Below, piece by piece: positions 1 to 64,000 of a DNA stretch of 64,000 nucleotides. The notes below the pieces were generated by a model. The model was given only the letters and a program-made list of their open reading frames with translations. It made no database searches and had not been told where the DNA came from. Both the position numbers and the translations under genes were made by a program. The first letter of the stretch is position 1; each line of letters starts with the position of its first letter. The stretch lies in contig NZ_JAMSHT010000001.1 in the NCBI RefSeq assembly GCF_023805295.1, forward strand, positions 1,550,001 to 1,614,000, read 5' to 3'. Source of the DNA: Sphingomicrobium sediminis (GTDB lineage: Bacteria > Pseudomonadota > Alphaproteobacteria > Sphingomonadales > Sphingomonadaceae).

Positions 1-58
1 GCCCCATTTTTATGCGCCTCGAAAGTCGCGGCGATTGACGCCATCATGACGAGAGGCC

Positions 59-1072
59 ATGCGAATTGCCATGCGCTTTTTCTCGGACAATGCCGCCCCC
101 GCCTGCCCCGCCGTGATGGCTGCGCTGCAGGACGCCAACCAGCTCGATACCGCCTATGACGGCGATCAATGGTCGGCACGGATCGACGCGGCGATTTCGG
201 ACCTGTTCGAGACCGAGGCCGTCGGCATCTGGGTCACGACCGGGACCGCCGCCAACGGACTTGCGCTTTCCGCCATGTGCCCGCCTTGGGGCAGCATACT
301 GTGCCACCGCTTCGCCCATATCGAACAGGACGAGGCCGGCGCCCCGGGTTTCTATGCCCACGGTGCCAAGCTCACCTTGCTCGATGGACCGGGCGCCAAG
401 GTCGCGTCTCAAGCGATCGACGATGCCATGGCCGCGATCCGCAAGGACGTGCACCAGGTCCAGCCCGCCTGCCTGTCGGTGACCAACGCGACCGAATATG
501 GCCTCGCTTATGGCCGTAACGAGATGGCCGCGCTCGGCGAGGCGGCCAAGCGGCACAAGCTCAAATTCCATGTCGACGGCGCGCGCTTCGCCAATGCCGT
601 CGTCTCGACCGGTTGCAGCCCTGCCGAACTCACCTGGAAGGCCGGCGTCGATGCGCTCTCCTTCGGCTTCATCAAGAATGGCGGGATGAGCGCGGAACTG
701 CTGGTCCTGTTCGACACCGCGCTCGCCGACACGATCCGGGTCATGAAGAAGCGGGCCGGCCATCTCCAGTCCAAGGGCCGCTTCGCCGCCGCGCAGATCC
801 TCGCCATGCTGGAAAACGAGACGTGGCTCGACAATGCCCGCGCCGCCAATATAGCCGCGACGGTGCTGGCCGAAGCCTGCGGCGAGCGGCTCGTTTATCC
901 GGTCGAGGCCAACGAGCTGTTCGTGAAGATGACCCCCGACGAGGCCGCGGCCATTCGCGCGCAGGGCTTCGATTTCTACGACTGGGCTGCGGGTGAAGTG
1001 CGGCTCGTCACCAGCTGGGACCAGGACATGGGCGCGGTCGAAAAGCTCGCCGAGGCCATCCGCCGCCTATGA
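59..1072 (+). CDS. ltaE: Low-specificity L-threonine aldolase family PLP enzyme
   Basis: Fold-type I PLP enzyme expected to cleave L-threonine or allo-threonine to glycine and acetaldehyde in the cytoplasm. The protein is 337 aa, normal for the family. It shows the HVDGAR motif (residues 171-176, Asp to the PLP ring nitrogen) and the Schiff-base lysine K206 in GFIKNGG. The N-terminal RFFSDN motif is typical, so the true start may be the second ATG at 71. GAGAGG at 51-56 is only 2 nt from the first ATG and 14 nt from the second, so spacing does not settle it. The stop overlaps the next gene by 4 nt (ATGA), suggesting translational coupling to the transporter. Family assignment is firm; substrate preference is inferred. 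Confidence 0.88.
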   Translation: MRIAMRFFSDNAAPACPAVMAALQDANQLDTAYDGDQWSARIDAAISDLFETEAVGIWVTTGTAANGLALSAMCPPWGSILCHRFAHIEQDEAGAPGFYAHGAKLTLLDGPGAKVASQAIDDAMAAIRKDVHQVQPACLSVTNATEYGLAYGRNEMAALGEAAKRHKLKFHVDGARFANAVVSTGCSPAELTWKAGVDALSFGFIKNGGMSAELLVLFDTALADTIRVMKKRAGHLQSKGRFAAAQILAMLENETWLDNARAANIAATVLAEACGERLVYPVEANELFVKMTPDEAAAIRAQGFDFYDWAAGEVRLVTSWDQDMGAVEKLAEAIRRL

Positions 1073-2004
1073 GCCTCCCGCAAGACGGCCTCCGGCAGGT
1101 CGCCCTGCCCTTCATCATCTTCACCCTGATCTGGGGATCTACCTGGATCGTCATCAAGGATCAGTTGGGCGTCGTCCCGGCACCCTGGTCAGTGACCTAT
1201 CGCTTCATCATCGCGGCTGCCGGCATGGCGCTGGTCGCGCGCTGGAAGGGCGAGAGCCTCAAGCTCCAGCCCGGCATGTTCGCCGCCGCCTGCGTCGTCG
1301 GCGTCACCCAATTCTGCTTCAACTTCAACGGCGTCTACGCCGCCGAGCAATATATCACCTCTGGCCTGGTCGCGACGGTGTTCGCGCTATTGATGCTGCC
1401 CAACGCCATCCTCGGCTGGCTGTGGCTAGGGCAGAAGCCCAATGCGCGGTTCAGCGGTGCCGGGCTGATCGCAGTCGCCGGGATCGCCTTGCTCTTCCGG
1501 CATGAACTGGCCGAACGGCCGGACCTTACGCTCACCGCGCTGATGATCGGGGTGGCCTGGACCATCTTTGCGCTCGTCGCTGCGGCGATCTCCAACGTCT
1601 ATCAGGCCACCGATCGCGCCAAGCGCTTCCCGCTTTTTGCACTGCTTGCATGGGCGATGGCGATCGGCGCTGTCTTGGACGGCGTGATCGCCTTCGCGCT
1701 GTCCGGGCCACCGGTCTTCGAATGGCGCCTCGGCTATTGGGCGGGTCTCCTGTGGCTCGCGCTTGCCGCGTCTGTCATATGCTTTTCGTTATACTATCCG
1801 GTGGTACGCCGGATCGGGCCGGGCAAGGCGGCCTATTCCTCGGCCATGGTGCCCATCATCGCCATGGCACTCTCGACCCTGTTCGAGGGTTTTCAATGGA
1901 CACCCCTGGCCATAGGTGGCGCCAGCCTCGCGCTCCTTGGCCTCATGCTGGCGCTCTGGTCGCGCCAGAAACCGCAACGCATCACCAATCCGGACGCCGG
2001 ATAA
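1069..2004 (+). CDS. DMT-superfamily (EamA) transporter
   Basis: Inner-membrane protein of 311 aa with about ten hydrophobic segments arranged as two EamA repeats (roughly residues 10-140 and 160-300). The FTLIWGSTW opening and a basic C-terminal tail are typical of DMT metabolite or amino-acid exporters. It starts inside the stop of the threonine aldolase gene, so the two are probably co-translated. An amino acid or its breakdown product is a plausible cargo, but nothing in the sequence fixes the substrate. The next gene, pepN, starts 15 nt downstream, so the three may form one transcript. Confidence 0.88.
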   Translation: MSLPQDGLRQVALPFIIFTLIWGSTWIVIKDQLGVVPAPWSVTYRFIIAAAGMALVARWKGESLKLQPGMFAAACVVGVTQFCFNFNGVYAAEQYITSGLVATVFALLMLPNAILGWLWLGQKPNARFSGAGLIAVAGIALLFRHELAERPDLTLTALMIGVAWTIFALVAAAISNVYQATDRAKRFPLFALLAWAMAIGAVLDGVIAFALSGPPVFEWRLGYWAGLLWLALAASVICFSLYYPVVRRIGPGKAAYSSAMVPIIAMALSTLFEGFQWTPLAIGGASLALLGLMLALWSRQKPQRITNPDAG

Positions 2005-2019
2005 AGGAAAGAAATCGAG

Positions 2020-4626
2020 ATGACCGACAGCCGCATGAACCCCGAAGCGCCGCCGACGCCCGATCATGTGACGATCTACGCCAAGGATTACGAGCCGCCG
2101 AAATGGTGGGTGCGCCATGTCGATCTCGACTGCGACCTTTCCGCAGACAAGGCGCGCATCCGTGCTACGCTGAACGTCGAGAAGAACGGGTCGCACGACC
2201 GCCCGCTGGTGCTGGCCGGCGACGGATTGAAACCGCTCACCGTGCAGGTCGATGGCGCCGATGCGCAGTGGACGCTGGAAGGCGATAACCTTCTGATCGA
2301 ATTGTCGGGCGAGGCGCATGAAATCGCGACCACGGTCGAGTTCGATCCCAGCGCCAATTCGCAGCTCATGGGCCTCTATGCCTCGGGCGGCCTGCTCTGC
2401 ACCCAGTGCGAGAGCGAAGGCTTTCGGCGCATCACCTTCCACCCCGACCGGCCCGACGTGTTGTCGACCTATTCGGTGACGATGCATGCCGACGCCAAGG
2501 CCTATCCCATCCTCCTCGCCAACGGGAACAAGGTTTCCGAGGGCATCGGCGAGGACGGACGCCACTGGGCGCGCTGGGAAGACCCTTTCCCCAAGCCCTC
2601 CTATTTGTTCGCGATGGTGGCAGGCGACCTTTCTGCCAATTCGGGCGCGTTCACGACCATGAGCGGGCGTGAGGTCGAATTGAACATCTGGGTCCGCGAG
2701 AAGGACCTTCCCCTCACCCACCACGCGCTGCAGGCCCTCAAGGACAGCATGAAGTGGGACGAGGAGGTCTATGGCCGCGAATATGACCTCGACCTTTTCA
2801 ACATCGTCGCGGTCGACGATTTCAACTTCGGCGCGATGGAGAATAAGGGCCTCAACATCTTCAATTCGCGCTACGTACTGGCCGACAGCGAGACCGCGAC
2901 CGACCAGGATTTCGACGCCATTGCCGGCGTCGTCGCGCACGAATATTTCCATAATTGGTCGGGCAATCGCGTCACCTGCCGCGACTGGTTCCAGCTGTCG
3001 TTGAAAGAAGGCTTCACGGTCTTCCGCGACCAATGCTTCAGCCAGGATCACAATAGTGAGGCCGTGAAGCGGATCGAGGATGTGCGCCTGCTGCGCGCCA
3101 TCCAGTTCCCGGAGGATTCGGGTCCGCTCGCGCATCCAGTTCGCCCCGACAGCTACATCGAGATTTCGAACTTCTACACCGCAACGGTTTACAATAAGGG
3201 CGCCGAGCTCATCCGCATGATGCGCACAATCCTGGGCGAAAAAGATTTCCGCAAAGGCTCCGATCTTTATTTCGAGCGGCATGACGGTCAGGCCGTGACC
3301 TGCGAGGATTTCGTCAAAGCGATGGAAGATGCGAGCGGCAAGGACCTTGCGCAGTTCCGCTTATGGTACAGCCAGGCTGGCACGCCGACCGTGCGTGCCC
3401 ATGTCGATGCCAGCGGGTCGGGAGCGGTGCTAAAGCTGCAGCAAGACATTCCCGACACGCCGGGCCAAAAGGACAAACAGCCGATGGCCATCCCGCTCAA
3501 GATGGCCTTGCTGTCGCGCCAGTCCGGCGCCGAGCTGGTCGAAGAGCGCACCGTGATGCTCGGCGAGGCCGAACAAACAGTCACGTTCGAGGATATCGCC
3601 GAGGCCGACCCGATCCTCTCGATCAACCGCGACTTTTCCGCCCCGATCATCCTCGAAAGCGACCGCGATGACGAGGAGCTTGCCGCGCTGGCGCGCGTCG
3701 ACGGTAACGCTTTCGCGCGGTACGAAGCGCTGCAGGAACTAAACCTGCGCGCCCTACTCCCGGTCATTCGCGGCGAAACGGTAATGGATGCCAGCAAGGT
3801 CATCGCGGCCTTCGATGCTACTTTGTCCGACGAGCGGCTCGACGATGCCTTCAAGGCCGAAGCGATCATGATCCCGTCCGAAGCCATGATCGGCGAGAAG
3901 CTCGCCACCATCGATCCGGACAAGGTGCACGCAGCGCGCCAGGCGCTGGGCCACGAGGTCGGCAAGGGGCTGACAGAGAAGCTGGAACAGATGTACGGAC
4001 GCGAACGCCCGGCTGGCGACGATCTGTCGGTCGCGGCCAAGGGCCAGCGTGCCTTGTCCAACCAGCTTCTCGGGCTCATCGCCTCGGGCGACCCGGCCAA
4101 GGGCGCGCGGCTCGCCAAGGCGCAGTATGACGGGGCGCGCAATATGACCGAGCGACAGGGTGCGCTGACCGTGCTCGTCTCGCTGGACGGCGCCGAGCGC
4201 GGGGCTGCGCTTGAGGACTTCTACAACCGCTTCAAGGACCAGGGCCTGGTGCTCGACAAATGGTTCGGGCTGCAGGCGCGCGCCGAGCGCGACGATACGA
4301 TGGACGCGGTCGAGAAACTGGCCGAGCATCCCGATTTCACGCTCAAGAACCCCAATCGCCTGCGCGCGCTGCTGGTCAACTTTGCGTCCAACCAGTGGGT
4401 CTTCCACCACGCCTCGGGACGAGGCTACGACCTGCTCGCACGGATGGTAATTGAGGCCGACAAGCTCAATCCGCAGGTGGCGGCGCGACTGGTCCCGCCG
4501 CTGGGGCGGTGGCGACGTTATACCGATGCGCGCGCCAAGCTGATGCGCGCCGCGCTACAGCGGATTGAACAGGCGGACGGCCTGTCCAAGGACGTGTTCG
4601 AGCAAGTGTCGAAGTCGCTGGGCTAG
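2020..4626 (+). CDS. pepN: Aminopeptidase N (M1 metallopeptidase)
   Basis: Cytosolic zinc aminopeptidase of 868 aa, the standard length for bacterial PepN. The exopeptidase motif GAMEN is at 271-275. The zinc site HEYFH starts at H307, and the third ligand E330 lies in LSLKEGF, giving HExxH-x18-E. The N-terminal beta domain covers about 1-200, the catalytic domain 200-440, and the DUF3458-like and helical C-terminal domains follow. GGAAAGAAATCGAG upstream supports the ATG at 2020. Its stop shares CTAG (4623-4626) with the convergent lipoprotein gene. It probably trims peptides for amino-acid recycling alongside the other peptidases in the window. Confidence 0.96.
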   Translation: MTDSRMNPEAPPTPDHVTIYAKDYEPPKWWVRHVDLDCDLSADKARIRATLNVEKNGSHDRPLVLAGDGLKPLTVQVDGADAQWTLEGDNLLIELSGEAHEIATTVEFDPSANSQLMGLYASGGLLCTQCESEGFRRITFHPDRPDVLSTYSVTMHADAKAYPILLANGNKVSEGIGEDGRHWARWEDPFPKPSYLFAMVAGDLSANSGAFTTMSGREVELNIWVREKDLPLTHHALQALKDSMKWDEEVYGREYDLDLFNIVAVDDFNFGAMENKGLNIFNSRYVLADSETATDQDFDAIAGVVAHEYFHNWSGNRVTCRDWFQLSLKEGFTVFRDQCFSQDHNSEAVKRIEDVRLLRAIQFPEDSGPLAHPVRPDSYIEISNFYTATVYNKGAELIRMMRTILGEKDFRKGSDLYFERHDGQAVTCEDFVKAMEDASGKDLAQFRLWYSQAGTPTVRAHVDASGSGAVLKLQQDIPDTPGQKDKQPMAIPLKMALLSRQSGAELVEERTVMLGEAEQTVTFEDIAEADPILSINRDFSAPIILESDRDDEELAALARVDGNAFARYEALQELNLRALLPVIRGETVMDASKVIAAFDATLSDERLDDAFKAEAIMIPSEAMIGEKLATIDPDKVHAARQALGHEVGKGLTEKLEQMYGRERPAGDDLSVAAKGQRALSNQLLGLIASGDPAKGARLAKAQYDGARNMTERQGALTVLVSLDGAERGAALEDFYNRFKDQGLVLDKWFGLQARAERDDTMDAVEKLAEHPDFTLKNPNRLRALLVNFASNQWVFHHASGRGYDLLARMVIEADKLNPQVAARLVPPLGRWRRYTDARAKLMRAALQRIEQADGLSKDVFEQVSKSLG

Positions 4627-5201
4627 CTGCCCGAAATCCAGGCGGCGACCTCTTCGGCAACATCGTTGGCGGCGCGATTGAGCGCGGTCGAAACGCTGGC
4701 CGCGCTCGGCGCAGCACCGGCGCTCGCTTCGAAGCGGCGGGTGGCGACCTGTTCGCCATCGCTCCACATCGCCTCGTAACCGACGACGACTTCGCCGCGA
4801 TCGCCGTCATAGTCGAACCGATACAGCGTGCCGGTCACATTGAGACGGTCGGTGCCGGCGGCCTGGCGCGGGTCGATGACCAACAGGTCGGTGCGGCGAT
4901 AGACGGTTTCGCTGACCAGCTGCTGGAACAGACGGTCGGGCCGGTCGACCAGCATCAGACCCTCGATATAGGCGATCGCGGTGCCGCCCTCGATCGCGGC
5001 GACACGGTTGGTGTTGTAGGCCTGCGGCAAAAGCGGCAGGGCAAAGCTCACCGCTTCGCTGCGGACCACCGAATTCTCGTTGGCCTCGGGCGCGCTCGAA
5101 GCCAGCGTCGTCAGCGACGGCGGGACTTCGGGTCCGGACAGGCCGGGGACGCTGCAGGCCGCAAGGGCACCGGTTGCCAGCAGGATGACTAGGCTACGCA
5201 T
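4623..5201 (-). CDS. ABC-type transport auxiliary lipoprotein (PqiC/ABC_trans_aux-like)
   Basis: Small lipoprotein of 192 aa with a signal peptide ending in a lipobox (LAAC, Cys near residue 16). A beta-rich domain follows, resembling the ABC_trans_aux family (PqiC-like) that acts with MCE-domain lipid transporters. It is the last gene of a four-gene minus-strand operon (MlaE-like, MlaF-like, MlaD-like, lipoprotein), starting 3 nt after the MCE gene stop. It most likely sits in the periplasmic leaflet of the outer membrane and docks the MCE complex. The stop overlaps pepN's stop in the opposite direction. The role is inferred from context and family. Confidence 0.85.
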   Translation of the reverse strand: MRSLVILLATGALAACSVPGLSGPEVPPSLTTLASSAPEANENSVVRSEAVSFALPLLPQAYNTNRVAAIEGGTAIAYIEGLMLVDRPDRLFQQLVSETVYRRTDLLVIDPRQAAGTDRLNVTGTLYRFDYDGDRGEVVVGYEAMWSDGEQVATRRFEASAGAAPSAASVSTALNRAANDVAEEVAAWISGS

Positions 5202-5204
5202 CGA

Positions 5205-6155
5205 TCAATTTCCTCCTGGCTTGTAGTCGGGCAGCGGCCGCGGGCCGAGCGCGCCGCCAATGCCGCCATCGTCGAGCCGGTTGGTAAAGCTCTGCAGGCT
5301 GTCGGTCAGCGTGCGCATGTCGCGCATCAGGCGCTCCGCCTCGGGCAGCGTATTGTTGGAGAAGCCCTCCAGTCCCGGGCGCGCGGCAGTGATCGCGCTG
5401 TCGAGATTGTCGGCCGCGCTCTGGACGCTGTTGATGGCGACGCGAAGGTCGGCGACCGCGGGCGTCGCCTCGTTAACGATAAGGCCGTTGGTGCTGTCGA
5501 CCAGGACGCTGACGCGTTCGGCGGCAATGCCGGCCTGCTTGGCGGCGACCTGCGCGTCGGCGACGGCATCGGCAAGATCGGGTGCGCGCGCGGCAAGGAC
5601 GTCGGTGGTGGTTTCGATATTCTCGAGAATGTCGGCGATCGAATTCTGGTTCTCGTCCGACAGCAATTCGCCAAGCCGCTCGCTGACCCGCTGGATGCGG
5701 TCGAGCAGTTCGGGCGCCGAATTGAGAACGCTGTCGAGCACGCCTTCGCTGGCGCGGATGACGGGGCAGCCTTCGGGGCCGACATCGCTGATGGCGGGCT
5801 GCCCGGTCTGCGCGCCCGACAGGCGCACTTCGCTGACGCCGGTAAAGCCGATGCCGGCGATCTGCGCCTCGGTGCCCTGCAGGACGGGCGTATCGGCATC
5901 GACGCTGATGCGCACCCAGATGAATTCGGGATCGTCGGGCTGGAGCGCGATGGACTCCACCTCGCCCACCGGCACGCCGGCAAAGCTCACGTTGGAGCCG
6001 CGAGCAAGGCCGGACACGTCGCCCGGCACGTAGATGTCATAGCATTTCTTGGCATCGCTCGAGAGGCCGGCGATCCAGACGGTGAAGACGAGCAGGCCCG
6101 CTAGCAGTGCCAATACGATGGCACCCACGAGGATATGGTTCGAACGCGTTTCCAT
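5205..6155 (-). CDS. mlaD: MlaD-family (MCE domain) lipid transport protein
   Basis: Protein of 316 aa with one N-terminal transmembrane anchor (about residues 9-30) and an MCE domain (about 38-120, opening with YDIYVPGDVSGLARGSNV). A long helical, coiled-coil-prone tail (about 140-290) follows. Rings of MCE proteins form periplasmic channels for phospholipids between inner and outer membrane. The tail is longer than in E. coli MlaD and resembles the single-MCE proteins common in alphaproteobacteria. It sits between the ATPase (10 nt upstream) and the auxiliary lipoprotein (3 nt downstream). Whether transport is retrograde or anterograde cannot be read from the sequence. Confidence 0.9.
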   Translation of the reverse strand: METRSNHILVGAIVLALLAGLLVFTVWIAGLSSDAKKCYDIYVPGDVSGLARGSNVSFAGVPVGEVESIALQPDDPEFIWVRISVDADTPVLQGTEAQIAGIGFTGVSEVRLSGAQTGQPAISDVGPEGCPVIRASEGVLDSVLNSAPELLDRIQRVSERLGELLSDENQNSIADILENIETTTDVLAARAPDLADAVADAQVAAKQAGIAAERVSVLVDSTNGLIVNEATPAVADLRVAINSVQSAADNLDSAITAARPGLEGFSNNTLPEAERLMRDMRTLTDSLQSFTNRLDDGGIGGALGPRPLPDYKPGGN

Positions 6156-6165
6156 GATGGTGTCG

Positions 6166-6960
6166 TCAGTCCCCCTTCTTCGCCGTGCTGGCCAGCGCGG
6201 CGCGGCCCCGTGGTCCCGAGAAATACTCTTCGATCCAGGGATGGTCCAGCGCAGTCAGCTCCGGGATCGTGCCGACCGCAATGATCTTTTTGTCCGCAAT
6301 CACAGCAACGCGGTCGCAGATTGCGTGCAGCGTGTCGAGGTCATGCGTGATGAGAAAGACGGTGAGATCGAGCTTGCGCGCCAGCGATTTGATGAGATCG
6401 TCGAAGGCAGCGGCCCCGATCGGATCAAGCCCGGCCGTGGGCTCGTCGAGGAACAACAGCTCGGGATCGAGCGCCAGTGCGCGGGCCAGCGCCGCGCGCT
6501 TGCGCATGCCGCCCGACAATTCGCTCGGATATTTGGGCCCCGCATTGGGATCGAGCCCGCTCATCGCGATCTTGTAGGACGCGATCTCGTCGATCAGCGG
6601 CGGCTGGATGAACGGGAAATATTCGCGGATCGGCACCTGCACATTCTCAGCGACGGTCAGCGTCGAGAAGAGCGCGCCATTCTGGAACAGGATGCCCCAG
6701 CGCCGGCGGATATTCTTGGCCTCGTCATCGTCGCGGCCGATCATGTCCTCGCCCAGCACCTCGACATGCCCGGCACTGGGCGTCTGCAGCCCAATGATCG
6801 AGCGCATCAGCACCGACTTGCCCGAGCCCGAGCCGCCGACAACGCCGAGAATCTCGCCGCGATGCACTTCAAGGTCGAGGCCGTCATGGACGACCTGCTC
6901 GCCGAACACGTTGCGCAGGCCCTCGACCTTGATCACGATGTCGCGTTCGCCGTGCTGCAT
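6166..6960 (-). CDS. mlaF: MlaF-type ABC transporter ATP-binding protein
   Basis: ABC ATPase of 264 aa. It has Walker A (GGSGSGKS), the signature LSGGMRKRAALARAL, Walker B (LLFLDEPTAGLDP) and the switch His in ITHDLD. The LSGGM-R-KR form of the signature is typical of MlaF/Ttg2A-type lipid importers. I use the ATG at 6960, which shares one base with the stop of the permease gene (TGATG). Longer upstream frame extensions would lie inside the permease gene and carry no domain. It energises the MCE complex encoded by its neighbours. Confidence 0.92.
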   Translation of the reverse strand: MQHGERDIVIKVEGLRNVFGEQVVHDGLDLEVHRGEILGVVGGSGSGKSVLMRSIIGLQTPSAGHVEVLGEDMIGRDDDEAKNIRRRWGILFQNGALFSTLTVAENVQVPIREYFPFIQPPLIDEIASYKIAMSGLDPNAGPKYPSELSGGMRKRAALARALALDPELLFLDEPTAGLDPIGAAAFDDLIKSLARKLDLTVFLITHDLDTLHAICDRVAVIADKKIIAVGTIPELTALDHPWIEEYFSGPRGRAALASTAKKGD

Positions 6961-8063
6961 CAGATCCACCCGATCCGGCTGAAGAAGACGGCAAAAACGG
7001 CGTCGAGGACGATGACGAGGAAGATGGACTGGACGACGGCATTGGTGGTGCGCAGGCCGACTTCTTCGGAATTGCCCTTCACCTGCATGCCCTGGAAGCA
7101 GCCTGCGAGCGCGATCAGGAAACCGAAAACCGGCGCCTTGATGAGGCCGACCCAGATATCTGTCAGCGGCACGACTTCCTGGAGCCGCGCGACATAGGTG
7201 ACAGGCGGCATGTCGAGCTCCATCCACACGAACAGCCCGCCGCCGATCAGCGTCAGGACCATCGAGAAGAAGGCGAGCAGCGGCATCATGATGACCGCCG
7301 CCAACATGCGCGGAATGACGAGCGCCTCGACCGGCGAGACGCCGATCGTACGCATGGCGTCGATTTCCTCGGTAATCTTCATCGTGCCGATCTGCGCGGC
7401 GAAAGCGCTACCCGAGCGGCCTGCGACCATGATCGCGGTCATCAACGTGCCGAGTTCGCGGATAGTGAGGCGCCCGATGAGATTCACCGTGTAGACCTCG
7501 GCGCCGAATTGCTGGAGCTGGACCGCGCCCTGCTGGCCGATGACGATGCCGATGAGGAAGCTCATGAGGCCGATGATGAAAAGCGCGCGCACGCCGACCA
7601 TGTCGAAGCGCTGGACGACCGCATTGAAGCGGAAGCGGCGCGGATAGCGGAAGATCATCGCAAAGCCGATCAGCGTTGCGCCGAAAAAGCCGAGAATGCC
7701 CTTGCTGGTGCGCCAGAAATCCTCGGCCCACATGCCGACTTCTTCGAACAAGGCGAGCGGGCCGGGCTTCTTTTCAGGGCGAATATCACATTGCTGGTCC
7801 GCCTTGGCGACCTGCTCGAGGAGGTCGGCGACATTGGCCGAGGCGTTCACCAATTGCGCGTCGCGATGCTTGGCAGTGCGATAGAGCAGCCAGGCGCCGA
7901 CCGTATCGACGCCCTCGACGCGCGACAGGTCGATGGCCAGCGGATCCGCCGCCTCCTCGATATCGCGCTCCAGCGTCCCGACGCGCGTGATGGAAATCAC
8001 CCCCGTCGGCGCCAGCGTCGCCCCGTCCTCGCTGACGGGCATATCATCTTCGCGCGTTGCCAT
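6960..8063 (-). CDS. mlaE: MlaE-family permease with N-terminal STAS-like domain
   Basis: Protein of 367 aa. The first ~100 residues form a STAS-like domain, and about 110-367 is the MlaE (DUF140) permease with five to six membrane segments and conserved GQQGAVQLQQFGAE and MKITEEIDAMR motifs. The domain that is a separate subunit (MlaB) in E. coli is fused here. The start chosen is ATG 8063 (MATREDD). An alternative ATG is at 8042, and the reading frame further upstream shows no domain. It is the first gene of the mla-like operon and is divergent from the phosphatidyltransferase gene across ~100 bp. Confidence 0.9.
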   Translation of the reverse strand: MATREDDMPVSEDGATLAPTGVISITRVGTLERDIEEAADPLAIDLSRVEGVDTVGAWLLYRTAKHRDAQLVNASANVADLLEQVAKADQQCDIRPEKKPGPLALFEEVGMWAEDFWRTSKGILGFFGATLIGFAMIFRYPRRFRFNAVVQRFDMVGVRALFIIGLMSFLIGIVIGQQGAVQLQQFGAEVYTVNLIGRLTIRELGTLMTAIMVAGRSGSAFAAQIGTMKITEEIDAMRTIGVSPVEALVIPRMLAAVIMMPLLAFFSMVLTLIGGGLFVWMELDMPPVTYVARLQEVVPLTDIWVGLIKAPVFGFLIALAGCFQGMQVKGNSEEVGLRTTNAVVQSIFLVIVLDAVFAVFFSRIGWI

Positions 8064-8162
8064 CTGGCGGGAAGGATTGGGGCAAATCAGGGCGCGGGGC
8101 AAGGCCGCACCGCGCTGCAAAAGCATTTCGCGCCGCCCGCTTTTCCCGCTAAGGCGATGGCG

Positions 8163-9356
8163 ATGAGTGCCAGCGATCCCGATATCGACACGCGCCCGAT
8201 GCTGTTCCTGCCGGTCGGAGAGACCGATGCGCGGCCCTATGGGCTCGCGCCAAAGGTGCGTGCATACCGGGTCGCCGCGATGCTCGGCCTCGACCCCGGC
8301 ACCGAAGACATGCTCGGCGAAGATGGCACCCGCCCGATCGTCATCCAGTCGATCGATCATGCGCTCGATCCCACTTGGATAAAGCTGATGATGAAGTGGC
8401 CCGGCCACGCACTGTGCCATGAGGGTCGCGTCGTTCTCGTCCATGCCAGCCGTCCCTCGGAACGTATCGAAGCTTTACGCCTGATCGAAGGCGGTGAAGC
8501 GGCAGCGGACGAAGCGGGCCTCTTGACGATGCTGGAGGCAAGCGAGATCGACCCCCACGCCCTCGACCAACGACGCCAGCCCTTCGTGGCACGGCTCGAC
8601 GACGAACCGGTCGAGGCGGTCGAGCGGAAACTCTACGATGCCGCGACACCGCGGGTCAGCGATGCGATTAGCCTCTACGTCCTACGATTGCCCGGCTTTC
8701 CGCTGACCCAGATGGCCGCGCGCCTCGGGCTCACCGCAAACCGCGTGACCGCCTTGGCAGGCGTCTTCAGCCTGCTCGCCTTTTTCGGATTCTGGACCGG
8801 GGCCTTTGCTGCCGGACTGGGCGCGGCGATCATGTTCGTTCTGCTCGACACGGTGGACGGCAAGCTTGCCAAGGTCACCGGCACGTCGAGCCTGTGGGGT
8901 CGGCGTCTCGATGCCTGGCTCGACCTTATTCACCCGCCCTTCTGGTACGTTGCCTGGATGCACGGGCTGGAGCTCGGCACGCCCGCCTTCGAGCCCGTCT
9001 ATGCGGTGTTGCTCACCGCGCTGATGATCGGTGCCTATGTCACCATGCGCTGGATCGAATGGTGGTTCGAGAAGCGCCACGGCCTCGCCCCGTCGCTTTG
9101 GCGCAAGCGCGACAGCTGGTTCCGTCTCATTGCGGCGCGGCGCAATATCAACCTTGCTTTGCTCGGCGCCTCGCTGCTGATCGCGCGGCCCGACCTCGGT
9201 ATTCAATGGGTTGCCGCCTGGCTGGTCGTGACCGTCATCATGCTGGGCCTCGCACTCGCTGAAGCCGAGGGGGCGCGCCTGCGCGGCGAAAAACTCGTCA
9301 GCTGGCTCGAACCCGAACAGACCGACGAACAGGAAGAAGAAGCGACCGACGCATGA
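8163..9356 (+). CDS. CDP-alcohol phosphatidyltransferase family membrane protein with extra N-terminal domain
   Basis: Protein of 397 aa. The C-terminal half is a CDP-alcohol phosphotransferase: DG-x2-AK-x8-G-x3-D-x3-D at D232-D254, with Lys in place of the usual Arg, plus several membrane helices. The N-terminal ~170 residues are soluble and I cannot place them firmly. The join (LYDAATPRVSDAISLYV then TANRVT) resembles the linker in bifunctional inositol-phosphate cytidylyltransferase/DIPP synthases. ATG 8163 lies 8 nt after AAGG; ATG 8157 is the alternative. It overlaps the HAD phosphatase gene by 4 nt. A role in making a phospholipid or polar lipid head group is likely; the acceptor alcohol is unknown. 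Confidence 0.82.
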   Translation: MSASDPDIDTRPMLFLPVGETDARPYGLAPKVRAYRVAAMLGLDPGTEDMLGEDGTRPIVIQSIDHALDPTWIKLMMKWPGHALCHEGRVVLVHASRPSERIEALRLIEGGEAAADEAGLLTMLEASEIDPHALDQRRQPFVARLDDEPVEAVERKLYDAATPRVSDAISLYVLRLPGFPLTQMAARLGLTANRVTALAGVFSLLAFFGFWTGAFAAGLGAAIMFVLLDTVDGKLAKVTGTSSLWGRRLDAWLDLIHPPFWYVAWMHGLELGTPAFEPVYAVLLTALMIGAYVTMRWIEWWFEKRHGLAPSLWRKRDSWFRLIAARRNINLALLGASLLIARPDLGIQWVAAWLVVTVIMLGLALAEAEGARLRGEKLVSWLEPEQTDEQEEEATDA

Positions 9357-10018
9357 CCGACCTCGCCATTTACGACATGGACAAGACGGTCACGCGGCGG
9401 CCGACCTACACGCCCTTCCTGATGCACGTCGCGCTGCGCACGGCGCCATGGCGGCTGCTCCTGCTGCCGTTCGTGGCGGTCTCGTTGCTGCTCTATGGCG
9501 CCAAGGCCATTGACCGCGCGCGGCTCAAGGAGATCAACCATCGGCTGCTGATCGGCGGCAAGGTCGATCCCGCTCGCCTCGCGCCGCATGTCGAAAGCTT
9601 TTCGCGCATCACGCTGCAGCGCAACCTGCGCCCTGGTGCGCGTGCCGCCATCCGGCGCGACAAGGAGGAAGGACGCATGCTCGTCCTCGCCACCGCCAGC
9701 TATCGCTTCTACGCCGAAGCGATCGGCAAAGCGTTGGGCTTCGATCATGTCATCGGCACCGAAGCGGTCGAGGATGAACGCCAGCGCCTGTGCGCCCGGA
9801 TCGATGGCGAAAATTGCTATGCGGCGGCCAAGAAGCGCATGGTCGACGCCTGGCTCGCGAGCGCGGCGATCGAGCCGGGCACGATCGCCTTCTACAGCGA
9901 CCATCATAGCGACCAGCCCATGTTCGACATGGCGGACGAGCCGGTCGCGGTGAATCCGGACGAGACGCTCCGCCAGCGCGCCCGCAAGCGCGGCTGGCGG
10001 ATCGAGGACTGGGGCTAG
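9353..10018 (+). CDS. HAD-IB family phosphatase (CicA/SerB-like)
   Basis: HAD hydrolase of 221 aa with the nucleophile motif DMDKT (D8 and D10) and the C-terminal YSDHHSD acidic motif that binds Mg2+. A hydrophobic stretch after the first motif (about 22-50) suggests membrane association, as in Caulobacter CicA-like HAD-IB proteins. It starts within the stop of the phosphatidyltransferase gene (ATGA). A natural reading is that it dephosphorylates the phospholipid phosphate made by that enzyme, as in two-step PG- or PI-type synthesis. That role is inference. The stop shares CTAG with the convergent neighbour. Confidence 0.88.
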   Translation: MTDLAIYDMDKTVTRRPTYTPFLMHVALRTAPWRLLLLPFVAVSLLLYGAKAIDRARLKEINHRLLIGGKVDPARLAPHVESFSRITLQRNLRPGARAAIRRDKEEGRMLVLATASYRFYAEAIGKALGFDHVIGTEAVEDERQRLCARIDGENCYAAAKKRMVDAWLASAAIEPGTIAFYSDHHSDQPMFDMADEPVAVNPDETLRQRARKRGWRIEDWG

Positions 10019-11289
10019 ACCGCGTCCAGCGCGTTGGCGAAGTCGGCGATCAGGTCGTCGGCCGCTTCAATCCCGATCGAGATACGCACCAGATTGTCGG
10101 TGATCTTGAGCTGCTGACGGCGCTCTTCCGGCACCGACAGGTGCGTCATGGCGGCGGGCGCGCTGGCAAGCGTTTCGGTGCCGCCGAGGCTGACCGCGAG
10201 CTTGGCGATCTTCAAGGCATCGAGGAAGGCGAATGCCTCCTTTTCGCCGCCCTTGAGGTAGAGCGAGAAGGTCGAGCCTGCGCCCAGTTCGTGACGGTCG
10301 TAAATGTCGCGCTGGCGACTGCCTTCGGGAAGGAAGCCCAGATAGCCGACACTTTCGACCTTGGGATGGTCCCGGAGGAATTCGCAAACCGCCTTGGCGT
10401 TCTCGCCGGCACGGGTCATGCGCAGTTCGAGCGTCTCGAGGCTGCGCATCAGCATCCAGGCGGTGTTGGCATCGCAAATGCCGCCCAGCGTGTTCCGCAT
10501 CGGGCGGATCTGGTCGATCAGCGCCTGCTTGCCGGTAATGCCGCCCGCGACGAGGTCCGAATGGCCGCCGACATATTTGGTAAGGCTGTAGATCGAGAGG
10601 TCCGCGCCATGCGCCTGCGGCTTCGACCAGAGCGGGCCGAGGAACGTGTTGTCGATGGCGATCGGGGGGACGTCGCCGCCATCGAATGCGGCATCGGCAG
10701 CAGCGCGCACGGCCTGCACGTCGACCAGGGCGTTGGTCGGGTTGCCCGGGCTCTCGAGGTAGATCATCGCGACCTTGCCGCCCTTGTCCGCGGCCATCTG
10801 CTTGGCCTTGGCGATGGTGGCGTCGATGACGTCGCGCTCGGCGCTGGCCGGGAAGTCGATATGCTGCACGCCGAACTGCGGCAGGATCTTCATGATCACG
10901 CTCTCGGTCGCGGCATAAAGCGGGCCCGACATCACGATCACGTCATTGGGGCGCGCGAAGCTCAGCAACAGCAGCGCGATGGCGGTCATCCCGCTCGAGA
11001 AAACCAGCGCGTCGTCGGCATCTTCCCACAGCGCCAGGCGATCCTCGAGGATTTCTTGGTTGGGATTGTTGAAACGCGCATAGACGAGCCCGTCCATGCC
11101 ACCACCCGGACGCTTGCCGGTAATGCCCTCGAAGAAATGCTTGCCGTCCTGCGCCTTGTTGAAGACGTAGGTCGAGGTGTGGAAGATCGGGGCCTTGAGG
11201 CTCTGTTCGGACAGCTTCGGGTCGAAACCATAGCCCATCATGAGCGTCGAGGGGTCGATCTGGTGGTTACCGATCTTGCGATCTTTCAC
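10015..11289 (-). CDS. Cystathionine gamma-synthase / methionine gamma-lyase family PLP enzyme
   Basis: Trans-sulfuration family enzyme of 424 aa. It shows YARFNNP (70-76), SSGMTAI (98-104), D213 in AIDNTFLGP and the PLP lysine K238 in SLTKYVGGHSD. Members catalyse gamma- or beta-replacement or elimination on sulfur amino acids or their O-acyl precursors. The N-terminal ~30 residues are longer than in MetB and match the branch usually named cystathionine gamma-synthase family protein. It could be a lyase rather than a synthase. It is followed downstream only by the convergent HAD gene, and a 33-nt gap upstream separates it from pgeF, leaving little room for a riboswitch. Confidence 0.88.
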   Translation of the reverse strand: MKDRKIGNHQIDPSTLMMGYGFDPKLSEQSLKAPIFHTSTYVFNKAQDGKHFFEGITGKRPGGGMDGLVYARFNNPNQEILEDRLALWEDADDALVFSSGMTAIALLLLSFARPNDVIVMSGPLYAATESVIMKILPQFGVQHIDFPASAERDVIDATIAKAKQMAADKGGKVAMIYLESPGNPTNALVDVQAVRAAADAAFDGGDVPPIAIDNTFLGPLWSKPQAHGADLSIYSLTKYVGGHSDLVAGGITGKQALIDQIRPMRNTLGGICDANTAWMLMRSLETLELRMTRAGENAKAVCEFLRDHPKVESVGYLGFLPEGSRQRDIYDRHELGAGSTFSLYLKGGEKEAFAFLDALKIAKLAVSLGGTETLASAPAAMTHLSVPEERRQQLKITDNLVRISIGIEAADDLIADFANALDAV

Positions 11290-11322
11290 GTGGCGTTCTC
11301 CTGAAGAAAATTCGGGCGCTGA

Positions 11323-12093
11323 TTAGCGCGTGGCGGGCGCAATGCCAATGAGGCTGATCTGGCGCCCGTAATTGGCCGCGCCCTCATGGGTCGCGCGGCG
11401 GAAACTGAAATAGCGGTCGGGCTGGGCATAGGTATCCTCGCCGGCCATCCAGACCGAGCGAACGCCCGCGCCGGCGAGCCGCGCCGCGACATAGCTTTCA
11501 AGGTCGAAATGCGGCTTGCCCGTCGAGCCCTCGCGAAAGAAACGCATGTTTTCCGGGTCTTCCTGCTCGAACGGCGTCACGAAATCCTCGCCTACTTCAT
11601 AGCTTTTCTGGGCGATGCAGGGGCCGATGGCGGCATCGATGCGACGGGGCTCCGCGCCCAGCATGATCATCGCGCCAATGGCCTTGTCGGTGACCCCGCC
11701 TATCGCCCCGCGCCAGCCGGCATGCGCGGCAGCGACAACGCCGGCTTCCCGGTCGGCAAGTAGGACCGGCGCGCAATCGGCGGTCACAATGCCGAGCAGG
11801 AGGCCGGGCGTCTTGGTTGCGACGGCATCGGCCGTGGGCCGCGCGTCGATCGGCCATGCCTCGGTCGCGATCGCCACATCGGGCGAATGGACCTGGTAGG
11901 GCGCGGCGATATCGGCGCCCTCGATCATCGCATCGGCGGCGAGGCGACGGTTGGCGCGTACCGCATCGGGATCATCGTCGGCGCCGAAACCGCAATTGAG
12001 ACCTTCGACGGGCGGCCTCGACACGCCCCCGGGGCGACCGAAGAAGCCATGCGCGACGCCGTCCAACGCAGGCGCCGTCACGATGTCGAGCAT
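11323..12093 (-). CDS. pgeF: Peptidoglycan editing factor PgeF (YfiH, laccase-domain)
   Basis: Protein of 256 aa in the YfiH/PgeF family. It has FGRPGGVS near the N-terminus, TADCAPVLL, AAHAGWRGA and GPCI, which carry the conserved His and Cys residues of the active site. The family removes misincorporated residues from peptidoglycan precursors and has been called polyphenol oxidase. The start is ATG 12093, 2 nt after the methyltransferase stop (TGAGCATG). The longer open frame upstream is a shadow of the methyltransferase gene. It is part of an lgt-methyltransferase-pgeF minus-strand operon. Confidence 0.92.
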   Translation of the reverse strand: MLDIVTAPALDGVAHGFFGRPGGVSRPPVEGLNCGFGADDDPDAVRANRRLAADAMIEGADIAAPYQVHSPDVAIATEAWPIDARPTADAVATKTPGLLLGIVTADCAPVLLADREAGVVAAAHAGWRGAIGGVTDKAIGAMIMLGAEPRRIDAAIGPCIAQKSYEVGEDFVTPFEQEDPENMRFFREGSTGKPHFDLESYVAARLAGAGVRSVWMAGEDTYAQPDRYFSFRRATHEGAANYGRQISLIGIAPATR

Positions 12094-12095
12094 GC

Positions 12096-13076
12096 TCACG
12101 CCCCGAGACCTGCCGGTGCGGGCCAGCCGCGATGGTGGACGGCCATCACCTTGAACAAGGTGCCCATCCCCTCGGGCGAAGACAGGCGGCGACGTGCCGC
12201 CGCGATATTGTCGGCTTCGGCGGGATTGGCACCGGCAAGGCTCATCGCCCGCGGCCCCAGCCCCAGCGTCTCCAGCCACGTGCCCTGCGTCATGACCGGT
12301 GTCACGCGCGCGCCCGCTTCCGTTGCGGCGGTGCGAAGCGCGGCAAAATCGACATGGGCGGTCAAATCGGACGTTCCGGGATGCGCAAGCGGTTCGACCT
12401 TCTCGTGACGCTTCACTGCCTGCAACGTGTCGCCTTGCTCGCCCTCGCCATAACCATAGTCGATCACCAGCAGGACGCCGCCATATTGCGCGAGATGCGC
12501 GGCCAGCTTGCCCATCAACTCAACGGACACCTCAGATTCCTCGCGGGTCACCTCGCCGTCGGGCGTGAGCATCAACTCGTCCCCTCCGAGCGCGACCATC
12601 CGCTCCTCGTCACCGACCCATTGCGCGACCGGCAAAGCGTCGAAAAATTCGTTGGCGACGATCATCAGCGGTCGCTCGGGCAGATTGTCGATCGTCTCGA
12701 GCCACACGGCGGTCGGATGCCGCTTTTCCTGTTCGCGGCGCAGCGCCGGACTGGTCTCGACGAAATTGACGCCGCCCTTGAACCCGACCCCGCGCAGCAG
12801 CTTCAGCGCGTCGGTTGCCAGCGTGCCGCGGCCCGGCCCCAATTCGGCATAAGCCGCATCGGCTGGCGCGCCGGCACGCAGGAACAGGTCGGCAAGCGCG
12901 GCGCCGACCATCTCGCCGAACATCTGGCTGATTTCGGGCGCGGTCGTGAAGTCACCCGCCCGCCCGAGCGGGTCGCGGCTCGCATAATAAGCCGTATTGC
13001 ACATCTCCATATAGTCATGGAGACGCAGCGGCCCCTCGGCCTCGATGCGCGCCTTGATCTCTTCGCGCAGGCTCAC
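12096..13076 (-). CDS. Class I SAM-dependent methyltransferase, NDUFAF7/MidA-like
   Basis: Protein of 326 aa of the NDUFAF7/DUF185 type. It has the family hallmarks DYME near the N-terminus, GRAGDFTTAPEISQMFGE, the SAM motif ELGPGRGTLA and the later VIDYGYGE. Mitochondrial homologues methylate an arginine of a complex I subunit, and the bacterial substrate is often assumed similar. The start is GTG 13076 (MSLREEIKARIE), overlapping the lgt stop by 4 nt (GTGA). No better ATG exists after the lgt stop. Translational coupling to lgt and pgeF is likely. Confidence 0.88.
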   Translation of the reverse strand: MSLREEIKARIEAEGPLRLHDYMEMCNTAYYASRDPLGRAGDFTTAPEISQMFGEMVGAALADLFLRAGAPADAAYAELGPGRGTLATDALKLLRGVGFKGGVNFVETSPALRREQEKRHPTAVWLETIDNLPERPLMIVANEFFDALPVAQWVGDEERMVALGGDELMLTPDGEVTREESEVSVELMGKLAAHLAQYGGVLLVIDYGYGEGEQGDTLQAVKRHEKVEPLAHPGTSDLTAHVDFAALRTAATEAGARVTPVMTQGTWLETLGLGPRAMSLAGANPAEADNIAAARRRLSSPEGMGTLFKVMAVHHRGWPAPAGLGA

Positions 13077-14011
13077 GCCACGCTCGTGCCGCCGGCGATC
13101 GGTTCGACGCGCTGGCGGCGCTTCTTGGCAGTGAGCATGAGATAGAGCCCGCCGAGGATCATCGGAACGCACAGCCACTGACCCATCGACATGCCGGTCG
13201 ACGCGGCGAACTCGGAGAGATGCGCGTCGGGCTCCCGGACATATTCGATGCCGAAGCGGAAGATGCCATAGCCAAGCCCGAAAGCGCCCATCAGGAAGCC
13301 CGGATAATAGCGCACCTTGGTCTTCCAGAAGAGGATGGCGAGGATGATGAAGAGGACGAGCCCTTCGAGCAACGCTTCATAAAGCTGGCTCGGATGGCGC
13401 GGCGGGCCAAGCATCGCGACGCCATTGACGTTCTCGACGAAGCGCACGGCCCAAGGCACGGTCGTCACGCCGCCCCATAGCTCACCGTTGACGAAATTGG
13501 CCATGCGCCCGAGCCCGAGCCCGATCGGCGCGCAACAGGCGATATAGTCGTTGACCCGGAGCCACTGCAGCCCCTGGCTACGCGCATAGAGGATGATGGC
13601 GACCGAAACGCCGATCATGCCGCCATGAAAGCTCATGCCCCCGTCGCGCAAATTGAGGATGCCGAATGGCGCCGGCAGGTCGACCCCGAACATGGTCGTG
13701 CCCTGCGTCAGATAGAGTTCGAGATTGTAGAACAAAACATAGCCGAGGCGGCCGCCGAGGATGACACCAAGCGCCGACCAGAAGACGAGATCGTCGACAT
13801 GGCGCTTGGCCATGGGCGAGCCCGGCTGGCGGCTCATCTTGAGCACATACCAATAGCCGATGAAGATGCCGGCAATGTAAGCAAGGCTGTACCATTTGAG
13901 CTCGTAAATGCCGAAATTGATGGCCGTGTCGCTGATCCCGAGATCGGGAAAGGCGACATATTGGTCGGCATTGGGCACGGTTTCGGCGCTGGTCGGCGGG
14001 TTTGCGGGCAT
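13073..14011 (-). CDS. lgt: Prolipoprotein diacylglyceryl transferase
   Basis: Inner-membrane enzyme of 312 aa that adds diacylglycerol from phosphatidylglycerol to the lipobox cysteine of prolipoproteins. It has about seven membrane segments, the essential signature GRMANFVNGELWG and the upstream GGMSFHGG motif. The many lipoproteins in this window (the auxiliary lipoprotein, the 28.4-kb protein, GH3 and oligopeptidase B) would be its clients. It is first in the lgt-methyltransferase-pgeF operon and divergent from the acyl-CoA synthetase gene across 67 bp. Confidence 0.96.
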   Translation of the reverse strand: MPANPPTSAETVPNADQYVAFPDLGISDTAINFGIYELKWYSLAYIAGIFIGYWYVLKMSRQPGSPMAKRHVDDLVFWSALGVILGGRLGYVLFYNLELYLTQGTTMFGVDLPAPFGILNLRDGGMSFHGGMIGVSVAIILYARSQGLQWLRVNDYIACCAPIGLGLGRMANFVNGELWGGVTTVPWAVRFVENVNGVAMLGPPRHPSQLYEALLEGLVLFIILAILFWKTKVRYYPGFLMGAFGLGYGIFRFGIEYVREPDAHLSEFAASTGMSMGQWLCVPMILGGLYLMLTAKKRRQRVEPIAGGTSVA

Positions 14012-14078
14012 TCTGGGCTTTCCTAGTCTGTCACTGCCTCATAGGGTGGCGACGCGTAAAGGCAAAGGAGAGAGATGA

Positions 14079-15737
14079 ATGCCCAGTCCGCTTGACCAGA
14101 AATATGAAGCCGTATTGGCAGCCCTCAGCGGACCGGGCGGACGGATCGTCATCGACCAGGACGAGCAGGGTCGCAGCTTCGTCGCCAACTTCCCGCAGAC
14201 GCTGCCGATGTTCTTCGGCATGTTCGCGCAGCTTTACGGCCCCAACGATTTCGTCATCTCGGGCGACGAGCGCCTGACCTATGCCGAGTTCGATGCGCTT
14301 TCGACCAAGGCCGCGCAGGGCCTAGTCGCGATGGGTATCGAGAAAGGCGACCGTGTCGGCATCGCGATGCGCAACTGCACCGCCTGGGTCGTTGCCTATG
14401 CCGCCATCGCCAAGGCCGGCGGCGTCGCGACGCTCATCAACGGCTGGTGGCGCCATGAGGAATTGGCACATGCGATCGAACTGACCGAGCCCAAGGCCGT
14501 CATCTGTGATCATCCACGCGCGCGCCTCATCGAGAAGCTGGGCACCGACACCAAGGTCGTCGATGCAGATATCGACCAGCCGATCACGCAGGCGCTGGCC
14601 GACCTGATGGGCGCCGACGAGGGTACTGCGCTTCCCGAAGTGCAGCCCGAGGACGATGCCACCATCCTCTTCACCTCGGGTTCGACCGGCAAGGCCAAGG
14701 GCGCGCTGTCGACCCACCGCCAGGTCGTGCAGGGCGCCTATATCTATGTCGTCTCGCTCATGACGCTGCGCGGGATCCTCGAGAGCGAGGGCAATCCGGT
14801 GCCCGAGCAGATGCGCGCGCTCGTCAGCGTGCCGCTTTTCCACGTCACCGGCCAGACCCCGGTCATGCTCACCAGCTATGTCATCAACCGCGCGCTGGTC
14901 CTCATGCCCAAATGGGATGTCGAGCTCGCCATGCAGCTCATCCAGGACGAAAAGGTCACTGTCTTTACCGGCGTGCCGACCATGGCGCTCGAGCTCATGG
15001 CGCATCCCAAGAAGGACGAATACGACCTCTCCAGCCTTGGCGACATCAATTCGGGCGGGGCGCCGCGCCCTGCCGCCCACCTCAAGCGCCAGAAGGACGA
15101 CCTGCCCGGCACACGATCGATCCAGGGCTATGGCCTGACCGAAACCAATGCGGTGGGCTGCGGCAATATCTGGGACAATTACCTTGCCAAGCCGACCTCG
15201 ACCGGCGCGCCGCAAAAGCCGTTCGTGAAGGTCGCCATCCTCGATGATGAGGGTAATCACTTGCCCGCCGGCCAGACTGGCGAAGTCGCGATCCAGGCCC
15301 CCGCCACGATCAAGGGTTATTTCCGCGACCCCGAAGCGACCGCGGAAGCCTATACCGACGATCATTATTTCCGCACCGGCGATGTCGGCTATCTCGACGA
15401 AGAGGATTATCTCTTCATCGTCGACCGCAAGAAATCGATCATCATCCGTGGCGGCGAGAATATCGCCTCGGCCGAAGTCGAGCAGGCGCTCTACGAGCAT
15501 CCAGCCGTCGTCGAATGCGTCGTCCTGCCGCGCAAGAACGAGCGGTTGGGCGAAGTCCCGATCGCGGTGGTGCTGTGCAAGGGCGAATGCACACCGCATG
15601 ATCTCGAAGCGCATTGCGCCTCCAAGCTTGCTGCCTTCAAGGTGCCCGAGGAGTTCATCATGGCCGACGCGCCGCTGCCGCGGCTCGGCACCGGCAAGAT
15701 CGACCGCGTGACGCTCCAGAAGCAATATGGCGAATAA
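14079..15737 (+). CDS. Class I adenylate-forming acyl-CoA synthetase
   Basis: AMP-dependent acyl-CoA ligase of 552 aa. The phosphate-binding loop TSGSTGKAKG is at about residues 198-208, with GYGLTET in the middle and the hinge and C-terminal motifs RTGDVGYLDE, VDRKKS and IIRGGENI. The catalytic C-terminal lysine is in GTGKIDR. It probably activates a medium- or long-chain fatty acid or a related carboxylate. GGAGAGAG 5-10 nt upstream supports the start. It stands 27 nt before the molybdenum hydroxylase gene on the same strand, with no obvious functional link. Confidence 0.9.
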   Translation: MPSPLDQKYEAVLAALSGPGGRIVIDQDEQGRSFVANFPQTLPMFFGMFAQLYGPNDFVISGDERLTYAEFDALSTKAAQGLVAMGIEKGDRVGIAMRNCTAWVVAYAAIAKAGGVATLINGWWRHEELAHAIELTEPKAVICDHPRARLIEKLGTDTKVVDADIDQPITQALADLMGADEGTALPEVQPEDDATILFTSGSTGKAKGALSTHRQVVQGAYIYVVSLMTLRGILESEGNPVPEQMRALVSVPLFHVTGQTPVMLTSYVINRALVLMPKWDVELAMQLIQDEKVTVFTGVPTMALELMAHPKKDEYDLSSLGDINSGGAPRPAAHLKRQKDDLPGTRSIQGYGLTETNAVGCGNIWDNYLAKPTSTGAPQKPFVKVAILDDEGNHLPAGQTGEVAIQAPATIKGYFRDPEATAEAYTDDHYFRTGDVGYLDEEDYLFIVDRKKSIIIRGGENIASAEVEQALYEHPAVVECVVLPRKNERLGEVPIAVVLCKGECTPHDLEAHCASKLAAFKVPEEFIMADAPLPRLGTGKIDRVTLQKQYGE

Positions 15738-15764
15738 GGGCTAGGACGGGGCTTGGGGGCGGCG

Positions 15765-17882
15765 ATGCAGATCGACCGACGGAGCCTTCTCATTGCGGGC
15801 GGGGTCGGCGCCGGGCTGCTGGTCGCCTGGCGGCTTTGGCCCGAAGGCGATGCCCCGCTCCCCGTCCCCGAGGGCAGCGCCGAGATTGGCGGACTGATCA
15901 GCCTCGCGCCGTCGGGCGAGATCACCCTCCACATCCCGCAGGTCGAGACCGGCCAGGGCATCTGGACCGCGCTGGCACAGCTTGCCGCCGATGAAATGGG
16001 CGCACGCCTCGAAGATGTGGCGGTGCAGCCGCTGCAGGCCGGCGCAGGTTTCGCTAACCCGGTCATTGCCGAAGCATTCGGGCGCAATGTCCGGCTGACG
16101 GGCGCGGCGACTTCCGTGCGCGGCTTTGCCGAACCGGTGCGCCAGGCCGCCGCCGGCATTCGCGGCCTGCTGCTCGCAGAAGCCGAAGCGCTAACCGACA
16201 TCGACGCGACAAGCCTCACCGCCATCAATAGCGAGATCATCGGCGGGCCGCGCCCGCTCGCCTTTGCCGACCTTGCGGAAGGCGCTGCCTCGCGATCGGT
16301 CCCGGGCGGCATGACCCTGCGCGAATGGGGATCGGGCGGCATTGCCGGCACCAGCGCACCGCGGATCGACATCGCCGCCAAGGCGCGCGGCCTCTGGCGC
16401 TTCGCAAGCGATGTCCGGCTGCCCAACATGATCCATGCCGCCGCGCGGCTGGCGCCGCGCGGCCAGCGCATCACGCGGCTCGACCGCGCCGCCGCAGACC
16501 GTCCGGGCCTCATCGACCTCATCGAAACTCCAAACTATGTCGCGGCACTGGGCGAAAGCTGGTGGCAGGCCGAGCAGGCGCTGGTCGCCGCTCGCGTCCG
16601 CTTCGACACCGCCCCGCTCGACGATGCCTCGCTCTCTGCGCGGCTCGATGCGGCGATGAATGAGGGCCGCGGCGAGACTCAGTTCGCGCGCGGCGATGCA
16701 TCGCGTGCGCTGCGCGGCGCCGAAGCGCCCTTGTCCGCGCGCTACCGTTTCGCGCCGCTCGTCCATCACGGATTGGAGCCCATGTCTTGCGCTGCGCGCC
16801 AGCGGAGCGATGGCGGGCTCGATATCTGGGCCACCACGCAGGCGCCAGATGCGCTGCGCGAGGCCGTCGCTGCCGCTACCGGCGTTGCCATCGGTGCCGT
16901 TTCGGTCATCCCCATGGGGGTTGGCGACGATAGCGGCCGCGCTATCGAGAATGACGCCGCGCCGATCGCTGCGCAGCTAGCCATCCGCACCGAACGCCCG
17001 GTCATGCTGACGCTGTCCCAATCACAGACCCGCCTCACCTCGGCAATGCGCTCGCCGGGACTGGTACGGGCCAGCGCAAGGATCAGCCCCGAACGCCGGA
17101 TCGCCGCCATGCAGCTCCGGCTCGTCGCCAATGGCGGGATGGGCGCAAGCCTCGACCGGCTCGCTGGCGGCGATGGCCGCGGCATTGCGCCGGTCGTCGG
17201 TCGTACCGGCACGCCCTATGCGATCCCGGACCTCGCCATCGAAAGCGTCGATGCCGGATTGCCGCTACGCACCGGCCATCACCGCTCCAGCCTCGATGCG
17301 ATGCTCAATTTCGCCAGCGAATCCATGGTCGACGAGGTCGCGCGCGCCATTGGTGCAGAACCCGTCTCCTTCCGGATCGGCATGCTGGGCGGCGACGTGC
17401 GGCTCGCCCAATTGCTCGGCCGGGTCGCCGATGCGGCGCAGTGGGACGGTGGCGGCCCCGGTAGCGCGATGGGCGTTGCCTGCGCGGCCATCGACGGCAG
17501 CCGCATCGCGCTCATCGCCGAAGCCGAGATGGCCGCAGGGTCGCTCCGCGTGGCGCGGCTCGTCGCTGCGGTCGATTGCGGGCGCGTCATCAATCCGGGT
17601 CTCGTCGAGCAACAGGTGGCCGGTGGTTTGCTTTCCGCCTTGGCCGACATGCAGGACCCCGCGCCGGTGATCGAGCGTGCCTTGCCACGACTGCGCGGAC
17701 GGCCTGCGCGCCCTGCCATGGCGAGCATTCCCGAGATGGAAATCATCGTCATGCCGAGCGATGCGCCAATGGGCGGCGTGACCAGCCTTGGTGCGATGGG
17801 GTTGGCCCCGGCCCTTGCCAACGCGCTGGCGGCGGACCAAGGACCACGGTTGCGCACCGTGCCCTTTTCACTAGATCGCTAG
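15765..17882 (+). CDS. Molybdopterin-binding subunit of an isoquinoline 1-oxidoreductase-type hydroxylase (IorB-like)
   Basis: Protein of 705 aa resembling the large Mo-binding subunit of periplasmic aldehyde or N-heterocycle hydroxylases. The N-terminus IDRRSLLIAGGVGAG is a twin-arginine-type leader followed by a membrane segment. ETGQGIWTALAQLAADEMGA and the C-terminal DCGRVINPGLVEQQVAGG are family motifs. ATG 15765 is used because the frame upstream of it offers only a TTG and no leader. No [2Fe-2S] small subunit (IorA) or cytochrome gene is adjacent, which is unusual. The substrate cannot be read. Ferrochelatase begins 4 nt downstream. Confidence 0.82.
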   Translation: MQIDRRSLLIAGGVGAGLLVAWRLWPEGDAPLPVPEGSAEIGGLISLAPSGEITLHIPQVETGQGIWTALAQLAADEMGARLEDVAVQPLQAGAGFANPVIAEAFGRNVRLTGAATSVRGFAEPVRQAAAGIRGLLLAEAEALTDIDATSLTAINSEIIGGPRPLAFADLAEGAASRSVPGGMTLREWGSGGIAGTSAPRIDIAAKARGLWRFASDVRLPNMIHAAARLAPRGQRITRLDRAAADRPGLIDLIETPNYVAALGESWWQAEQALVAARVRFDTAPLDDASLSARLDAAMNEGRGETQFARGDASRALRGAEAPLSARYRFAPLVHHGLEPMSCAARQRSDGGLDIWATTQAPDALREAVAAATGVAIGAVSVIPMGVGDDSGRAIENDAAPIAAQLAIRTERPVMLTLSQSQTRLTSAMRSPGLVRASARISPERRIAAMQLRLVANGGMGASLDRLAGGDGRGIAPVVGRTGTPYAIPDLAIESVDAGLPLRTGHHRSSLDAMLNFASESMVDEVARAIGAEPVSFRIGMLGGDVRLAQLLGRVADAAQWDGGGPGSAMGVACAAIDGSRIALIAEAEMAAGSLRVARLVAAVDCGRVINPGLVEQQVAGGLLSALADMQDPAPVIERALPRLRGRPARPAMASIPEMEIIVMPSDAPMGGVTSLGAMGLAPALANALAADQGPRLRTVPFSLDR

Positions 17883-17886
17883 GCAA

Positions 17887-18888
17887 ATGGAAAAACCCGC
17901 TTCACATCCGACCTTCCCGCGCGAGCGGGTCGGGGTCCTGCTGACCAACCTCGGGACGCCCGACGCGCCCGAGACGGGATCGGTGCGCCGCTATCTCAAG
18001 CAGTTCCTGTCAGACCGCCGCGTCGTGGAGATCCCGGCCATCGCCTGGCAGCCGATCCTGCGCACGATCATCCTCAATACCCGCCCCAAGAAAAGTGCCG
18101 AGGCCTATCGCGAAGTCTGGACCGACGAAGGCTCGCCGCTCGCCGTTATCGCGCGCAAGCAGGCCGAGAAATTGCAGGAACGGCTCGGTGATGATGTCCT
18201 CGTCGACTGGGCGATGCGCTATGGCAATCCGTCCATTCCCGACCGCCTCGACCATCTGTGGCAGGCCGGCGCGCGCAAGATCCTCGTCGCTCCGCTATAC
18301 CCGCAATATTGCGCCGCGACGACGGCGAGCAGCCTCGATGCGCTGAGCGACTGGCTGGACAAGAAGCGCTGGGGCCCGGCGATCCGCACCCTGCCGCCTT
18401 ATTTCGACGATGCGGCCTATATCGCCGCGCTCGAAAAGGATCTGAAGCGCCAGCTCGATGCGCTCGACTTCACGCCCGAACGCCTGGTCCTGTCCTTCCA
18501 CGGCATGCCGCAACGCACGCTCGAGCAGGGCGACCCCTATCACTGCCATTGTCAGAAGAGCGCGCGCCTCCTGTCGGAAAAGCTCGACGTCCCGACCGAT
18601 GTCGCCTTCCAGTCGCGCTTCGGCCCCGCACAATGGCTGACGCCCGCAACCGACGACCTGCTCAAAGCCTATCCGGACGAGGGCGTGAAGAAAGTCGCGA
18701 TCGCCGCGCCCGGCTTTTCCGCCGACTGTCTCGAGACGATCGAGGAGCTGGGCATTCGCGGCGAAGAGGAATTTCTCGAGGCCGGTGGTGAACAATTCGC
18801 CCGCCTCGACTGTCTAAATGACGGGCAAGCAGGTATGGACATGCTCGAAGAACTGGTTCGCAGGGAGCTTGCCGGCTGGTTCATGTAA
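17887..18888 (+). CDS. hemH: Ferrochelatase
   Basis: Last enzyme of protoheme synthesis, inserting Fe2+ into protoporphyrin IX. The protein is 333 aa, the usual bacterial length. It has LLTNLGTPDAPE at the N-terminus, the active-site His in LSFHGMP, HCHCQKSA, and the catalytic Glu in the GFSADCLETIEE motif. It acts at the cytoplasmic face of the inner membrane. It begins 4 nt after the molybdenum hydroxylase stop and lies 18 nt before phbB, so all three may share a transcript without being related in function. Confidence 0.96.
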   Translation: MEKPASHPTFPRERVGVLLTNLGTPDAPETGSVRRYLKQFLSDRRVVEIPAIAWQPILRTIILNTRPKKSAEAYREVWTDEGSPLAVIARKQAEKLQERLGDDVLVDWAMRYGNPSIPDRLDHLWQAGARKILVAPLYPQYCAATTASSLDALSDWLDKKRWGPAIRTLPPYFDDAAYIAALEKDLKRQLDALDFTPERLVLSFHGMPQRTLEQGDPYHCHCQKSARLLSEKLDVPTDVAFQSRFGPAQWLTPATDDLLKAYPDEGVKKVAIAAPGFSADCLETIEELGIRGEEEFLEAGGEQFARLDCLNDGQAGMDMLEELVRRELAGWFM

Positions 18889-18906
18889 CAAGGGAGAGAG
18901 GCTGAC

Positions 18907-19632
18907 ATGACGGAACGCGTTGCAGTGGTGACCGGTGGGACACGCGGGATCGGCGAGGCGATTTCGCTGCACCTCAAGAACAAGGGCATGAAGGTCGCCG
19001 CGACCTATGCCGGCAATGAACAGAAGGCCGCCGAATTTACCGAGCGGACCGGTATTCCCGCCTACAAGTTTGACGTCTCCGACTTCGATGCCTGCCAGGA
19101 TGCGGTGACGAAAATCGAGAATGACCTCGGGTCGATCGACGTCCTCGTCAACAATGCCGGCATCACCCGCGATGCCACCATGAAGCGCCAGTCGCACCAG
19201 CAGTGGCAGGAAGTCATCGACACCAACCTTGGCGGTTGCTTCAACATGGCCAAGTCGGTGTTCGAAGGCATGGCCGAGCGCGGCTATGGCCGCATCGTCA
19301 ATATCGGCTCGATCAACGGGCAGGCCGGCCAGTATGGCCAGGTCAACTATGCCGCCGCCAAGTCCGGTATCCACGGCTTCACCAAGGCGCTGGCGCAGGA
19401 AGGCGCGCGCAACAACGTGACCGTCAACGCCATCGCGCCGGGCTATATCGACACTGACATGGTCGCTGCCGTGCCCGACAATGTGCTCGAAAAGATCGTC
19501 GCACGTATCCCGGTCAATCGCCTCGGCAAGGCCGAAGAAATCGCCCGCGGCGTGGGCTTCCTGGTCGACGAGGATGCTGGTTTCATTACCGGGTCGACGC
19601 TGTCGATCAACGGCGGCCAGCACATGTATTGA
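18907..19632 (+). CDS. phbB: Acetoacetyl-CoA reductase (SDR)
   Basis: Short-chain dehydrogenase of 241 aa with TGGTRGIG for NADPH binding, NNAG, the catalytic Ser in IGSINGQAGQ and the YAAAK tetrad. The stretch GSINGQAGQYGQVNY is characteristic of PhbB, which makes (R)-3-hydroxybutyryl-CoA for polyhydroxybutyrate. GGGAGAG 7-10 nt upstream fits the start. Its stop shares a base with the ATG of the ribbon-helix-helix gene (TGATG). A second PHA-related gene lies at 59.4 kb. No phaA or phaC is present in the window. Confidence 0.93.
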   Translation: MTERVAVVTGGTRGIGEAISLHLKNKGMKVAATYAGNEQKAAEFTERTGIPAYKFDVSDFDACQDAVTKIENDLGSIDVLVNNAGITRDATMKRQSHQQWQEVIDTNLGGCFNMAKSVFEGMAERGYGRIVNIGSINGQAGQYGQVNYAAAKSGIHGFTKALAQEGARNNVTVNAIAPGYIDTDMVAAVPDNVLEKIVARIPVNRLGKAEEIARGVGFLVDEDAGFITGSTLSINGGQHMY

Positions 19633-19886
19633 TGGCCTTCGCGCCTGAAGCTGTCGCCAAGCGCTCGGTCACCATTGCCGGGCATGAAACCTCGATCAGC
19701 CTCGAGCCGCTTTTCTGGGAGGCGCTCAAGGTGGCGGCCGCGGAGCGCGACCTGCCGGTCAACGCCCTCATCGCCCAAATCGACCTCACGCGCTTCGATG
19801 CCACCGGCGCAGCGCGCACCGGGCTCGCCAGCGCGATCCGGCAATGGCTGATGGTGGAAGGGCCCATCGCCCGCGCCCGCGATTAG
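19632..19886 (+). CDS. Ribbon-helix-helix (RHH_4-type) protein
   Basis: Small protein of 84 aa with the pattern KRSVTIAGHETSISLEPLFW followed by two helices (about 30-75). This matches the alphaproteobacterial RHH_4 domain, a likely dimeric DNA-binding fold. It starts on the last base of the phbB stop (TGATG), implying translational coupling. A regulatory link to PHA metabolism is possible but not shown. The stop overlaps the convergent ATP-grasp gene in TTAG (19883-19886). Confidence 0.85.
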   Translation: MAFAPEAVAKRSVTIAGHETSISLEPLFWEALKVAAAERDLPVNALIAQIDLTRFDATGAARTGLASAIRQWLMVEGPIARARD

Positions 19887-20734
19887 GAGAGGCGCTTCAG
19901 GACCGCATCGCGGAAGGCTGCGCCCTCGTCGGGGGCGAAACGCAGGAACATGTCGGGCTCGATCAGTTCCAATTCCATGATCTGCGGACCGTCCGCCGTC
20001 ATGACGATATCGACCCGCGCATAAGCGGGCAGCACCGGTGCCTCGGCAATCGCTGCCTCAGCGAGCGTCTTGGCCGCGGCCGGCGGGTCGATCTTTTCCT
20101 CGCTGCCGCCAAATTCCGGCTGGACCCGGAAATCGCCTTCCTTGGCGCGCTTCAGCCCGCAATGGCTGTAGACGCCGTCGAAATAGAGCAGGCTCATCTC
20201 GCCTTCGGTAAGGATCTCGGTGAGGAAGGGCTGGACGATCAGCCGCTTGCCGTCGAGGTCGGCCGGCAAGTTGTCGCTGAAATGCAAGGCGTAGGTGCCC
20301 GCACCCGAGGCCGAGAGACGAGGTTTGACAACGAGCTTGTCGGTCTTGAACCGCTCGCCGGCGCGCGCCAGCAAGTGCTCGTCGCCGCCCTCTCCCTCGA
20401 TCGTGGGGACGCAGGCGACGCCCTTGTCATTGAGTTCGATCAGGTAAGCCTTGTCGCTGTTCCAGCGCAGGATTGCGGGGTCATTGACGCAGGGCACCTT
20501 GCGAAACGCGACGCGGTCGAGGAGGTCGAACCAGCGGCCGCCATCGAGATGATAACCCCACGCAATGAGCGGGAGCACCGCATCGACCTCGCGCAAAAAC
20601 GCATCGTCCGCCGTATTCCAGCGCCGGTCGACCACCTTGTGTCCTGACCCTTCGAACAGCGCGCGCTGGCGCTCCAGCTCGGCCGCGTAGAATTGCGGGT
20701 CCCACTTGGACGGGGTGAGAATGGCGATGCGCAT
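19883..20734 (-). CDS. ATP-grasp domain protein (glutathione synthetase/RimK-like)
   Basis: Protein of 283 aa with a Rossmann-like N-terminus (MRIAILTPSKWDP) and an ATP-grasp core: LVVKPRLSASGAGTY, LIVQPFLTEI, EGEMSLLYFDGVYSH, and IMELELIEPDMFLRF for Mg2+ binding. Such enzymes ligate a carboxylate to an amine using ATP. No peptide or metabolite partner can be identified. The ATG at 20734 lies 7 nt after the stop of glutamate dehydrogenase, so a glutamate-containing product is one possibility. Similar sphingomonad proteins are annotated only as hypothetical or glutathione synthase-like. Confidence 0.82.
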   Translation of the reverse strand: MRIAILTPSKWDPQFYAAELERQRALFEGSGHKVVDRRWNTADDAFLREVDAVLPLIAWGYHLDGGRWFDLLDRVAFRKVPCVNDPAILRWNSDKAYLIELNDKGVACVPTIEGEGGDEHLLARAGERFKTDKLVVKPRLSASGAGTYALHFSDNLPADLDGKRLIVQPFLTEILTEGEMSLLYFDGVYSHCGLKRAKEGDFRVQPEFGGSEEKIDPPAAAKTLAEAAIAEAPVLPAYARVDIVMTADGPQIMELELIEPDMFLRFAPDEGAAFRDAVLKRLS

Positions 20735-20741
20735 CTGGTCC

Positions 20742-23700
20742 CTAGCGTGCGAGCAGGATGCGCGCCTGGCTGGCAATCTGGGCCAGCATCGGCGTGGTCA
20801 CGCCGCCGGCATGGCGGGCACGGTCGACCAGTCGCTTGAACTGCGCGATGCGCGGGCGATTGCGGTCGATCCAGCGGTCGATCGCGGCCTCGACCTCGCC
20901 ATCCTTGGCGCGTTGGCGCGACAGGAAGTCGATGCGCAATTGCTCGAAATCGCGGGCGAGACCGGCGATGAGCAGGCGTTCCCAATGGTCCTGCGGTACG
21001 AAGCCCGCCACCTGCTGCTGCGCCCAGTCTAGACCCAGCGCTTCGCCAAGCTTGGTATAGCCGCCGGTCAGCGTGAGGATGTCGACATCCTTCCGCTGCG
21101 CCAGCGCGGCCAAACCGAACACGCCGTCCAGCTCGTAAAGCTTGACCAGCTTTTCGGTGATCGCCGGCTCGGCGCCCATTTCCTCAAGCTTGGCGCGGCG
21201 CGCTTCGGCTTCGGCCTTCACCTCGGATTTGATGAGGCGTTTGGTGGCCTTGGCGACCTTTGCGTAACCGGGGCCGAAGAGATCGATCAAAGCCGAGACA
21301 CGGTTCTCCGAGCCTGCCGAACGCAGGATGTCGGACAAGTGCGTGCGCACGGTACGCGAGGTCATGGCGAACAGTTCGATGCGTGTATTTTCATCGACAT
21401 CGGCATCTTCGATGCGCTGCCACAAGTCGCGCAGGCCGAGCAGTCGTTCGGCAACCAAGAAGGCCACCAGCACCTGACTAAGCGCCGCGCCTTCCTCTTC
21501 GGTCATGTCGAGCGCGACCGACGGACCGAGGCGATTGACGAGGCGGTTGGCAACCTTGGTCGCAATGATTTCTTTTTCGAGGCGGTGCGCCGCCACGGCA
21601 TCCTTATGCTTGGCGATCAGCGCGTCGGGGAAGGCGTCGAACAGCTCTTCCTCCATCAGCGGATCTTCATGCAGGTCGAGCTTTTCGGCGGCTTCCTGCA
21701 GCGCCATCTTCGACATGGACAGGACGACCGCCAGTTCGGGACGGGTCATGCCCTTATTGTCGAGCCCGCGCCGCAGCAGCGCATCCGAGGTCGCAATGCC
21801 CTCGACACGGCGGTCGAGCCGACCCGATGCCTCGAGGATCTCGATCGTGCGCACGAAGCCGGGGAGCCCCGACGGCCCACGCGATTCCGCCACCGACAGC
21901 GCCAGCGCCTGCAGCCTGTTATCCTCGAGCACGAGGTCGGCCACGGCATCGGTCATTTGTTCAAGAAGCTTGTTGCGCCGCTTTTCCTCAAGCCGGCCCT
22001 CGCGCATTTCGCGGTTGAGCGGGATCTTGATGTTGACCTCGTTATCCGAGCAGTCGACGCCCGCGCTATTGTCGATGAAGTCGGTATTGATCCGACCGCC
22101 ATTCAGCGCGAATTCGATGCGGCCCTGCTGGGTGATCCCCAGATTGGCCCCCTCGCCGATCGCTTTGGCACGAATTTCATTGGCATCGGCGCGGATTGCA
22201 TCGTTGGTTGGATCGCCGGCATCCGCTTGGCTCTGCGCGCTCGACTTGATGTAGGTGCCGATGCCGCCGAACCATAGAAGGTCGACCGGCGCCTTGAGAA
22301 TTGCATTGAGGATTTGCGGCGGCGAAAGCGGCCCCTCTTCCTCGATCCCGATGGCCTCGCGCGCCGCCTTGGTGAGCTCGATCTGCTTTTGTGCGCGCGA
22401 CACGATCATGCCGCCGCGCGACAGCACATCGCGATTATAGTCGTCCCAGCTCGACCGCTTCATCTCGAACAGGCGCTTGCGCTCCTTCCAGCTCGAAATC
22501 GGATCGGGATCGGGGTCGATGAAGATGTGGCGATGGTCGAAGGCCGCAACCAGCTTCAGCGCTTGGGAAAGCAGCATGCCATTGCCGAACACGTCGCCAG
22601 ACATGTCCCCGACACCGGCCACGGTGATGCTTTCTTCCTGAACGTCGACGCCCATTTCGAGGAAGTGGCGCTGGACCGAGACCCAGGCACCCTTGGCGGT
22701 GATGCCCATCGCCTTGTGGTCGTAGCCGTTGGACCCGCCGCTGGCGAAGGCATCGCCGAGCCAGAACCCACGCTCGAGCGCGATGGCGTTGGCGACGTCG
22801 GAGAAACTTGCGGTGCCCTTGTCGGCGGCGACCACGAAATAGGGATCTTCGCCGTCGCGGATCACGACATTGTCGGGATGCACCACATCGTCATCGACAA
22901 TATTGTCGGTGACCGACAGGAGCGAACGGATGAAGATGCGATAAGCCTCGGTGCCTTCGGCGAGCCAGGCATCGCGGTCGATATTGGGGTTTGGCAGCTG
23001 CTTGGCATAGAAGCCGCCCTTCGCGCCGGTCGGTACGATGACGGCATTCTTGACCAGCTGCGCCTTGACGAGGCCGAGCACCTCGGTGCGGAAATCGTCT
23101 CGACGATCGGACCAGCGAAGGCCGCCGCGCGCAACCGGGCCACCACGCAGGTGGATACCCTCGACGCGCGGGCTGTAGACCCAGATTTCGCGATAGGGCA
23201 CCGGGCGCGGGAGACCCGAAATCTTGCCGGATTCCAGCTTGAAGGCGAGCGCCTCGCCCTGCTTTTGCGCAAAAGCGTTGGTACGCAGCGTCGCATCGAC
23301 GATGCTGCGGAACAGGCGCAGGATGCGGTCGTCGTCGATCGACTGGACCTGCTGCAGCGCGCCATCGAATTCGCCGAGCGCTTCGGCATATTTGTCCTCG
23401 CGCTTGCCCTTGATCGCGGGGTCATGGGCGGTTTCGAAGGCGGCAATCAGGGCTGCGGTCGCTTCGGGCGCGTCCTGCAACGTCTCGACCACGGTCGCGA
23501 GGCTGAAGGCGATGCCGATCTGGCGCAGATAGCGGAACCAGGCACGCAGCCAGACGACCGAGCGCGGCTCAAGGCCGGCGAACAGGACGAGGCTGTTGAA
23601 ACCGTCATTCTCCGCCTCGCCCGCCATGACGTTGGCGATGGCGCGCTCGACCACGTCGCGGCGCTCCATGATCGCATCCACATCGGTGCCCTCGGGCAAT

Positions 23701-25376
23701 TCGAGATGGAAATCGTGGACATAGCCCAGCGCCCCGTCGGCGAGCGCGGTCGGGATTTCCTCTAGCACGTGGAAACCGAAATCCTCGAGCACCGGCACCG
23801 CATCTGACAGCGGGATGATGCCCTTGCGGCGATAGGTCTTGAGACGCAGCTGGTGCGGGCCGTCAACCGAGGTGCGATAAAGGCGCGCGTCGCGCTCGTC
23901 CTTGTCGTCATCGAGCGCGGCCATACGGACGATATCCATCGCCCCGTCACGCGGCTCGGTGCGGGCGCGGTAGCCTTCGGGCATTGCCGGAAGGTAGGTG
24001 AGCGCAAGCCGCGTCGCGCGGCCCGCGCCGACTTCGCCGATCAGCTCGCTTTCGACCGCAGGGGCCCAGCCACGGACCATTTCGACCAAGGCTTTGTCGA
24101 GCGCGCCAACGTCGGGCATTTCGGCCTCGGGCGCGGTCGCCATCGTGTAACGCAGCAAGGCTAGTTCGCCGTCGCCCAGTTCGACCGACCAGCTGGAGAT
24201 GGGCGAGCCCACCTCTTCCTCGAGCATCATCGCGATAGCGAGGCGGCGCGAGGTCGACAGCTCATCGCGCGGCAGCCAGACAAAGGCATAGAGGTGACGC
24301 TGCAGCGCGCCGTTGAGCACGAGGAGCGTTGGACGCGGACGGTCGGCAAGGCTCATCGCCGTGAGCGCGGCCTGACGGACTTCCTCTTCCTCGAAGCTGA
24401 TCACGAGATCGTGCGGCAGGGTCGAGATGGCGTGGGTCAGCGCCTTGCCGCCATGCGAGGCGGGCGAGAAGCCCAGTTCCTTGTCGAGCGCAGCGAGACG
24501 CTGGCGCAGGATCGGGACTTCGGTCGCCGGCGCACGCAGCGCTTCGGAGGTCCACAGCCCGCAATGCACCGAAATGCCGGTCTTGCGCGCGACCATGATG
24601 ACGTCGAGCGGCACGCGGCGGTGGACCGGCGCGACCTGGTCGGCCTTCATGATGAGATAAGTTCGACCGCCAGTCGTCAGGGCTTCGATCGCCGCCTTGA
24701 TGATCGAGGCGTCCCACAGGTCGATGCCGTCGCGAAGCAAGCCGAGGCCATTCTCGCACTTGCCCTTCTTGTCGACATGGCAATGGCCGAGCAGGGTGAA
24801 ATTGTCGCGTTGCAGCCATTTGAGGAAGGCTGCTGCCTCGGGACGATCGGCATGCAGCATCTCGGCATCCGAGCCCATTTCGGCAAGCATGTCGCGCCAG
24901 TCGGTGACGGCGGCGCGCACGTCTGAAAGGACGTCGCGCAGCATGACCGACAATTCGTGTCGCCCACGCGCGTCGGCGCGGTCGAGCTCGATGTAGATGA
25001 AGCTTTCCTGCTTCTCGCCGCCGAGACCGGTGAGGTTGCCCTTGGCATCGCGCTCCACGGACAGGATGGGGTGCAGCAGGCGGTAGACGGCGAGGCCCCG
25101 CGCCGCGATGGCCGCGGCGACGGAGTCGACCAAGAAGGGCATGTCATCGTTGACGAGCGCGAGGCGCATGCGCCTGCTGCCGGCGTCGCCGCCCGAACTT
25201 TCGAGCGCGAGCTTCAACTCGCCTGACTTGCGACTCTGCGCAGCTTCCGCAACGAATGCCGCCGCTTCTGCCAGATCGGCCTTGTCGAAGCCTTCGAGAT
25301 CACCCGGTAAAGCGCTGTCTTTCAACGCTTTTTCGAGCTTCTTAACCCAAGTGGGCGCGATGTCCCGCTCTGCCAT
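20742..25376 (-). CDS. gdhB: NAD-specific glutamate dehydrogenase, 180-kDa type
   Basis: Very large GDH of 1544 aa, the L-GDH_180 class found in proteobacteria and actinobacteria. A long regulatory N-terminal region (about 1-700, with ACT-like segments) precedes the dehydrogenase core, which contains GPVARGGLRWSDR and the catalytic-lysine motif PTGAKGGF. A helical C-terminal region follows. It oxidises glutamate to 2-oxoglutarate and ammonia and is usually catabolic. GAGG directly before ATG 25376 supports this start over the TTG 6 nt upstream. It is followed after 7 nt by the ATP-grasp gene. Confidence 0.95.
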   Translation of the reverse strand: MAERDIAPTWVKKLEKALKDSALPGDLEGFDKADLAEAAAFVAEAAQSRKSGELKLALESSGGDAGSRRMRLALVNDDMPFLVDSVAAAIAARGLAVYRLLHPILSVERDAKGNLTGLGGEKQESFIYIELDRADARGRHELSVMLRDVLSDVRAAVTDWRDMLAEMGSDAEMLHADRPEAAAFLKWLQRDNFTLLGHCHVDKKGKCENGLGLLRDGIDLWDASIIKAAIEALTTGGRTYLIMKADQVAPVHRRVPLDVIMVARKTGISVHCGLWTSEALRAPATEVPILRQRLAALDKELGFSPASHGGKALTHAISTLPHDLVISFEEEEVRQAALTAMSLADRPRPTLLVLNGALQRHLYAFVWLPRDELSTSRRLAIAMMLEEEVGSPISSWSVELGDGELALLRYTMATAPEAEMPDVGALDKALVEMVRGWAPAVESELIGEVGAGRATRLALTYLPAMPEGYRARTEPRDGAMDIVRMAALDDDKDERDARLYRTSVDGPHQLRLKTYRRKGIIPLSDAVPVLEDFGFHVLEEIPTALADGALGYVHDFHLELPEGTDVDAIMERRDVVERAIANVMAGEAENDGFNSLVLFAGLEPRSVVWLRAWFRYLRQIGIAFSLATVVETLQDAPEATAALIAAFETAHDPAIKGKREDKYAEALGEFDGALQQVQSIDDDRILRLFRSIVDATLRTNAFAQKQGEALAFKLESGKISGLPRPVPYREIWVYSPRVEGIHLRGGPVARGGLRWSDRRDDFRTEVLGLVKAQLVKNAVIVPTGAKGGFYAKQLPNPNIDRDAWLAEGTEAYRIFIRSLLSVTDNIVDDDVVHPDNVVIRDGEDPYFVVAADKGTASFSDVANAIALERGFWLGDAFASGGSNGYDHKAMGITAKGAWVSVQRHFLEMGVDVQEESITVAGVGDMSGDVFGNGMLLSQALKLVAAFDHRHIFIDPDPDPISSWKERKRLFEMKRSSWDDYNRDVLSRGGMIVSRAQKQIELTKAAREAIGIEEEGPLSPPQILNAILKAPVDLLWFGGIGTYIKSSAQSQADAGDPTNDAIRADANEIRAKAIGEGANLGITQQGRIEFALNGGRINTDFIDNSAGVDCSDNEVNIKIPLNREMREGRLEEKRRNKLLEQMTDAVADLVLEDNRLQALALSVAESRGPSGLPGFVRTIEILEASGRLDRRVEGIATSDALLRRGLDNKGMTRPELAVVLSMSKMALQEAAEKLDLHEDPLMEEELFDAFPDALIAKHKDAVAAHRLEKEIIATKVANRLVNRLGPSVALDMTEEEGAALSQVLVAFLVAERLLGLRDLWQRIEDADVDENTRIELFAMTSRTVRTHLSDILRSAGSENRVSALIDLFGPGYAKVAKATKRLIKSEVKAEAEARRAKLEEMGAEPAITEKLVKLYELDGVFGLAALAQRKDVDILTLTGGYTKLGEALGLDWAQQQVAGFVPQDHWERLLIAGLARDFEQLRIDFLSRQRAKDGEVEAAIDRWIDRNRPRIAQFKRLVDRARHAGGVTTPMLAQIASQARILLAR

Positions 25377-25404
25377 CCTCAATCCCTGACCTGCGTTTCA
25401 CAGG

Positions 25405-25425
25405 GCGCGGGCTATAGACCCGCGC
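25405..25425 (-). terminator. Hairpin between PAS_5 gene and glutamate dehydrogenase
   Basis: GCGCGGG (25405-25411) pairs with CCCGCGC (25419-25425) around a 7-nt loop, in the 92-bp gap between two minus-strand genes. No T-run follows in either direction, so it may be a weak attenuator rather than a full terminator. Confidence 0.35.
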
Positions 25426-25468
25426 TACATAGGGGGACAACCCGCTTTCGTGGGGCGGATGGTGCGGC

Positions 25469-28024
25469 CTAGCGCGCGCTCTTGAGAACCGCGCGTTCGA
25501 CCAGCTTGTCGTCGAGGACGCGCGCGACCGGAACGTGGCGGCCATTCTCGTCGCGGCGGACCACGACCAGCGCAAACTCCTCGTTGGCACCGAGCGAGGC
25601 CAGGTCGATGGCATCGCGGCGGCGCAGCGTTGCATGCGCTTTCTCGAGACGGGCACTGGGACGATCGCTGCGCACTTCCTCGCCGCGCTTCAAGGCGCGT
25701 TCGGCAGCGACGAGGCCCTTGAGACCGCCATCGGCATCGGCGACGAAGTCTTCGAACTCGCCCTGCTCGACATTGTTGCGATGGCCGTAGCTCAGCGCGG
25801 CAGCAAACTCGGTGAGGCGGGTCTTGTCATAATCGGCACCGAAGACGAGCTTGACGATCGGCGTCATCGGCGCACGCGCCTGGACGGTCAGATCGGCAGC
25901 TTCGAGCAAGGCGGCATAAGCGGCCTCGTCCTGAGCGGCAACGATGCTGAAATCGAAGGCTTGGCCCAGCGCCTTGTAGAGCGCGGCGCGGCTGCGCCCG
26001 TCGGCATCCTTCGATGCGGCAGCAGCATCGCGCGCAGCGGCCAGGAACGTCTCGAGCGCACTGGCTTCGACGGGCTGCTCTTTCTCGGCTTGCTCGTCGG
26101 TGTCGGCCGCCGCGACGACGACCTCTTCCTCGACGGGCGTTTCCTCGATCGCCTCTTCCGGCGTTTCGGCCTGCTCTTCGGCAGCAACCTCTTCTTCGAC
26201 CGGAGCGAACTCGACAACCTCGTCGGTCACCTCTTCATCTTCGGCCACGGGCTCGGGGGCGAACGCGGCTTCCGGCTCGGTCGGTGCGACGACCTCTTCT
26301 TCGACGGGAGTCTCGACAGGCGTTTCTTCGACAAAAGGTTCGGGCGTCGGCTCGGGCGTAGCGAAGCTAGCAACCGGGGCGACCGGCGCGACGATGCTGA
26401 CAGGAATGTCCGGAATGTCGGCAACGTGTTCTTCGACCGGCTCCTCGGGCTGCTCTTCCGCAACCGGCGCGGGCTCGGGCTCATACGCTTCGACGTCTTC
26501 GGCCACGACATTGTCGAGATCGAGCGGCTCTTCCGCCTGCGCTTCTTCAACGACAGGCTCGGTCTCTTCGACCACGGGTTCGACCGTTTCGGGCTGCGCT
26601 GCAGCAATCTCGGCTTCGGCAGCGGCTTCGAGCTCGCGAATGACGCGATCTTCGGCCTCGGCTTCGGCCTTGGCTTCCTCGACCTCGTCGGGTGCCGCGA
26701 ACGACACCGTGCCATCGAAGCTCGGGACAGATGAGGCCGGCGCCTCGTCCGCGACGACCGGGGTCTCTTCAACTTGGTCGACAATCTCGTCGACGACCGG
26801 TTCGCTGACCTCTTCCGCTACTTCCTCGACGAAGGGCTCCTCGGCGTTGAACTCTTCTTCCGCGACCGGCTCGTCAGCAACGATCTCGTATTCGACGGGC
26901 ACCTCAGCGACAAACTCATCCTCGGTCGGCGCTGCGACAAATTCTTCCGCCGTGTCCGTCACGTCCTCGGCTTCGTCGTGCGCGTCGCCATTCTCGTCGA
27001 CTTCGATGCCGGCGAGCGGATTGTGGCCCATCATCTTGCTGAAGGTGCCGGTGAGCTTGGCGAACGGACCGCTCGGCTTGCTCTCGACGACCTCTTCTCC
27101 CTCATCCTCGTCGGTGAGGAATTCTGGCAGGTCGACCGAAGCAAGTTCACCATAGGCTGCACTCGATGCGCTGGTCACATCTTCCTGCTCGGGCTCGGCG
27201 GCAGCAACCGCTTCGACATCGGGTTCTTCCGGCAGGTCGACCGTCGGCGTTTCATCGACAATCTCGACTTCCTCGTGGACCTCGCCAGTCTCTTCAACCT
27301 CTACCGCGTCCTCGACCGGCGCGGTTTCTTCTTCCACCGCCTCGGTCTGTTCCTCTTCATCCTCGGCATAAGGATCGACCGGAACGACGACCTCGGCCTC
27401 GCGGGCCATCGGTCCGTCCTCGAAGCTGTCGAGCACCGGCTCGGGCGCTGCGTCGGGGAGCGCTGCGGGGGCGTCGAGATCTTCGTAAGCACTCTCGTCG
27501 ACCGGCGGGTTTTCGGCGGCCTCTTCGGCAGCCTGCTGTTCGGCGGTTTTCCAGTTGAGCACGCAATAAACAAAATCGATGGCACGGCCGTCCGAGCTGA
27601 AGGGCATCAGGATGCCGCGATAGCGGATCGGCTGGTCTGCTTCACTGTCGGGCGATTCGAAACCGACGGGCGCACGCGATTCGATGAGGCGCGGATAATG
27701 CTGGGCAAGCACGGCCAGGAGCGAGTCGCCCGGAATGTCGGACAGGCGCTCGACTTCTTCGCCAATCGCGCAATGCTGGCGAATGGCGTTGCCGATATAG
27801 GGGATCGAGGGATCATCGGCGCCGAGCGAAAAGTCGATCAGCACGCTGTAGAGCGCGAAGCTCTGCAATTCAGACGGCTTCAGATCTTCGATCGAGGGAA
27901 AGTCACGTCCGTCGAGCAGCGAATACCAGTAATTATAGGCGCGCACCTGCATGCGGCGGTCGGTAACCGCGTCTCCCGCAGGCTTGCTGGTGGTCGTGTC
28001 GAACTGGCTCTGATCGGCATGCAT
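25469..28024 (-). CDS. PAS_5-type protein with a very long acidic, disordered middle
   Basis: Protein of 851 aa in three parts. Residues ~20-165 look like the alphaproteobacterial PAS_5 domain (RAYNYWYSLLDGRDFPSIEDLKPSEL, then LIDFSLGADDP and RYRGILMPFSSDG). Residues ~165-650 are dominated by Glu, Val, Pro and Ala with repeats such as PVEEE, VEETPV and EEVAEE, and are predicted disordered. One less acidic island (GPFAKLTGTFSKMMGHNPL) lies inside it. The last ~200 residues are a folded, mostly helical domain ending in a basic tail. ATG 28024 has GGGG 10-13 nt upstream; ATG or GTG codons further up (to 28051) are possible. Function unknown; a scaffold or signalling role is speculative. Confidence 0.78.
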   Translation of the reverse strand: MHADQSQFDTTTSKPAGDAVTDRRMQVRAYNYWYSLLDGRDFPSIEDLKPSELQSFALYSVLIDFSLGADDPSIPYIGNAIRQHCAIGEEVERLSDIPGDSLLAVLAQHYPRLIESRAPVGFESPDSEADQPIRYRGILMPFSSDGRAIDFVYCVLNWKTAEQQAAEEAAENPPVDESAYEDLDAPAALPDAAPEPVLDSFEDGPMAREAEVVVPVDPYAEDEEEQTEAVEEETAPVEDAVEVEETGEVHEEVEIVDETPTVDLPEEPDVEAVAAAEPEQEDVTSASSAAYGELASVDLPEFLTDEDEGEEVVESKPSGPFAKLTGTFSKMMGHNPLAGIEVDENGDAHDEAEDVTDTAEEFVAAPTEDEFVAEVPVEYEIVADEPVAEEEFNAEEPFVEEVAEEVSEPVVDEIVDQVEETPVVADEAPASSVPSFDGTVSFAAPDEVEEAKAEAEAEDRVIRELEAAAEAEIAAAQPETVEPVVEETEPVVEEAQAEEPLDLDNVVAEDVEAYEPEPAPVAEEQPEEPVEEHVADIPDIPVSIVAPVAPVASFATPEPTPEPFVEETPVETPVEEEVVAPTEPEAAFAPEPVAEDEEVTDEVVEFAPVEEEVAAEEQAETPEEAIEETPVEEEVVVAAADTDEQAEKEQPVEASALETFLAAARDAAAASKDADGRSRAALYKALGQAFDFSIVAAQDEAAYAALLEAADLTVQARAPMTPIVKLVFGADYDKTRLTEFAAALSYGHRNNVEQGEFEDFVADADGGLKGLVAAERALKRGEEVRSDRPSARLEKAHATLRRRDAIDLASLGANEEFALVVVRRDENGRHVPVARVLDDKLVERAVLKSAR

Positions 28025-28138
28025 TTTGTCGTTTCCCCGCCCTGATGGCAATTCGCAGGAAACGCTATGCGCGCAGCCGATAAGAAAGCGTTAAAAAGCC
28101 GGCAACCTTCTTCGGCGCTCCCAAGGCGCGCTTAAGTC

Positions 28139-28167
28139 TTGATAGCGGGCACGTAGGTTGGTAGAGG
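28139..28167 (+). promoter_or_regulatory. Candidate sigma-70-type promoter for tRNA-Thr(CGT)
   Basis: TTGATA (28139-28144), a 17-nt spacer, then TAGAGG (28162-28167), about 45 nt before the tRNA. The spacing is ideal and the -35 good; the -10 is weak. The same architecture appears before the other two tRNA genes. Confidence 0.4.
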
Positions 28168-28182
28168 CGCGCATCCACCAGT

Positions 28183-28203
28183 CGGCGGAAGTTGATTCCG
28201 CCG
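28183..28203 (+). other. Hairpin just upstream of tRNA-Thr(CGT)
   Basis: CGGCGGAA (28183-28190) and TTCCGCCG (28196-28203) form an 8-bp perfect stem with a 5-nt loop, ending 9 nt before the mature tRNA 5' end. It would be part of the tRNA leader if the promoter above is right, perhaps a processing element. Confidence 0.45.
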
Positions 28204-28212
28204 GACCCAAGG

Positions 28213-28288
28213 GCCGCTTTAGCTCAGCTGGTAGAGCACATCATTCGTAATGATGGGGTCACAGGTTCGAGTCCTGTAAGCGGCACCA
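28213..28288 (+). tRNA. tRNA-Thr (anticodon CGT)
   Basis: A 76-nt cloverleaf. Acceptor GCCGCTT pairs with AAGCGGC, and the D-stem is GCTC/GAGC. Anticodon stem CATCA/TGATG holds loop TTCGTAA (anticodon CGT, reading ACG), and the T-arm is ACAGG-TTCGAGT-CCTGT. The 3' ACCA is encoded. It reads Thr ACG, a frequent codon in this GC-rich genome. Confidence 0.97.
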
Positions 28289-28358
28289 TTTTCCACCGAA
28301 TCTCGACGAAAGCTGCTGCTTTTCCTAGGTTGTGCCCGCAACAGCAGGGAGACGGCCG

Positions 28359-29135
28359 ATGATGCGTGCGTATCGTAACCATTCGATGGCATTGGGATGG
28401 ACCTCGGTCCTCCTGGCGTCAGCTTCGCTGGCAGGATGCGCCAGTGCAAATGCCGTCAAGGCCGACGTGCCGCCCGAAATCGACCTTACAGGTGTCGACT
28501 GCAAGGCCGATCATGACGGCAGCTTCTATGTCTGGCAGCGACCGCAAAATGCCCAGCCAGGCGACACCATTCCGATTACCGCAACGGCCTTCATTCCCTA
28601 TGCCCCGCGCCAACTGGATCCCCGTTGCGTCGCGTCGGTAACGACGAACGCGCCCGACATCGTATCGGTCGTGCGCGACGATGAGGGCGTGCAGCGCCTG
28701 ACCCTTGCTGAGAACGCACCGGTGGACTTTGTCATCGACGTTACCGCAACGCTCCACCATGGAACGACTGCGGCGGGCCAGATCTATGTCTACGACCGGT
28801 CAATGAAACCGCTGGTCGGCACGTGGAAACAGGAAGGCGGGAACTGCAATCCCGATGACCGCATCTTGGAAGCGAAGTTCGAGCCTGACGGCCGCATCGA
28901 GATCACCTGGAGGCCCTTCGAGACCTATGTCGACTATTGGGGCACGTACGAGCTCAATGCCGATGCCGGCACGATCTCGATCGAGGCGACAGGGGGCAAC
29001 TATATCCCCGATGATATTGTCGCCGGCAAGATCACGATCGACGGCGACAGTTTCATCCTCGACGGCGCAAGCTTCGGAACATCCGAGCGCGGCGGCGGCG
29101 TCTGTTCGGCGGCATTCACCCGCATCAGCGACTAG
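28359..29135 (+). CDS. Putative lipoprotein of unknown function
   Basis: Protein of 258 aa. The N-terminus has a signal peptide and lipobox (SLAGC, Cys near residue 27), so it is probably a lipoprotein. The mature part has an Ig-like beta region (about 45-150) followed by a lipocalin-like or META-like segment starting at LVGTWKQEGGNC. That segment includes a repeated Gly-Asp-Ser-Phe beta pattern and conserved Cys residues. AGGGAGA upstream favours ATG 28359 over the GTG at 28332. No family recognised. It converges on the TonB receptor gene across a terminator hairpin. Confidence 0.72.
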   Translation: MMRAYRNHSMALGWTSVLLASASLAGCASANAVKADVPPEIDLTGVDCKADHDGSFYVWQRPQNAQPGDTIPITATAFIPYAPRQLDPRCVASVTTNAPDIVSVVRDDEGVQRLTLAENAPVDFVIDVTATLHHGTTAAGQIYVYDRSMKPLVGTWKQEGGNCNPDDRILEAKFEPDGRIEITWRPFETYVDYWGTYELNADAGTISIEATGGNYIPDDIVAGKITIDGDSFILDGASFGTSERGGGVCSAAFTRISD

Positions 29136-29155
29136 CCTGCTTCCCTGCAGATAGG

Positions 29156-29185
29156 AAAAGGGCCCCGGCATTGCTGCCGGAGCCC
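29156..29185 (-). terminator. Rho-independent terminator of the TonB receptor gene
   Basis: Read on the minus strand, GGGCTCCGGCA (29185-29175), loop GCAA, TGCCGGGGCCC (29170-29160), then TTTT (29159-29156). The 11-bp stem has one mismatch. It lies 44 nt past the receptor stop and also between two convergent genes, so it could work in both directions. Confidence 0.8.
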
Positions 29186-29228
29186 TCGTCCCCCGCCCCC
29201 GATAAGGGAGCAATATGTTGGCGTTCGA

Positions 29229-32200
29229 CTAGAAGTCGAAGCGCAGGATCGCCGAGAAGCGACGGTCGGTACGGAAGGCCGAACGGCGCGACCGGGTGCC
29301 GTCGAAGTCGAGGACGTAGCTCGTCTCGATGACCTCGTCGAGCAGGTTCACGCCCTGCACGCCGAGCTTCACATTGTCGGTGATCGAGTAGAAGATCGAC
29401 GCGTCGAGCTGGCCCGTGGCTTCGCCATAGATGGGCGAGAACGGGAAGATCACGTCGCGCGGGGTCTGCAGGAACTCGGAGCGCCAGTTATAGGCGGCAC
29501 GAGCCGACAGCGGACCCTTTTCGTAGAACAGCACGGCGTTGACCGTATGCTCCGACACGCCCGGCAGCGGCAGGTTCGGGAAGACATCCCCGTCGCTACC
29601 AAAGTCGTTCGCATCGACATAGGTGTAGGTCAGCTGCGTCCCGAAACCGGAAAGGATGCCGGGCAGGAACTGGAACAGGTCCTGATAGGCGACTTCAACG
29701 CCCTGTAGACCTGCATCGCCCTGGTTGATCGTGCCGAACACGAGAACGTCGAGATCCTGAACCGAACCGATGTCGAATTGACGCGGCGCCGGGCCAAAGG
29801 TCAGCAGGTTAGAGAAGTCCTTCTTGAACGCCGACACGGTCAGCGAGCCGACATCGTCCCAATAATATTCGAACGAAAGGTCGTAATTCCACGATTCGAT
29901 CGGACGAATGAGACGGTTACCCGTGGTGATCGCGAAGAGCGCACCGTCATTGAGCGTGCCTTCCTGCACCAGCGTGCGGGTATTGTCGGCGACGAAGCCA
30001 CCGGTCCGGTAGGCGGCGAGGTCGGGGCGCGAAATACCCTTCGAGACCGCACCACGGATCAGCATGCCGTTACCGAAGTCGAGCTTCGCGTTGAAGCTCG
30101 GCAGCCAGTTGTCATAGACCACGTCGGTGCTGTCATCGACGATCTCGCCAGTCAGCGAGTTCACGAATTCCTGCAGACGCGCCGAAGACAATTCGCAATA
30201 GCCCGGACCGGTCTGACCGGTGGCGATGTTGGCGCAACGGTTAAGCGCGTCGGAAACCTCCGCGACCCCGTCACCATCACCACCGCGACCGCCTTCGATC
30301 TCGGCATCGATATATTCGGGGCCGATCAGCTGGAGTTCGCCGCGCGACTGCACAGTCGTTTCGACCCAGCGCACGCCGGCATTGGCTTCAAGCACGATGC
30401 CACTGTCGAACTCATGCTCGAAGTCGAGGCGACCATAGGCAGCCAGCGTGCTTTCGCCGACCTTCGAGATTTCACCATCGAGGAAGGTGCCATCGACAAG
30501 GCCTGCACGGCTGTAGATGAGCGGACGGCCTTCCGGCGAACGGGTGAAGTCCTTGATTGCCTGGAGGTCGGCCTCGATGTCGCCATTGACGTAGGGCGTC
30601 ACGAGGTCGGCACCGCCATAATAATAGGCTGCGCCAACCGGAGCCGGCACTTCACCGTTCTGGAAGTTCTCACCGAACGGATCGTAGAGATTCGCCTGGT
30701 CGGGGAAATCGACGACATAGGCGCCGCCACCTGCGCCGAAGAAGCGACCCGGCTCGAGGCTGCCCCAGCTCCAGTCGCCCTGGCGGGTGGTCCAGGTGGA
30801 ACCCAGGTTCGACCAGTTGGAGAAGTTGGCGCTACGCGTCGTGCGATCGCGCTCGGCCCAACGGGCGCCGAAGCGGGCCTGCTTGAGCGGACCCAGGTCG
30901 ACATCGTATTCGAAATCGGCGCGGGTCGAGTAGAGTTCGCCTTCGTTGCGCACCTGGTTGTCGAGATGGAACCAGTAGAACACGCCTTCGGGGTCCGAAA
31001 CGTTCTGGTTCGCACCCGAGCTACCCGGCTGCAGGAACTGCACGATCGGCGTATCGCCACGATTGTCGTAGAAGATATCCGCGAATGTGCGGTTGGCGAG
31101 GATGATGCCCTCTTCGGTACGATCCGAATTGATGTACTGCCACTCGAAGTTACCGCGCAGACGGTCGGTCAGCGAGAAATCGAGGTCGACCGAGAAATCC
31201 TCGGTCATTGCGTCGTCCTGACGCTGGAAGCGAAGCAGTTCCGTCGGGATACCCGGCGTGAGCACGCCCGGATTGTTCACATCGTCGGCGGTGAGCTGCG
31301 TCAGCGTCGCGGACACGACTTCGTTGCCGATGATGACCGGATTGGTGCCGTCCACGATGGTCGGGAAGTTGATGGCCTCGTTGACCTGGGCAAGGACAGC
31401 GAATTCGCTGAGGTTCGCCTCGGTCTCGGCGCGAAGATATTCGACAGTCGCAACGAGATTGCCGTTGGGGCTCTCCCACTGGCCGACCGCCGAATAGGCG
31501 CGGCGATCGCGTTCGAACTGCGTGGTGCGAACACCAGCGCCCTTGGGCGTGATCAGCGTCCCCGCGGGCGGGAAGCTGGCGTCATCGAAGCTGGCATTGT
31601 CGGGGTCATAACCCGCCGACGTCACCGGTGCGACGCGGAAGCAGGGACCGTCAAGCGTATCGTCGCGATAGCAAGGGTCGGTAATCTGCGAAGCGTCGGC
31701 GCGCGACTTCAGTTCCGACTGGGCATAACCGACCTGCAGGCCGAAGGTGCCCATGGAATCGCTGTCCCAGGTGTTCGAGGCGAGCACCGAGAAACCGGGC
31801 GACCATTCTTCGGCCAGCGAGCCGTAATTCGCCTCGATCGTGCCGGCGACCTTGAGGCCGGCATTATCGAGGGGCTTGCGGGTGACGAGATTGACGAGAC
31901 CCGAAATGCCGCCTTCGACCATGTCGGCGGTCTGGTTTTTGTAGACTTCGACGCGGCCGAGAAGCTCGGGCGAGACGTCGTTGAAGCTCAGCGCGCGGCC
32001 ACCATTGGCCGAGAAGATGTCGCGGCCGTTCAGTTCCGACCGGACATAGGGGAGGCCGCGGATGATGACGCCCGAACCTTCGACCGAGAAGCGGTCGGGG
32101 TCGTCGCGCTGTTCGAAGCGGCTGATGTTGACGCCGGGGACGCGCTGCAGCGATTCGGCGACCGAGCGGTCGGGAAGCGCGCCGATATCTTCGGCCGAGA

Positions 32201-32453
32201 TGACGTCGACGAAGGTGTCGGCGTCGCGCTTGATGTCCTGCGCGGTGTTGAGGCTCTGGACGAAGCCGGTGATGAGGATCGTATCGTCTTCCTCGGTCAC
32301 CGGGGCATCGGTGCCCTCTTCTTCATCTTCCGGCGGAGTCGTGTCCTGCGCGAAAGCGGGGGTCGCAAGACCCATGCAGATGGCGAGGGTCGATGCCGTA
32401 CCGAGCATCTTCCACGACAGATTCGTTTCAAACTCTTTTGATTCGCGAGCCAA
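29229..32453 (-). CDS. TonB-dependent outer-membrane receptor (carbohydrate-locus type)
   Basis: Receptor of 1074 aa from the TTG used here. A signal peptide (SWKMLGTASTLAICMGLATPAFAQ) is followed by an acidic linker and a TonB-box-like ITGF. The plug domain (about 65-190) contains LPDRSVAESLQRVPGVNI and VIIRGL, and the large beta-barrel ends in phenylalanine. This is the long sphingomonad/Caulobacter type often tied to glycan uptake. I prefer TTG 32453 because GGGGAGGA lies 4-5 nt before it; ATG 32489 has no good ribosome site. Divergent from the halogenase gene, with two LacI-type operators in between. The ligand is presumably an oligosaccharide. Confidence 0.9.
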   Translation of the reverse strand: MARESKEFETNLSWKMLGTASTLAICMGLATPAFAQDTTPPEDEEEGTDAPVTEEDDTILITGFVQSLNTAQDIKRDADTFVDVISAEDIGALPDRSVAESLQRVPGVNISRFEQRDDPDRFSVEGSGVIIRGLPYVRSELNGRDIFSANGGRALSFNDVSPELLGRVEVYKNQTADMVEGGISGLVNLVTRKPLDNAGLKVAGTIEANYGSLAEEWSPGFSVLASNTWDSDSMGTFGLQVGYAQSELKSRADASQITDPCYRDDTLDGPCFRVAPVTSAGYDPDNASFDDASFPPAGTLITPKGAGVRTTQFERDRRAYSAVGQWESPNGNLVATVEYLRAETEANLSEFAVLAQVNEAINFPTIVDGTNPVIIGNEVVSATLTQLTADDVNNPGVLTPGIPTELLRFQRQDDAMTEDFSVDLDFSLTDRLRGNFEWQYINSDRTEEGIILANRTFADIFYDNRGDTPIVQFLQPGSSGANQNVSDPEGVFYWFHLDNQVRNEGELYSTRADFEYDVDLGPLKQARFGARWAERDRTTRSANFSNWSNLGSTWTTRQGDWSWGSLEPGRFFGAGGGAYVVDFPDQANLYDPFGENFQNGEVPAPVGAAYYYGGADLVTPYVNGDIEADLQAIKDFTRSPEGRPLIYSRAGLVDGTFLDGEISKVGESTLAAYGRLDFEHEFDSGIVLEANAGVRWVETTVQSRGELQLIGPEYIDAEIEGGRGGDGDGVAEVSDALNRCANIATGQTGPGYCELSSARLQEFVNSLTGEIVDDSTDVVYDNWLPSFNAKLDFGNGMLIRGAVSKGISRPDLAAYRTGGFVADNTRTLVQEGTLNDGALFAITTGNRLIRPIESWNYDLSFEYYWDDVGSLTVSAFKKDFSNLLTFGPAPRQFDIGSVQDLDVLVFGTINQGDAGLQGVEVAYQDLFQFLPGILSGFGTQLTYTYVDANDFGSDGDVFPNLPLPGVSEHTVNAVLFYEKGPLSARAAYNWRSEFLQTPRDVIFPFSPIYGEATGQLDASIFYSITDNVKLGVQGVNLLDEVIETSYVLDFDGTRSRRSAFRTDRRFSAILRFDF

Positions 32454-32531
32454 AGGTTCCTCCCCTGATGACTTGGCTATGTTGAGCATTGGAGCCTGAC
32501 ACTCCTATACAGGATTAGTTCTACCGCCTGC

Positions 32532-32566
32532 TGTGAACGCTCACAAGAAAAAGATGAGCGTTCACA
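32532..32566. promoter_or_regulatory. Two LacI-type operator palindromes between receptor and halogenase genes
   Basis: Sites TGTGAACGCTCACA (32532-32545) and GATGAGCGTTCACA (32553-32566) have centres exactly 21 bp apart, two helical turns. They match the palindromes before the GH3/lacI and sugar permease genes. They lie in the 215-bp divergent gap, so one regulator could control both directions. Confidence 0.75.
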
Positions 32567-32668
32567 ATTCGCCGGAAACTCGCTAAAAAGCGGGCCTAAG
32601 GGGAGCGTGAGGCCGGACCGACTGTTGCGGTTGAGTGACAGGTAAATTTGGCGAGGATCGAAACGACA

Positions 32669-34168
32669 ATGGGTATCAAGAGAATCGTGATCGTCGGCGG
32701 GGGCACTGCCGGCTGGATGACCGCGGCATCGCTGGCGCAGATGATGAAACTGCATCCGGGGCTCAAGATCACCCTCGTAGAATCCGAAGCGATCGGTACC
32801 GTTGGCGTCGGCGAAGCCACGATCCCGCCCTTCCTCGATTTCAACGAGCGACTCGGCATCGATGAAGCGGACCTGCTCTCCTCGGTCCAGGGCACCTTCA
32901 AGCTCGGCATCCATTTCGTGAACTGGGAGCGGCAGGGCGACAGCTATTTTCACCCGTTCGGCGGCTATGGCTATCCGATCGACGGTGTCGGCTTCCATCA
33001 TGTCTGGATCAAGGCGCGCCGCGATGGCGATCCGCGACCTCTCCACCGCTTCAATGCGGAAACAATGGCGGCGATGCATCGCAAGTTTGCGAAGACCCCG
33101 CCCAACCAGCGCGGTGACCTGCCGCCCATCAACTATGCCTACCATCTCGATGCGACGGCCTATGCCAAATATCTGCGTGCCTATGCCGAAAAGCTCGGCG
33201 TCGTGCGCAAGGAAGGCCGGGTCGTCGACCATGCGCTGCATGGCGAGAGCGGCTTCGTGCGCTCGATCACCATGGATGACGGGACCGAGATCGAGGGCGA
33301 CCTGTTCGTCGATTGTTCGGGCTTCCGCGGGCTACTGATCGAACAGGCGCTGGAAACGGGCTACGAGGATTGGACCCACTGGCTGCCCTGCGACCGCGCC
33401 GTGGCGATCCCCTCGGCGGGCGACAATACGGTCCTGCCCTATACCCGCGCGACCGCACATAGTGCCGGCTGGCAATGGCGCGTCCCGCTGCAGCGGCGAA
33501 ACGGCAACGGCCATGTCTATTGCTCCAGCTTCATGGAGCAAGACGAGGCGACGCGCATCCTGCTAGAAAATATCGACGGCGAAGCGCAGGCCGACCCCAA
33601 TCACCTTCGCTTCGTTACCGGGCGCCGCAAGAAATTCTGGAACAAGAATGTCGTGGCGATCGGCTTGGCCGCAGGCTTCATGGAGCCGCTCGAATCCACC
33701 TCGATCCACCTCATCAATACCGGCATCAACAAGCTCATGACGATCATGTCGATGGACGGCATTACCGAAACGCAGCAGGATACGTTCAACCGGCTCACGG
33801 GCACGGAATATAACCGCATCCGCGACTTCCTGATCCTGCACTATAACGCGACCAAGCGCGACGACAGCGAGTTCTGGAATTACGTCCGCACGATGGATGT
33901 GCCCGACACGCTCACCGAGAAGATCGAGATGTTCAAGGCTACCGGACACATCTTCCGCGAGGAAGACGAGCTATTCGTCGAAACGAGCTGGGTCGCCGTG
34001 ATGATGGGCCAGGGGATCATGCCCGGTGGGCCACATGTCATGACGCCGTCGATGAATCAGGATGGCGTCGCGCGCGAGGTTGGCGAGATCGAGAAATCGA
34101 TCGCCTATCTGGTCAACGAGATGCCGACGCACGACCAGTTCCTCGCAAGCTACTGCCCCGCCCGCTAG
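32669..34168 (+). CDS. Flavin-dependent tryptophan-halogenase family protein
   Basis: Protein of 499 aa in the Trp_halogenase family. The FAD motif GGGTAGW is at 10-16. The lysine equivalent to catalytic K79 of PrnA is K78 (TFKLGIHF). The halogenase-specific WxWxIP motif appears as WQWRVP at 268-273, and the flavin/halide loop with catalytic Glu is in EPLESTS (E342). All key residues are kept, so halogenation is chemically possible, but the gene sits in a sugar-uptake locus and not in a natural-product cluster. It needs a separate flavin reductase, and none is adjacent. ATG 32669 follows GAGG; the upstream TTG adds no domain. It converges on the GH3 gene. Confidence 0.88.
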   Translation: MGIKRIVIVGGGTAGWMTAASLAQMMKLHPGLKITLVESEAIGTVGVGEATIPPFLDFNERLGIDEADLLSSVQGTFKLGIHFVNWERQGDSYFHPFGGYGYPIDGVGFHHVWIKARRDGDPRPLHRFNAETMAAMHRKFAKTPPNQRGDLPPINYAYHLDATAYAKYLRAYAEKLGVVRKEGRVVDHALHGESGFVRSITMDDGTEIEGDLFVDCSGFRGLLIEQALETGYEDWTHWLPCDRAVAIPSAGDNTVLPYTRATAHSAGWQWRVPLQRRNGNGHVYCSSFMEQDEATRILLENIDGEAQADPNHLRFVTGRRKKFWNKNVVAIGLAAGFMEPLESTSIHLINTGINKLMTIMSMDGITETQQDTFNRLTGTEYNRIRDFLILHYNATKRDDSEFWNYVRTMDVPDTLTEKIEMFKATGHIFREEDELFVETSWVAVMMGQGIMPGGPHVMTPSMNQDGVAREVGEIEKSIAYLVNEMPTHDQFLASYCPAR

Positions 34169-34180
34169 GCGGACGGGGCA
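34154..34180. terminator. Hairpin overlapping the halogenase stop codon
   Basis: TGCCCCGCCCGC (34154-34165) pairs with GCGGACGGGGCA (34169-34180), one mismatch, with the TAG stop as the 3-nt loop. It lies between two convergent genes (halogenase and GH3), so it probably acts as a bidirectional terminator. No T-run is present. Confidence 0.55.
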
Positions 34181-34196
34181 GCGCTCTAAAGAAGGA

Positions 34197-36581
34197 TCAG
34201 AACGAGCAGGCCGTATCTTCGGGCATGTTCTGCCGCGAGATGGCCGAGATTTGCATCGTGAAGGGTGCCTCGGAGCGGATGGTCAGTGCATCGCCCAGCT
34301 CGCCCGCACAGGCTTCGGTGATGACCATTTCGCGCCAGCCCTTGCCCGCCGCGACGGCGAGATCGGCCGTGATGTCGATGGCCTGTTCACCGACCATCAG
34401 CATCACGGTGTCGGCAGGCGCAGCGCCCACCTGATAGGCTATACGATAATCGCCATCGCCATCGGTGGCACTGGCAAGCCGGATCGCGGCGCCGGGACCG
34501 AAGTCGATCTGGCGCGCATCTTCCTGGCGATTACGATCGACCCCGCGCGCGACGATGCCGCTGGCTTCGCCGCGCAGGTTGGGAAGCTCGATGCCTTCGC
34601 CGACCGACGCGGTCACGTCCGCATCGAGGCGGCCGTTCACGAACCAGTCGGTCGCCGCCCCTTCGCCAAGATAGAAGCATTGCTCATCCAGCTCAGGCGT
34701 CGGCGTATGGTCGTCGAGGCTGCGCCCGTAGCCCAGCGGGAAGAGCGCGCCTTCGGGACCGTTCAAAGGATTGCCGTTGCACGAGGCCGGCCAGCTGAAT
34801 GACAGCCGCCCGGTCGCGGGCTTCGAACCATAGACGATGTCGGCAATGCCAGCCCCTTCGCTACCCGGCAGCCAGGAGGCGATGAATGCGTCCGACGCAT
34901 TCATTTCGCGGTTCATCCACATCGGTCGGCCCGACAGAAACAAGGCGACGGTCGGGATGCCCTCGGTGTCGAACTTCTTGAGGAGGTCGAGACCTTCCTC
35001 GTCCGCAAAGACCATCGTCTTCAGGTCGCCGGCAAATTCGGCATAGGGCTGCTCGCCGAAGACCACGACGGCGACGTCGGGCTTCGTGTTGTAGCTGCCA
35101 TCTTCGGACAGCACCGCGCTGCCGCCACCGGCTTCGGCTGCGGCTTCCAGGCCCGCCCAGATCGACGTCGCGCCGGGGAAATAGTCATTGGTGAGCTCGC
35201 GCCCGCCTTGCCAGGTCAGCGTCCAGCCGCCCGAAGCCTGCGCGATCGAATCCGCCGCTGTGCCGGCGACCAGGATGTTGGCCGCCCCGTCAAGCGGAAG
35301 GATGCCGTCATTCTTTAGGATGACCTGGCTCTTGGCCACGGCATCGCGCGCGACCATGCGGTGCGGTGCGAAGCCCATCTTGTCGAAACGACCCGCATTG
35401 GCGCGATCGGACGGCTTGAGCATATTGTCGCCGAGGATGCCTGCGCGCAGCTTCACGCGCAGCACGCGGGCGACCGCATCGTCGACGCGGGCCATCGGGA
35501 TCGTCCCGTCTTCGACCTGTGCGATCAGCGTTTCGGTAAGGCCCTTCCAGTCGTCGGGCACCATGTAGATGTCGAGACCGGCGAGCAGGGATTGCGGGCA
35601 ATCGGTGACGGTGCAGCCAGCGACCTGCTGGTGACCGTTCCAGTCGCCGACAACCAGGCCGTCAAAACCCAGCTCCTCGCGCAGGACGCCGGTCAGCAAC
35701 TCTTCATTGCCGTGCATCTTCTTGCCGTTGATCGAGTTGAAGCTCGCCATCACGGCCTGCACGCCGGCATCGATGGTGGCGGGATATGGAACGGCGTGGA
35801 TCGCCTTCAATTCCTCGATATCGCCATTGACGTTGCCCTGGTCGACACCGCCCTCGGTGCCGCCATCGCCGAAGAAATGCTTGGCCGTCGCAATCACGCG
35901 GCCATAGCCGAGATAATCGTCATCGCCGGGCCTGCCCTGTAGGCCCTCGACCAGCGCCGCGCCCATCTTGGCGACGAGTTCGGGATCCTCGGAATAGCTT
36001 TCGTAGGTCCGGCCCCAGCGATCGTCGCGGGCGACCGCGACGGTGGGCGAGAAGTTCCAGTCGATCCCGGTAATCTCGATCTCGGTCGCCGTCGCCGCAC
36101 CGATCAGGCGGACGAGGTCGACATCCCCCGTGGCGCCAAGGCCGATATTGTGCGGGAAGATGGTGGCGCCGATGACGTTGGTATGGCCGTGCACCGCATC
36201 GGTGCCCCACATGGTCGGGATGACCGGCTGGTCGCCCGGCAGCGGCCGGGTCGAGGCTTCGTACATCATGTCGGCATATTCGAGCCACTTTTCGGCAGGC
36301 GCGAACTCATCGCCGAACGGGCCGCCATTGCCGCCATTCAAATAGGAGCCGAAGCGATACTTCTCCATGTCCTCGGGCGTGAAGCTGTTGATCTGCGGCT
36401 GGATCAGCTGGCCGATCTTCTGCTCGAGCGTCATGCGCGAAATGAGATCGGCGACGATCGCATCCTCGCTCATCTCGGCGCTGGGCGCCTCGACGGTTGC
36501 GGGCGCATCGGCGGGCATGGTCGCGCAGCCGGCCAGTGCAACGGCCATGGCAAGCGCGGAAATCGATTGGGCGATTCGCAT
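34197..36581 (-). CDS. GH3 family exo-beta-glucosidase-like lipoprotein
   Basis: Glycoside hydrolase of 794 aa. The lipobox LAGC (Cys19) marks it as a lipoprotein. The (beta/alpha)8 domain (about 40-370) carries KHFFGDGGTEGGVDQG (from K234) and the nucleophile D313 in LVVGDWNG. The alpha/beta sandwich (about 400-620) is followed by a ~150-residue beta-rich C-terminal domain, as in the marine ExoP-type exo-1,4/1,3-beta-glucosidases. It likely trims beta-glucosides from oligosaccharides imported by the TonB receptor. ATG 36581 has GAGGAG 11 nt upstream. Two operators lie ~80-120 bp before it. Confidence 0.92.
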   Translation of the reverse strand: MRIAQSISALAMAVALAGCATMPADAPATVEAPSAEMSEDAIVADLISRMTLEQKIGQLIQPQINSFTPEDMEKYRFGSYLNGGNGGPFGDEFAPAEKWLEYADMMYEASTRPLPGDQPVIPTMWGTDAVHGHTNVIGATIFPHNIGLGATGDVDLVRLIGAATATEIEITGIDWNFSPTVAVARDDRWGRTYESYSEDPELVAKMGAALVEGLQGRPGDDDYLGYGRVIATAKHFFGDGGTEGGVDQGNVNGDIEELKAIHAVPYPATIDAGVQAVMASFNSINGKKMHGNEELLTGVLREELGFDGLVVGDWNGHQQVAGCTVTDCPQSLLAGLDIYMVPDDWKGLTETLIAQVEDGTIPMARVDDAVARVLRVKLRAGILGDNMLKPSDRANAGRFDKMGFAPHRMVARDAVAKSQVILKNDGILPLDGAANILVAGTAADSIAQASGGWTLTWQGGRELTNDYFPGATSIWAGLEAAAEAGGGSAVLSEDGSYNTKPDVAVVVFGEQPYAEFAGDLKTMVFADEEGLDLLKKFDTEGIPTVALFLSGRPMWMNREMNASDAFIASWLPGSEGAGIADIVYGSKPATGRLSFSWPASCNGNPLNGPEGALFPLGYGRSLDDHTPTPELDEQCFYLGEGAATDWFVNGRLDADVTASVGEGIELPNLRGEASGIVARGVDRNRQEDARQIDFGPGAAIRLASATDGDGDYRIAYQVGAAPADTVMLMVGEQAIDITADLAVAAGKGWREMVITEACAGELGDALTIRSEAPFTMQISAISRQNMPEDTACSF

Positions 36582-36662
36582 CTTGGGTGAAACTCCTCTC
36601 CTGTACCCCAAGGACGGCGCATCACCGCCCCCGGTTCCCCTCGGGCGCAAGAGTAGCGAATT

Positions 36663-36699
36663 TGTGATCGTTCACAAGGGTGTAGCGTGAACGTTCACA
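36663..36699. promoter_or_regulatory. Two LacI-type operators between GH3 and lacI genes
   Basis: TGTGATCGTTCACA (36663-36676) and CGTGAACGTTCACA (36686-36699) have centres 23 bp apart. They lie in the divergent gap between the GH3 gene and the lacI gene, allowing control of the hydrolase and autoregulation. A weak promoter-like TTGCTG-N16-TATCAA (36710-36737) for lacI follows on the plus strand. Confidence 0.78.
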
Positions 36700-36765
36700 T
36701 TTTACCGCTTTGCTGACATAATAGTCACTGTTATCAATGGCCAATTGGGGGAATTACCTAGGCCG

Positions 36766-37806
36766 ATGAAAAAACAGGCAATCACGATCGAGGACGTCGC
36801 GCGGGCCGCGTCGGTCTCACGCCAGACGGTCAGTCGCGTCATCAACCGCATGCCGAGCGTTAGCGCCAAGGCGCGCGAGCGTGTCGAGTCGGCGATTGCC
36901 CAGCTCGGCTATTCGCCGAACCTTGCCGCCCGCCGCATGGGCGGGGCGCGCTCCTTCCTCATCATGGCGATCAACGATCGTGCCCGCACCATCGAAAATT
37001 GGGCCGCGGGGCGCGGCAACGACTGGGTCGACCAGATGCTCTATGGCGGCATGATGGCTTGCGAGGCGCGCGGCTATCACATGCTCTTCGAACTGGTCGA
37101 CACCGACCAGGAGGAGGCCGTCCGCCAGGTCCGCCGCGTGCTCTCCAGTCTGCAACCCGACGGCATCATCCTGACCCAGCCGCATAGCCAGAATGCCGCG
37201 CTCGTCGAGATGCTAAAGGAACAGGGCAAACCCTACGCCCGCATCGACCTGCCCTCCGACAATATCGATGGCGTCTCGATCCACATGAACGAGGAATCCG
37301 CCGCAGAATCCGCGACCCGTTACCTCATCGGCCTCGGCCATGAGCGGATCGGCTTTCTTGCCGGAAGCGCCGAATATGCGGGCAGCCATTTCCGCAAGGA
37401 TGGGTATCTCGAAGCGATGGACAGCGCCGGGCTCGAACCCCTGCTCGACAGCGCCGACTTCAGCTTCGACCGCGCCGCCGACATGGCGCGGCTATGGCTC
37501 GGCCGCCAGGCCCGGCCCACGGCGATCATTGCCGAGAATGACGAAATGGCCTTCGCCGTCCTGCACGTCGCCGACGAACTCGGGATCGAAGTGCCCAAGC
37601 ATCTTTCGGTCATCAGCTTCGAGGATACGCCGGGCGTGCGCTTCTCGGTCCCGCCGCTCACCGCCATCCGCCAGCCTACTGCTGCAATGATCGCGCGGGC
37701 CTGCGAAATCCTGATGGATGCGGCCGAGGGTGAGGAATCGAATGACGAGACAGTCCTGCCCTTCCAGCTGATCAAGCGCGAGACGACTGGCCCCGCGCCG
37801 CGATGA
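36766..37806 (+). CDS. LacI-family transcriptional regulator
   Basis: Repressor of 346 aa. The N-terminal helix-turn-helix (ITIEDVARAASVSRQTVSRVIN, residues ~5-27) and hinge helix (SPNLAARRM) are classic LacI. The periplasmic-binding-like sugar domain covers about 62-340. ATG 36766 is used; the frame upstream opens only with a TTG. It overlaps the MFS gene by 4 nt (ATGA). The five palindromes around it are the expected targets; LacI proteins usually bind such 14-bp CG-centred palindromes. The inducer is presumably a glucoside or glucose-containing oligosaccharide (inferred from GH3). Confidence 0.93.
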   Translation: MKKQAITIEDVARAASVSRQTVSRVINRMPSVSAKARERVESAIAQLGYSPNLAARRMGGARSFLIMAINDRARTIENWAAGRGNDWVDQMLYGGMMACEARGYHMLFELVDTDQEEAVRQVRRVLSSLQPDGIILTQPHSQNAALVEMLKEQGKPYARIDLPSDNIDGVSIHMNEESAAESATRYLIGLGHERIGFLAGSAEYAGSHFRKDGYLEAMDSAGLEPLLDSADFSFDRAADMARLWLGRQARPTAIIAENDEMAFAVLHVADELGIEVPKHLSVISFEDTPGVRFSVPPLTAIRQPTAAMIARACEILMDAAEGEESNDETVLPFQLIKRETTGPAPR

Positions 37807-39017
37807 ACGCGTTCGAGCGACGCTTCGTCCTCGCCAATTTCGGCGCGTTCCTCGCTTTCCTGCCCCTGCTCGTCCTGCTGCTACCGCGGCGGGTCGAGGC
37901 CATCTCGCCGGATGCCCCGCTCATCCTCCTGTCGCAGCTACTGCTGGTCGGCGGCATCGCCGCGAGTATCGCCCATTACCTGGCCGGCGCCTGGAGCGAT
38001 CGCTGGGTCGCGCGGCATGGCGAACGCCGCGGCCTGATCGCCATCGGGCTCACCGCCTTGATGGGCAGTTATGCATTACTTGCAGTCGCCGCGACGCCGG
38101 CTTTGCTCTTTGCAGCGATCATCACCTTCCAGCTCGCCTTCAACCTCATGTTTTCGCCGATGGGCGTGCTGCTCGCCGATTATGTGCCCGATGCGCGCAA
38201 GGGGCTGATGGCAGGCGCGCTCAACATGGCGCTCCCGCTCGCCGGCTTCGGGGTCACGGCGCTAGGCTGGATCAGCAGCGAGGATGCCGATTGGCCGTTC
38301 CTCCTGACCGCCTTCACGATCCTGCTGCTCGTCATGCCGCTGCTCATCGGCTGGCGACGCCATGCGCCAGCTTTCCAGGAAGCGAGCCAGCGCAACGAGG
38401 ACGGCGGCTTGCCCGATCTCAGCCTGCTCACGGGCGACTATGCGCGCGCCTGGGTCGCCCGCCTGCTCGTCCAGCTCGGCGGCGCGAGCCTGCTTCCCTA
38501 CCTCTTCCTTTATGTCGACAGCGTCGCGCGCGCGGCGCCGGGCTATGGCGGCAGCACGAGTAGCGCCGCGGTCGGCACCCTCACCCTCGTTGCCAATATC
38601 GTCGCCATCGGCGCGGGGCTGGCAGCGGGTCGCTGGAGCGATCGGATTGGCCGGCGCAAACTGCCGCTGGTGCTTGCCGCCCTGCTCGCCGCCGGTGCGC
38701 TGGCGCTGCTCGCTGCAGCGCCCGACTGGCGCCTCATCATCCTCGGCTATGCGCTGTTCACGGCGGGGCTAACGGCTTTCCTCTCGGTCGACAGCGCGAT
38801 GGTCGCGCAGATCGTGTCGGGTCGCGAAAAACGAGGCGCCTTGCTCGGCCTCATGAACCTCACCAACACGCTGCCCGCGATCATCGCGCCGGCAATGGCG
38901 TTAGTCATTGCCGAGGCCGCTTTGGGCGGCGGCGTCCTGCGCACCCTGCTCGGCATCGCAGCGCTTGCAGCGGTCGCCTCGACCTTCCTCATCGCGCGCA
39001 TCGAAAGCGTACGCTGA
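37803..39017 (+). CDS. MFS transporter coupled to the LacI regulator
   Basis: Major facilitator of 404 aa with about twelve membrane segments and the loop motifs GAWSDRWVARHGERR (between TM2 and TM3) and GRWSDRIGRRK (between TM8 and TM9). It starts inside the lacI stop. It resembles uncharacterised sugar MFS carriers placed in sphingomonad and Caulobacter glycan loci, and it is distinct in sequence from the FucP-type permease 140 bp downstream. It probably imports the sugar released by GH3 or exports a product; direction is not readable. Confidence 0.88.
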   Translation: MNAFERRFVLANFGAFLAFLPLLVLLLPRRVEAISPDAPLILLSQLLLVGGIAASIAHYLAGAWSDRWVARHGERRGLIAIGLTALMGSYALLAVAATPALLFAAIITFQLAFNLMFSPMGVLLADYVPDARKGLMAGALNMALPLAGFGVTALGWISSEDADWPFLLTAFTILLLVMPLLIGWRRHAPAFQEASQRNEDGGLPDLSLLTGDYARAWVARLLVQLGGASLLPYLFLYVDSVARAAPGYGGSTSSAAVGTLTLVANIVAIGAGLAAGRWSDRIGRRKLPLVLAALLAAGALALLAAAPDWRLIILGYALFTAGLTAFLSVDSAMVAQIVSGREKRGALLGLMNLTNTLPAIIAPAMALVIAEAALGGGVLRTLLGIAALAAVASTFLIARIESVR

Positions 39018-39086
39018 GCGGCTTCGCGAATTTTTCACTGGCCTGTGGTGCGCCAACTTCGCATAAAACGGGATGGACGTTCGCGA

Positions 39087-39100
39087 TGTGATCGTTCACA
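39087..39100. promoter_or_regulatory. LacI-type operator before the FucP-type permease gene
   Basis: TGTGATCGTTCACA is identical to the site at 36663-36676 and lies 60 bp before the permease start. A degenerate half-match (centre ACGTTC) precedes it by 15 bp. It supports separate control of the permease by the LacI protein. Confidence 0.75.
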
Positions 39101-39159
39101 TTCGCCGATCTGGGTGGATGCCGGTCAGGGGCAAGCCACCATAATGGGGAGGTTTTTCT

Positions 39160-40590
39160 ATGGTATCCGTTTCGCCCGACGCGGCAACGAGCACCGATCC
39201 GCGGCCGATCGTCGAGGACGATGGCGGCGTGAAGGCGCCGGGGCTCAACTATTTCGTCTTCGCGCTCTTCTTCATCTTCGGCGGGATCACGTCCTTGAAC
39301 GACGTCATCATCCCCAAGCTGAAAGAGCTGTTCACGCTGAGCTACACCGAAGCCATGCTGGTGCAGTTCTGCTTCTTCACCGCCTACCTGCTAATCGGCA
39401 TTCCGGGCGCCAAGCTCGTCAAGCGCATCGGCTATATGCGCGGAGCGACGGTGGGCCTCATCACCATGATGGCAGGCTGCCTTATGTTCATTCCGGCAAG
39501 CCAGACCGCGACCTATTGGGTCTTCCTGCTCGCGCTCTTCATCCTCGCCTCGGGCGTGGTCGTCGTGCAGGTCGTCGCCAACCCGCTGATCAGCCTTTTG
39601 GGGCCGCAAAAGACGGCGCATAGCCGCCTCACCTTCGCGCAGGCCTTCAACTCGCTGGGCACGACCGTCTTCCCGATCGTCGGTACGATCATCATCCTCG
39701 GCAGCCTTGCCACGGTGACCGCCGACCAACTGTCGGGCATCGAGCTCCAGGAATATCGCCAGGCCGAAAGCGCCGCCATCTGGAAGGGCTATCTCGGCCT
39801 TACCGTCCTGATCGGCATCGTCGCCGCCGCCGTCTGGGCGTTCCGCAATCGCTTGCCGCACGATGCCAAGAGCATGGGCGAGAACAAGCTCGTCTCGTGG
39901 AACCGCTATGTCATCGGCATCGCCATCGTCGTCATTGGCGGCGTGGTCGCGCTGAACGTCAGCCAGATCCTCGGCCTACTCATCATCATGGCAGCACCGG
40001 CGCTCTGGCTGTTCGACAACGACCTCCTGAAGCGCAAGCGCTTCGGCTACGGCGCCCTGAGCATCTTCCTCTACGTCGGTGCCGAGGTCGCGATCGGCTC
40101 GATCATCGTCAACTATCTGATGCAGGAAAGCGTGCTGAACCTGCCCGAGAGCGAAGCGGGCAAGCTCATCGCCGTCTATTGGGGCGGCGCCATGGTCGGC
40201 CGCTTCATCGGCTCGGGACTGCTGCGCATCTTCTCGCCCGGCAAGATCCTTGCCTTCAACTGCATCGGCGCAATCACGCTTATCGCCATCAGCATGATGT
40301 CGACAGGCGAAGTCGCGGCCTACTCGCTGCTGGCGGTCGGTCTCATGAACTCGATCATGTTCCCGACCATCTTCAGCCTCGCCTGCGAGAAGCTGGGTCC
40401 GCGCGCAGCCGACGGGTCGGGCATCATCAACATCGCCATCTTCGGCGGTGCGGTGGTCCCGGTCGTGTTCGGCATGGTGGCCGATGCCACCAGCCTGTCG
40501 AACGCGCTGGTCCTCCCGATCATCTGCTACGCGATCATCGCCGGCTTCGGTGTTTTCGCACGGCGACCTGCCGAGGCCTATGTCGACTAG
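39160..40590 (+). CDS. FucP/NagP-type sugar MFS permease
   Basis: Sugar permease of 476 aa of the FucP branch (FGGITSLNDVIIPKLKELF, then FTAYLLIGIPGAKLVKRIGY, VVQVVANPLISLLGP and TFAQAFNSLGTT). Twelve membrane segments are visible. The branch includes glucose/galactose, fucose and N-acetylglucosamine proton symporters. GGGGAGG 7 nt before ATG 39160 is a strong ribosome site. It has its own LacI-type operator and ends at a strong terminator, so it is the end of the carbohydrate locus. Glucose from the GH3 reaction is the most likely cargo, by inference. Confidence 0.92.
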   Translation: MVSVSPDAATSTDPRPIVEDDGGVKAPGLNYFVFALFFIFGGITSLNDVIIPKLKELFTLSYTEAMLVQFCFFTAYLLIGIPGAKLVKRIGYMRGATVGLITMMAGCLMFIPASQTATYWVFLLALFILASGVVVVQVVANPLISLLGPQKTAHSRLTFAQAFNSLGTTVFPIVGTIIILGSLATVTADQLSGIELQEYRQAESAAIWKGYLGLTVLIGIVAAAVWAFRNRLPHDAKSMGENKLVSWNRYVIGIAIVVIGGVVALNVSQILGLLIIMAAPALWLFDNDLLKRKRFGYGALSIFLYVGAEVAIGSIIVNYLMQESVLNLPESEAGKLIAVYWGGAMVGRFIGSGLLRIFSPGKILAFNCIGAITLIAISMMSTGEVAAYSLLAVGLMNSIMFPTIFSLACEKLGPRAADGSGIINIAIFGGAVVPVVFGMVADATSLSNALVLPIICYAIIAGFGVFARRPAEAYVD

Positions 40591-40612
40591 GCACTAGGCC
40601 AAGCCAACGGAC

Positions 40613-40654
40613 ATGGGCGCCGGTCGGGGACACCCGCTGGCGCCCATTTCTTTT
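40613..40654 (+). terminator. Rho-independent terminator after the sugar permease gene
   Basis: ATGGGCGCC (40613-40621) pairs with GGCGCCCAT (40639-40647), an inner CGGG/CCCG stem extends it, and TTTCTTTT follows directly. This marks the right-hand border of the carbohydrate locus. Confidence 0.85.
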
Positions 40655-40715
40655 GCGGGAAAGGAACCCCGATACGGGGCACGTCGCTTGAGCCAAAAGA
40701 GGCAAGCGGAAGACC

Positions 40716-41663
40716 ATGAAGAAACCCACTTATATCGGCGTTATCGGCGCGGGCTCGATCGGCTGCTGGCTTGGCGGCCGATTGAAGGCCGCCGGTCACG
40801 AAGTCGCGATCCTGCGCGAAGAAGAGCGGATCAAGGCGCCGCACGAAAACCTCGTCATCAAGGAAGGCGAGGAAGAGGAGCGGGTCCAGGTCCCGGTGCT
40901 CTCCGCGCTCGACCCCAAGCCCGACATCCTGCTGGTCGCGGTCAAGGCGATGTTCCTGCCCGACGTAGCGCCGCTGATCGCCGCCAATATGAGCGAGGAG
41001 ACGTTGGTCCTGCCGCTGCAAAATGGCGTCCCCTATTGGTTCATGAAGGACGAGACCATCGTCGATGTCGACCCCGTTGGATCGGTCCGCACAGCAATCC
41101 CCCGCGACCAGACGATCGGCACCGTGGTCCATGCCGCAGTCAGCCGCCAGGGCGACTGGATCAATGTGAAAAAGGCCGACACGTTGCTGCTGGGCGAAGT
41201 CGACGGTGGCACCAGCGAGCGCGTCGCCGCACTGACCGCGCTGTTCCGCGATGCCGGTGTGCCGTCCGAAGAGGATGAGGATATCCGCCGCGCCATCTGG
41301 TACAAGATTTGGGGCAATCTCACGATGAACCCGCTCTCCGCGCTCACCCGCGAGACGATGGACCGGCTGCTCGCCGACGAGCAATTGCTGGTGCTGGTGC
41401 GCGGCGCGATGGAAGAGCTGCGCGAAGTTGGCGCTGCGATCGGTTGCCCGATCGAACAGAGCGTCGACGACCGGCTCGACGTTGCGCGTACGCTGGGCGT
41501 GTTCAAGACCAGCATGCTGCAGGATCTGGAGGCAGGCCGTCCGCTCGAATGGAAGGCATTGGTCGCCGCCCCACGCGCTATCGCCAAGTCGAAAGGCATC
41601 GACACGCCCTTCATCGATTCGATCCTGGGATTGATCCGGCTGCTCGACCGCAGCCTCGCCTAG
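40716..41663 (+). CDS. Ketopantoate reductase family (PanE/ApbA) protein
   Basis: Protein of 315 aa with an N-terminal NAD(P) motif (GVIGAGSIGCWLGGRL) and the C-terminal ApbA domain: catalytic-type Lys in YKIWGNLTMNPLSALTRETM and the EVGAAIGCPI segment. It would reduce 2-dehydropantoate to pantoate for CoA synthesis. PanE paralogues act on other 2-keto acids, so the function is not certain without the genomic set. Its stop shares CTAG with the convergent ABC1 kinase gene. Confidence 0.85.
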   Translation: MKKPTYIGVIGAGSIGCWLGGRLKAAGHEVAILREEERIKAPHENLVIKEGEEEERVQVPVLSALDPKPDILLVAVKAMFLPDVAPLIAANMSEETLVLPLQNGVPYWFMKDETIVDVDPVGSVRTAIPRDQTIGTVVHAAVSRQGDWINVKKADTLLLGEVDGGTSERVAALTALFRDAGVPSEEDEDIRRAIWYKIWGNLTMNPLSALTRETMDRLLADEQLLVLVRGAMEELREVGAAIGCPIEQSVDDRLDVARTLGVFKTSMLQDLEAGRPLEWKALVAAPRAIAKSKGIDTPFIDSILGLIRLLDRSLA

Positions 41664-42985
41664 GCGAGCGCCGCCTCGACCATCGGGCGCACTTCGACCT
41701 TCGCCTTGAGATTGGCGGCAAGCAATGCCGTACCCGAAATCTTGCGCTGGACGAACAGGGTTTCGGCCGGCGGCAAGTGCCAGGCGGCGCGATCCTCGGC
41801 GATCTGCATGCCATGATCGCGCAGCACCTGGACGAACCCACGGTCGCCGAAATCGAAGGGTCCGTCGCGTCCGAACTCCTCGATCACCACGTCGGTCATC
41901 CGCTCGACCATCGGGCGGTGCCGGTCGACCGCTGCCTGCCCGACGAAGCCTGCATCCAACGCCGCGTCGATGACGCCGTCCCGGTCGCCCTTGCCGAGCG
42001 CCGTGAGGATACGCCGGTATCCGTCCACAACCGCCGGATCGACCGGGCGCGCCGCGCCGAAATCCAACAGGACCAGTTTGCCGCTGTCGGGCTGAAATCG
42101 ATAATTGGCGAAATTGGGATCGGTCTGCATGACGCCGAATTCGAATAACTCGCGCAGCACCAGTTCGATGAGCTCGGCCATGACGCGATCGCGCAATTCT
42201 TGCGTTTCGTCCGCCAACTGCTCGATCGGTACGCCCGGCACGAAGGTCATGGCGAGGATGTTGGGCGTGGTGAATTCCTCCACCAGCTCGGGCAGCACGT
42301 AACGTGCATCGCCGTCCAGCCGCTCGGCATAGGCCATCATCTGCGCACCCTCACGCACGTAATCGGCTTCCTCGGCCAGCTGCTCCTTCGCCGCCGCCAG
42401 CAGCGGCGCGATATCGAGTTCCTTGGGCAGCAGGCCCGAGACGCGCAGCAGCGTCGCGACATTGTCGACATCGCTGTCGATCGACTTGGCGACGCCCGGA
42501 TACTGGATCTTGATCGCCAACTCGCGCCCATCAGGGAGGATGGCGCGGTGTACCTGCCCGATCGAAGCCGCGGCCATCGGCGTCGGCTCAAACCTTTTGA
42601 AGCGCTTGCGCCAATCCGGACCCCATTCGGCCTTGAGCAGCGTGTTCAGTTGTTGGGGCGGCATGCGATGCGCCTGGTCGCGCAAGCGAGCAAGGATCTG
42701 CGCCAGTTCTGGCGGCAGCATGTCGCCCGCGTCCATCGAGATCATCTGACCGAGCTTCATCGCCGCACCGCGCAGGTGCGACAGGCGCTCGGTAACCTTG
42801 GCGACATTGCCAGGGGTGAGCATGAGGTCGCGTGCCTTGAGCCCCTCGCCCCGCGCCAGCCGCCGTGCGCCCTCGCCGACCATCCCGCCAACGACGCCGA
42901 GGCCGAGGCGAGTAAACTGTCCCACACGCGCGGCCCGCCCCGAGGGGACAGCACGTTCACGTGGGCGTTCGGTTTCGTCGGCCAT
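41660..42985 (-). CDS. ABC1/AarF (UbiB-like) atypical kinase
   Basis: Protein of 441 aa of the UbiB/ADCK family. It shows the family-specific KxGQ helix (MKLGQMISMDAGDMLPPEL), the Ala-rich nucleotide loop AAASIGQVHRA, the lysine in LAIKIQYPG and the metal motif LLDFGAAR. These kinase-like proteins support ubiquinone synthesis or lipid homeostasis. It lacks a clear C-terminal membrane pair and resembles the COQ8-like branch. ATG 42985 is used; the ~46 extra codons of open frame upstream carry no domain. It is last in the hmgA-fahA-DUF4126 operon, 47 nt after DUF4126. Confidence 0.88.
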   Translation of the reverse strand: MADETERPRERAVPSGRAARVGQFTRLGLGVVGGMVGEGARRLARGEGLKARDLMLTPGNVAKVTERLSHLRGAAMKLGQMISMDAGDMLPPELAQILARLRDQAHRMPPQQLNTLLKAEWGPDWRKRFKRFEPTPMAAASIGQVHRAILPDGRELAIKIQYPGVAKSIDSDVDNVATLLRVSGLLPKELDIAPLLAAAKEQLAEEADYVREGAQMMAYAERLDGDARYVLPELVEEFTTPNILAMTFVPGVPIEQLADETQELRDRVMAELIELVLRELFEFGVMQTDPNFANYRFQPDSGKLVLLDFGAARPVDPAVVDGYRRILTALGKGDRDGVIDAALDAGFVGQAAVDRHRPMVERMTDVVIEEFGRDGPFDFGDRGFVQVLRDHGMQIAEDRAAWHLPPAETLFVQRKISGTALLAANLKAKVEVRPMVEAALA

Positions 42986-43032
42986 GCGCTCTAGATGGGG
43001 ATCGACACCAAAAGGCCAACCCCGCCTTAGGG

Positions 43033-43506
43033 CTACGCCTGCACTGCGAGGAAGATGAGGAGGACGGTACCGCCGATTACGACAGCGTCCTCGATCAGAG
43101 CGGCCGGCAAGTCCTTGCCCCATTTCTTGGCGAGGCGGAGGCGAAGCGGCAATGTCGCATAGGTGCCAATCAAAGCGCCGACCGCACCGAGCCCGGCACC
43201 GACAAGGCCGACGGCGGGATCTGCCGCACCGAGCGCAAGCGCCGCCCCGGCAACCGCCCCCATCACCACGCGACCAATCACAGCTGGCACCCAGGTCCGC
43301 GAGCGGTCGGTATGCTTGTCACCATAGAGTTCGCCCAAGGCGACTAATGTCAGGATCGCCGCCGGCGCCGCCGCCCCGAGCCAGCCGAGCCCCGTCCCGG
43401 CAATATCGAGCCACCCAAACGCCGCACTCCACGCGACAAGTGCGATCGGCGCAAAGGTTCGCGGGCCGTTGAGGAAACCGATGAGGAAAGCGAGGGCCAG
43501 GGTCAT
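43033..43506 (-). CDS. DUF4126-like membrane protein
   Basis: Protein of 157 aa that is mostly hydrophobic, with about five membrane segments (FLIGFLNGPRTFAPIALVAW, AAPAAILTLVALGELYGDK, and others). The ...ELYGDK...R motif and Gly/Ala-rich helices match the DUF4126 family, which has no known function. It overlaps the fumarylacetoacetase gene by 4 nt (ATGA). It has no visible link to tyrosine breakdown beyond the shared transcript. Confidence 0.78.
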   Translation of the reverse strand: MTLALAFLIGFLNGPRTFAPIALVAWSAAFGWLDIAGTGLGWLGAAAPAAILTLVALGELYGDKHTDRSRTWVPAVIGRVVMGAVAGAALALGAADPAVGLVGAGLGAVGALIGTYATLPLRLRLAKKWGKDLPAALIEDAVVIGGTVLLIFLAVQA

Positions 43507-44798
43507 GCGCGCGCCGCCATCACGCGGCCGGTGCAGCTGCCCAGCGCGATGCTGGCTGCGCCATCGGCGTCGCAACGCGCGACCAGCGTCACTTCATCGC
43601 CATCCTCGAGGAAGGTGCGCGTTTCGCCATTGGGGAGCGTGATCGGTTTCTTGCCGCCGTCGGACAGTTCGAGCAGCGAGCCGTAGCCTGCTTCTTCCGA
43701 CGTCGAGAGCGTACCGGTGCCGATCAGGTCGCCCGGCTGGAGATTACAGCCGTTGGACGCGTGATGCGTCACGATCTGTGCCGCCGACCAGTACATGGCG
43801 CTTGCCGCCTCGCCCTTCGACAGGACATGCGGGGCCTCGCCCGCCTCGCGCATCTTCGCGGTCAGCAAATGGACTTCGAGATGGATGCCGAGCGCGGCCT
43901 TGCTGGGCCCGCCCTTCAGATAATCGAGCGGTTCGGGATCGTTTGTCGGACGCGCCGGCATTTCCTGCATGAAGGGTGCGAGCGCCTGCGGCGTGATCAC
44001 CCAAGGGCTCACGGTGGTGAGGAAGCTCTTGGCGAGAAACGGACCCAGCGGCTGATATTCCCACGCCTGCAGGTCGCGAGCCGACCAGTCGTTCAAGAGG
44101 CAATAGCCGGCAATATGCTGCTCCGCCTCGCCCAGCGGAATGGGGTCGCCGAGCGCGTTGCCCTCACCCACCCAGATGCCCATTTCGAGCTCGTAATCGA
44201 GCCGCGACGATGGGCCGACATTGGGGGCGGCGCCCTCTTCGGCCGGGCGCTTCTGCCCCTTGGGGCGGATCACCGGATGGCCGGACACGCGCACCGAACT
44301 GGCGCGGCCATGATAGCCGATCGGGACATATTTGTAGTTGGGCAACAGCGGATTGTCGGGGCGGAACAGCTTGCCGACATTGGTCGCGTGATGGATGCCG
44401 ACATAGAAATCGGTGTAGTCGCCAGGCAGCGCGGGCATCTGCATCTCGACCGCGTCCATCGCCACGAGATGCGGCTCGACTTCGGCACGATGGCTCTCGC
44501 TGGTCAGCAGCAGGCTCAGCCGCTCGCGCAGGCCCTGCATCGCGTCGGCACCTAGCGCGAAGAAGGCATTGAGCATCGGCTGCTGCAGTGCATCGGCCCA
44601 ATCCTCGTCGAGCAAGTCGGTGCGGCCAAGCCCGTCCAGGTCGACAATATGATCGCCGATCGCCGTACCGATCCGCGGCGTCCCGTCCTCGCCCGCAAAC
44701 ACGCCCAGCGGCAGGTTCTGGACCGGCCAGTCGGGATGGCCGTCAGCGCCCTCCACCCAGCTGATCAGGTTCGTGTCGTGGGTCGCGTCAATCTGCAT
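43503..44798 (-). CDS. fahA: Fumarylacetoacetase
   Basis: Final step of homogentisate breakdown: fumarylacetoacetate to fumarate and acetoacetate. The protein is 431 aa, the usual length. [29 protein letters not shown], the metal-binding [12 protein letters not shown] and [26 protein letters not shown] are family motifs. The start is ATG 44798 (MQIDATHD), 11 nt inside the hmgA 3' end. Cytoplasmic. hmgA directly upstream in the operon confirms the pathway. Confidence 0.96.
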
Positions 44799-46071
44799 CG
44801 GGCACCTTTGCTTTGGGGAAGCCCTGCCAGGCCTCGTCATAATCATGTTGCGCGCGCTGGAGCGCGAAATCGGTGGGCTTGTAGGGCCAGCACGTCTCGA
44901 CCATGAAGGCCAAGGTGCCGTCGATCTTATGCGGCTGGAGCTCGGCTTCGCTGGCCTTGCGCCATGTTTCGACGTCGGGGCCGTGGCCGCTCATCACATT
45001 GTGCAGGCTGAGCCCACCCGGAGTGAAGCCGTCGGCCTTGGCGTCATATTCGCCGTGGATGAGGCCCATCGCCTCGCTCATGACGTTGCGGTGGAACCAG
45101 GGCGGCCGGAACGTGTCCTCGGCAACCATCCAGCGCGGCGGGAAGATGACGAAGTCGGCATTGGCGCGGCCCGGCACATCGCTCGGGCTCGTCAGCACCG
45201 TGAAGATACTGGGATCGGGATGGTCGAAGCTGACCGTACCCAACGTGTTGAAGCGGGTGAGGTCGTAGCGACAGGGCGCGTAATTGCCGTGCCAGGCGAC
45301 CACATCGAGCGGCGAACGGTCGATCGTCGCGGCCCACAGATGCCCGCCATTCTTCTGGATGAGCTCATGGTCGCCCTCGACATCCTCGAAGGCCGCAGCG
45401 GGCGTCTCGAAGTCTCGCGGATTGGCAAGGCCATTGGCACCGATGGGGCCGAGATCGGGCAGACGGAAAGGCGCGCCGTAATTTTCGGCGACATAGCCGC
45501 CCGCGCCGCCCTCGGGCACTTCGACGCGGAAGCGCACGCCGCGCGGGACGATGGCGATATGGCCGGGCGGCACGTCGAGCCGGCCCATTTCGGTGAACAG
45601 ATGCAAGGCGCCGCGCTGCGGCAGGAACAGCAATTCGCCATCGGCGCTCATGAAGCTGCGGTGCGTCATCGAGACATCGGCGCGGTAGCAATGCAGCGCG
45701 ACGCCCTCGAGGTCGGCGGGATCGCGCGTCGCCAGCATGGTCACCAGCCCGTCGACGAAATCATTGCCGACCGGAAGCTCGGGCGGATCCCAGCGGAGCC
45801 GATTGGGCGCGAGCGGCTTGTCGCTACCCTTCGCCCCGACCATTTGGTTGCCGCGATAGGCTTCGTAAGGCGGGTGATCGGCGGTGGGGCGCATCCGGTA
45901 GAGCCAGCTGCGACGGTTCTCGCTGCGCGGCATGGTGAAGGCGCTGCCCGACAATTGTTCGGCGTAGAGGCCGAAAGCGGGCCGCTGCGGACTATTGCGC
46001 CCGATCGGCAGCGCGCCGGCGACTGCCTCGGTCTCGTGCATACCGCCAAAGCCGGTCAGATAGTCGGTCAT
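44788..46071 (-). CDS. hmgA: Homogentisate 1,2-dioxygenase
   Basis: Ring-cleaving non-heme iron enzyme of 427 aa. The iron site is visible in [20 protein letters not shown] and [15 protein letters not shown] (His, Glu, His). It converts homogentisate, from tyrosine and phenylalanine, to maleylacetoacetate. AGGAGG 9 nt before ATG 46071 is a strong ribosome site. It overlaps fahA by 11 nt. The isomerase for the next step (maiA) is at 54.9 kb, not in this operon. Confidence 0.96.
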
Positions 46072-46097
46072 GGCTGGCTCCCTCCTGCTTGGATTGC

Positions 46098-46126
46098 GGA
46101 TTGGCCCCTCTGCCCCGCACTGTCAA
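46098..46126 (-). promoter_or_regulatory. Candidate promoter for the hmgA operon
   Basis: On the minus strand a perfect TTGACA (46126-46121), a 17-nt spacer and CAATCC (46103-46098), 27 nt before the hmgA start. The -10 is poor, so an activator may be needed. Confidence 0.4.
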
Positions 46127-46166
46127 CGCGTGTGCTGCACCTTGGGCGACGCTGCCTTGATGCCGA

Positions 46167-46397
46167 TCAATCCTTTTCGGGAGCAGCTGGCGCCTGCCTG
46201 GCCAGATCGGCAGGAGAACGCGCCTCGCCAGGCACTTCCTCGGGCACCGAAACGGTGATCTGCGGCGTGCCGATGCCAAGCTCGTTGCGGAAGATGAAGA
46301 TGAGCGCGATGAGCAGCAGGAAGGTGAGGACGATCATCACGATCCCCGTGCCGCCGGGGCGGTAATCATCGTCGATACGGTCGGTTTCTTCGGACAT
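46167..46397 (-). CDS. Small single-pass membrane protein, unknown function
   Basis: Protein of 76 aa. An acidic N-terminus (MSEETDRIDDDYRP) leads into one hydrophobic helix (about 18-37, GIVMIVLTFLLLIALIFIF), then a Pro/Glu/Ala-rich C-terminus. ATG 46397 starts 11 nt after the DUF202 stop upstream on the same strand; a longer open frame above lies in that gene. The two form a small membrane-protein pair of unknown role. Confidence 0.6.
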   Translation of the reverse strand: MSEETDRIDDDYRPGGTGIVMIVLTFLLLIALIFIFRNELGIGTPQITVSVPEEVPGEARSPADLARQAPAAPEKD

Positions 46398-46408
46398 GGT
46401 GACAAGCC

Positions 46409-46801
46409 CTACTCGAAAAAGAGCCAGATGCCGACACCCACGATAACGGCACCGACCGAAATCCCGCCGGCGACCAGTTCCATGCCCTTCGTATTGGGCG
46501 AATCCACCCAATTGGAGCTCATGCGCTGAATCGCGCCGCACATGCGCCGCTTGGCCGACTGTACGACGATGATGGCGAGGATCATGAAGAAGGTCGCCAT
46601 CAGCTTGGGCACCCATGACGGCTCGAACTGGCCGAACAAGGCGCGCAGGCCGAGCCCGAGGCCGATCAGGCCCATGCCCGATCCCATCCAGCTCGCCATG
46701 GTGCGTTCGACCGCCATGATGGTGCGGTCCTCGGCAAGGTCGGTACGGTCTTCAGCCAGTTCCTGGCTGTCGCGGCCGTGATTGTCGGTTTCGCCTACCA
46801 T
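46409..46801 (-). CDS. YidH/DUF202-like small membrane protein
   Basis: Protein of 130 aa with the DUF202 pattern: an N-terminal charged stretch containing LAEDRTIMAVERTMASWMGSGMGLIGLGLGL, followed by three membrane helices. Function unknown in the family. ATG 46801 (MVGETDN) has GGAG 9 nt upstream; the extension to 46828 would need a TTG start. The 46878 gene lies divergently 77 bp away. Confidence 0.78.
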   Translation of the reverse strand: MVGETDNHGRDSQELAEDRTDLAEDRTIMAVERTMASWMGSGMGLIGLGLGLRALFGQFEPSWVPKLMATFFMILAIIVVQSAKRRMCGAIQRMSSNWVDSPNTKGMELVAGGISVGAVIVGVGIWLFFE

Positions 46802-46877
46802 TCGGCTTTTCTCCACATCTTCCGGCAACGGAACGGTCGAGGGTCTCGCTTCGTTGCATGGCGCAAAAGAGGGAAAA

Positions 46878-47399
46878 ATGATGCCGTCAGGGTTTTGGAA
46901 TTATTTCGCTTTTGCGTTCTTCGTCGCGCTTGGCGCTGGCGCATGGTTTGCCGTGGGTGCCATCTACAGCAGCGCGCAAGCCTACCAGCTGATCGAGGCG
47001 CTGACCGAATCCGGTCTCTATCTCGCGTCGACCGGTGCCGGTGCGTCAGCCACCATTCTCGCGTTGATGCTCACCCTGCTCGGGATGATCAACCGGGTCG
47101 ATGCGATCGACTTCGACGACGGGCTTTCGGTGCTGGTCAAGCGCATCTCCAAATTCGCAACCCTGGCGTTGATGCTCAGCCTCCTACTCCTGCTGCTGAT
47201 GGTGTTTCCCATCGGCGAATATAAGGAAATCCCGCAGAAATGGTTCGGCTGGCTCTTCAACATCATGTTCACCATGACAGTGCTGGTCCTCGCCAGCCTC
47301 GCGATGACCGTCACGAGCCTCTACCAGACGATCATGACCGTCATCAGCGGCTTTCGCTCGGTGGCGAACCCGGAAGAGGAAGTCGAAAATGGCGGCTGA
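46878..47399 (+). CDS. Four-helix membrane protein of unknown function
   Basis: Protein of 173 aa with about four membrane helices (WNYFAFAFFVALGAGAWF; GASATILALMLTLLGM; ATLALMLSLLLLLLMVF; IMFTMTVLVLASLAMTV) and an acidic C-terminal tail. AAGAGGGA before the tandem ATGs 46878 and 46881 decides the start. No recognised family. The Leu-rich third helix is notable. It ends 3 nt before the 3' end of the opposing tRNA gene. Confidence 0.62.
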   Translation: MMPSGFWNYFAFAFFVALGAGAWFAVGAIYSSAQAYQLIEALTESGLYLASTGAGASATILALMLTLLGMINRVDAIDFDDGLSVLVKRISKFATLALMLSLLLLLLMVFPIGEYKEIPQKWFGWLFNIMFTMTVLVLASLAMTVTSLYQTIMTVISGFRSVANPEEEVENGG

Positions 47400-47402
47400 G
47401 GA

Positions 47403-47477
<75 letters not shown>

Positions 47478-47498
47478 ATCGCTTTTGGAGTGCGCGGC

Positions 47499-47527
47499 CC
47501 TATCGCCACTGGATGCCGATCTGTCAA
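47499..47527 (-). promoter_or_regulatory. Promoter for tRNA-Thr(GGT)
   Basis: Perfect TTGACA (47527-47522) with 17-nt spacing to GATAGG (47504-47499) on the minus strand. The expected start site is about 15 nt before the tRNA 5' end, with a GC-rich discriminator as usual for stable RNA. Confidence 0.6.
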
Positions 47528-47545
47528 GCGAGTAGCATGACTTTC

Positions 47546-47674
47546 ATGAGCGAATCCAAAGACGACAAGGCCAAGCGCCTCGCCGATGCGCTGCGCGCCA
47601 ACCTGCGGCGACGCAAGGCGCAGGCCAAGGAAACGAACCCGGCACCTGAAAAGTCGAGCGATTCGCGCGACTAA
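47546..47674 (+). CDS. Short basic protein of unknown function
   Basis: Protein of 42 aa, opening MSESKDDKAKRLADALRANL, rich in Lys and Arg with a helical core (about 8-28) and a polar tail. An in-frame ATG at 47537 would add three residues. The predicted amphipathic helix and the YTAR stop overlap with aminopeptidase P argue that it is real. It resembles short hypothetical proteins in sphingomonads; no function known. Confidence 0.5.
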   Translation: MSESKDDKAKRLADALRANLRRRKAQAKETNPAPEKSSDSRD

Positions 47675-49461
47675 AGCGGCGCGCACTGGGCCTTGAGCCA
47701 GTCGAGCTCCTCGCCCTCCAGCTGGCCGCCAATCTTCTCGACAACCTGCGCGTGATACTCGTCGACCCACTGGCGTTCGGCGGGCGAAAGCATGTCGACG
47801 TCGATGAGGCGGCAATCGAGCGGCGCGAAGGTGAGCGTCTCGAAGCCGAGCACCTTGCGACCCTCGACCTCATGCTCGACGACGAGCACGAGATTCTCGA
47901 TCCGCATGCCGTACTCGCCCTCCTTGTAGAAGCCGGGTTCGTTGGAGAGGATCATACCGGCCTTGAGCGGCTCGTCAGAGCCCGCATAGGCACCGCCAGG
48001 GGGCGAGATGCGCTGCGGGCCTTCATGCACCGCGAGGAAGGCGCCGACGCCATGGCCGGTGCCATGCGCGAAGTCCTCGCCGATTTCCCAGAGGTACTGG
48101 CGCGCGAAGCTGTCGAGGCGCCCACCCGAAATGCCTTCGGGGAAGCGGGCGCGGGCAATCGCGATGTGGCCCTTCAGGACGCGCGTATAGCGGTCGATCA
48201 TCTCGGCGGTCGGCGTGCCGACGATGACCGTGCGCGTGATGTCGGTCGTGCCATCGAGATACTGCCCGCCCGAATCCACGAGGTAGATCGAGTTCATCTC
48301 GAGCGGGTGGTTCGAGGCCTCGGTCACGCGATAATGCGGCAGCGCGCCATTGGCACCAGCACCCGAAATGGTATCGAAACTGAGGTCGCGCAGCTCGCCC
48401 GTCTCCTTGCGCAGCTCGTATAGCTTGGCGGCAACGCTGAGCTCGTCCTGCCCGCCCTTGGGCGCTTCTTCTTCGAGCCATTTGAGGAAACGGCTGATGA
48501 CCGCGCCGTCGCGTTCCTGCGCGGCGCGGTGACCGGCGACTTCGGCTTCGTTCTTGATCGCCTTGGGCAGCACGGCGGGATCGCGGCGCGACAGGATGCG
48601 AGCACCGCCAGCTTCCAGCGCCTGCTCGATCGCCGCGACAGAACGCTCGGGATCGACCGCGACCAGCTTGCCCGAATAATCGGACTTCAAATGCGCTTCG
48701 AAGTCGGCACGTTCGTGGATGCGGACCGCGTCGCCAAGATGGTTGCGGAGCGCGTCGTCGACCTTGTCGCCCTCGATGAAGAGGTCGGCGGTGGCGTCCG
48801 ATTGGACGATCAGGAAGGCCAAGGCGACCGGCGTATGGACAATGTCCGCACCGCGCACGTTCAGGACCCAGGCGATGCTGTCCAGCGCGGCGATCACGGT
48901 GGCATCGGCCTTTTCGCCCTTCAGCCAGTCGGCAATCTCGTCGCGCTTGGAGGCGCTCGATCGACCGGCGAGATTTTCCGAATAGGGTTCGAGATGCGCC
49001 TTGCTGGGCTCGGGCTTGCCGACCCAGACCGCATCGATCGGATTGCGCTCGACGGCCACCAGTTCGGCATTGCGCGCGGCAAGGCTCTTTGTCGCTTGTT
49101 TCACCCATGCCTTGGTGTGGAGCCAGGGATCATAGCCGATCCGCCCGCCTTCGGGCGCATGTTCCTGGAGCCAGGCGGCAATGCTGGTCTGCGGGACGTC
49201 TTCATAGGCAAACAGATCACCATCGACCTGGTTGCGCACCTGGATGGTGTAGCGCCCGTCGGTGAAGATGGCGGCTTCTTCCGGAAGCACCGCAGCGGCA
49301 CCCGCCGACCCGTCGAACCCCGTCAGCCAGGCCAGCCGCTGCGCATAGCTGCCGACATATTCGCTCATATGTTCGTCGGTCAGGGGCACGACGAAGCCGT
49401 CGAGATTGTCGGTCTTCAGCTGCGCGCGCAGCGCATCGAGGCGGTCCTTGTGGGTCGACAT
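47671..49461 (-). CDS. pepP: Xaa-Pro aminopeptidase (M24B, long form)
   Basis: Metallopeptidase of 596 aa, the long three-domain type like eukaryotic APP1. Two creatinase-like N-terminal domains cover about 1-300 and the pita-bread catalytic domain ~310-540. Metal ligands appear in LVDSGGQYLDGTTDITRT (two Asp), GTGHGVGAFLAVHEGP (His), SNEPGFYKEGEYGMRIENL (Glu) and the later Glu of the C-terminal region. It removes N-terminal residues before proline. Its stop overlaps the short protein's stop (CTAA). Confidence 0.95.
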   Translation of the reverse strand: MSTHKDRLDALRAQLKTDNLDGFVVPLTDEHMSEYVGSYAQRLAWLTGFDGSAGAAAVLPEEAAIFTDGRYTIQVRNQVDGDLFAYEDVPQTSIAAWLQEHAPEGGRIGYDPWLHTKAWVKQATKSLAARNAELVAVERNPIDAVWVGKPEPSKAHLEPYSENLAGRSSASKRDEIADWLKGEKADATVIAALDSIAWVLNVRGADIVHTPVALAFLIVQSDATADLFIEGDKVDDALRNHLGDAVRIHERADFEAHLKSDYSGKLVAVDPERSVAAIEQALEAGGARILSRRDPAVLPKAIKNEAEVAGHRAAQERDGAVISRFLKWLEEEAPKGGQDELSVAAKLYELRKETGELRDLSFDTISGAGANGALPHYRVTEASNHPLEMNSIYLVDSGGQYLDGTTDITRTVIVGTPTAEMIDRYTRVLKGHIAIARARFPEGISGGRLDSFARQYLWEIGEDFAHGTGHGVGAFLAVHEGPQRISPPGGAYAGSDEPLKAGMILSNEPGFYKEGEYGMRIENLVLVVEHEVEGRKVLGFETLTFAPLDCRLIDVDMLSPAERQWVDEYHAQVVEKIGGQLEGEELDWLKAQCAPL

Positions 49462-49549
49462 GGTCGATCCTCCATCTTCAATTGTTCAAACTTGCCCCTC
49501 CCACATGGTCGGGATGGCGCATTTCTCAAGCCCGCGGCACGGCAGGGCG

Positions 49550-50707
49550 TTACTGGTCGTCGACGCCGTCCGCGAAATAGCGATAATAGCCCGCCATCGG
49601 GAAACCGAACAAGTCGCGGCGCGCGACCATCATGTCGGGGTGCGAGGACAGGACCCGGCAAGCCGCGAGATCGCCGGCATCTGTGCCCGAACTTTGCATC
49701 ACGAAACAGCTCGACACCTGGCCATTTTCGCGAATGCCGCCGCGCACGGCGATCCGTTCCCAATCGCCGCCGGCTGCCTCGACTTCGGCTGCAGCAAGCG
49801 CGAGGCCCTGCTCACTGGGCCGCCCGATCCGATAGCCGTCCTGCGACTGCGTGAGGAATTGCGGGCCGTCCTCGCCGGGCAGCGCAATCAGCATGGCGTA
49901 GCGATGCCATGCCCAGCGCGTTTCGGGCTGGATGCCCGTCGCTTCGCGCACCTCATCGCAAGCGGCCTCGTCGAAGCGGCGGCTGCCCGAGGGGCGAACG
50001 ACGCGGCAGGACAACGTCCCGGCCTCGTCGAGATAGGCGGCAAGCCCCGCCCAGCCCTTTTCATCTTCGGCAACGGTCTCGGGCGCCACGCCCTGCGCGA
50101 GATCGAGACCTTCGATCTGCAATTTCGTGCCGCTGCTACGTGGTAGCCATTCGATCGTCGCCAGCGTCGGCGGCGGCGGTGCGGGCGGCGCGGGGCTGAT
50201 GAAGTAGCTGACATAGCCATTTTCCTCGCGCTCGCTCCATGGGCGGCGATAGGCGAATCCGATCGACATCCGAGCGGTCGAGGCGACACGCTCACCACCC
50301 TCGGTCAGCGCCGGCATCCATGGGCTCGACTGCATCAATTCCCCGCAGGCAATGTCGGCAATGTCCTGCGCGGACATCTCCCCGGCCCGCTTTGCCTGGC
50401 TTTCGGGATCGAGCGCGCAGGACAGCGTTCCATCCGCCGCAATATCGAGCAGCAGGTCGAAGCCCCCCGTATTGTGCAGTTTGCGGGTCAGCTGCATCGT
50501 CACCAGCGGCCCGTCTTCGTCGAACAGGTCGTAGATCGTCTTGTCGGCGACCGCACGGCGGATCCAGTTTTCGGGAATGCGCGGGTAGCGCGCGTCGCTG
50601 CCACGCTCCACATGGCCGAGCGATACGAGGACGACCGGCTTGCGCCCGTCATCGGCGGCGGGCTGCGCGGCCAGCGAGGCTGCCACCAGCGAGACGATTG
50701 AAATCAT
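49550..50707 (-). CDS. Secreted protein with three TonB-C-like repeats
   Basis: Protein of 385 aa with an N-terminal signal sequence (MISIVSLVAASLAAQ). Three segments resemble the TonB C-terminal fold with a Cys pair: GTLSCALDPESQ...IACGEL (about 95-135), GTLSCRVVRPSGSRRFDEAACDEV (about 235-260) and GQVSSCFVMQSSG...LAACRVL (about 335-360). No membrane anchor or proline-rich TonB spacer is present, so it is probably a periplasmic relative rather than an energy transducer. Function unknown. It is divergent from the oligopeptidase B gene. Confidence 0.7.
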   Translation of the reverse strand: MISIVSLVAASLAAQPAADDGRKPVVLVSLGHVERGSDARYPRIPENWIRRAVADKTIYDLFDEDGPLVTMQLTRKLHNTGGFDLLLDIAADGTLSCALDPESQAKRAGEMSAQDIADIACGELMQSSPWMPALTEGGERVASTARMSIGFAYRRPWSEREENGYVSYFISPAPPAPPPPTLATIEWLPRSSGTKLQIEGLDLAQGVAPETVAEDEKGWAGLAAYLDEAGTLSCRVVRPSGSRRFDEAACDEVREATGIQPETRWAWHRYAMLIALPGEDGPQFLTQSQDGYRIGRPSEQGLALAAAEVEAAGGDWERIAVRGGIRENGQVSSCFVMQSSGTDAGDLAACRVLSSHPDMMVARRDLFGFPMAGYYRYFADGVDDQ

Positions 50708-50792
50708 GGAAAGAAACTCCGGATACTGACGGCCAGGACGCGGCCCTTCGCGTCAAGCGATACACCAGTGCGCTCGTTTGTCGAGATGCGTC

Positions 50793-50820
50793 TTGCAGGC
50801 CTCGCCTTGCGCTCTAGGAT
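50793..50820 (+). promoter_or_regulatory. Candidate promoter for the oligopeptidase B operon
   Basis: TTGCAG (50793-50798), a 16-nt spacer, then TAGGAT (50815-50820), 32 nt before the ATG at 50853. Confidence 0.4.
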
Positions 50821-50852
50821 GCGCGGCACACATTGGAAGGACCCATCCACCC

Positions 50853-53021
50853 ATGAAGAAGATCGCCACTGCTCTGGTCGGCATTTCCCTCGGCTTAAGC
50901 GCCTGCACGACGACCGACAGCCCTTCTGAAACCGAAGAAAGCTTTTCCATGCCCCCAGCACCGATTGCCGAACAGCGTCCCTACAGTTTCACCACGCACG
51001 GCATCACGGTCGAGGATCCGTATCACTGGCTCAAGGACCAGTCCTATCCCAAGATCGATGACGAGGACGTGCTCGCCTATCTCAAGAAAGAGAACGCCTA
51101 TTTCGAGGCGTGGAAGGCCCCGCACGAAGCGATGATCGAAAGTCTCTTCGAGGAGATGAAGGGCCGCATCAAGGAAGATGACAAGTCGGTACCGGTAAAG
51201 GATGGCGACCATGTCTACTGGTCAGAATTTGCGCCCGGCACGCAATATCGCCTGTGGTATCGCAAGCCCGCGACCGGCACCGCGGCAGACGCCAAGCCCG
51301 AAGGCGGCACGCTTCTCTATGACGAGAACAAGGCTGCCGAGGGCGTCGAATATTTCCGTCTGGGCGCCATGTCGATCAGCCCCGACGGCAAGCTCATGGC
51401 CTATTCGACCGATACGAGCGGCGCCGAGCGTTACACGCTCAAGATCCGCGACATTGCGACAGGCAAGGATCTCGAGACCATCACCGAAGTCTCGATCGGG
51501 CAGCCGGTCTGGACCAACGGGTCGGACGGCATCGTCTATACGGTCGTCAACGACAATTGGCGCTCCGACAAGGCCTTCTTCCACAAGCTTGGCAGCGAGC
51601 CTGCGGATGACGTCCTGCTCTATGAGGAAACCAAAGACCCGGCCTTCACCGTCGGCGTCGGCAAGTCGACCGACGAGAGCCTGATCCTCCTCCAGACCGG
51701 CGAGAATAGCTCGGACGAAACCTATTTCACGTCCGCCGACGATCCCACCCAGCCGCTCAAGCTGGTCAAGCCACGCGCGCCGCTCCAGCAATATGATGTC
51801 GATGCGGCGCACGGAAAACTGTGGATCGTGTCCAATCACGAACACGTGAACTTCGCGCTCTACAGCGCCGATCCTGCAGATGCGGACAGCTGGGAAACGG
51901 TGATCGAAGGCTCGGACAGCTTCTACCTGCAGGGCATCGACAGCCACCGCGACCATATGCTGGTCGAGGGCCGCGTCGATGGCTTGGACCAGCTTTACCT
52001 GCGCGATTATGCCAGCGGCGCGATGGAGCGCCTGCCCTTTGCCGAGGAAGCCTATTCGGCAAGCTTCGGCGGTAATCCCGAATATGCCCCCGACGCCTAT
52101 CGCGTCGGCTATTCCTCCATGGTGACGCCGGGCACGACCTACGATTACCATCCCGCCGACAAGCGGCTCGAAGTGCTGAAGGTGCAGGAAATCCCCTCTG
52201 GCTATGACGCCGATCTCTACACGGTCGATCGCCTGATGATCGAAGCGCGCGACGGCGCGATGGTCCCGGTCAGTGTCATGCGCCGAAAGGATTTCGACCT
52301 CGACCAAACGGGCAAGCTCTTCGTCTATGCTTATGGCGCTTACGGCTATGCCATTCCGCCGGGCTTCTCGACCGCACGCCTGAGCCTCGTCGATCGCGGC
52401 TACGCCTATGCCATCGCGCATATTCGCGGCGGCGACGACATGGGGAAGCAGTGGCACCTCGATGGCAAGCTCGACAAGCGCGAAAATACGTTCAACGACT
52501 TTGTCGACGTGACCAAGGGCCTCATCGATGCAGGCTATGCCAAGGCCGGCAATGTCGCCGCGCAGGGCGGCAGCGCGGGCGGAGAATTGATGGGCGCGAT
52601 CGTCAACCAGGCGCCCGAACTGTACGGCGCGGTCGTCGCCGACGTGCCCTTCGTCGATGTCCTCAACACCATGCTCGACGACACGCTCCCGCTCACCCCT
52701 GGCGAGTGGAACGAGTGGGGCAACCCGATCGAAAGCAAGGAAGCGTTCGAGACGATCCTTGCCTATTCGCCCTACGACAATGTGACCGCACAGGATTATC
52801 CCTCGATGCTGATCACCGGCGGGCTCAATGATCCCCGCGTCACCTACTGGGAGCCGGCCAAGTGGACCGCCAAGCTGCGCGCCACCAAGACCGACGACAA
52901 TCTCCTGCTCATGAAGATGAACATGGGCGCCGGTCATGGCGGCAAGTCGGGACGCTGGAACAGCCTCTACGAGACGGCCGAGGCTTATGGCTTCGTGCTC
53001 GACCAGCTGGGGAGCGAATGA
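50853..53021 (+). CDS. Oligopeptidase B-type S9 serine peptidase, lipoprotein
   Basis: Prolyl-oligopeptidase family enzyme of 722 aa. The signal peptide ends in a lipobox (LSAC, Cys near 18), so it is probably anchored in the envelope, unlike E. coli PtrB. The beta-propeller (about 100-430) precedes an alpha/beta hydrolase domain with S574 in QGGSAGGELMG, the Asp loop in TGGLNDPRV and the catalytic His in GAGHGGKSGRW. Oligopeptidase B cleaves after Arg/Lys in short peptides. GGAAGGA precedes ATG 50853. It overlaps the M1-like gene by 4 nt. Confidence 0.9.
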   Translation: MKKIATALVGISLGLSACTTTDSPSETEESFSMPPAPIAEQRPYSFTTHGITVEDPYHWLKDQSYPKIDDEDVLAYLKKENAYFEAWKAPHEAMIESLFEEMKGRIKEDDKSVPVKDGDHVYWSEFAPGTQYRLWYRKPATGTAADAKPEGGTLLYDENKAAEGVEYFRLGAMSISPDGKLMAYSTDTSGAERYTLKIRDIATGKDLETITEVSIGQPVWTNGSDGIVYTVVNDNWRSDKAFFHKLGSEPADDVLLYEETKDPAFTVGVGKSTDESLILLQTGENSSDETYFTSADDPTQPLKLVKPRAPLQQYDVDAAHGKLWIVSNHEHVNFALYSADPADADSWETVIEGSDSFYLQGIDSHRDHMLVEGRVDGLDQLYLRDYASGAMERLPFAEEAYSASFGGNPEYAPDAYRVGYSSMVTPGTTYDYHPADKRLEVLKVQEIPSGYDADLYTVDRLMIEARDGAMVPVSVMRRKDFDLDQTGKLFVYAYGAYGYAIPPGFSTARLSLVDRGYAYAIAHIRGGDDMGKQWHLDGKLDKRENTFNDFVDVTKGLIDAGYAKAGNVAAQGGSAGGELMGAIVNQAPELYGAVVADVPFVDVLNTMLDDTLPLTPGEWNEWGNPIESKEAFETILAYSPYDNVTAQDYPSMLITGGLNDPRVTYWEPAKWTAKLRATKTDDNLLLMKMNMGAGHGGKSGRWNSLYETAEAYGFVLDQLGSE

Positions 53022-54451
53022 CGCGCGGCCTCGCTTTTGTTGCCATGTTGATGGCGGGGGCAGCTGCGGCTGCCCCCAACCCGACCGAGCGCGCCAAGCC
53101 GGGCAGTCCGGAACCGGTCATGCGCGCCGAAATCCGCGACATGCCGCAGGCCGGCATCTACCGCGTCGGCATGACCTTGTCCGAGGATGCACCGGTCTGG
53201 ATTTTCCTGCGCTCGGGACTAGCGCGCGGCAGCGATGCGAGCTGGCGACCCGAGGGCTGGACGGTCCTTACCCCCGGCGTCGAACTGACCCGCATCGGGC
53301 ATCATGACGCGCTGATCGCCAAGGATGGCGGCGACCTGCCGCGCAATATCGTCATCCAGTTCCGGCCCTATACCGGCCTTCTCGAAGCCGACTACCAGCC
53401 GGCCATGGACCTGGGCGACGGATCGGTGGCGATCTTCTCCGACCATTTCACCATGCGCCCGGCGCCCTCCATCGCCGCCGTGCAGCAACTCGGCCAGGAC
53501 TGGACCCCGCTGCCCGACTATGAAGGCGGCCACCCGGTCGTCAGCTTCCGTGGCGACGGCTTCTTCGACGGCAGCGACTATCCGGGCCGCTTCTCGCTGG
53601 AAGAAGCGTCTTACGTGATCCATGGCGATATCGTGCCGACGGTCGGCCCCTACATGTCGACCATCATCGATGCCGAGTTGCCTACATGGCTCGGCACGCA
53701 AATCGAGGCCGAGACCCCGCAAGTGCTCGATTTCTACGCCGAGCGCCTCGGTCCGCACGAAAGCGGCACGCCCGAATTGCTCATCTCGTGGAACGGGCCG
53801 ACGCCCGGCACCTCCAGCCTTGGCGGCAGCGTCATCGGCGACCAGATCGTCATGCAGATCGAAGGCGACATGCTGGTCGAGGAATCGCGCGGCCTCGGCG
53901 CCAATGCGCGCCAGTTCATCGCCCATGAAAGCGCGCATTTCTGGCTCGGTAACCTCGTTGATTATGGTCGCCCCGGCGATGCCTGGTCGACCGAGGGCGG
54001 CGCCGACTTGATGGCCCTTCGCGCCGGCGAGGCGATCGACCCCGAGGTCGGCCCCCGCTTTGCCGCAGCTGTAAAACAACAGGCCTGGGGTAGCTGCCTT
54101 CAAGGCATCGAAGGCGGCCCGCTCGCCACCGCGCCCGAGCGCGGCTTGCACAGCAGTTTCTATGGCTGCGGCCTGCTCTTCTCCCTCGTCGCCGAAAAGG
54201 CTGCCCAAGAAGCCGGCGGCGACTTTTTTACCTTCTGGTCGGACCTCATCGAGGCCAATCGCGAGGGCGGCACGGTGAGCGCCGAAGAATGGATCGCGCA
54301 TTACGAGGCGATCGGCGGGTCCGCTGCCGCAGCCGCCTTCATGCGCACCATCGCTTTCGACCGCGGCGGCGACTTCAACACGCTCTCCGCCTTGCTCGCT
54401 TATGCTGGAGTCAGCAGCCCGGCCGGCCCTCGAGCGGCGCCGTCATCATGA
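53018..54451 (+). CDS. Secreted M1-like metallopeptidase (gluzincin)
   Basis: Protein of 477 aa with a signal peptide (LAFVAMLMAGAAAAA). The zinc motif is HESAH at H303-H307, followed 18 residues later by Glu326 in STEGGADLMA, matching the HExxH-x18-E spacing of M1 peptidases. It lacks GAMEN; ISWNGPTPGTSSLGG stands where the exopeptidase loop would be, so it may not be a classical aminopeptidase. It is coupled by a 4-nt overlap (ATGA) to oligopeptidase B upstream and to the thioesterase downstream. Confidence 0.8.
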   Translation: MTRGLAFVAMLMAGAAAAAPNPTERAKPGSPEPVMRAEIRDMPQAGIYRVGMTLSEDAPVWIFLRSGLARGSDASWRPEGWTVLTPGVELTRIGHHDALIAKDGGDLPRNIVIQFRPYTGLLEADYQPAMDLGDGSVAIFSDHFTMRPAPSIAAVQQLGQDWTPLPDYEGGHPVVSFRGDGFFDGSDYPGRFSLEEASYVIHGDIVPTVGPYMSTIIDAELPTWLGTQIEAETPQVLDFYAERLGPHESGTPELLISWNGPTPGTSSLGGSVIGDQIVMQIEGDMLVEESRGLGANARQFIAHESAHFWLGNLVDYGRPGDAWSTEGGADLMALRAGEAIDPEVGPRFAAAVKQQAWGSCLQGIEGGPLATAPERGLHSSFYGCGLLFSLVAEKAAQEAGGDFFTFWSDLIEANREGGTVSAEEWIAHYEAIGGSAAAAAFMRTIAFDRGGDFNTLSALLAYAGVSSPAGPRAAPSS

Positions 54452-54852
54452 CCAGTCCCGTCTTCGAATTGAGCCTCACGGCCAAGGCCGAGCAAATCGA
54501 CGAGTTGGGCCACGTCAACAATGCCGAATGGGTCCGCTGGATCCAGGAGGTGGCGACTTCGCACTGGTATGCGGTTGCCGACGAAGCGCTGGCCGAAGCC
54601 GTCTTCTGGGTCGTGATCCGGCACGAGATCGATTATCTGCGCCCGCTCCACGAGGGCGAGAGCGTCATCGCCCGCACCTGGATCGACGAAGAGGTGCGCG
54701 GCGCCCGCTCGAACCGCCACATGGAATTTGTCGGCGAAGACGGCAAAACGCTCGTCCGCGCGGTCACCAACTGGGCGATGATCGACAAGGCAAGCGGCCG
54801 ACCCGCGCGGGTCCGCAAGGAGCATATCGCGCCCTTCCTCGCCAAAGATTGA
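54448..54852 (+). CDS. 4HBT-type acyl-CoA thioesterase
   Basis: Hotdog-fold protein of 134 aa (ELSLTAKAEQIDELGHVNNAEWVRWI at the N-terminus carries the Asp/His/Asn active-site motif, with the long helix following). It likely hydrolyses acyl-CoA; YbgC- and FadM-like families share this pattern. ATG 54448 overlaps the upstream peptidase stop by 4 nt. maiA starts 32 nt downstream. Confidence 0.85.
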   Translation: MTSPVFELSLTAKAEQIDELGHVNNAEWVRWIQEVATSHWYAVADEALAEAVFWVVIRHEIDYLRPLHEGESVIARTWIDEEVRGARSNRHMEFVGEDGKTLVRAVTNWAMIDKASGRPARVRKEHIAPFLAKD

Positions 54853-54884
54853 CGGGCGCGTAACGAGGTTGCAGTCTGCAACCC

Positions 54885-55523
54885 ATGCGCGACGTCATTC
54901 TCCACGATTATTTCCGGTCTTCCGCCGCTTATCGCGTGCGGATCGGGCTCAATCTCAAGGGCGTCGCCTATGAAAGCTGCAAGGTCGATCTGGCCGCCGG
55001 CGCGCAAAAGGACGAGACCTACAAGGCGCTCAATCCGCAGGGCTTCGTTCCGATGCTCGAGATTGACGGCCATCGCCTGACGCAAAGCCTCGCCATCCTC
55101 GATTATCTCGACGCGACGCGGGGCGATCCGCCCTTCGTGCCCGATGATCCGGCCGACCGCAGCCACGTCCTCGCCATGGCGACGATCATCGCCTGCGACA
55201 TCCATCCGCTCAACAATTTGCGCATCCTCAAATATCTTAAGGGCAAGCTGGAGCTGTCCGAGGACACCAAGGACGAATGGTATCGTCACTGGGTCCGCGA
55301 GGGCTTCGATGCGCTGGAAAAGCTGGCGGCCCCGCGCGCCGGCACCTTCCTGTTCGGCGATGCGCCGACGCTGGCCGACATCTGCCTGGTGCCGCAGCTC
55401 TACAATGCGCGCCGTTTTTCGGTCCCGATCCACGATTATCCGCATTTGCGCCGCGCCGGCGAGACGGCATGCGCGCACCCGGCCTTCGCCGCCGCGCATC
55501 CCGACCTTCAGGAGCAACATTGA
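54885..55523 (+). CDS. maiA: Maleylacetoacetate isomerase
   Basis: Zeta-class glutathione transferase of 212 aa with the SSAAYRVRIGLNLKG active-site motif and NPQGFVPML, QSLAILDYL for glutathione binding. It isomerises maleylacetoacetate to fumarylacetoacetate, linking hmgA and fahA (43.5-46.1 kb). Placing it ~9 kb from them, on the other strand, is unusual. Its stop overlaps the next gene's ATG (TGATG). Confidence 0.93.
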   Translation: MRDVILHDYFRSSAAYRVRIGLNLKGVAYESCKVDLAAGAQKDETYKALNPQGFVPMLEIDGHRLTQSLAILDYLDATRGDPPFVPDDPADRSHVLAMATIIACDIHPLNNLRILKYLKGKLELSEDTKDEWYRHWVREGFDALEKLAAPRAGTFLFGDAPTLADICLVPQLYNARRFSVPIHDYPHLRRAGETACAHPAFAAAHPDLQEQH

Positions 55524-56341
55524 TGAACCGTGCCGACACGCTTTCCGCCGCCATGAAAGGCGCGCAGCCGATCGCGAGTAGCGACATCCCCAGCCTTGAA
55601 GGCAAGGTGTCGGACGAGGAATGGGACGCCCGCGTCAATCTTGCCGCGGCCTACCGCATGGTCGCGCATTTCGGCTGGGACGACCTCATCTTCACCCACC
55701 TTTCGGCCCGCGTGCCGGGGCCCGAGCATCACTTCTTGCTCAACCCCTACAACCTCATGTTCGAAGAGGTGACCGCAAGTTCGCTGGTGAAGGTCGACCA
55801 GAATGGCAATGCGGTCGACGAGACGCCCTTCATGACCAATCCCGCAGGCTTCGTCATCCATTCGGCCATCCATATGGCGCGCGAGGATGCGCATGCCGTC
55901 ATGCACCTGCACACGCCCAACGGCATCGCCGTCTCCACCCACAAAGACGGCCTCCTGCCCCTCACCCAGCACGCCATGTTGCTCGGCGAAGATATTGGCT
56001 TTCACGAATATGAGGGTGTCGCGGTCGACATGGAAGAGCGCGAGCGGTTGGTCGCGGACCTCGGCGACAAATCGATGATGATTTTGCGTAATCACGGCAC
56101 GCTCGCCACCGGCGGCAGCGTCGGCGAATGCTTCATCAAGCTCTATTATCTGGAAAAGGCCTGCGAGATGCAGAACCTCGCGCTCGCTGCGGGCGAGGCC
56201 AATCTCAACAAGCCGCCGCAGGGCGCGCCCGAAATCACCGCGCAGCAGGGACAGGCGGGTCTAGGCATTGTCGCCAACATGCTGGCATGGCCGGCACTGC
56301 TCAGGAAAGCCTACCGCCTCGACCCCTCGTTCGCAACGTAA
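55523..56341 (+). CDS. Class II aldolase/adducin family protein
   Basis: Protein of 272 aa. The metal site is seen in MHLHTPNG (two His), with another His in NHGTLATGG, as in class II aldolases. The N-terminus has AAAYRMVAHFGWDDLIFTHLSARVPG. In this branch the acid/base Glu region is LNPYNLMFEEVTAS. The substrate is unknown; many such proteins are named only by fold. Translationally coupled to maiA. Its last 31 nt overlap the convergent hotdog gene. Confidence 0.87.
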   Translation: MNRADTLSAAMKGAQPIASSDIPSLEGKVSDEEWDARVNLAAAYRMVAHFGWDDLIFTHLSARVPGPEHHFLLNPYNLMFEEVTASSLVKVDQNGNAVDETPFMTNPAGFVIHSAIHMAREDAHAVMHLHTPNGIAVSTHKDGLLPLTQHAMLLGEDIGFHEYEGVAVDMEERERLVADLGDKSMMILRNHGTLATGGSVGECFIKLYYLEKACEMQNLALAAGEANLNKPPQGAPEITAQQGQAGLGIVANMLAWPALLRKAYRLDPSFAT

Positions 56342-57060
56342 TCGGCAAATTCGTCCGGCGCGACCCAGAAGGCGCGCGCCATCGCGATCGGGATGCCGGC
56401 TTCGTCGTGGATGACGCTGCCCGAATGGAATTTGCGCCCGTCGCGCATGATCGGCCAACCCGTCACGGTCAGCTTCTCGCCCGGTTGGGGCCGTCGTTCA
56501 ATGCGCGGCGCGAAGCCTGCGAGTAGGGCCGGAATATCGATAAGCCCGGTCGCGAAATAGGACGGGCAGTCGAGCGCGGCGCAAAAATAGCGCACCGCCA
56601 CCAGGCCATCATCGTCTGCAAGATCGGGGCGCGGCACCCAATGGTCTGCCGCCAGATGAGTCGCCGGATCGCAGCCCGTGAGTAGGTGCAGCGCGTCATC
56701 CGGATCACGCTTGGGACCGCAGACGAAGCAATTGGGCGCCATATGCTGATCGACGGTCGGAAAGCTCCCGCGCGCCGCCTCGATCGCCTCTGCGCCAGGC
56801 GGTGACGGGAGCGGATCGAGATCGAGCGGTTTGCCCAGCGGCTCGCCCTCGACCAGCAATCTGTCACCATCCATCAAGCGCGCGCCGCTTCCGTCACGGA
56901 CCAACGTCAGGGGTATGTCGAGCGGGGTGGGCGCCTTCAGCCTGATCTTGGCGGGGCCGCCGATCGCCTCGGCGACGAGGCCGGACACATAGCCGCCATT
57001 TCCCATTCCGTCCGGTCCCTGGAACCGGCTATCGACAATGATCGGATCGCTGCTGTGCAT
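56311..57060 (-). CDS. Double-hotdog thioesterase-like protein
   Basis: Protein of 249 aa. GMGNGGYVSGLVAEAI at the N-terminus and a CFVCGPKRDPDD Cys pair near the middle (about 113-123) resemble PaaI-like or 4HBT_3-type acyl-CoA thioesterase proteins with two hotdog halves. Catalytic residues are uncertain. ATG 57060 gives the family-like MHSSDPI start. It overlaps the aldolase gene's end by 31 nt and is divergent from the DJ-1 gene across 64 bp. Confidence 0.75.
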   Translation of the reverse strand: MHSSDPIIVDSRFQGPDGMGNGGYVSGLVAEAIGGPAKIRLKAPTPLDIPLTLVRDGSGARLMDGDRLLVEGEPLGKPLDLDPLPSPPGAEAIEAARGSFPTVDQHMAPNCFVCGPKRDPDDALHLLTGCDPATHLAADHWVPRPDLADDDGLVAVRYFCAALDCPSYFATGLIDIPALLAGFAPRIERRPQPGEKLTVTGWPIMRDGRKFHSGSVIHDEAGIPIAMARAFWVAPDEFADYVANEGSRR

Positions 57061-57124
57061 GCATGCGTTGTAGGGGCGAAGACGCAATGCGTCACCCTCA
57101 TCAATTTGTCCGGGAGACACCCCA

Positions 57125-57826
57125 ATGAATATCCTGATTGTCCTCACCAGCCATGACGAACTTGGCGATACGGGCGAGAAAACCGGTTTCTGGCTCGAAG
57201 AGCTTGCCGCGCCCTACTACACGCTCAAGGATGCCGGCCACACGCTGACGCTCGCCAGCCCCAAGGGCGGCCAGCCGCCGCTCGATCCGCGTTCCGATGA
57301 AGAAGATTCGCAGACCGAAGCCACGCGCCGCTTCAAGGCGGACCCCGAAGCACAAATGCAGCTGTCGACCACCAAGGTGCTCGCCGACATGGATACGAGC
57401 AATTTTGACGCGGTCTTCTATCCGGGCGGCCACGGCCCGCTCTGGGACCTCGCGGAAAGTGCCGACAGCAAGCGCATCATCGAAACGACGTTGCGTTCAG
57501 GCAAGCCCGTCGCCTTGGTCTGCCACGCGCCCGCCGTCCTCAAGAATGTCGAGAGCGAGGACGGTTCGCCCATCGTGAAGGGCCGCAAGGTCACCGGCTT
57601 CACCAACGAGGAAGAAGCCGCGGTCGAATTGACCGATGTCGTGCCCTTCCTCTTGGAAGACGTGCTCAAGGAACAGGGCGCCCAATGGAGCGAAGGCGGC
57701 ACCTTCCAACCCCATGTCGTCGCTGACGGCCTGCTCATCACCGGCCAAAACCCCCCGTCGAGCGCACCCACGGCCGAAGCGCTGATGAAAGCGCTCGAAG
57801 CGAAACGGGAATATGCCGACGCTTAA
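57125..57826 (+). CDS. DJ-1/PfpI family protein (class I glutamine amidotransferase-like, Hsp31/YajL type)
   Basis: Protein of 233 aa with the nucleophile elbow ALVCHAPAVL (Cys) and the acidic YPGGHGPLWDL. The N-terminal half has TSHDELGDTGEKTGFWLEELAAPYY, typical of Hsp31-like glyoxalase/deglycase proteins that detoxify methylglyoxal or repair glycated targets. The role is inferred. It ends ~45 bp before the long inverted repeat. Confidence 0.88.
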   Translation: MNILIVLTSHDELGDTGEKTGFWLEELAAPYYTLKDAGHTLTLASPKGGQPPLDPRSDEEDSQTEATRRFKADPEAQMQLSTTKVLADMDTSNFDAVFYPGGHGPLWDLAESADSKRIIETTLRSGKPVALVCHAPAVLKNVESEDGSPIVKGRKVTGFTNEEEAAVELTDVVPFLLEDVLKEQGAQWSEGGTFQPHVVADGLLITGQNPPSSAPTAEALMKALEAKREYADA

Positions 57827-57872
57827 AGGCTAGGTTGCGGGAAACTCGGCTCACCATCCGGTGGCGACCATC

Positions 57873-57926
57873 TTTCGAGCAGGCGCAATTCGTCCCCCGG
57901 ACGAATTGATACAAGCCTGCTTGAAA
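57873..57926. repeat. Long imperfect inverted repeat beside tRNA-Pro
   Basis: Inner arms CAATTCGTCC (57886-57895) and GGACGAATTG (57899-57908) are perfect with a 3-nt loop. Outer arms TTTCGAGCAGGC (57873-57884) and GCCTGCTTGAAA (57915-57926) pair with one G-T wobble, leaving a 1/6-nt internal bulge. In all 22 bp pair. It lies 4 nt from the tRNA-Pro 3' end, where the minus strand reads T6. A folded transcript, terminator or degraded insertion sequence are all possible. Confidence 0.6.
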
Positions 57927-57929
57927 AAA

Positions 57930-58006
57930 TGGTCGGGGAGAGAGGATTCGAACCTCCGGCCCCTGCCTCCCGAAGACAGTGCTCTACCAGGCTGAGCTAC
58001 TCCCCG
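57930..58006 (-). tRNA. tRNA-Pro (anticodon CGG)
   Basis: A 77-nt cloverleaf on the minus strand. Acceptor CGGGGAG pairs with CTCCCCG. Anticodon stem CTGTC/GGCAG holds loop TTCGGGA (CGG, reading CCG). The T-arm includes GGTTCGAATCC, and the encoded 3' end is ACCA, followed by T6. Confidence 0.96.
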
Positions 58007-58050
58007 ACTGATGCTCGAAACGCATGATGCGCGGGGCAAGGGCGAAGCGC

Positions 58051-58079
58051 TCCCTAGCGACCTCTTGCCCCCCATGCAA
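58051..58079 (-). promoter_or_regulatory. Candidate promoter for tRNA-Pro
   Basis: TTGCAT (58079-58074), 17-nt spacer, TAGGGA (58056-58051) on the minus strand, ~45 nt before the tRNA. Same spacing as the other two tRNA promoters, weak -10. Confidence 0.4.
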
Positions 58080-58093
58080 GCGGATAAGCGCCC

Positions 58094-59401
58094 CTAGTCG
58101 TCCAGCAGGTCGAGCATGTCCTGCACCGCCACGAACTTTTCGCGCGGGCTGCCCTCGCGCGCGGCGGCGGTTTCGGCCGCTTCGATCTTGCGCCAGTCGG
58201 TGAAGCTGGTGGCCGCCACATCGCGATGGTCGAGCAGGTCATCGAGTGCCGCGCCGCCTTTTTTGCCGCCATCGCTGCCGGGCGGCATGGCTTCCTCGAT
58301 CTGGCCTGCGACCTCGTAGCCGTCGGGACGATTGGTGCCGATCGTGCCGGTCGGCCCGCGCCGTGCCCAGCCGACGGCGAAAAAGCCGTCGTCGATGCGG
58401 CCATCCTCGTTCAAGTACCGCCCGCGCCGATGATCGTAGGGCACGCCTGGAATGTGCGGGCTGGAATATCCGATGCAGCTGACGACAAGCCCGGCGGGCA
58501 CATCATATTTCTCGCCCGTCCCGCGCGCACGACCATCTTTGTCGATATGGGTGCGCTCGACCCGGACGCTTTGCGCCTTGCCATCGCCCTCCACGCGCAC
58601 TGGTCGCGCGAAGAAGTCGAAGATGATGCGCTTGGGCTTGTCCCACGTCTCCGCCGCATAGCCGCGCAGCAGACCCACCGATTTGGCGAGACCGCGATCC
58701 TCAAGCCCCTCATCGGCGGATTCCGGTGGAAAATCGGCAGGATCGACGATCGGCGCGGCCGCATGGAGGTGCCCCAGTTCGCCAAGCTCCTTGGGCGTCA
58801 TCGCGACCTGATGCGGGCCGCGACGCGCGAGGATCGTAATCGTCTCGATGTCGCTGCGGAGCAATTCCTGCAACGCATGTCCGACAATGTCGGACCCTTC
58901 GAATTCATCCTCGGTCTTCGACAGGATGCGCGCCACGTCGAGCGCGACGTTGCCTGCGCCGATGACGACGGCACTTTTCGTATCGAGCGGCGGGTCGAGC
59001 TCGGCAAAATCGGGATGACCATTATACCAGCCGACGAAAGCCGCGCTGCCCATGACGCCCGGCAGGTCCTCGCCGGGAATGCCGAGCTGGCGGTCATGCG
59101 GCGCGCCGGTCGCCATCACCACGGCATCATACATGTCCCGCAATTCGTCGACCTCGACCGCATCCCCGACGGCAACATTACCGACGAAGCGCACATGCGC
59201 TCCTTCGGCGACCTTGTCGTAGCGGACCGAGACTTTCTTGATCGACTGGTGATCGGGGGCGACGCCGAAGCGGATGAGGCCGTAGGGTACCGGCAGCTTG
59301 TCGATGATGTCGATCCGCGCGTTTTCGCCATAGGCCTTGGCCAGCGCCTCCGCGGTGTAGAATCCCGCCGGGCCCGACCCGACAATGGCGAAATGACGCA
59401 T
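58094..59401 (-). CDS. FAD-dependent ferredoxin/adrenodoxin-reductase-like oxidoreductase
   Basis: Flavoprotein of 435 aa resembling NADPH:adrenodoxin/ferredoxin reductase (FprA). It has an FAD motif at the N-terminus (IVGSGPAGFYTAEAL), YGLIRFGVAPDHQSIK, ATGAPHDRQLGIPGED, the NADPH motif VVIGAGNVALDVARIL, ARRGPHQVAMTPKEL and GWARRGPTGTIGTNR. It would pass electrons from NAD(P)H to a ferredoxin. ATG 59401 (MRHFAIVG) is chosen; the open frame above it carries no FAD motif. Confidence 0.92.
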   Translation of the reverse strand: MRHFAIVGSGPAGFYTAEALAKAYGENARIDIIDKLPVPYGLIRFGVAPDHQSIKKVSVRYDKVAEGAHVRFVGNVAVGDAVEVDELRDMYDAVVMATGAPHDRQLGIPGEDLPGVMGSAAFVGWYNGHPDFAELDPPLDTKSAVVIGAGNVALDVARILSKTEDEFEGSDIVGHALQELLRSDIETITILARRGPHQVAMTPKELGELGHLHAAAPIVDPADFPPESADEGLEDRGLAKSVGLLRGYAAETWDKPKRIIFDFFARPVRVEGDGKAQSVRVERTHIDKDGRARGTGEKYDVPAGLVVSCIGYSSPHIPGVPYDHRRGRYLNEDGRIDDGFFAVGWARRGPTGTIGTNRPDGYEVAGQIEEAMPPGSDGGKKGGAALDDLLDHRDVAATSFTDWRKIEAAETAAAREGSPREKFVAVQDMLDLLDD

Positions 59402-59436
59402 ATTCGACACCCCTCGCTGTTGCGTCAGAAGCTGTA

Positions 59437-59760
59437 TCAGTCCTTGGAATGATCCTCCAGCAGGACTTCCTGGCCATGTTTGCGAAAGGCGCTTTCGAAG
59501 GCGTCGCGAAACATGCCGAGCAAGGGCGGCAGGTCGATCCGGCATTTCACGAGGGCATCCTCGACGTCGATGGCAGCGACCACTTCCTGCCCCATCGCCG
59601 AGATGGCGAGACGCAAATGGTCGTCGGTCCAGTCCTCCTGGACGTCGGCGACGCCGCCCGGAATGAAACCAGACAACTTGTGCATGTTGCCGGCAATCCG
59701 GCGCTTGGCTTCGGCCTTGCCGAGCTGGTGCGGCAATTCCACTTCTATCGGTGCGCTCAT
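59437..59760 (-). CDS. Polyhydroxyalkanoic acid system family protein (PHA_gran_rgn-type)
   Basis: Protein of 107 aa. VELPHQLGKAEAKRRIAGNMHKLSGFIPGG is typical of the PHA granule region family, small proteins near PHA genes in proteobacteria with no enzymatic motif. ATG 59760 (MSAPIEV) is used; the longer open frame above is a shadow. phbB is 40 kb away, so this one stands apart from the core PHA genes. It is divergent from the M15 gene across 21 bp. Confidence 0.85.
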   Translation of the reverse strand: MSAPIEVELPHQLGKAEAKRRIAGNMHKLSGFIPGGVADVQEDWTDDHLRLAISAMGQEVVAAIDVEDALVKCRIDLPPLLGMFRDAFESAFRKHGQEVLLEDHSKD

Positions 59761-59781
59761 GCCTCTAAGGCTAGGGACGTG

Positions 59782-60504
59782 ATGGGTATGCGCGCAATAG
59801 GGCTTCGACGGTTGGCCATGCTGGGGTTCCTCGGACTGGCCCTCAACGCGCCATCGTCCGCGCTGCCGCCCGAGGCGTCGGTGCGCATGTTCGATCCCGC
59901 CACCCCCTATCTCAACGAGGGCCAGAGCGAGCAGGCGTTCCAAGGGTGGCTGCAAGCCAGCCCGGCGCGCGCCAGCCGGGTTGCGACGTTCGAGGCCTAT
60001 CTCGAGGCGCGCGGCGTCGGCTCGGTCTTCCCGAGCTGGCAATTGCTGCGCACGGCCTCGTCCTGGCGCGATTGCGGCGCTGCACCGTTCGAAGTGCCCC
60101 CCCGCCAATCCTGGGACGAATTGGTCGAGACGCTCGACCTCGTGCGGGACGTGGTGATCCCCAATTTGGGGCAGGTCGAGCCGCTCTCAGGCTATCGCAA
60201 TCCCTATCTCAACAATTGCGCCGGCGGCAGCAGGGCATCGGCGCATCGCGGCGGTGCGGCGCTGGACCTGGTGCCCGTAATCCAGATCGAACGCGTCGAC
60301 CTGATGCGCCGCCTGTGCATCCTCCACGGCGCCTATGGCCGCGAGCGCGAGTTCGGCCTTGGCGTCTATGCCGGCATTCGGTTTCATGTCGATGCGTCTG
60401 GTTATCGAAGCTGGGGCCTCAATGTCGCCGAGGGCGGCCGCGCCTGCGAATGGGCGCTGGAACGGCGCGAGTCAGCCCGGGTCGAAAGCGACGAGGTCGA
60501 CTAG
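59782..60504 (+). CDS. M15-type peptidoglycan peptidase (D-Ala-D-Ala carboxypeptidase-like)
   Basis: Protein of 240 aa with a signal sequence (RLAMLGFLGLALNAPSSA). The zinc site is in SAHRGGAALDLVP (H and D) and a later His in RFHVDASGYRSWG, as in M15 carboxypeptidases. LSGYRNPYLNNCAGG is part of the active-site loop. It probably works on peptidoglycan in the periplasm. AGGGA is 4 nt before ATG 59782; ATG 59788 is the alternative. Confidence 0.8.
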   Translation: MGMRAIGLRRLAMLGFLGLALNAPSSALPPEASVRMFDPATPYLNEGQSEQAFQGWLQASPARASRVATFEAYLEARGVGSVFPSWQLLRTASSWRDCGAAPFEVPPRQSWDELVETLDLVRDVVIPNLGQVEPLSGYRNPYLNNCAGGSRASAHRGGAALDLVPVIQIERVDLMRRLCILHGAYGREREFGLGVYAGIRFHVDASGYRSWGLNVAEGGRACEWALERRESARVESDEVD

Positions 60505-60585
60505 CCGCAATTCGTCGAAAACCGGGTTGAATATGGGACCCGTCCCCGCCAGCATCGCACGGTAATTTACCCGGGGATTTATCAC

Positions 60586-62187
60586 ATGAAGTTTTTCGTA
60601 GCGCTGGTCGCCGCCAGCAGCCTTGCTTTCTCGTCCGCGACCGACTGGGTCGCGCCGCAAGCCTCGCAGCGTATCGAGGCCGATACCGTCACCCTCGCCG
60701 CCGACGATATGGAAGGTCGCAAGACCGGCACCGAGGGCTATGCCCGCGCTGCCGACCATGTCGAACAGCGCATGCGCGAAATCGGGCTTGCCCCGGGCGG
60801 GTTCAATGACACGTATCGCGAGCCGGTGCGCCTGCATCATATCGCGGAAGATACCGAACTGGCCGCCAGCTTTACGGTCGACGGCAAGACCTATGAGCAT
60901 GGCGACAATGCCATCATCCGCGTCGACCCGCTGCGTGCGCCGATCCGCGGCACGACCGGCCTCGTCTTCGTCGGTGACGGCTTCGATGCCCCCGAATATG
61001 GCGGCTCGAGCTATGCCAATGTCGACGTGCGCGGCAAGGTCGTCGTCGCGATGGTCCGCGATACAGAGGGTCTCGAGCCCGATGTCGGCGCCCATCTCGG
61101 CAGCGCCCGTGCCCGCATCGCCGCGCAGAATGGCGCGGTGGGCTTCATCAGCATCATGCCGCGCGGCATCCCGGTCTTCGCCTGGCAGCGCTACATGGAC
61201 TATTTCAACGGCGAACGCTTCCTGCCGGAATATGACAGTCAGGCAGGCCTCGCATTCGCCGCCTCGATCCGTCCTGAAGACGCCGCCGCCCTGTTCGACG
61301 GCTCGGGCACCAGCCTCGCCACGCTCGAGCGCAAGCTGAAGGCCAGCGGTCGTCTCGACAGCTTCGCGCTCGACCCCAATGTCAGCGTCGACCTGTCGGC
61401 CCCGGCCGCCGAGATCGTCTCGAGCGATACGGTCATCGGGGTCATCGAAGGCAGCGATCCCGAGCTTGCCGACGAGATCGTCGTCGTCACCGCGCACCTC
61501 GACCATATGGGCGTGGACGAGGATCGCAGCGGCGACCAGATTTTCAACGGTGCCTATGACAATGCGGTCGGCGTCGCCTCGATCCTGGAAAGCGCCCGCG
61601 CCATCCTGGCCCGCGATGAAAAGCCGCGTCGTTCGATCGCCTTCGTGGCGCTCGCTGCCGAGGAACAGGGCCTGTTCGGCTCGCAGCAGATGGCCAAGCG
61701 CGGCACGATCGCCGGCAAGACCATCGTCGCCAACGTCAATCTCGACATGCCCATGCTGTTCGGAGACTTCGACCAGGTCATCGCCTTCGGCGCGCATCAC
61801 AGCGATATTGGCGATGCGGTCAACGAAGCCGCCCGGGCCATGGGCCTCACCCAGGCCGAAGATCCCGATCCCGAGCAGGCCTATTTCGTCCGCTCCGACC
61901 ATTACAGCTTCGTGCTCGAGGGCGTGCCCTCGGTGATGATCGACCCGTTCAATGCAGCGAAAAAGGCCGAGGCCGATCGCTTCATGGGCAACCATTATCA
62001 CAAGGTCAGCGACGAAACCGATCTCGACATCGACTATTATGCGGCCGCGCGCTTCGCCGAAATCGGCGCGCGCGTGACCTATACGCTGGCGATGGAAGAC
62101 GAGGCGCCGGAATGGAAGGAAGACAGCTATTTCGGCAGCTGGGCATCCTGGGTCCGCGCGATCCGCGCGGCGCGTCAGGGAGGCTGA
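60586..62187 (+). CDS. Secreted M28 family metallopeptidase with PA domain
   Basis: Protein of 533 aa with a signal peptide (MKFFVALVAASSLAFSSA). A PA-like insert covers about 110-230. The metal site is H304 in TAHLDHMG, D325 in GAYDNAVG, the Glu pair E359/E360 in AAEEQG, the Asp in NLDMPML and the His in YHKVSDETD. It is a periplasmic or extracellular aminopeptidase by family. Its stop is followed after 1 nt by a hairpin. Confidence 0.93.
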   Translation: MKFFVALVAASSLAFSSATDWVAPQASQRIEADTVTLAADDMEGRKTGTEGYARAADHVEQRMREIGLAPGGFNDTYREPVRLHHIAEDTELAASFTVDGKTYEHGDNAIIRVDPLRAPIRGTTGLVFVGDGFDAPEYGGSSYANVDVRGKVVVAMVRDTEGLEPDVGAHLGSARARIAAQNGAVGFISIMPRGIPVFAWQRYMDYFNGERFLPEYDSQAGLAFAASIRPEDAAALFDGSGTSLATLERKLKASGRLDSFALDPNVSVDLSAPAAEIVSSDTVIGVIEGSDPELADEIVVVTAHLDHMGVDEDRSGDQIFNGAYDNAVGVASILESARAILARDEKPRRSIAFVALAAEEQGLFGSQQMAKRGTIAGKTIVANVNLDMPMLFGDFDQVIAFGAHHSDIGDAVNEAARAMGLTQAEDPDPEQAYFVRSDHYSFVLEGVPSVMIDPFNAAKKAEADRFMGNHYHKVSDETDLDIDYYAAARFAEIGARVTYTLAMEDEAPEWKEDSYFGSWASWVRAIRAARQGG

Positions 62188-62188
62188 T

Positions 62189-62210
62189 CGCCCGCCCTTC
62201 GGGTCGGGCG
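62189..62210 (+). terminator. Hairpin after the M28 peptidase gene
   Basis: CGCCCGCCC (62189-62197), loop TTCG, GGTCGGGCG (62202-62210): nine pairs with one mismatch and a UUCG-type tetraloop. No T-run follows, so termination would be partial. Confidence 0.45.
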
Positions 62211-62258
62211 CGCTTCGACGAGCGCTCCCGACCCATCGACAAAAATCGCCCACCGCCT

Positions 62259-62286
62259 CTTGTGTGACGAAAAGGTCACACCATAT
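62259..62286 (+). promoter_or_regulatory. Possible heat-shock (RpoH-type) promoter of clpB with inverted repeat
   Basis: CTTGTG (62259-62264), 16-nt spacer, CCATAT (62281-62286), 39 nt before ATG. In the spacer TGTGAC (62263-62268) and GTCACA (62275-62280) form a perfect inverted repeat around GAAAAG. The -35 CTTG matches RpoH sites; the repeat may be an extra operator. Confidence 0.4.
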
Positions 62287-62325
62287 CGCCGGAAACCCGA
62301 GGATTTTCGTTGAGGGGCGGACAAG

Positions 62326-64000
<1,675 letters not shown>

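Follow-up and report, generated by a model that had tools for sequence, protein, structure and literature searches.

A beta-glucan locus lies in the window, the whole 64-kb stretch of Sphingomicrobium sediminis DNA analyzed here. At its left end is a TonB-dependent receptor gene (29229–32489, minus strand; TIGR01782, 579 bits against a cut-off of 310), followed by the gene of a flavin-dependent (tryptophan) halogenase-like protein (32669–34168, plus strand; PF04820, 620 bits), whose nearest solved structures are 9luq, 6frl and 6y1w. The next gene (34197–36650, minus strand; PF00933/PF01915/PF18559) encodes a GH3 exo-beta-glucanase-like protein that is nearest to a solved exo-1,3/1,4-beta-glucanase (3usz, 656 bits) and whose N-terminus reads, by eye, as lipobox-like. 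The gene of a LacI-family regulator (36766–37806, plus strand) is in an open frame that begins with TTG at 36745, the ATG at 36766 being the likely start. Its stop is overlapped by the start of an MFS transporter gene (37803–39017, plus strand; PF07690). The locus closes with a GluP-type glucose/galactose MFS permease (39160–40590, plus strand; TIGR01272, 252 bits, cut-off 202.55), which reaches 201 bits with the fucP model, under its cut-off of 280.4.

The regulator possesses the domains of the LacI/GalR family, a LacI helix-turn-helix (PF00356, 66 bits) and Peripla_BP_3/1 (119 bits for Peripla_BP_3), all over cut-off. It is one of two LacI-family genes in the genome, and its recognition segment is RQTVSR, versus QPTVSR in the other. 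Among solved structures, the locus regulator is closest to E. coli LacI (1jye/1efa), which reads YQTVSR at this position. The alignment of the two proteins ends at LacI residue 329 with 5 residues left in the locus regulator, so that the expected form is a dimer acting on tandem sites and not a looping tetramer; the C-terminal tetramer helix of E. coli LacI lies beyond about residue 335 and has no counterpart here.

Palindromic sites of the same 14-bp class as the symmetric lac operator occur in three intergenic gaps, and were scored against the N-degenerate consensus TGTGAnCGnTCACA. The gap between the divergent receptor and halogenase genes holds TGTGAACGCTCACA at 32532–32545 (no mismatch) and, 21 bp from it, a degenerate tandem partner, GATGAGCGTTCACA, at 32553–32566 (2 mismatches). 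The identical tandem arrangement of the former is present in the genomes G002 and G012, and the GAT- form of the latter recurs at the 21-bp spacing in L254, L256 and L051. Between the divergent GH3 and lacI genes lie TGTGATCGTTCACA at 36663–36676 (no mismatch) and, 23 bp away, CGTGAACGTTCACA at 36686–36699 (1 mismatch). The third gap, ahead of the permease, contains TGTGATCGTTCACA again at 39087–39100 (no mismatch). Among the matches listed, a perfect site about 1.3 kb past lacI is also found in G002, G005 and G012, and in G012, the only genome in which the gene there was read, the permease itself follows. All five copies reported in the first-pass annotation are thus located where it had placed them, including the identical pair at 36663 and 39087. 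Four sites with at most one mismatch were found in the 64 kb, all of them in the three gaps, versus a mean of 0.15 expected from 60 first-order Markov resamplings of the window (maximum 1). Allowing as many as 3 mismatches to the pattern of the first-pass annotation gives 13 strand-matches versus 5.9 expected, a count reached in 1 of 100 shuffles; three of the 13 (11277, 14505 and 25142) lie outside the gaps and are at chance level. Spacings of 21–24 bp were seen in 47 of 56 close pairs of tandem sites.

The pairing of this operator with this regulator is a well-supported prediction. Of 45 rows of LacI relatives sharing at least 52.8% identity, 38 have the palindrome no more than 300 bp upstream of the gene; by the same test, 0 of 53 rows of more distant LacI relatives do. 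LacI relatives of 52–58% are also present in the Caulobacteraceae records L061 and L081. An even palindrome with a central CG upstream of the regulator's own gene is what is described for the LacI/GalR family, in which CG is the usual operator center (1173 of 1303 transcription factors; PMC4052901). Phylogenetic footprinting and the co-occurrence of the sites with the LacI ortholog back the operator, the regulator and the local targets as originally proposed.

The claim that the regulon is self-contained did not survive a scan of the whole genome. The scan, proposed with a matrix of the five sites, was run with the pattern instead, and gave 12 sites with at most one mismatch, 4 in the locus and 8 elsewhere; the reversed pattern gave none. 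With four sites in the window against 0.15 expected and 8 of 12 elsewhere, the sites are real and above chance, and the set is not confined to the locus. Five of the eight outside sites flank carbohydrate or central-carbon genes, namely a laminarinase-like GH16, pckA, fba, zwf and glucokinase/lpd, one flanks a second TonB receptor, and the last two look coding-driven or due to chance, so the abundance of equally good sites away from sugar genes that would have spoken against the regulon was not seen. The sites at GH16, pckA, fba and zwf were found again in relatives with at most one mismatch; that at glucokinase/lpd has a 2-mismatch counterpart in one relative. In this divergon a glucokinase-like gene (PF02685) on the opposite strand, starting 24 bp beyond the site, is a likelier target than lpd. 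The zwf site of S. sediminis is embedded in the terminal part of a halogenase gene. As for the last two sites, the one at 1186144 falls where a gene encoding two cold-shock domains begins, recurs in G002 and G005, and may simply encode conserved first codons; the one at 8303 of contig C2 was rejected as a target, being downstream and not upstream of the single likely gene seen.

Sites with at most one mismatch number 5–13 per genome (mean 8.75) in a clade of eight species, 1–6 in each of the 13 congeners outside the clade with LacI relatives of 45–61%, and 0–4 (mean 1.6) in the 10 congeners that have no LacI relative at 45% identity or more. The reversed pattern gave 0–3 per genome across the 31 genomes. 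In 656 kb comprising 155 ortholog loci of relatives, all 21 such matches fell in clade promoter windows, with none in the 590 kb outside these windows and none in the corresponding windows of non-clade species (48 kb); part of this 21 of 21 is selection, because pckA, fba, pdhA, GH16, lpd and zwf were picked after sites had been seen in S. sediminis or in G002, G005, G012 and G016, and the clade genomes are not independent of one another. The gains are nested on the species tree, those at fba and GH16 being the most widespread, followed by zwf, pckA and pdhA. Within the clade, sites occur at zwf in 5, at pckA in 4 and at fba in 7 of the 8 genomes, and S. astaxanthinifaciens (G005) has sites at zwf, pckA, pdhA, fba and GH16 together. 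All 7 of the 7 aligned clade promoters of fba preserve the core GArCGTTCAC amid diverged flanks, and the pckA site persists, between −110 and −113, in 4 of 4 members of one subclade. GH16 orthologs (E up to 1e-40) were detected in 7 of 30 congeners, all of which possess a LacI at 61% or above; six have a site with at most one mismatch and the seventh has one with 2. The pdhA site is limited to G002 and G005; the best match at this gene in S. sediminis has 3 mismatches and is no site. No site was found at fba, zwf, pckA, pdhA or GH16 in S. lutaoense (G017), in which LacI is present, or at the tested central-carbon genes of G014, G018 and G025, with LacI relatives of 56–61%. Exact sites in 16 genomes from beyond the genus sample number 19, and 16 of these are within the lacI loci themselves, as would fit a local regulator.

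Taken together, these data suggest, with a probability of about 0.8, that a sugar-responsive LacI dimer, a local beta-glucan repressor, has turned into a central-carbon regulator within the genus by an expansion like that of Cra or GluR. The dimer would bind TGTGAnCGnTCACA singly or as tandem pairs 21–24 bp apart and, without inducer, would repress the beta-glucan uptake and hydrolysis genes of the window and its own gene. A product of beta-glucan breakdown, probably glucose or a short beta-glucoside, would release it from DNA. The same protein would act at GH16 and fba in the clade of eight, at zwf, pckA and pdhA in subsets of it, and at glucokinase/lpd in S. sediminis. The sites, their clade restriction and their promoter positions are read from sequence, whereas binding, the effector and the sign of regulation are inferred.

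Two other explanations concern whether LacI acts at these sites at all, or acts beyond the locus. The TGTGA/TCACA half-sites resemble CRP half-sites, and a CRP/FNR-type or other regulator could bind the palindromes with the LacI gene as a bystander. The CRP site, however, is TGTGA-N6-TCACA, and a CRP/FNR operator was rejected, as the gap here is N4 with a central CG. The number of sites per species follows the presence of lacI, and lacI itself has sites upstream of it; a bystander role is very improbable. Alternatively, the regulon may be purely local, consisting of the window cluster and perhaps GH16, with the pckA, fba and zwf sites arising by chance or persisting as functionless relics. The similar 14-mers in the ten congeners without a LacI ortholog (0–4 per genome), the lack of central-carbon sites in G017, G014, G018 and G025, and the near confinement of exact outgroup sites to lacI loci agree with this. 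Nevertheless, the retention of the fba core and the pckA site, together with the lack of matches in the equivalent promoter windows of other species, makes it unlikely.

The sign of regulation is less settled. At lacI, the downstream operator overlaps a −35-like TTCACA (36694–36699) of a promoter-like match, and at GH16 the site stands just before the start codon; both positions fit repression. For pckA and fba, the palindrome stops, by eye, 2–4 bp upstream of a −35-like hexamer, a placement that would let the uninduced protein activate transcription in the manner of Cra and CceR. Distances at zwf differ, 71 versus 97 bp in S. sediminis and G012. The lacI and GH16 positions also speak for a plain repressor of sugar-induced genes, pckA and fba included, that blocks the −35 region with no dual switch, and an operator 2–4 bp upstream of the −35 could hinder polymerase too. 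Yet pckA is gluconeogenic, and its induction by sugar makes little sense; moreover, the LacI-family analogue CceR is described as activating PckA and Fba and repressing glycolysis in Paracoccus (PMC11323563). Plain repression is a serious contender, at slightly less than even odds.

Expansion of a sugar regulator from local to central genes is already known for FruR/Cra, which represses glycolytic and activates gluconeogenic genes and has expanded lineage by lineage (PMC4052901). Like the LacI proposed here, FruR/Cra is a LacI-family protein that has kept control of a local sugar operon and at the same time extends to central carbon, but its sugar locus, operator and lineage are others. GluR of Caulobacterales, for which glucose as effector and a local-to-global expansion have been proposed, is described with zwf-pgl-edd-glk, pykA, gnl-gfo, ppdK and sucABCD as targets (PMC4052901). 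GluR and BglR1-3 resemble the present regulator as alphaproteobacterial LacI-family proteins with beta-glucoside and central-carbon targets, and its clustering with a site-bearing beta-glucosidase and sugar transport genes is of the BglR type. In Caulobacterales, however, these jobs are split between the paralogs BglR and GluR, whereas here one locus regulator appears to do both. By the published description of GluR, pckA, fba and pdhA would be additions here; the central-carbon genes compared here were zwf, pckA, fba, pdhA and glk/lpd. CceR, GapR (Rhodobacterales) and PckR (Rhizobiales) are likewise LacI-family central-carbon switches at genes such as pckA, fba and zwf (PMC11323563; PMC4052901), but pckR and gapR are described as mostly apart from their targets (PMC4052901), unlike a regulator residing in its own beta-glucan locus. 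The sux locus of Xanthomonas campestris similarly joins a TonB receptor, an MFS transporter and a LacI-type repressor (SuxR) for one sugar, but with sucrose, an amylosucrase and a regulon described as local (PMC1790865). The literature titles and abstracts surveyed contained no description of such a regulon in Sphingomonadales or Sphingomicrobium. The regulon would link the use of algal, laminarin-type beta-glucan to the switch between glycolysis and gluconeogenesis. A single genus records the gains along its species tree, and the operators gained occupy defined promoter positions, so that the order of the gains and their consequences for expression are open to direct testing in close relatives.

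The analysis also exposes a second conserved, operator-like palindrome, GCATACGTATGC, at the same promoters. A text search on it brought up, judging by the titles of the matches listed, no paper on regulation, and PhaR was rejected as its binder, as the PhaR motif NYGCRNYGCRN (PMC12542648) does not fit. Tentatively, and with the balance lying somewhat against it, pckA and fba may be two-input switches in the clade, in which an old central-carbon regulator acts at GCATACGTATGC, close to the transcription start, and the beta-glucan LacI arrived later, at a fixed 51–52 bp upstream just before the −35, as an activator. If so, the genus would preserve successive stages in the recruitment of a local repressor to central metabolism.

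All five palindromes that the first-pass annotation had assigned to a LacI regulon are present in the sequence at the places described, namely in the gaps between the TonB receptor and halogenase genes, between the GH3 gene and lacI (36766–37806, + strand), and before the permease gene. Four of the five match TGTGAnCGnTCACA with at most one mismatch, and the copy at 32553 has two. These four sites compare with a mean of 0.15 and a maximum of 1 in 60 first-order Markov resamplings of the window. When up to 3 mismatches to the annotation's own pattern are allowed, 13 strand-matches occur in the window, and the three outside the gaps (11277, 14505 and 25142) are at chance level. The gene assignments were also confirmed for the TonB receptor (TIGR01782), halogenase (PF04820), GH3, LacI family and MFS. 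The GH3 protein carries PF00933/PF01915 plus an Exop_C domain, and its nearest solved relative is an exo-1,3/1,4-beta-glucanase. The permease is likewise present, though as a GluP-type rather than the proposed FucP-type protein, since it scores above the gluP and below the fucP cut-off. The flavin-dependent halogenase-like gene (32669–34168) lies within the sugar locus under the same predicted operators.

The regulon had been described as self-contained, which does not hold: 12 sites with at most one mismatch occur genome-wide, just 4 of them inside the locus, and the reversed pattern gives no match at this threshold in the whole-genome scan. On contig C1, sites are found 9 bp upstream of the first ATG of a GH16 gene (414065), whose nearest solved relatives include laminarinases, and upstream of a second TonB receptor gene (417101). 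Further C1 sites lie between pckA and an OmpR-type response regulator gene (814246), upstream of class I fba (874385), between lpd and a glucokinase-like gene (1305271), and 71 bp upstream of zwf within the end of a halogenase gene (21765). The start of zwf overlaps the end of this PF04820 gene. For the site at 8303 of contig C2 no upstream role was seen. The remaining site is at a cold-shock gene (C1:1186144); a near-match palindrome recurs at the start of a two-cold-shock-domain gene in three species (sequence loci L017:8145, L241:3499 and L246:3556), where it may be conserved coding sequence instead of an operator.

Orthologous loci were collected from congeneric genomes, the genus being taken as Sphingomicrobium: pckA, lpd, pdhA and fba from 30 genomes each, zwf from 28 of 30 (a second copy in G011 was left out), and GH16 from the 7 of 30 with an ortholog (E up to 1e-40). 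The scored set comprises 155 loci and 656 kb, with the window's own genome (G000) included solely via pdhA. All 21 matches with at most one mismatch fall within the −350 to +90 windows of the species of one clade. None occurs in the remaining 590 kb, nor in the same windows of species outside the clade (48 kb). With the own genome added, sites are present at fba in 7 of the 8 clade genomes, at GH16 in all 7 that have the gene, at zwf in 5, pckA in 4, pdhA in 2 and lpd/glk in 1, G002 having a 2-mismatch site at lpd/glk. The genes were chosen with sites in G000, G002, G005, G012 and G016 already in view, and the genomes share ancestry, so these counts cannot be treated as independent trials; stronger controls are the blank outgroup and the blank flanks. 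Genome-wide, the clade has 5–13 sites per genome (mean 8.75), the ten congeners lacking a LacI relative with 45% identity or more have 0–4 (mean 1.6), and the 13 in between have 1–6, with 0–3 per genome for the reversed pattern. In 16 further genomes, scanned for exact matches only, 0–3 were found each, and 16 of the 19 fall within lacI loci by coordinates (3 elsewhere), so the regulator looks mostly local outside the clade.

In a species tree of 31 genomes built from four concatenated proteins, the eight species form one clade (SH-aLRT 100) of the pairs (G000, G012), (G002, G005), (G001, G031) and (G016, G017). The fba and GH16 sites span the whole clade but G017 (S. lutaoense), in which no GH16 ortholog was found. 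Sites at pckA are limited to the G000/G012/G002/G005 subclade, those at zwf to this subclade plus G016, and those at pdhA to G002/G005. The eight LacI proteins also group together (98), joined by that of G014 on a long branch (95); G014, G018 and G025, whose LacI relatives have 56–61% identity, show no central-carbon sites with at most one mismatch. The distribution can be read as a stepwise expansion, with probable loss in G017 and loss or parallel gain at zwf.

The window's genome (2.33 Mb, 4 contigs) has two LacI-family genes above the Pfam cut-off. The other one lies away from the locus, at about 9.3–10.3 kb of C1, and reads QPTVSR where the locus LacI reads RQTVSR. The nearest solved relatives of the locus LacI are E. 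coli LacI structures, its VSRQTVSR aligning with VSYQTVSR, and its palindrome belongs to the lac-operator class, as typified by the symmetric lac operator. Among 98 loci with a LacI relative, some genomes being represented twice (e.g. L023/L051, L027/L052 and L025/L112), the 300 bp upstream of lacI contain a palindrome with at most one mismatch in 38 of the 45 with 52.8% identity or more and in none of the 53 less similar ones (44 of 45–52%, 9 of 32–37%). The seven exceptions are L056, L057, L062, L064, L071, L073 and L076; L062, L064, L071 and L076 have a 1-mismatch match about 6.5 kb off. Tandem spacing is 21–24 bp in 47 of 56 site pairs, counting pairs at distances of 14–60 bp in which one site has at most one mismatch and its partner at most three (72 sequences, a few genomes twice). 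Tandems of 21–22 bp are described in PMC4052901 as a mark of cooperative dimers in LacI-family regulators, and this feature is therefore already known.

The positions of the sites suggest repression at lacI, where the downstream operator overlaps a −35-like TTCACA, and at GH16, where the predicted operator immediately precedes the start codon. At pckA and fba the site ends 2–4 bp upstream of a −35-like TTGxCx/TTGCxx (by eye), possibly for activation. In the proposed working, beta-1,3/1,4-glucan would yield glucose or short beta-glucosides through the action of the two glucanases, GH16 and GH3 (each has a lipobox-like N-terminus, by eye), together with the TonB receptor and GluP-type permease. 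Free LacI dimers on tandem operators would hold the locus down until released by the sugar. A sugar effector is in line with the retention of R197 and N246 and the change of D274 to Glu in the alignment to E. coli LacI, where these residues are inducer contacts; we infer both the effector and the sign of regulation. At the central genes LacI likely follows, by analogy, the logic of Paracoccus CceR, an activator of PckA and Fba and a repressor of glycolytic enzymes (PMC11323563).

The predicted regulon is of the same kind as the GluR and BglR1–3 systems of Caulobacter and the PckR, GapR and FruR systems, with local-to-global expansion, as outlined by Ravcheev et al. 2014 (PMC4052901). Central-carbon control in Alphaproteobacteria is ascribed to CceR and GluR in a later reconstruction for microbial-mat bacteria (PMC5507952), in which TonB transporters are also predicted for beta-glucosides. 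Literature searches, judged by title and abstract, found no existing description of this LacI regulon.

Several other features were observed. Near the second LacI gene are genes resembling those for halogenases and sugar enzymes, for the most part named by eye (L020:5287–19272, about 9.3–23.3 kb of C1), and this stretch continues directly into zwf. In G002 and G005 (S. astaxanthinifaciens) a perfect TGTGATCGATCACA on the far side of the cluster (L254:3192, L255:17735) is near glutamate-dehydrogenase-like and PAS-like genes (by eye); the window has no counterpart. In the same two genomes more 1-mismatch sites (L243:3516, L245:3542, L238:3497) are near a gene for a CDC48-like ATPase, and in G002 also near a trehalose-phosphatase-like gene (both by eye). 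A second strongly conserved palindrome, GCATACGTATGC, closely follows the −10-like element of pckA and fba (L015:8197, L016:8337; pckA/fba loci L120–L149 and L287–L316). A LacI site is present in 11 pckA/fba promoters of the clade. Nine of these carry an exact GCATACGTATGC 51–52 bp downstream of that site (start to start); in G005, the pckA promoter has a copy with 2 mismatches at 52 bp and the fba promoter has none. Exact copies precede pckA in 23 of 31 genomes, among them 6 of the 10 that lack a LacI ortholog, and occur at fba in 13 of 31. Across 2.5 Mb of loci the exact copies number 41, overlapping loci being counted twice, and every one is at pckA or fba.
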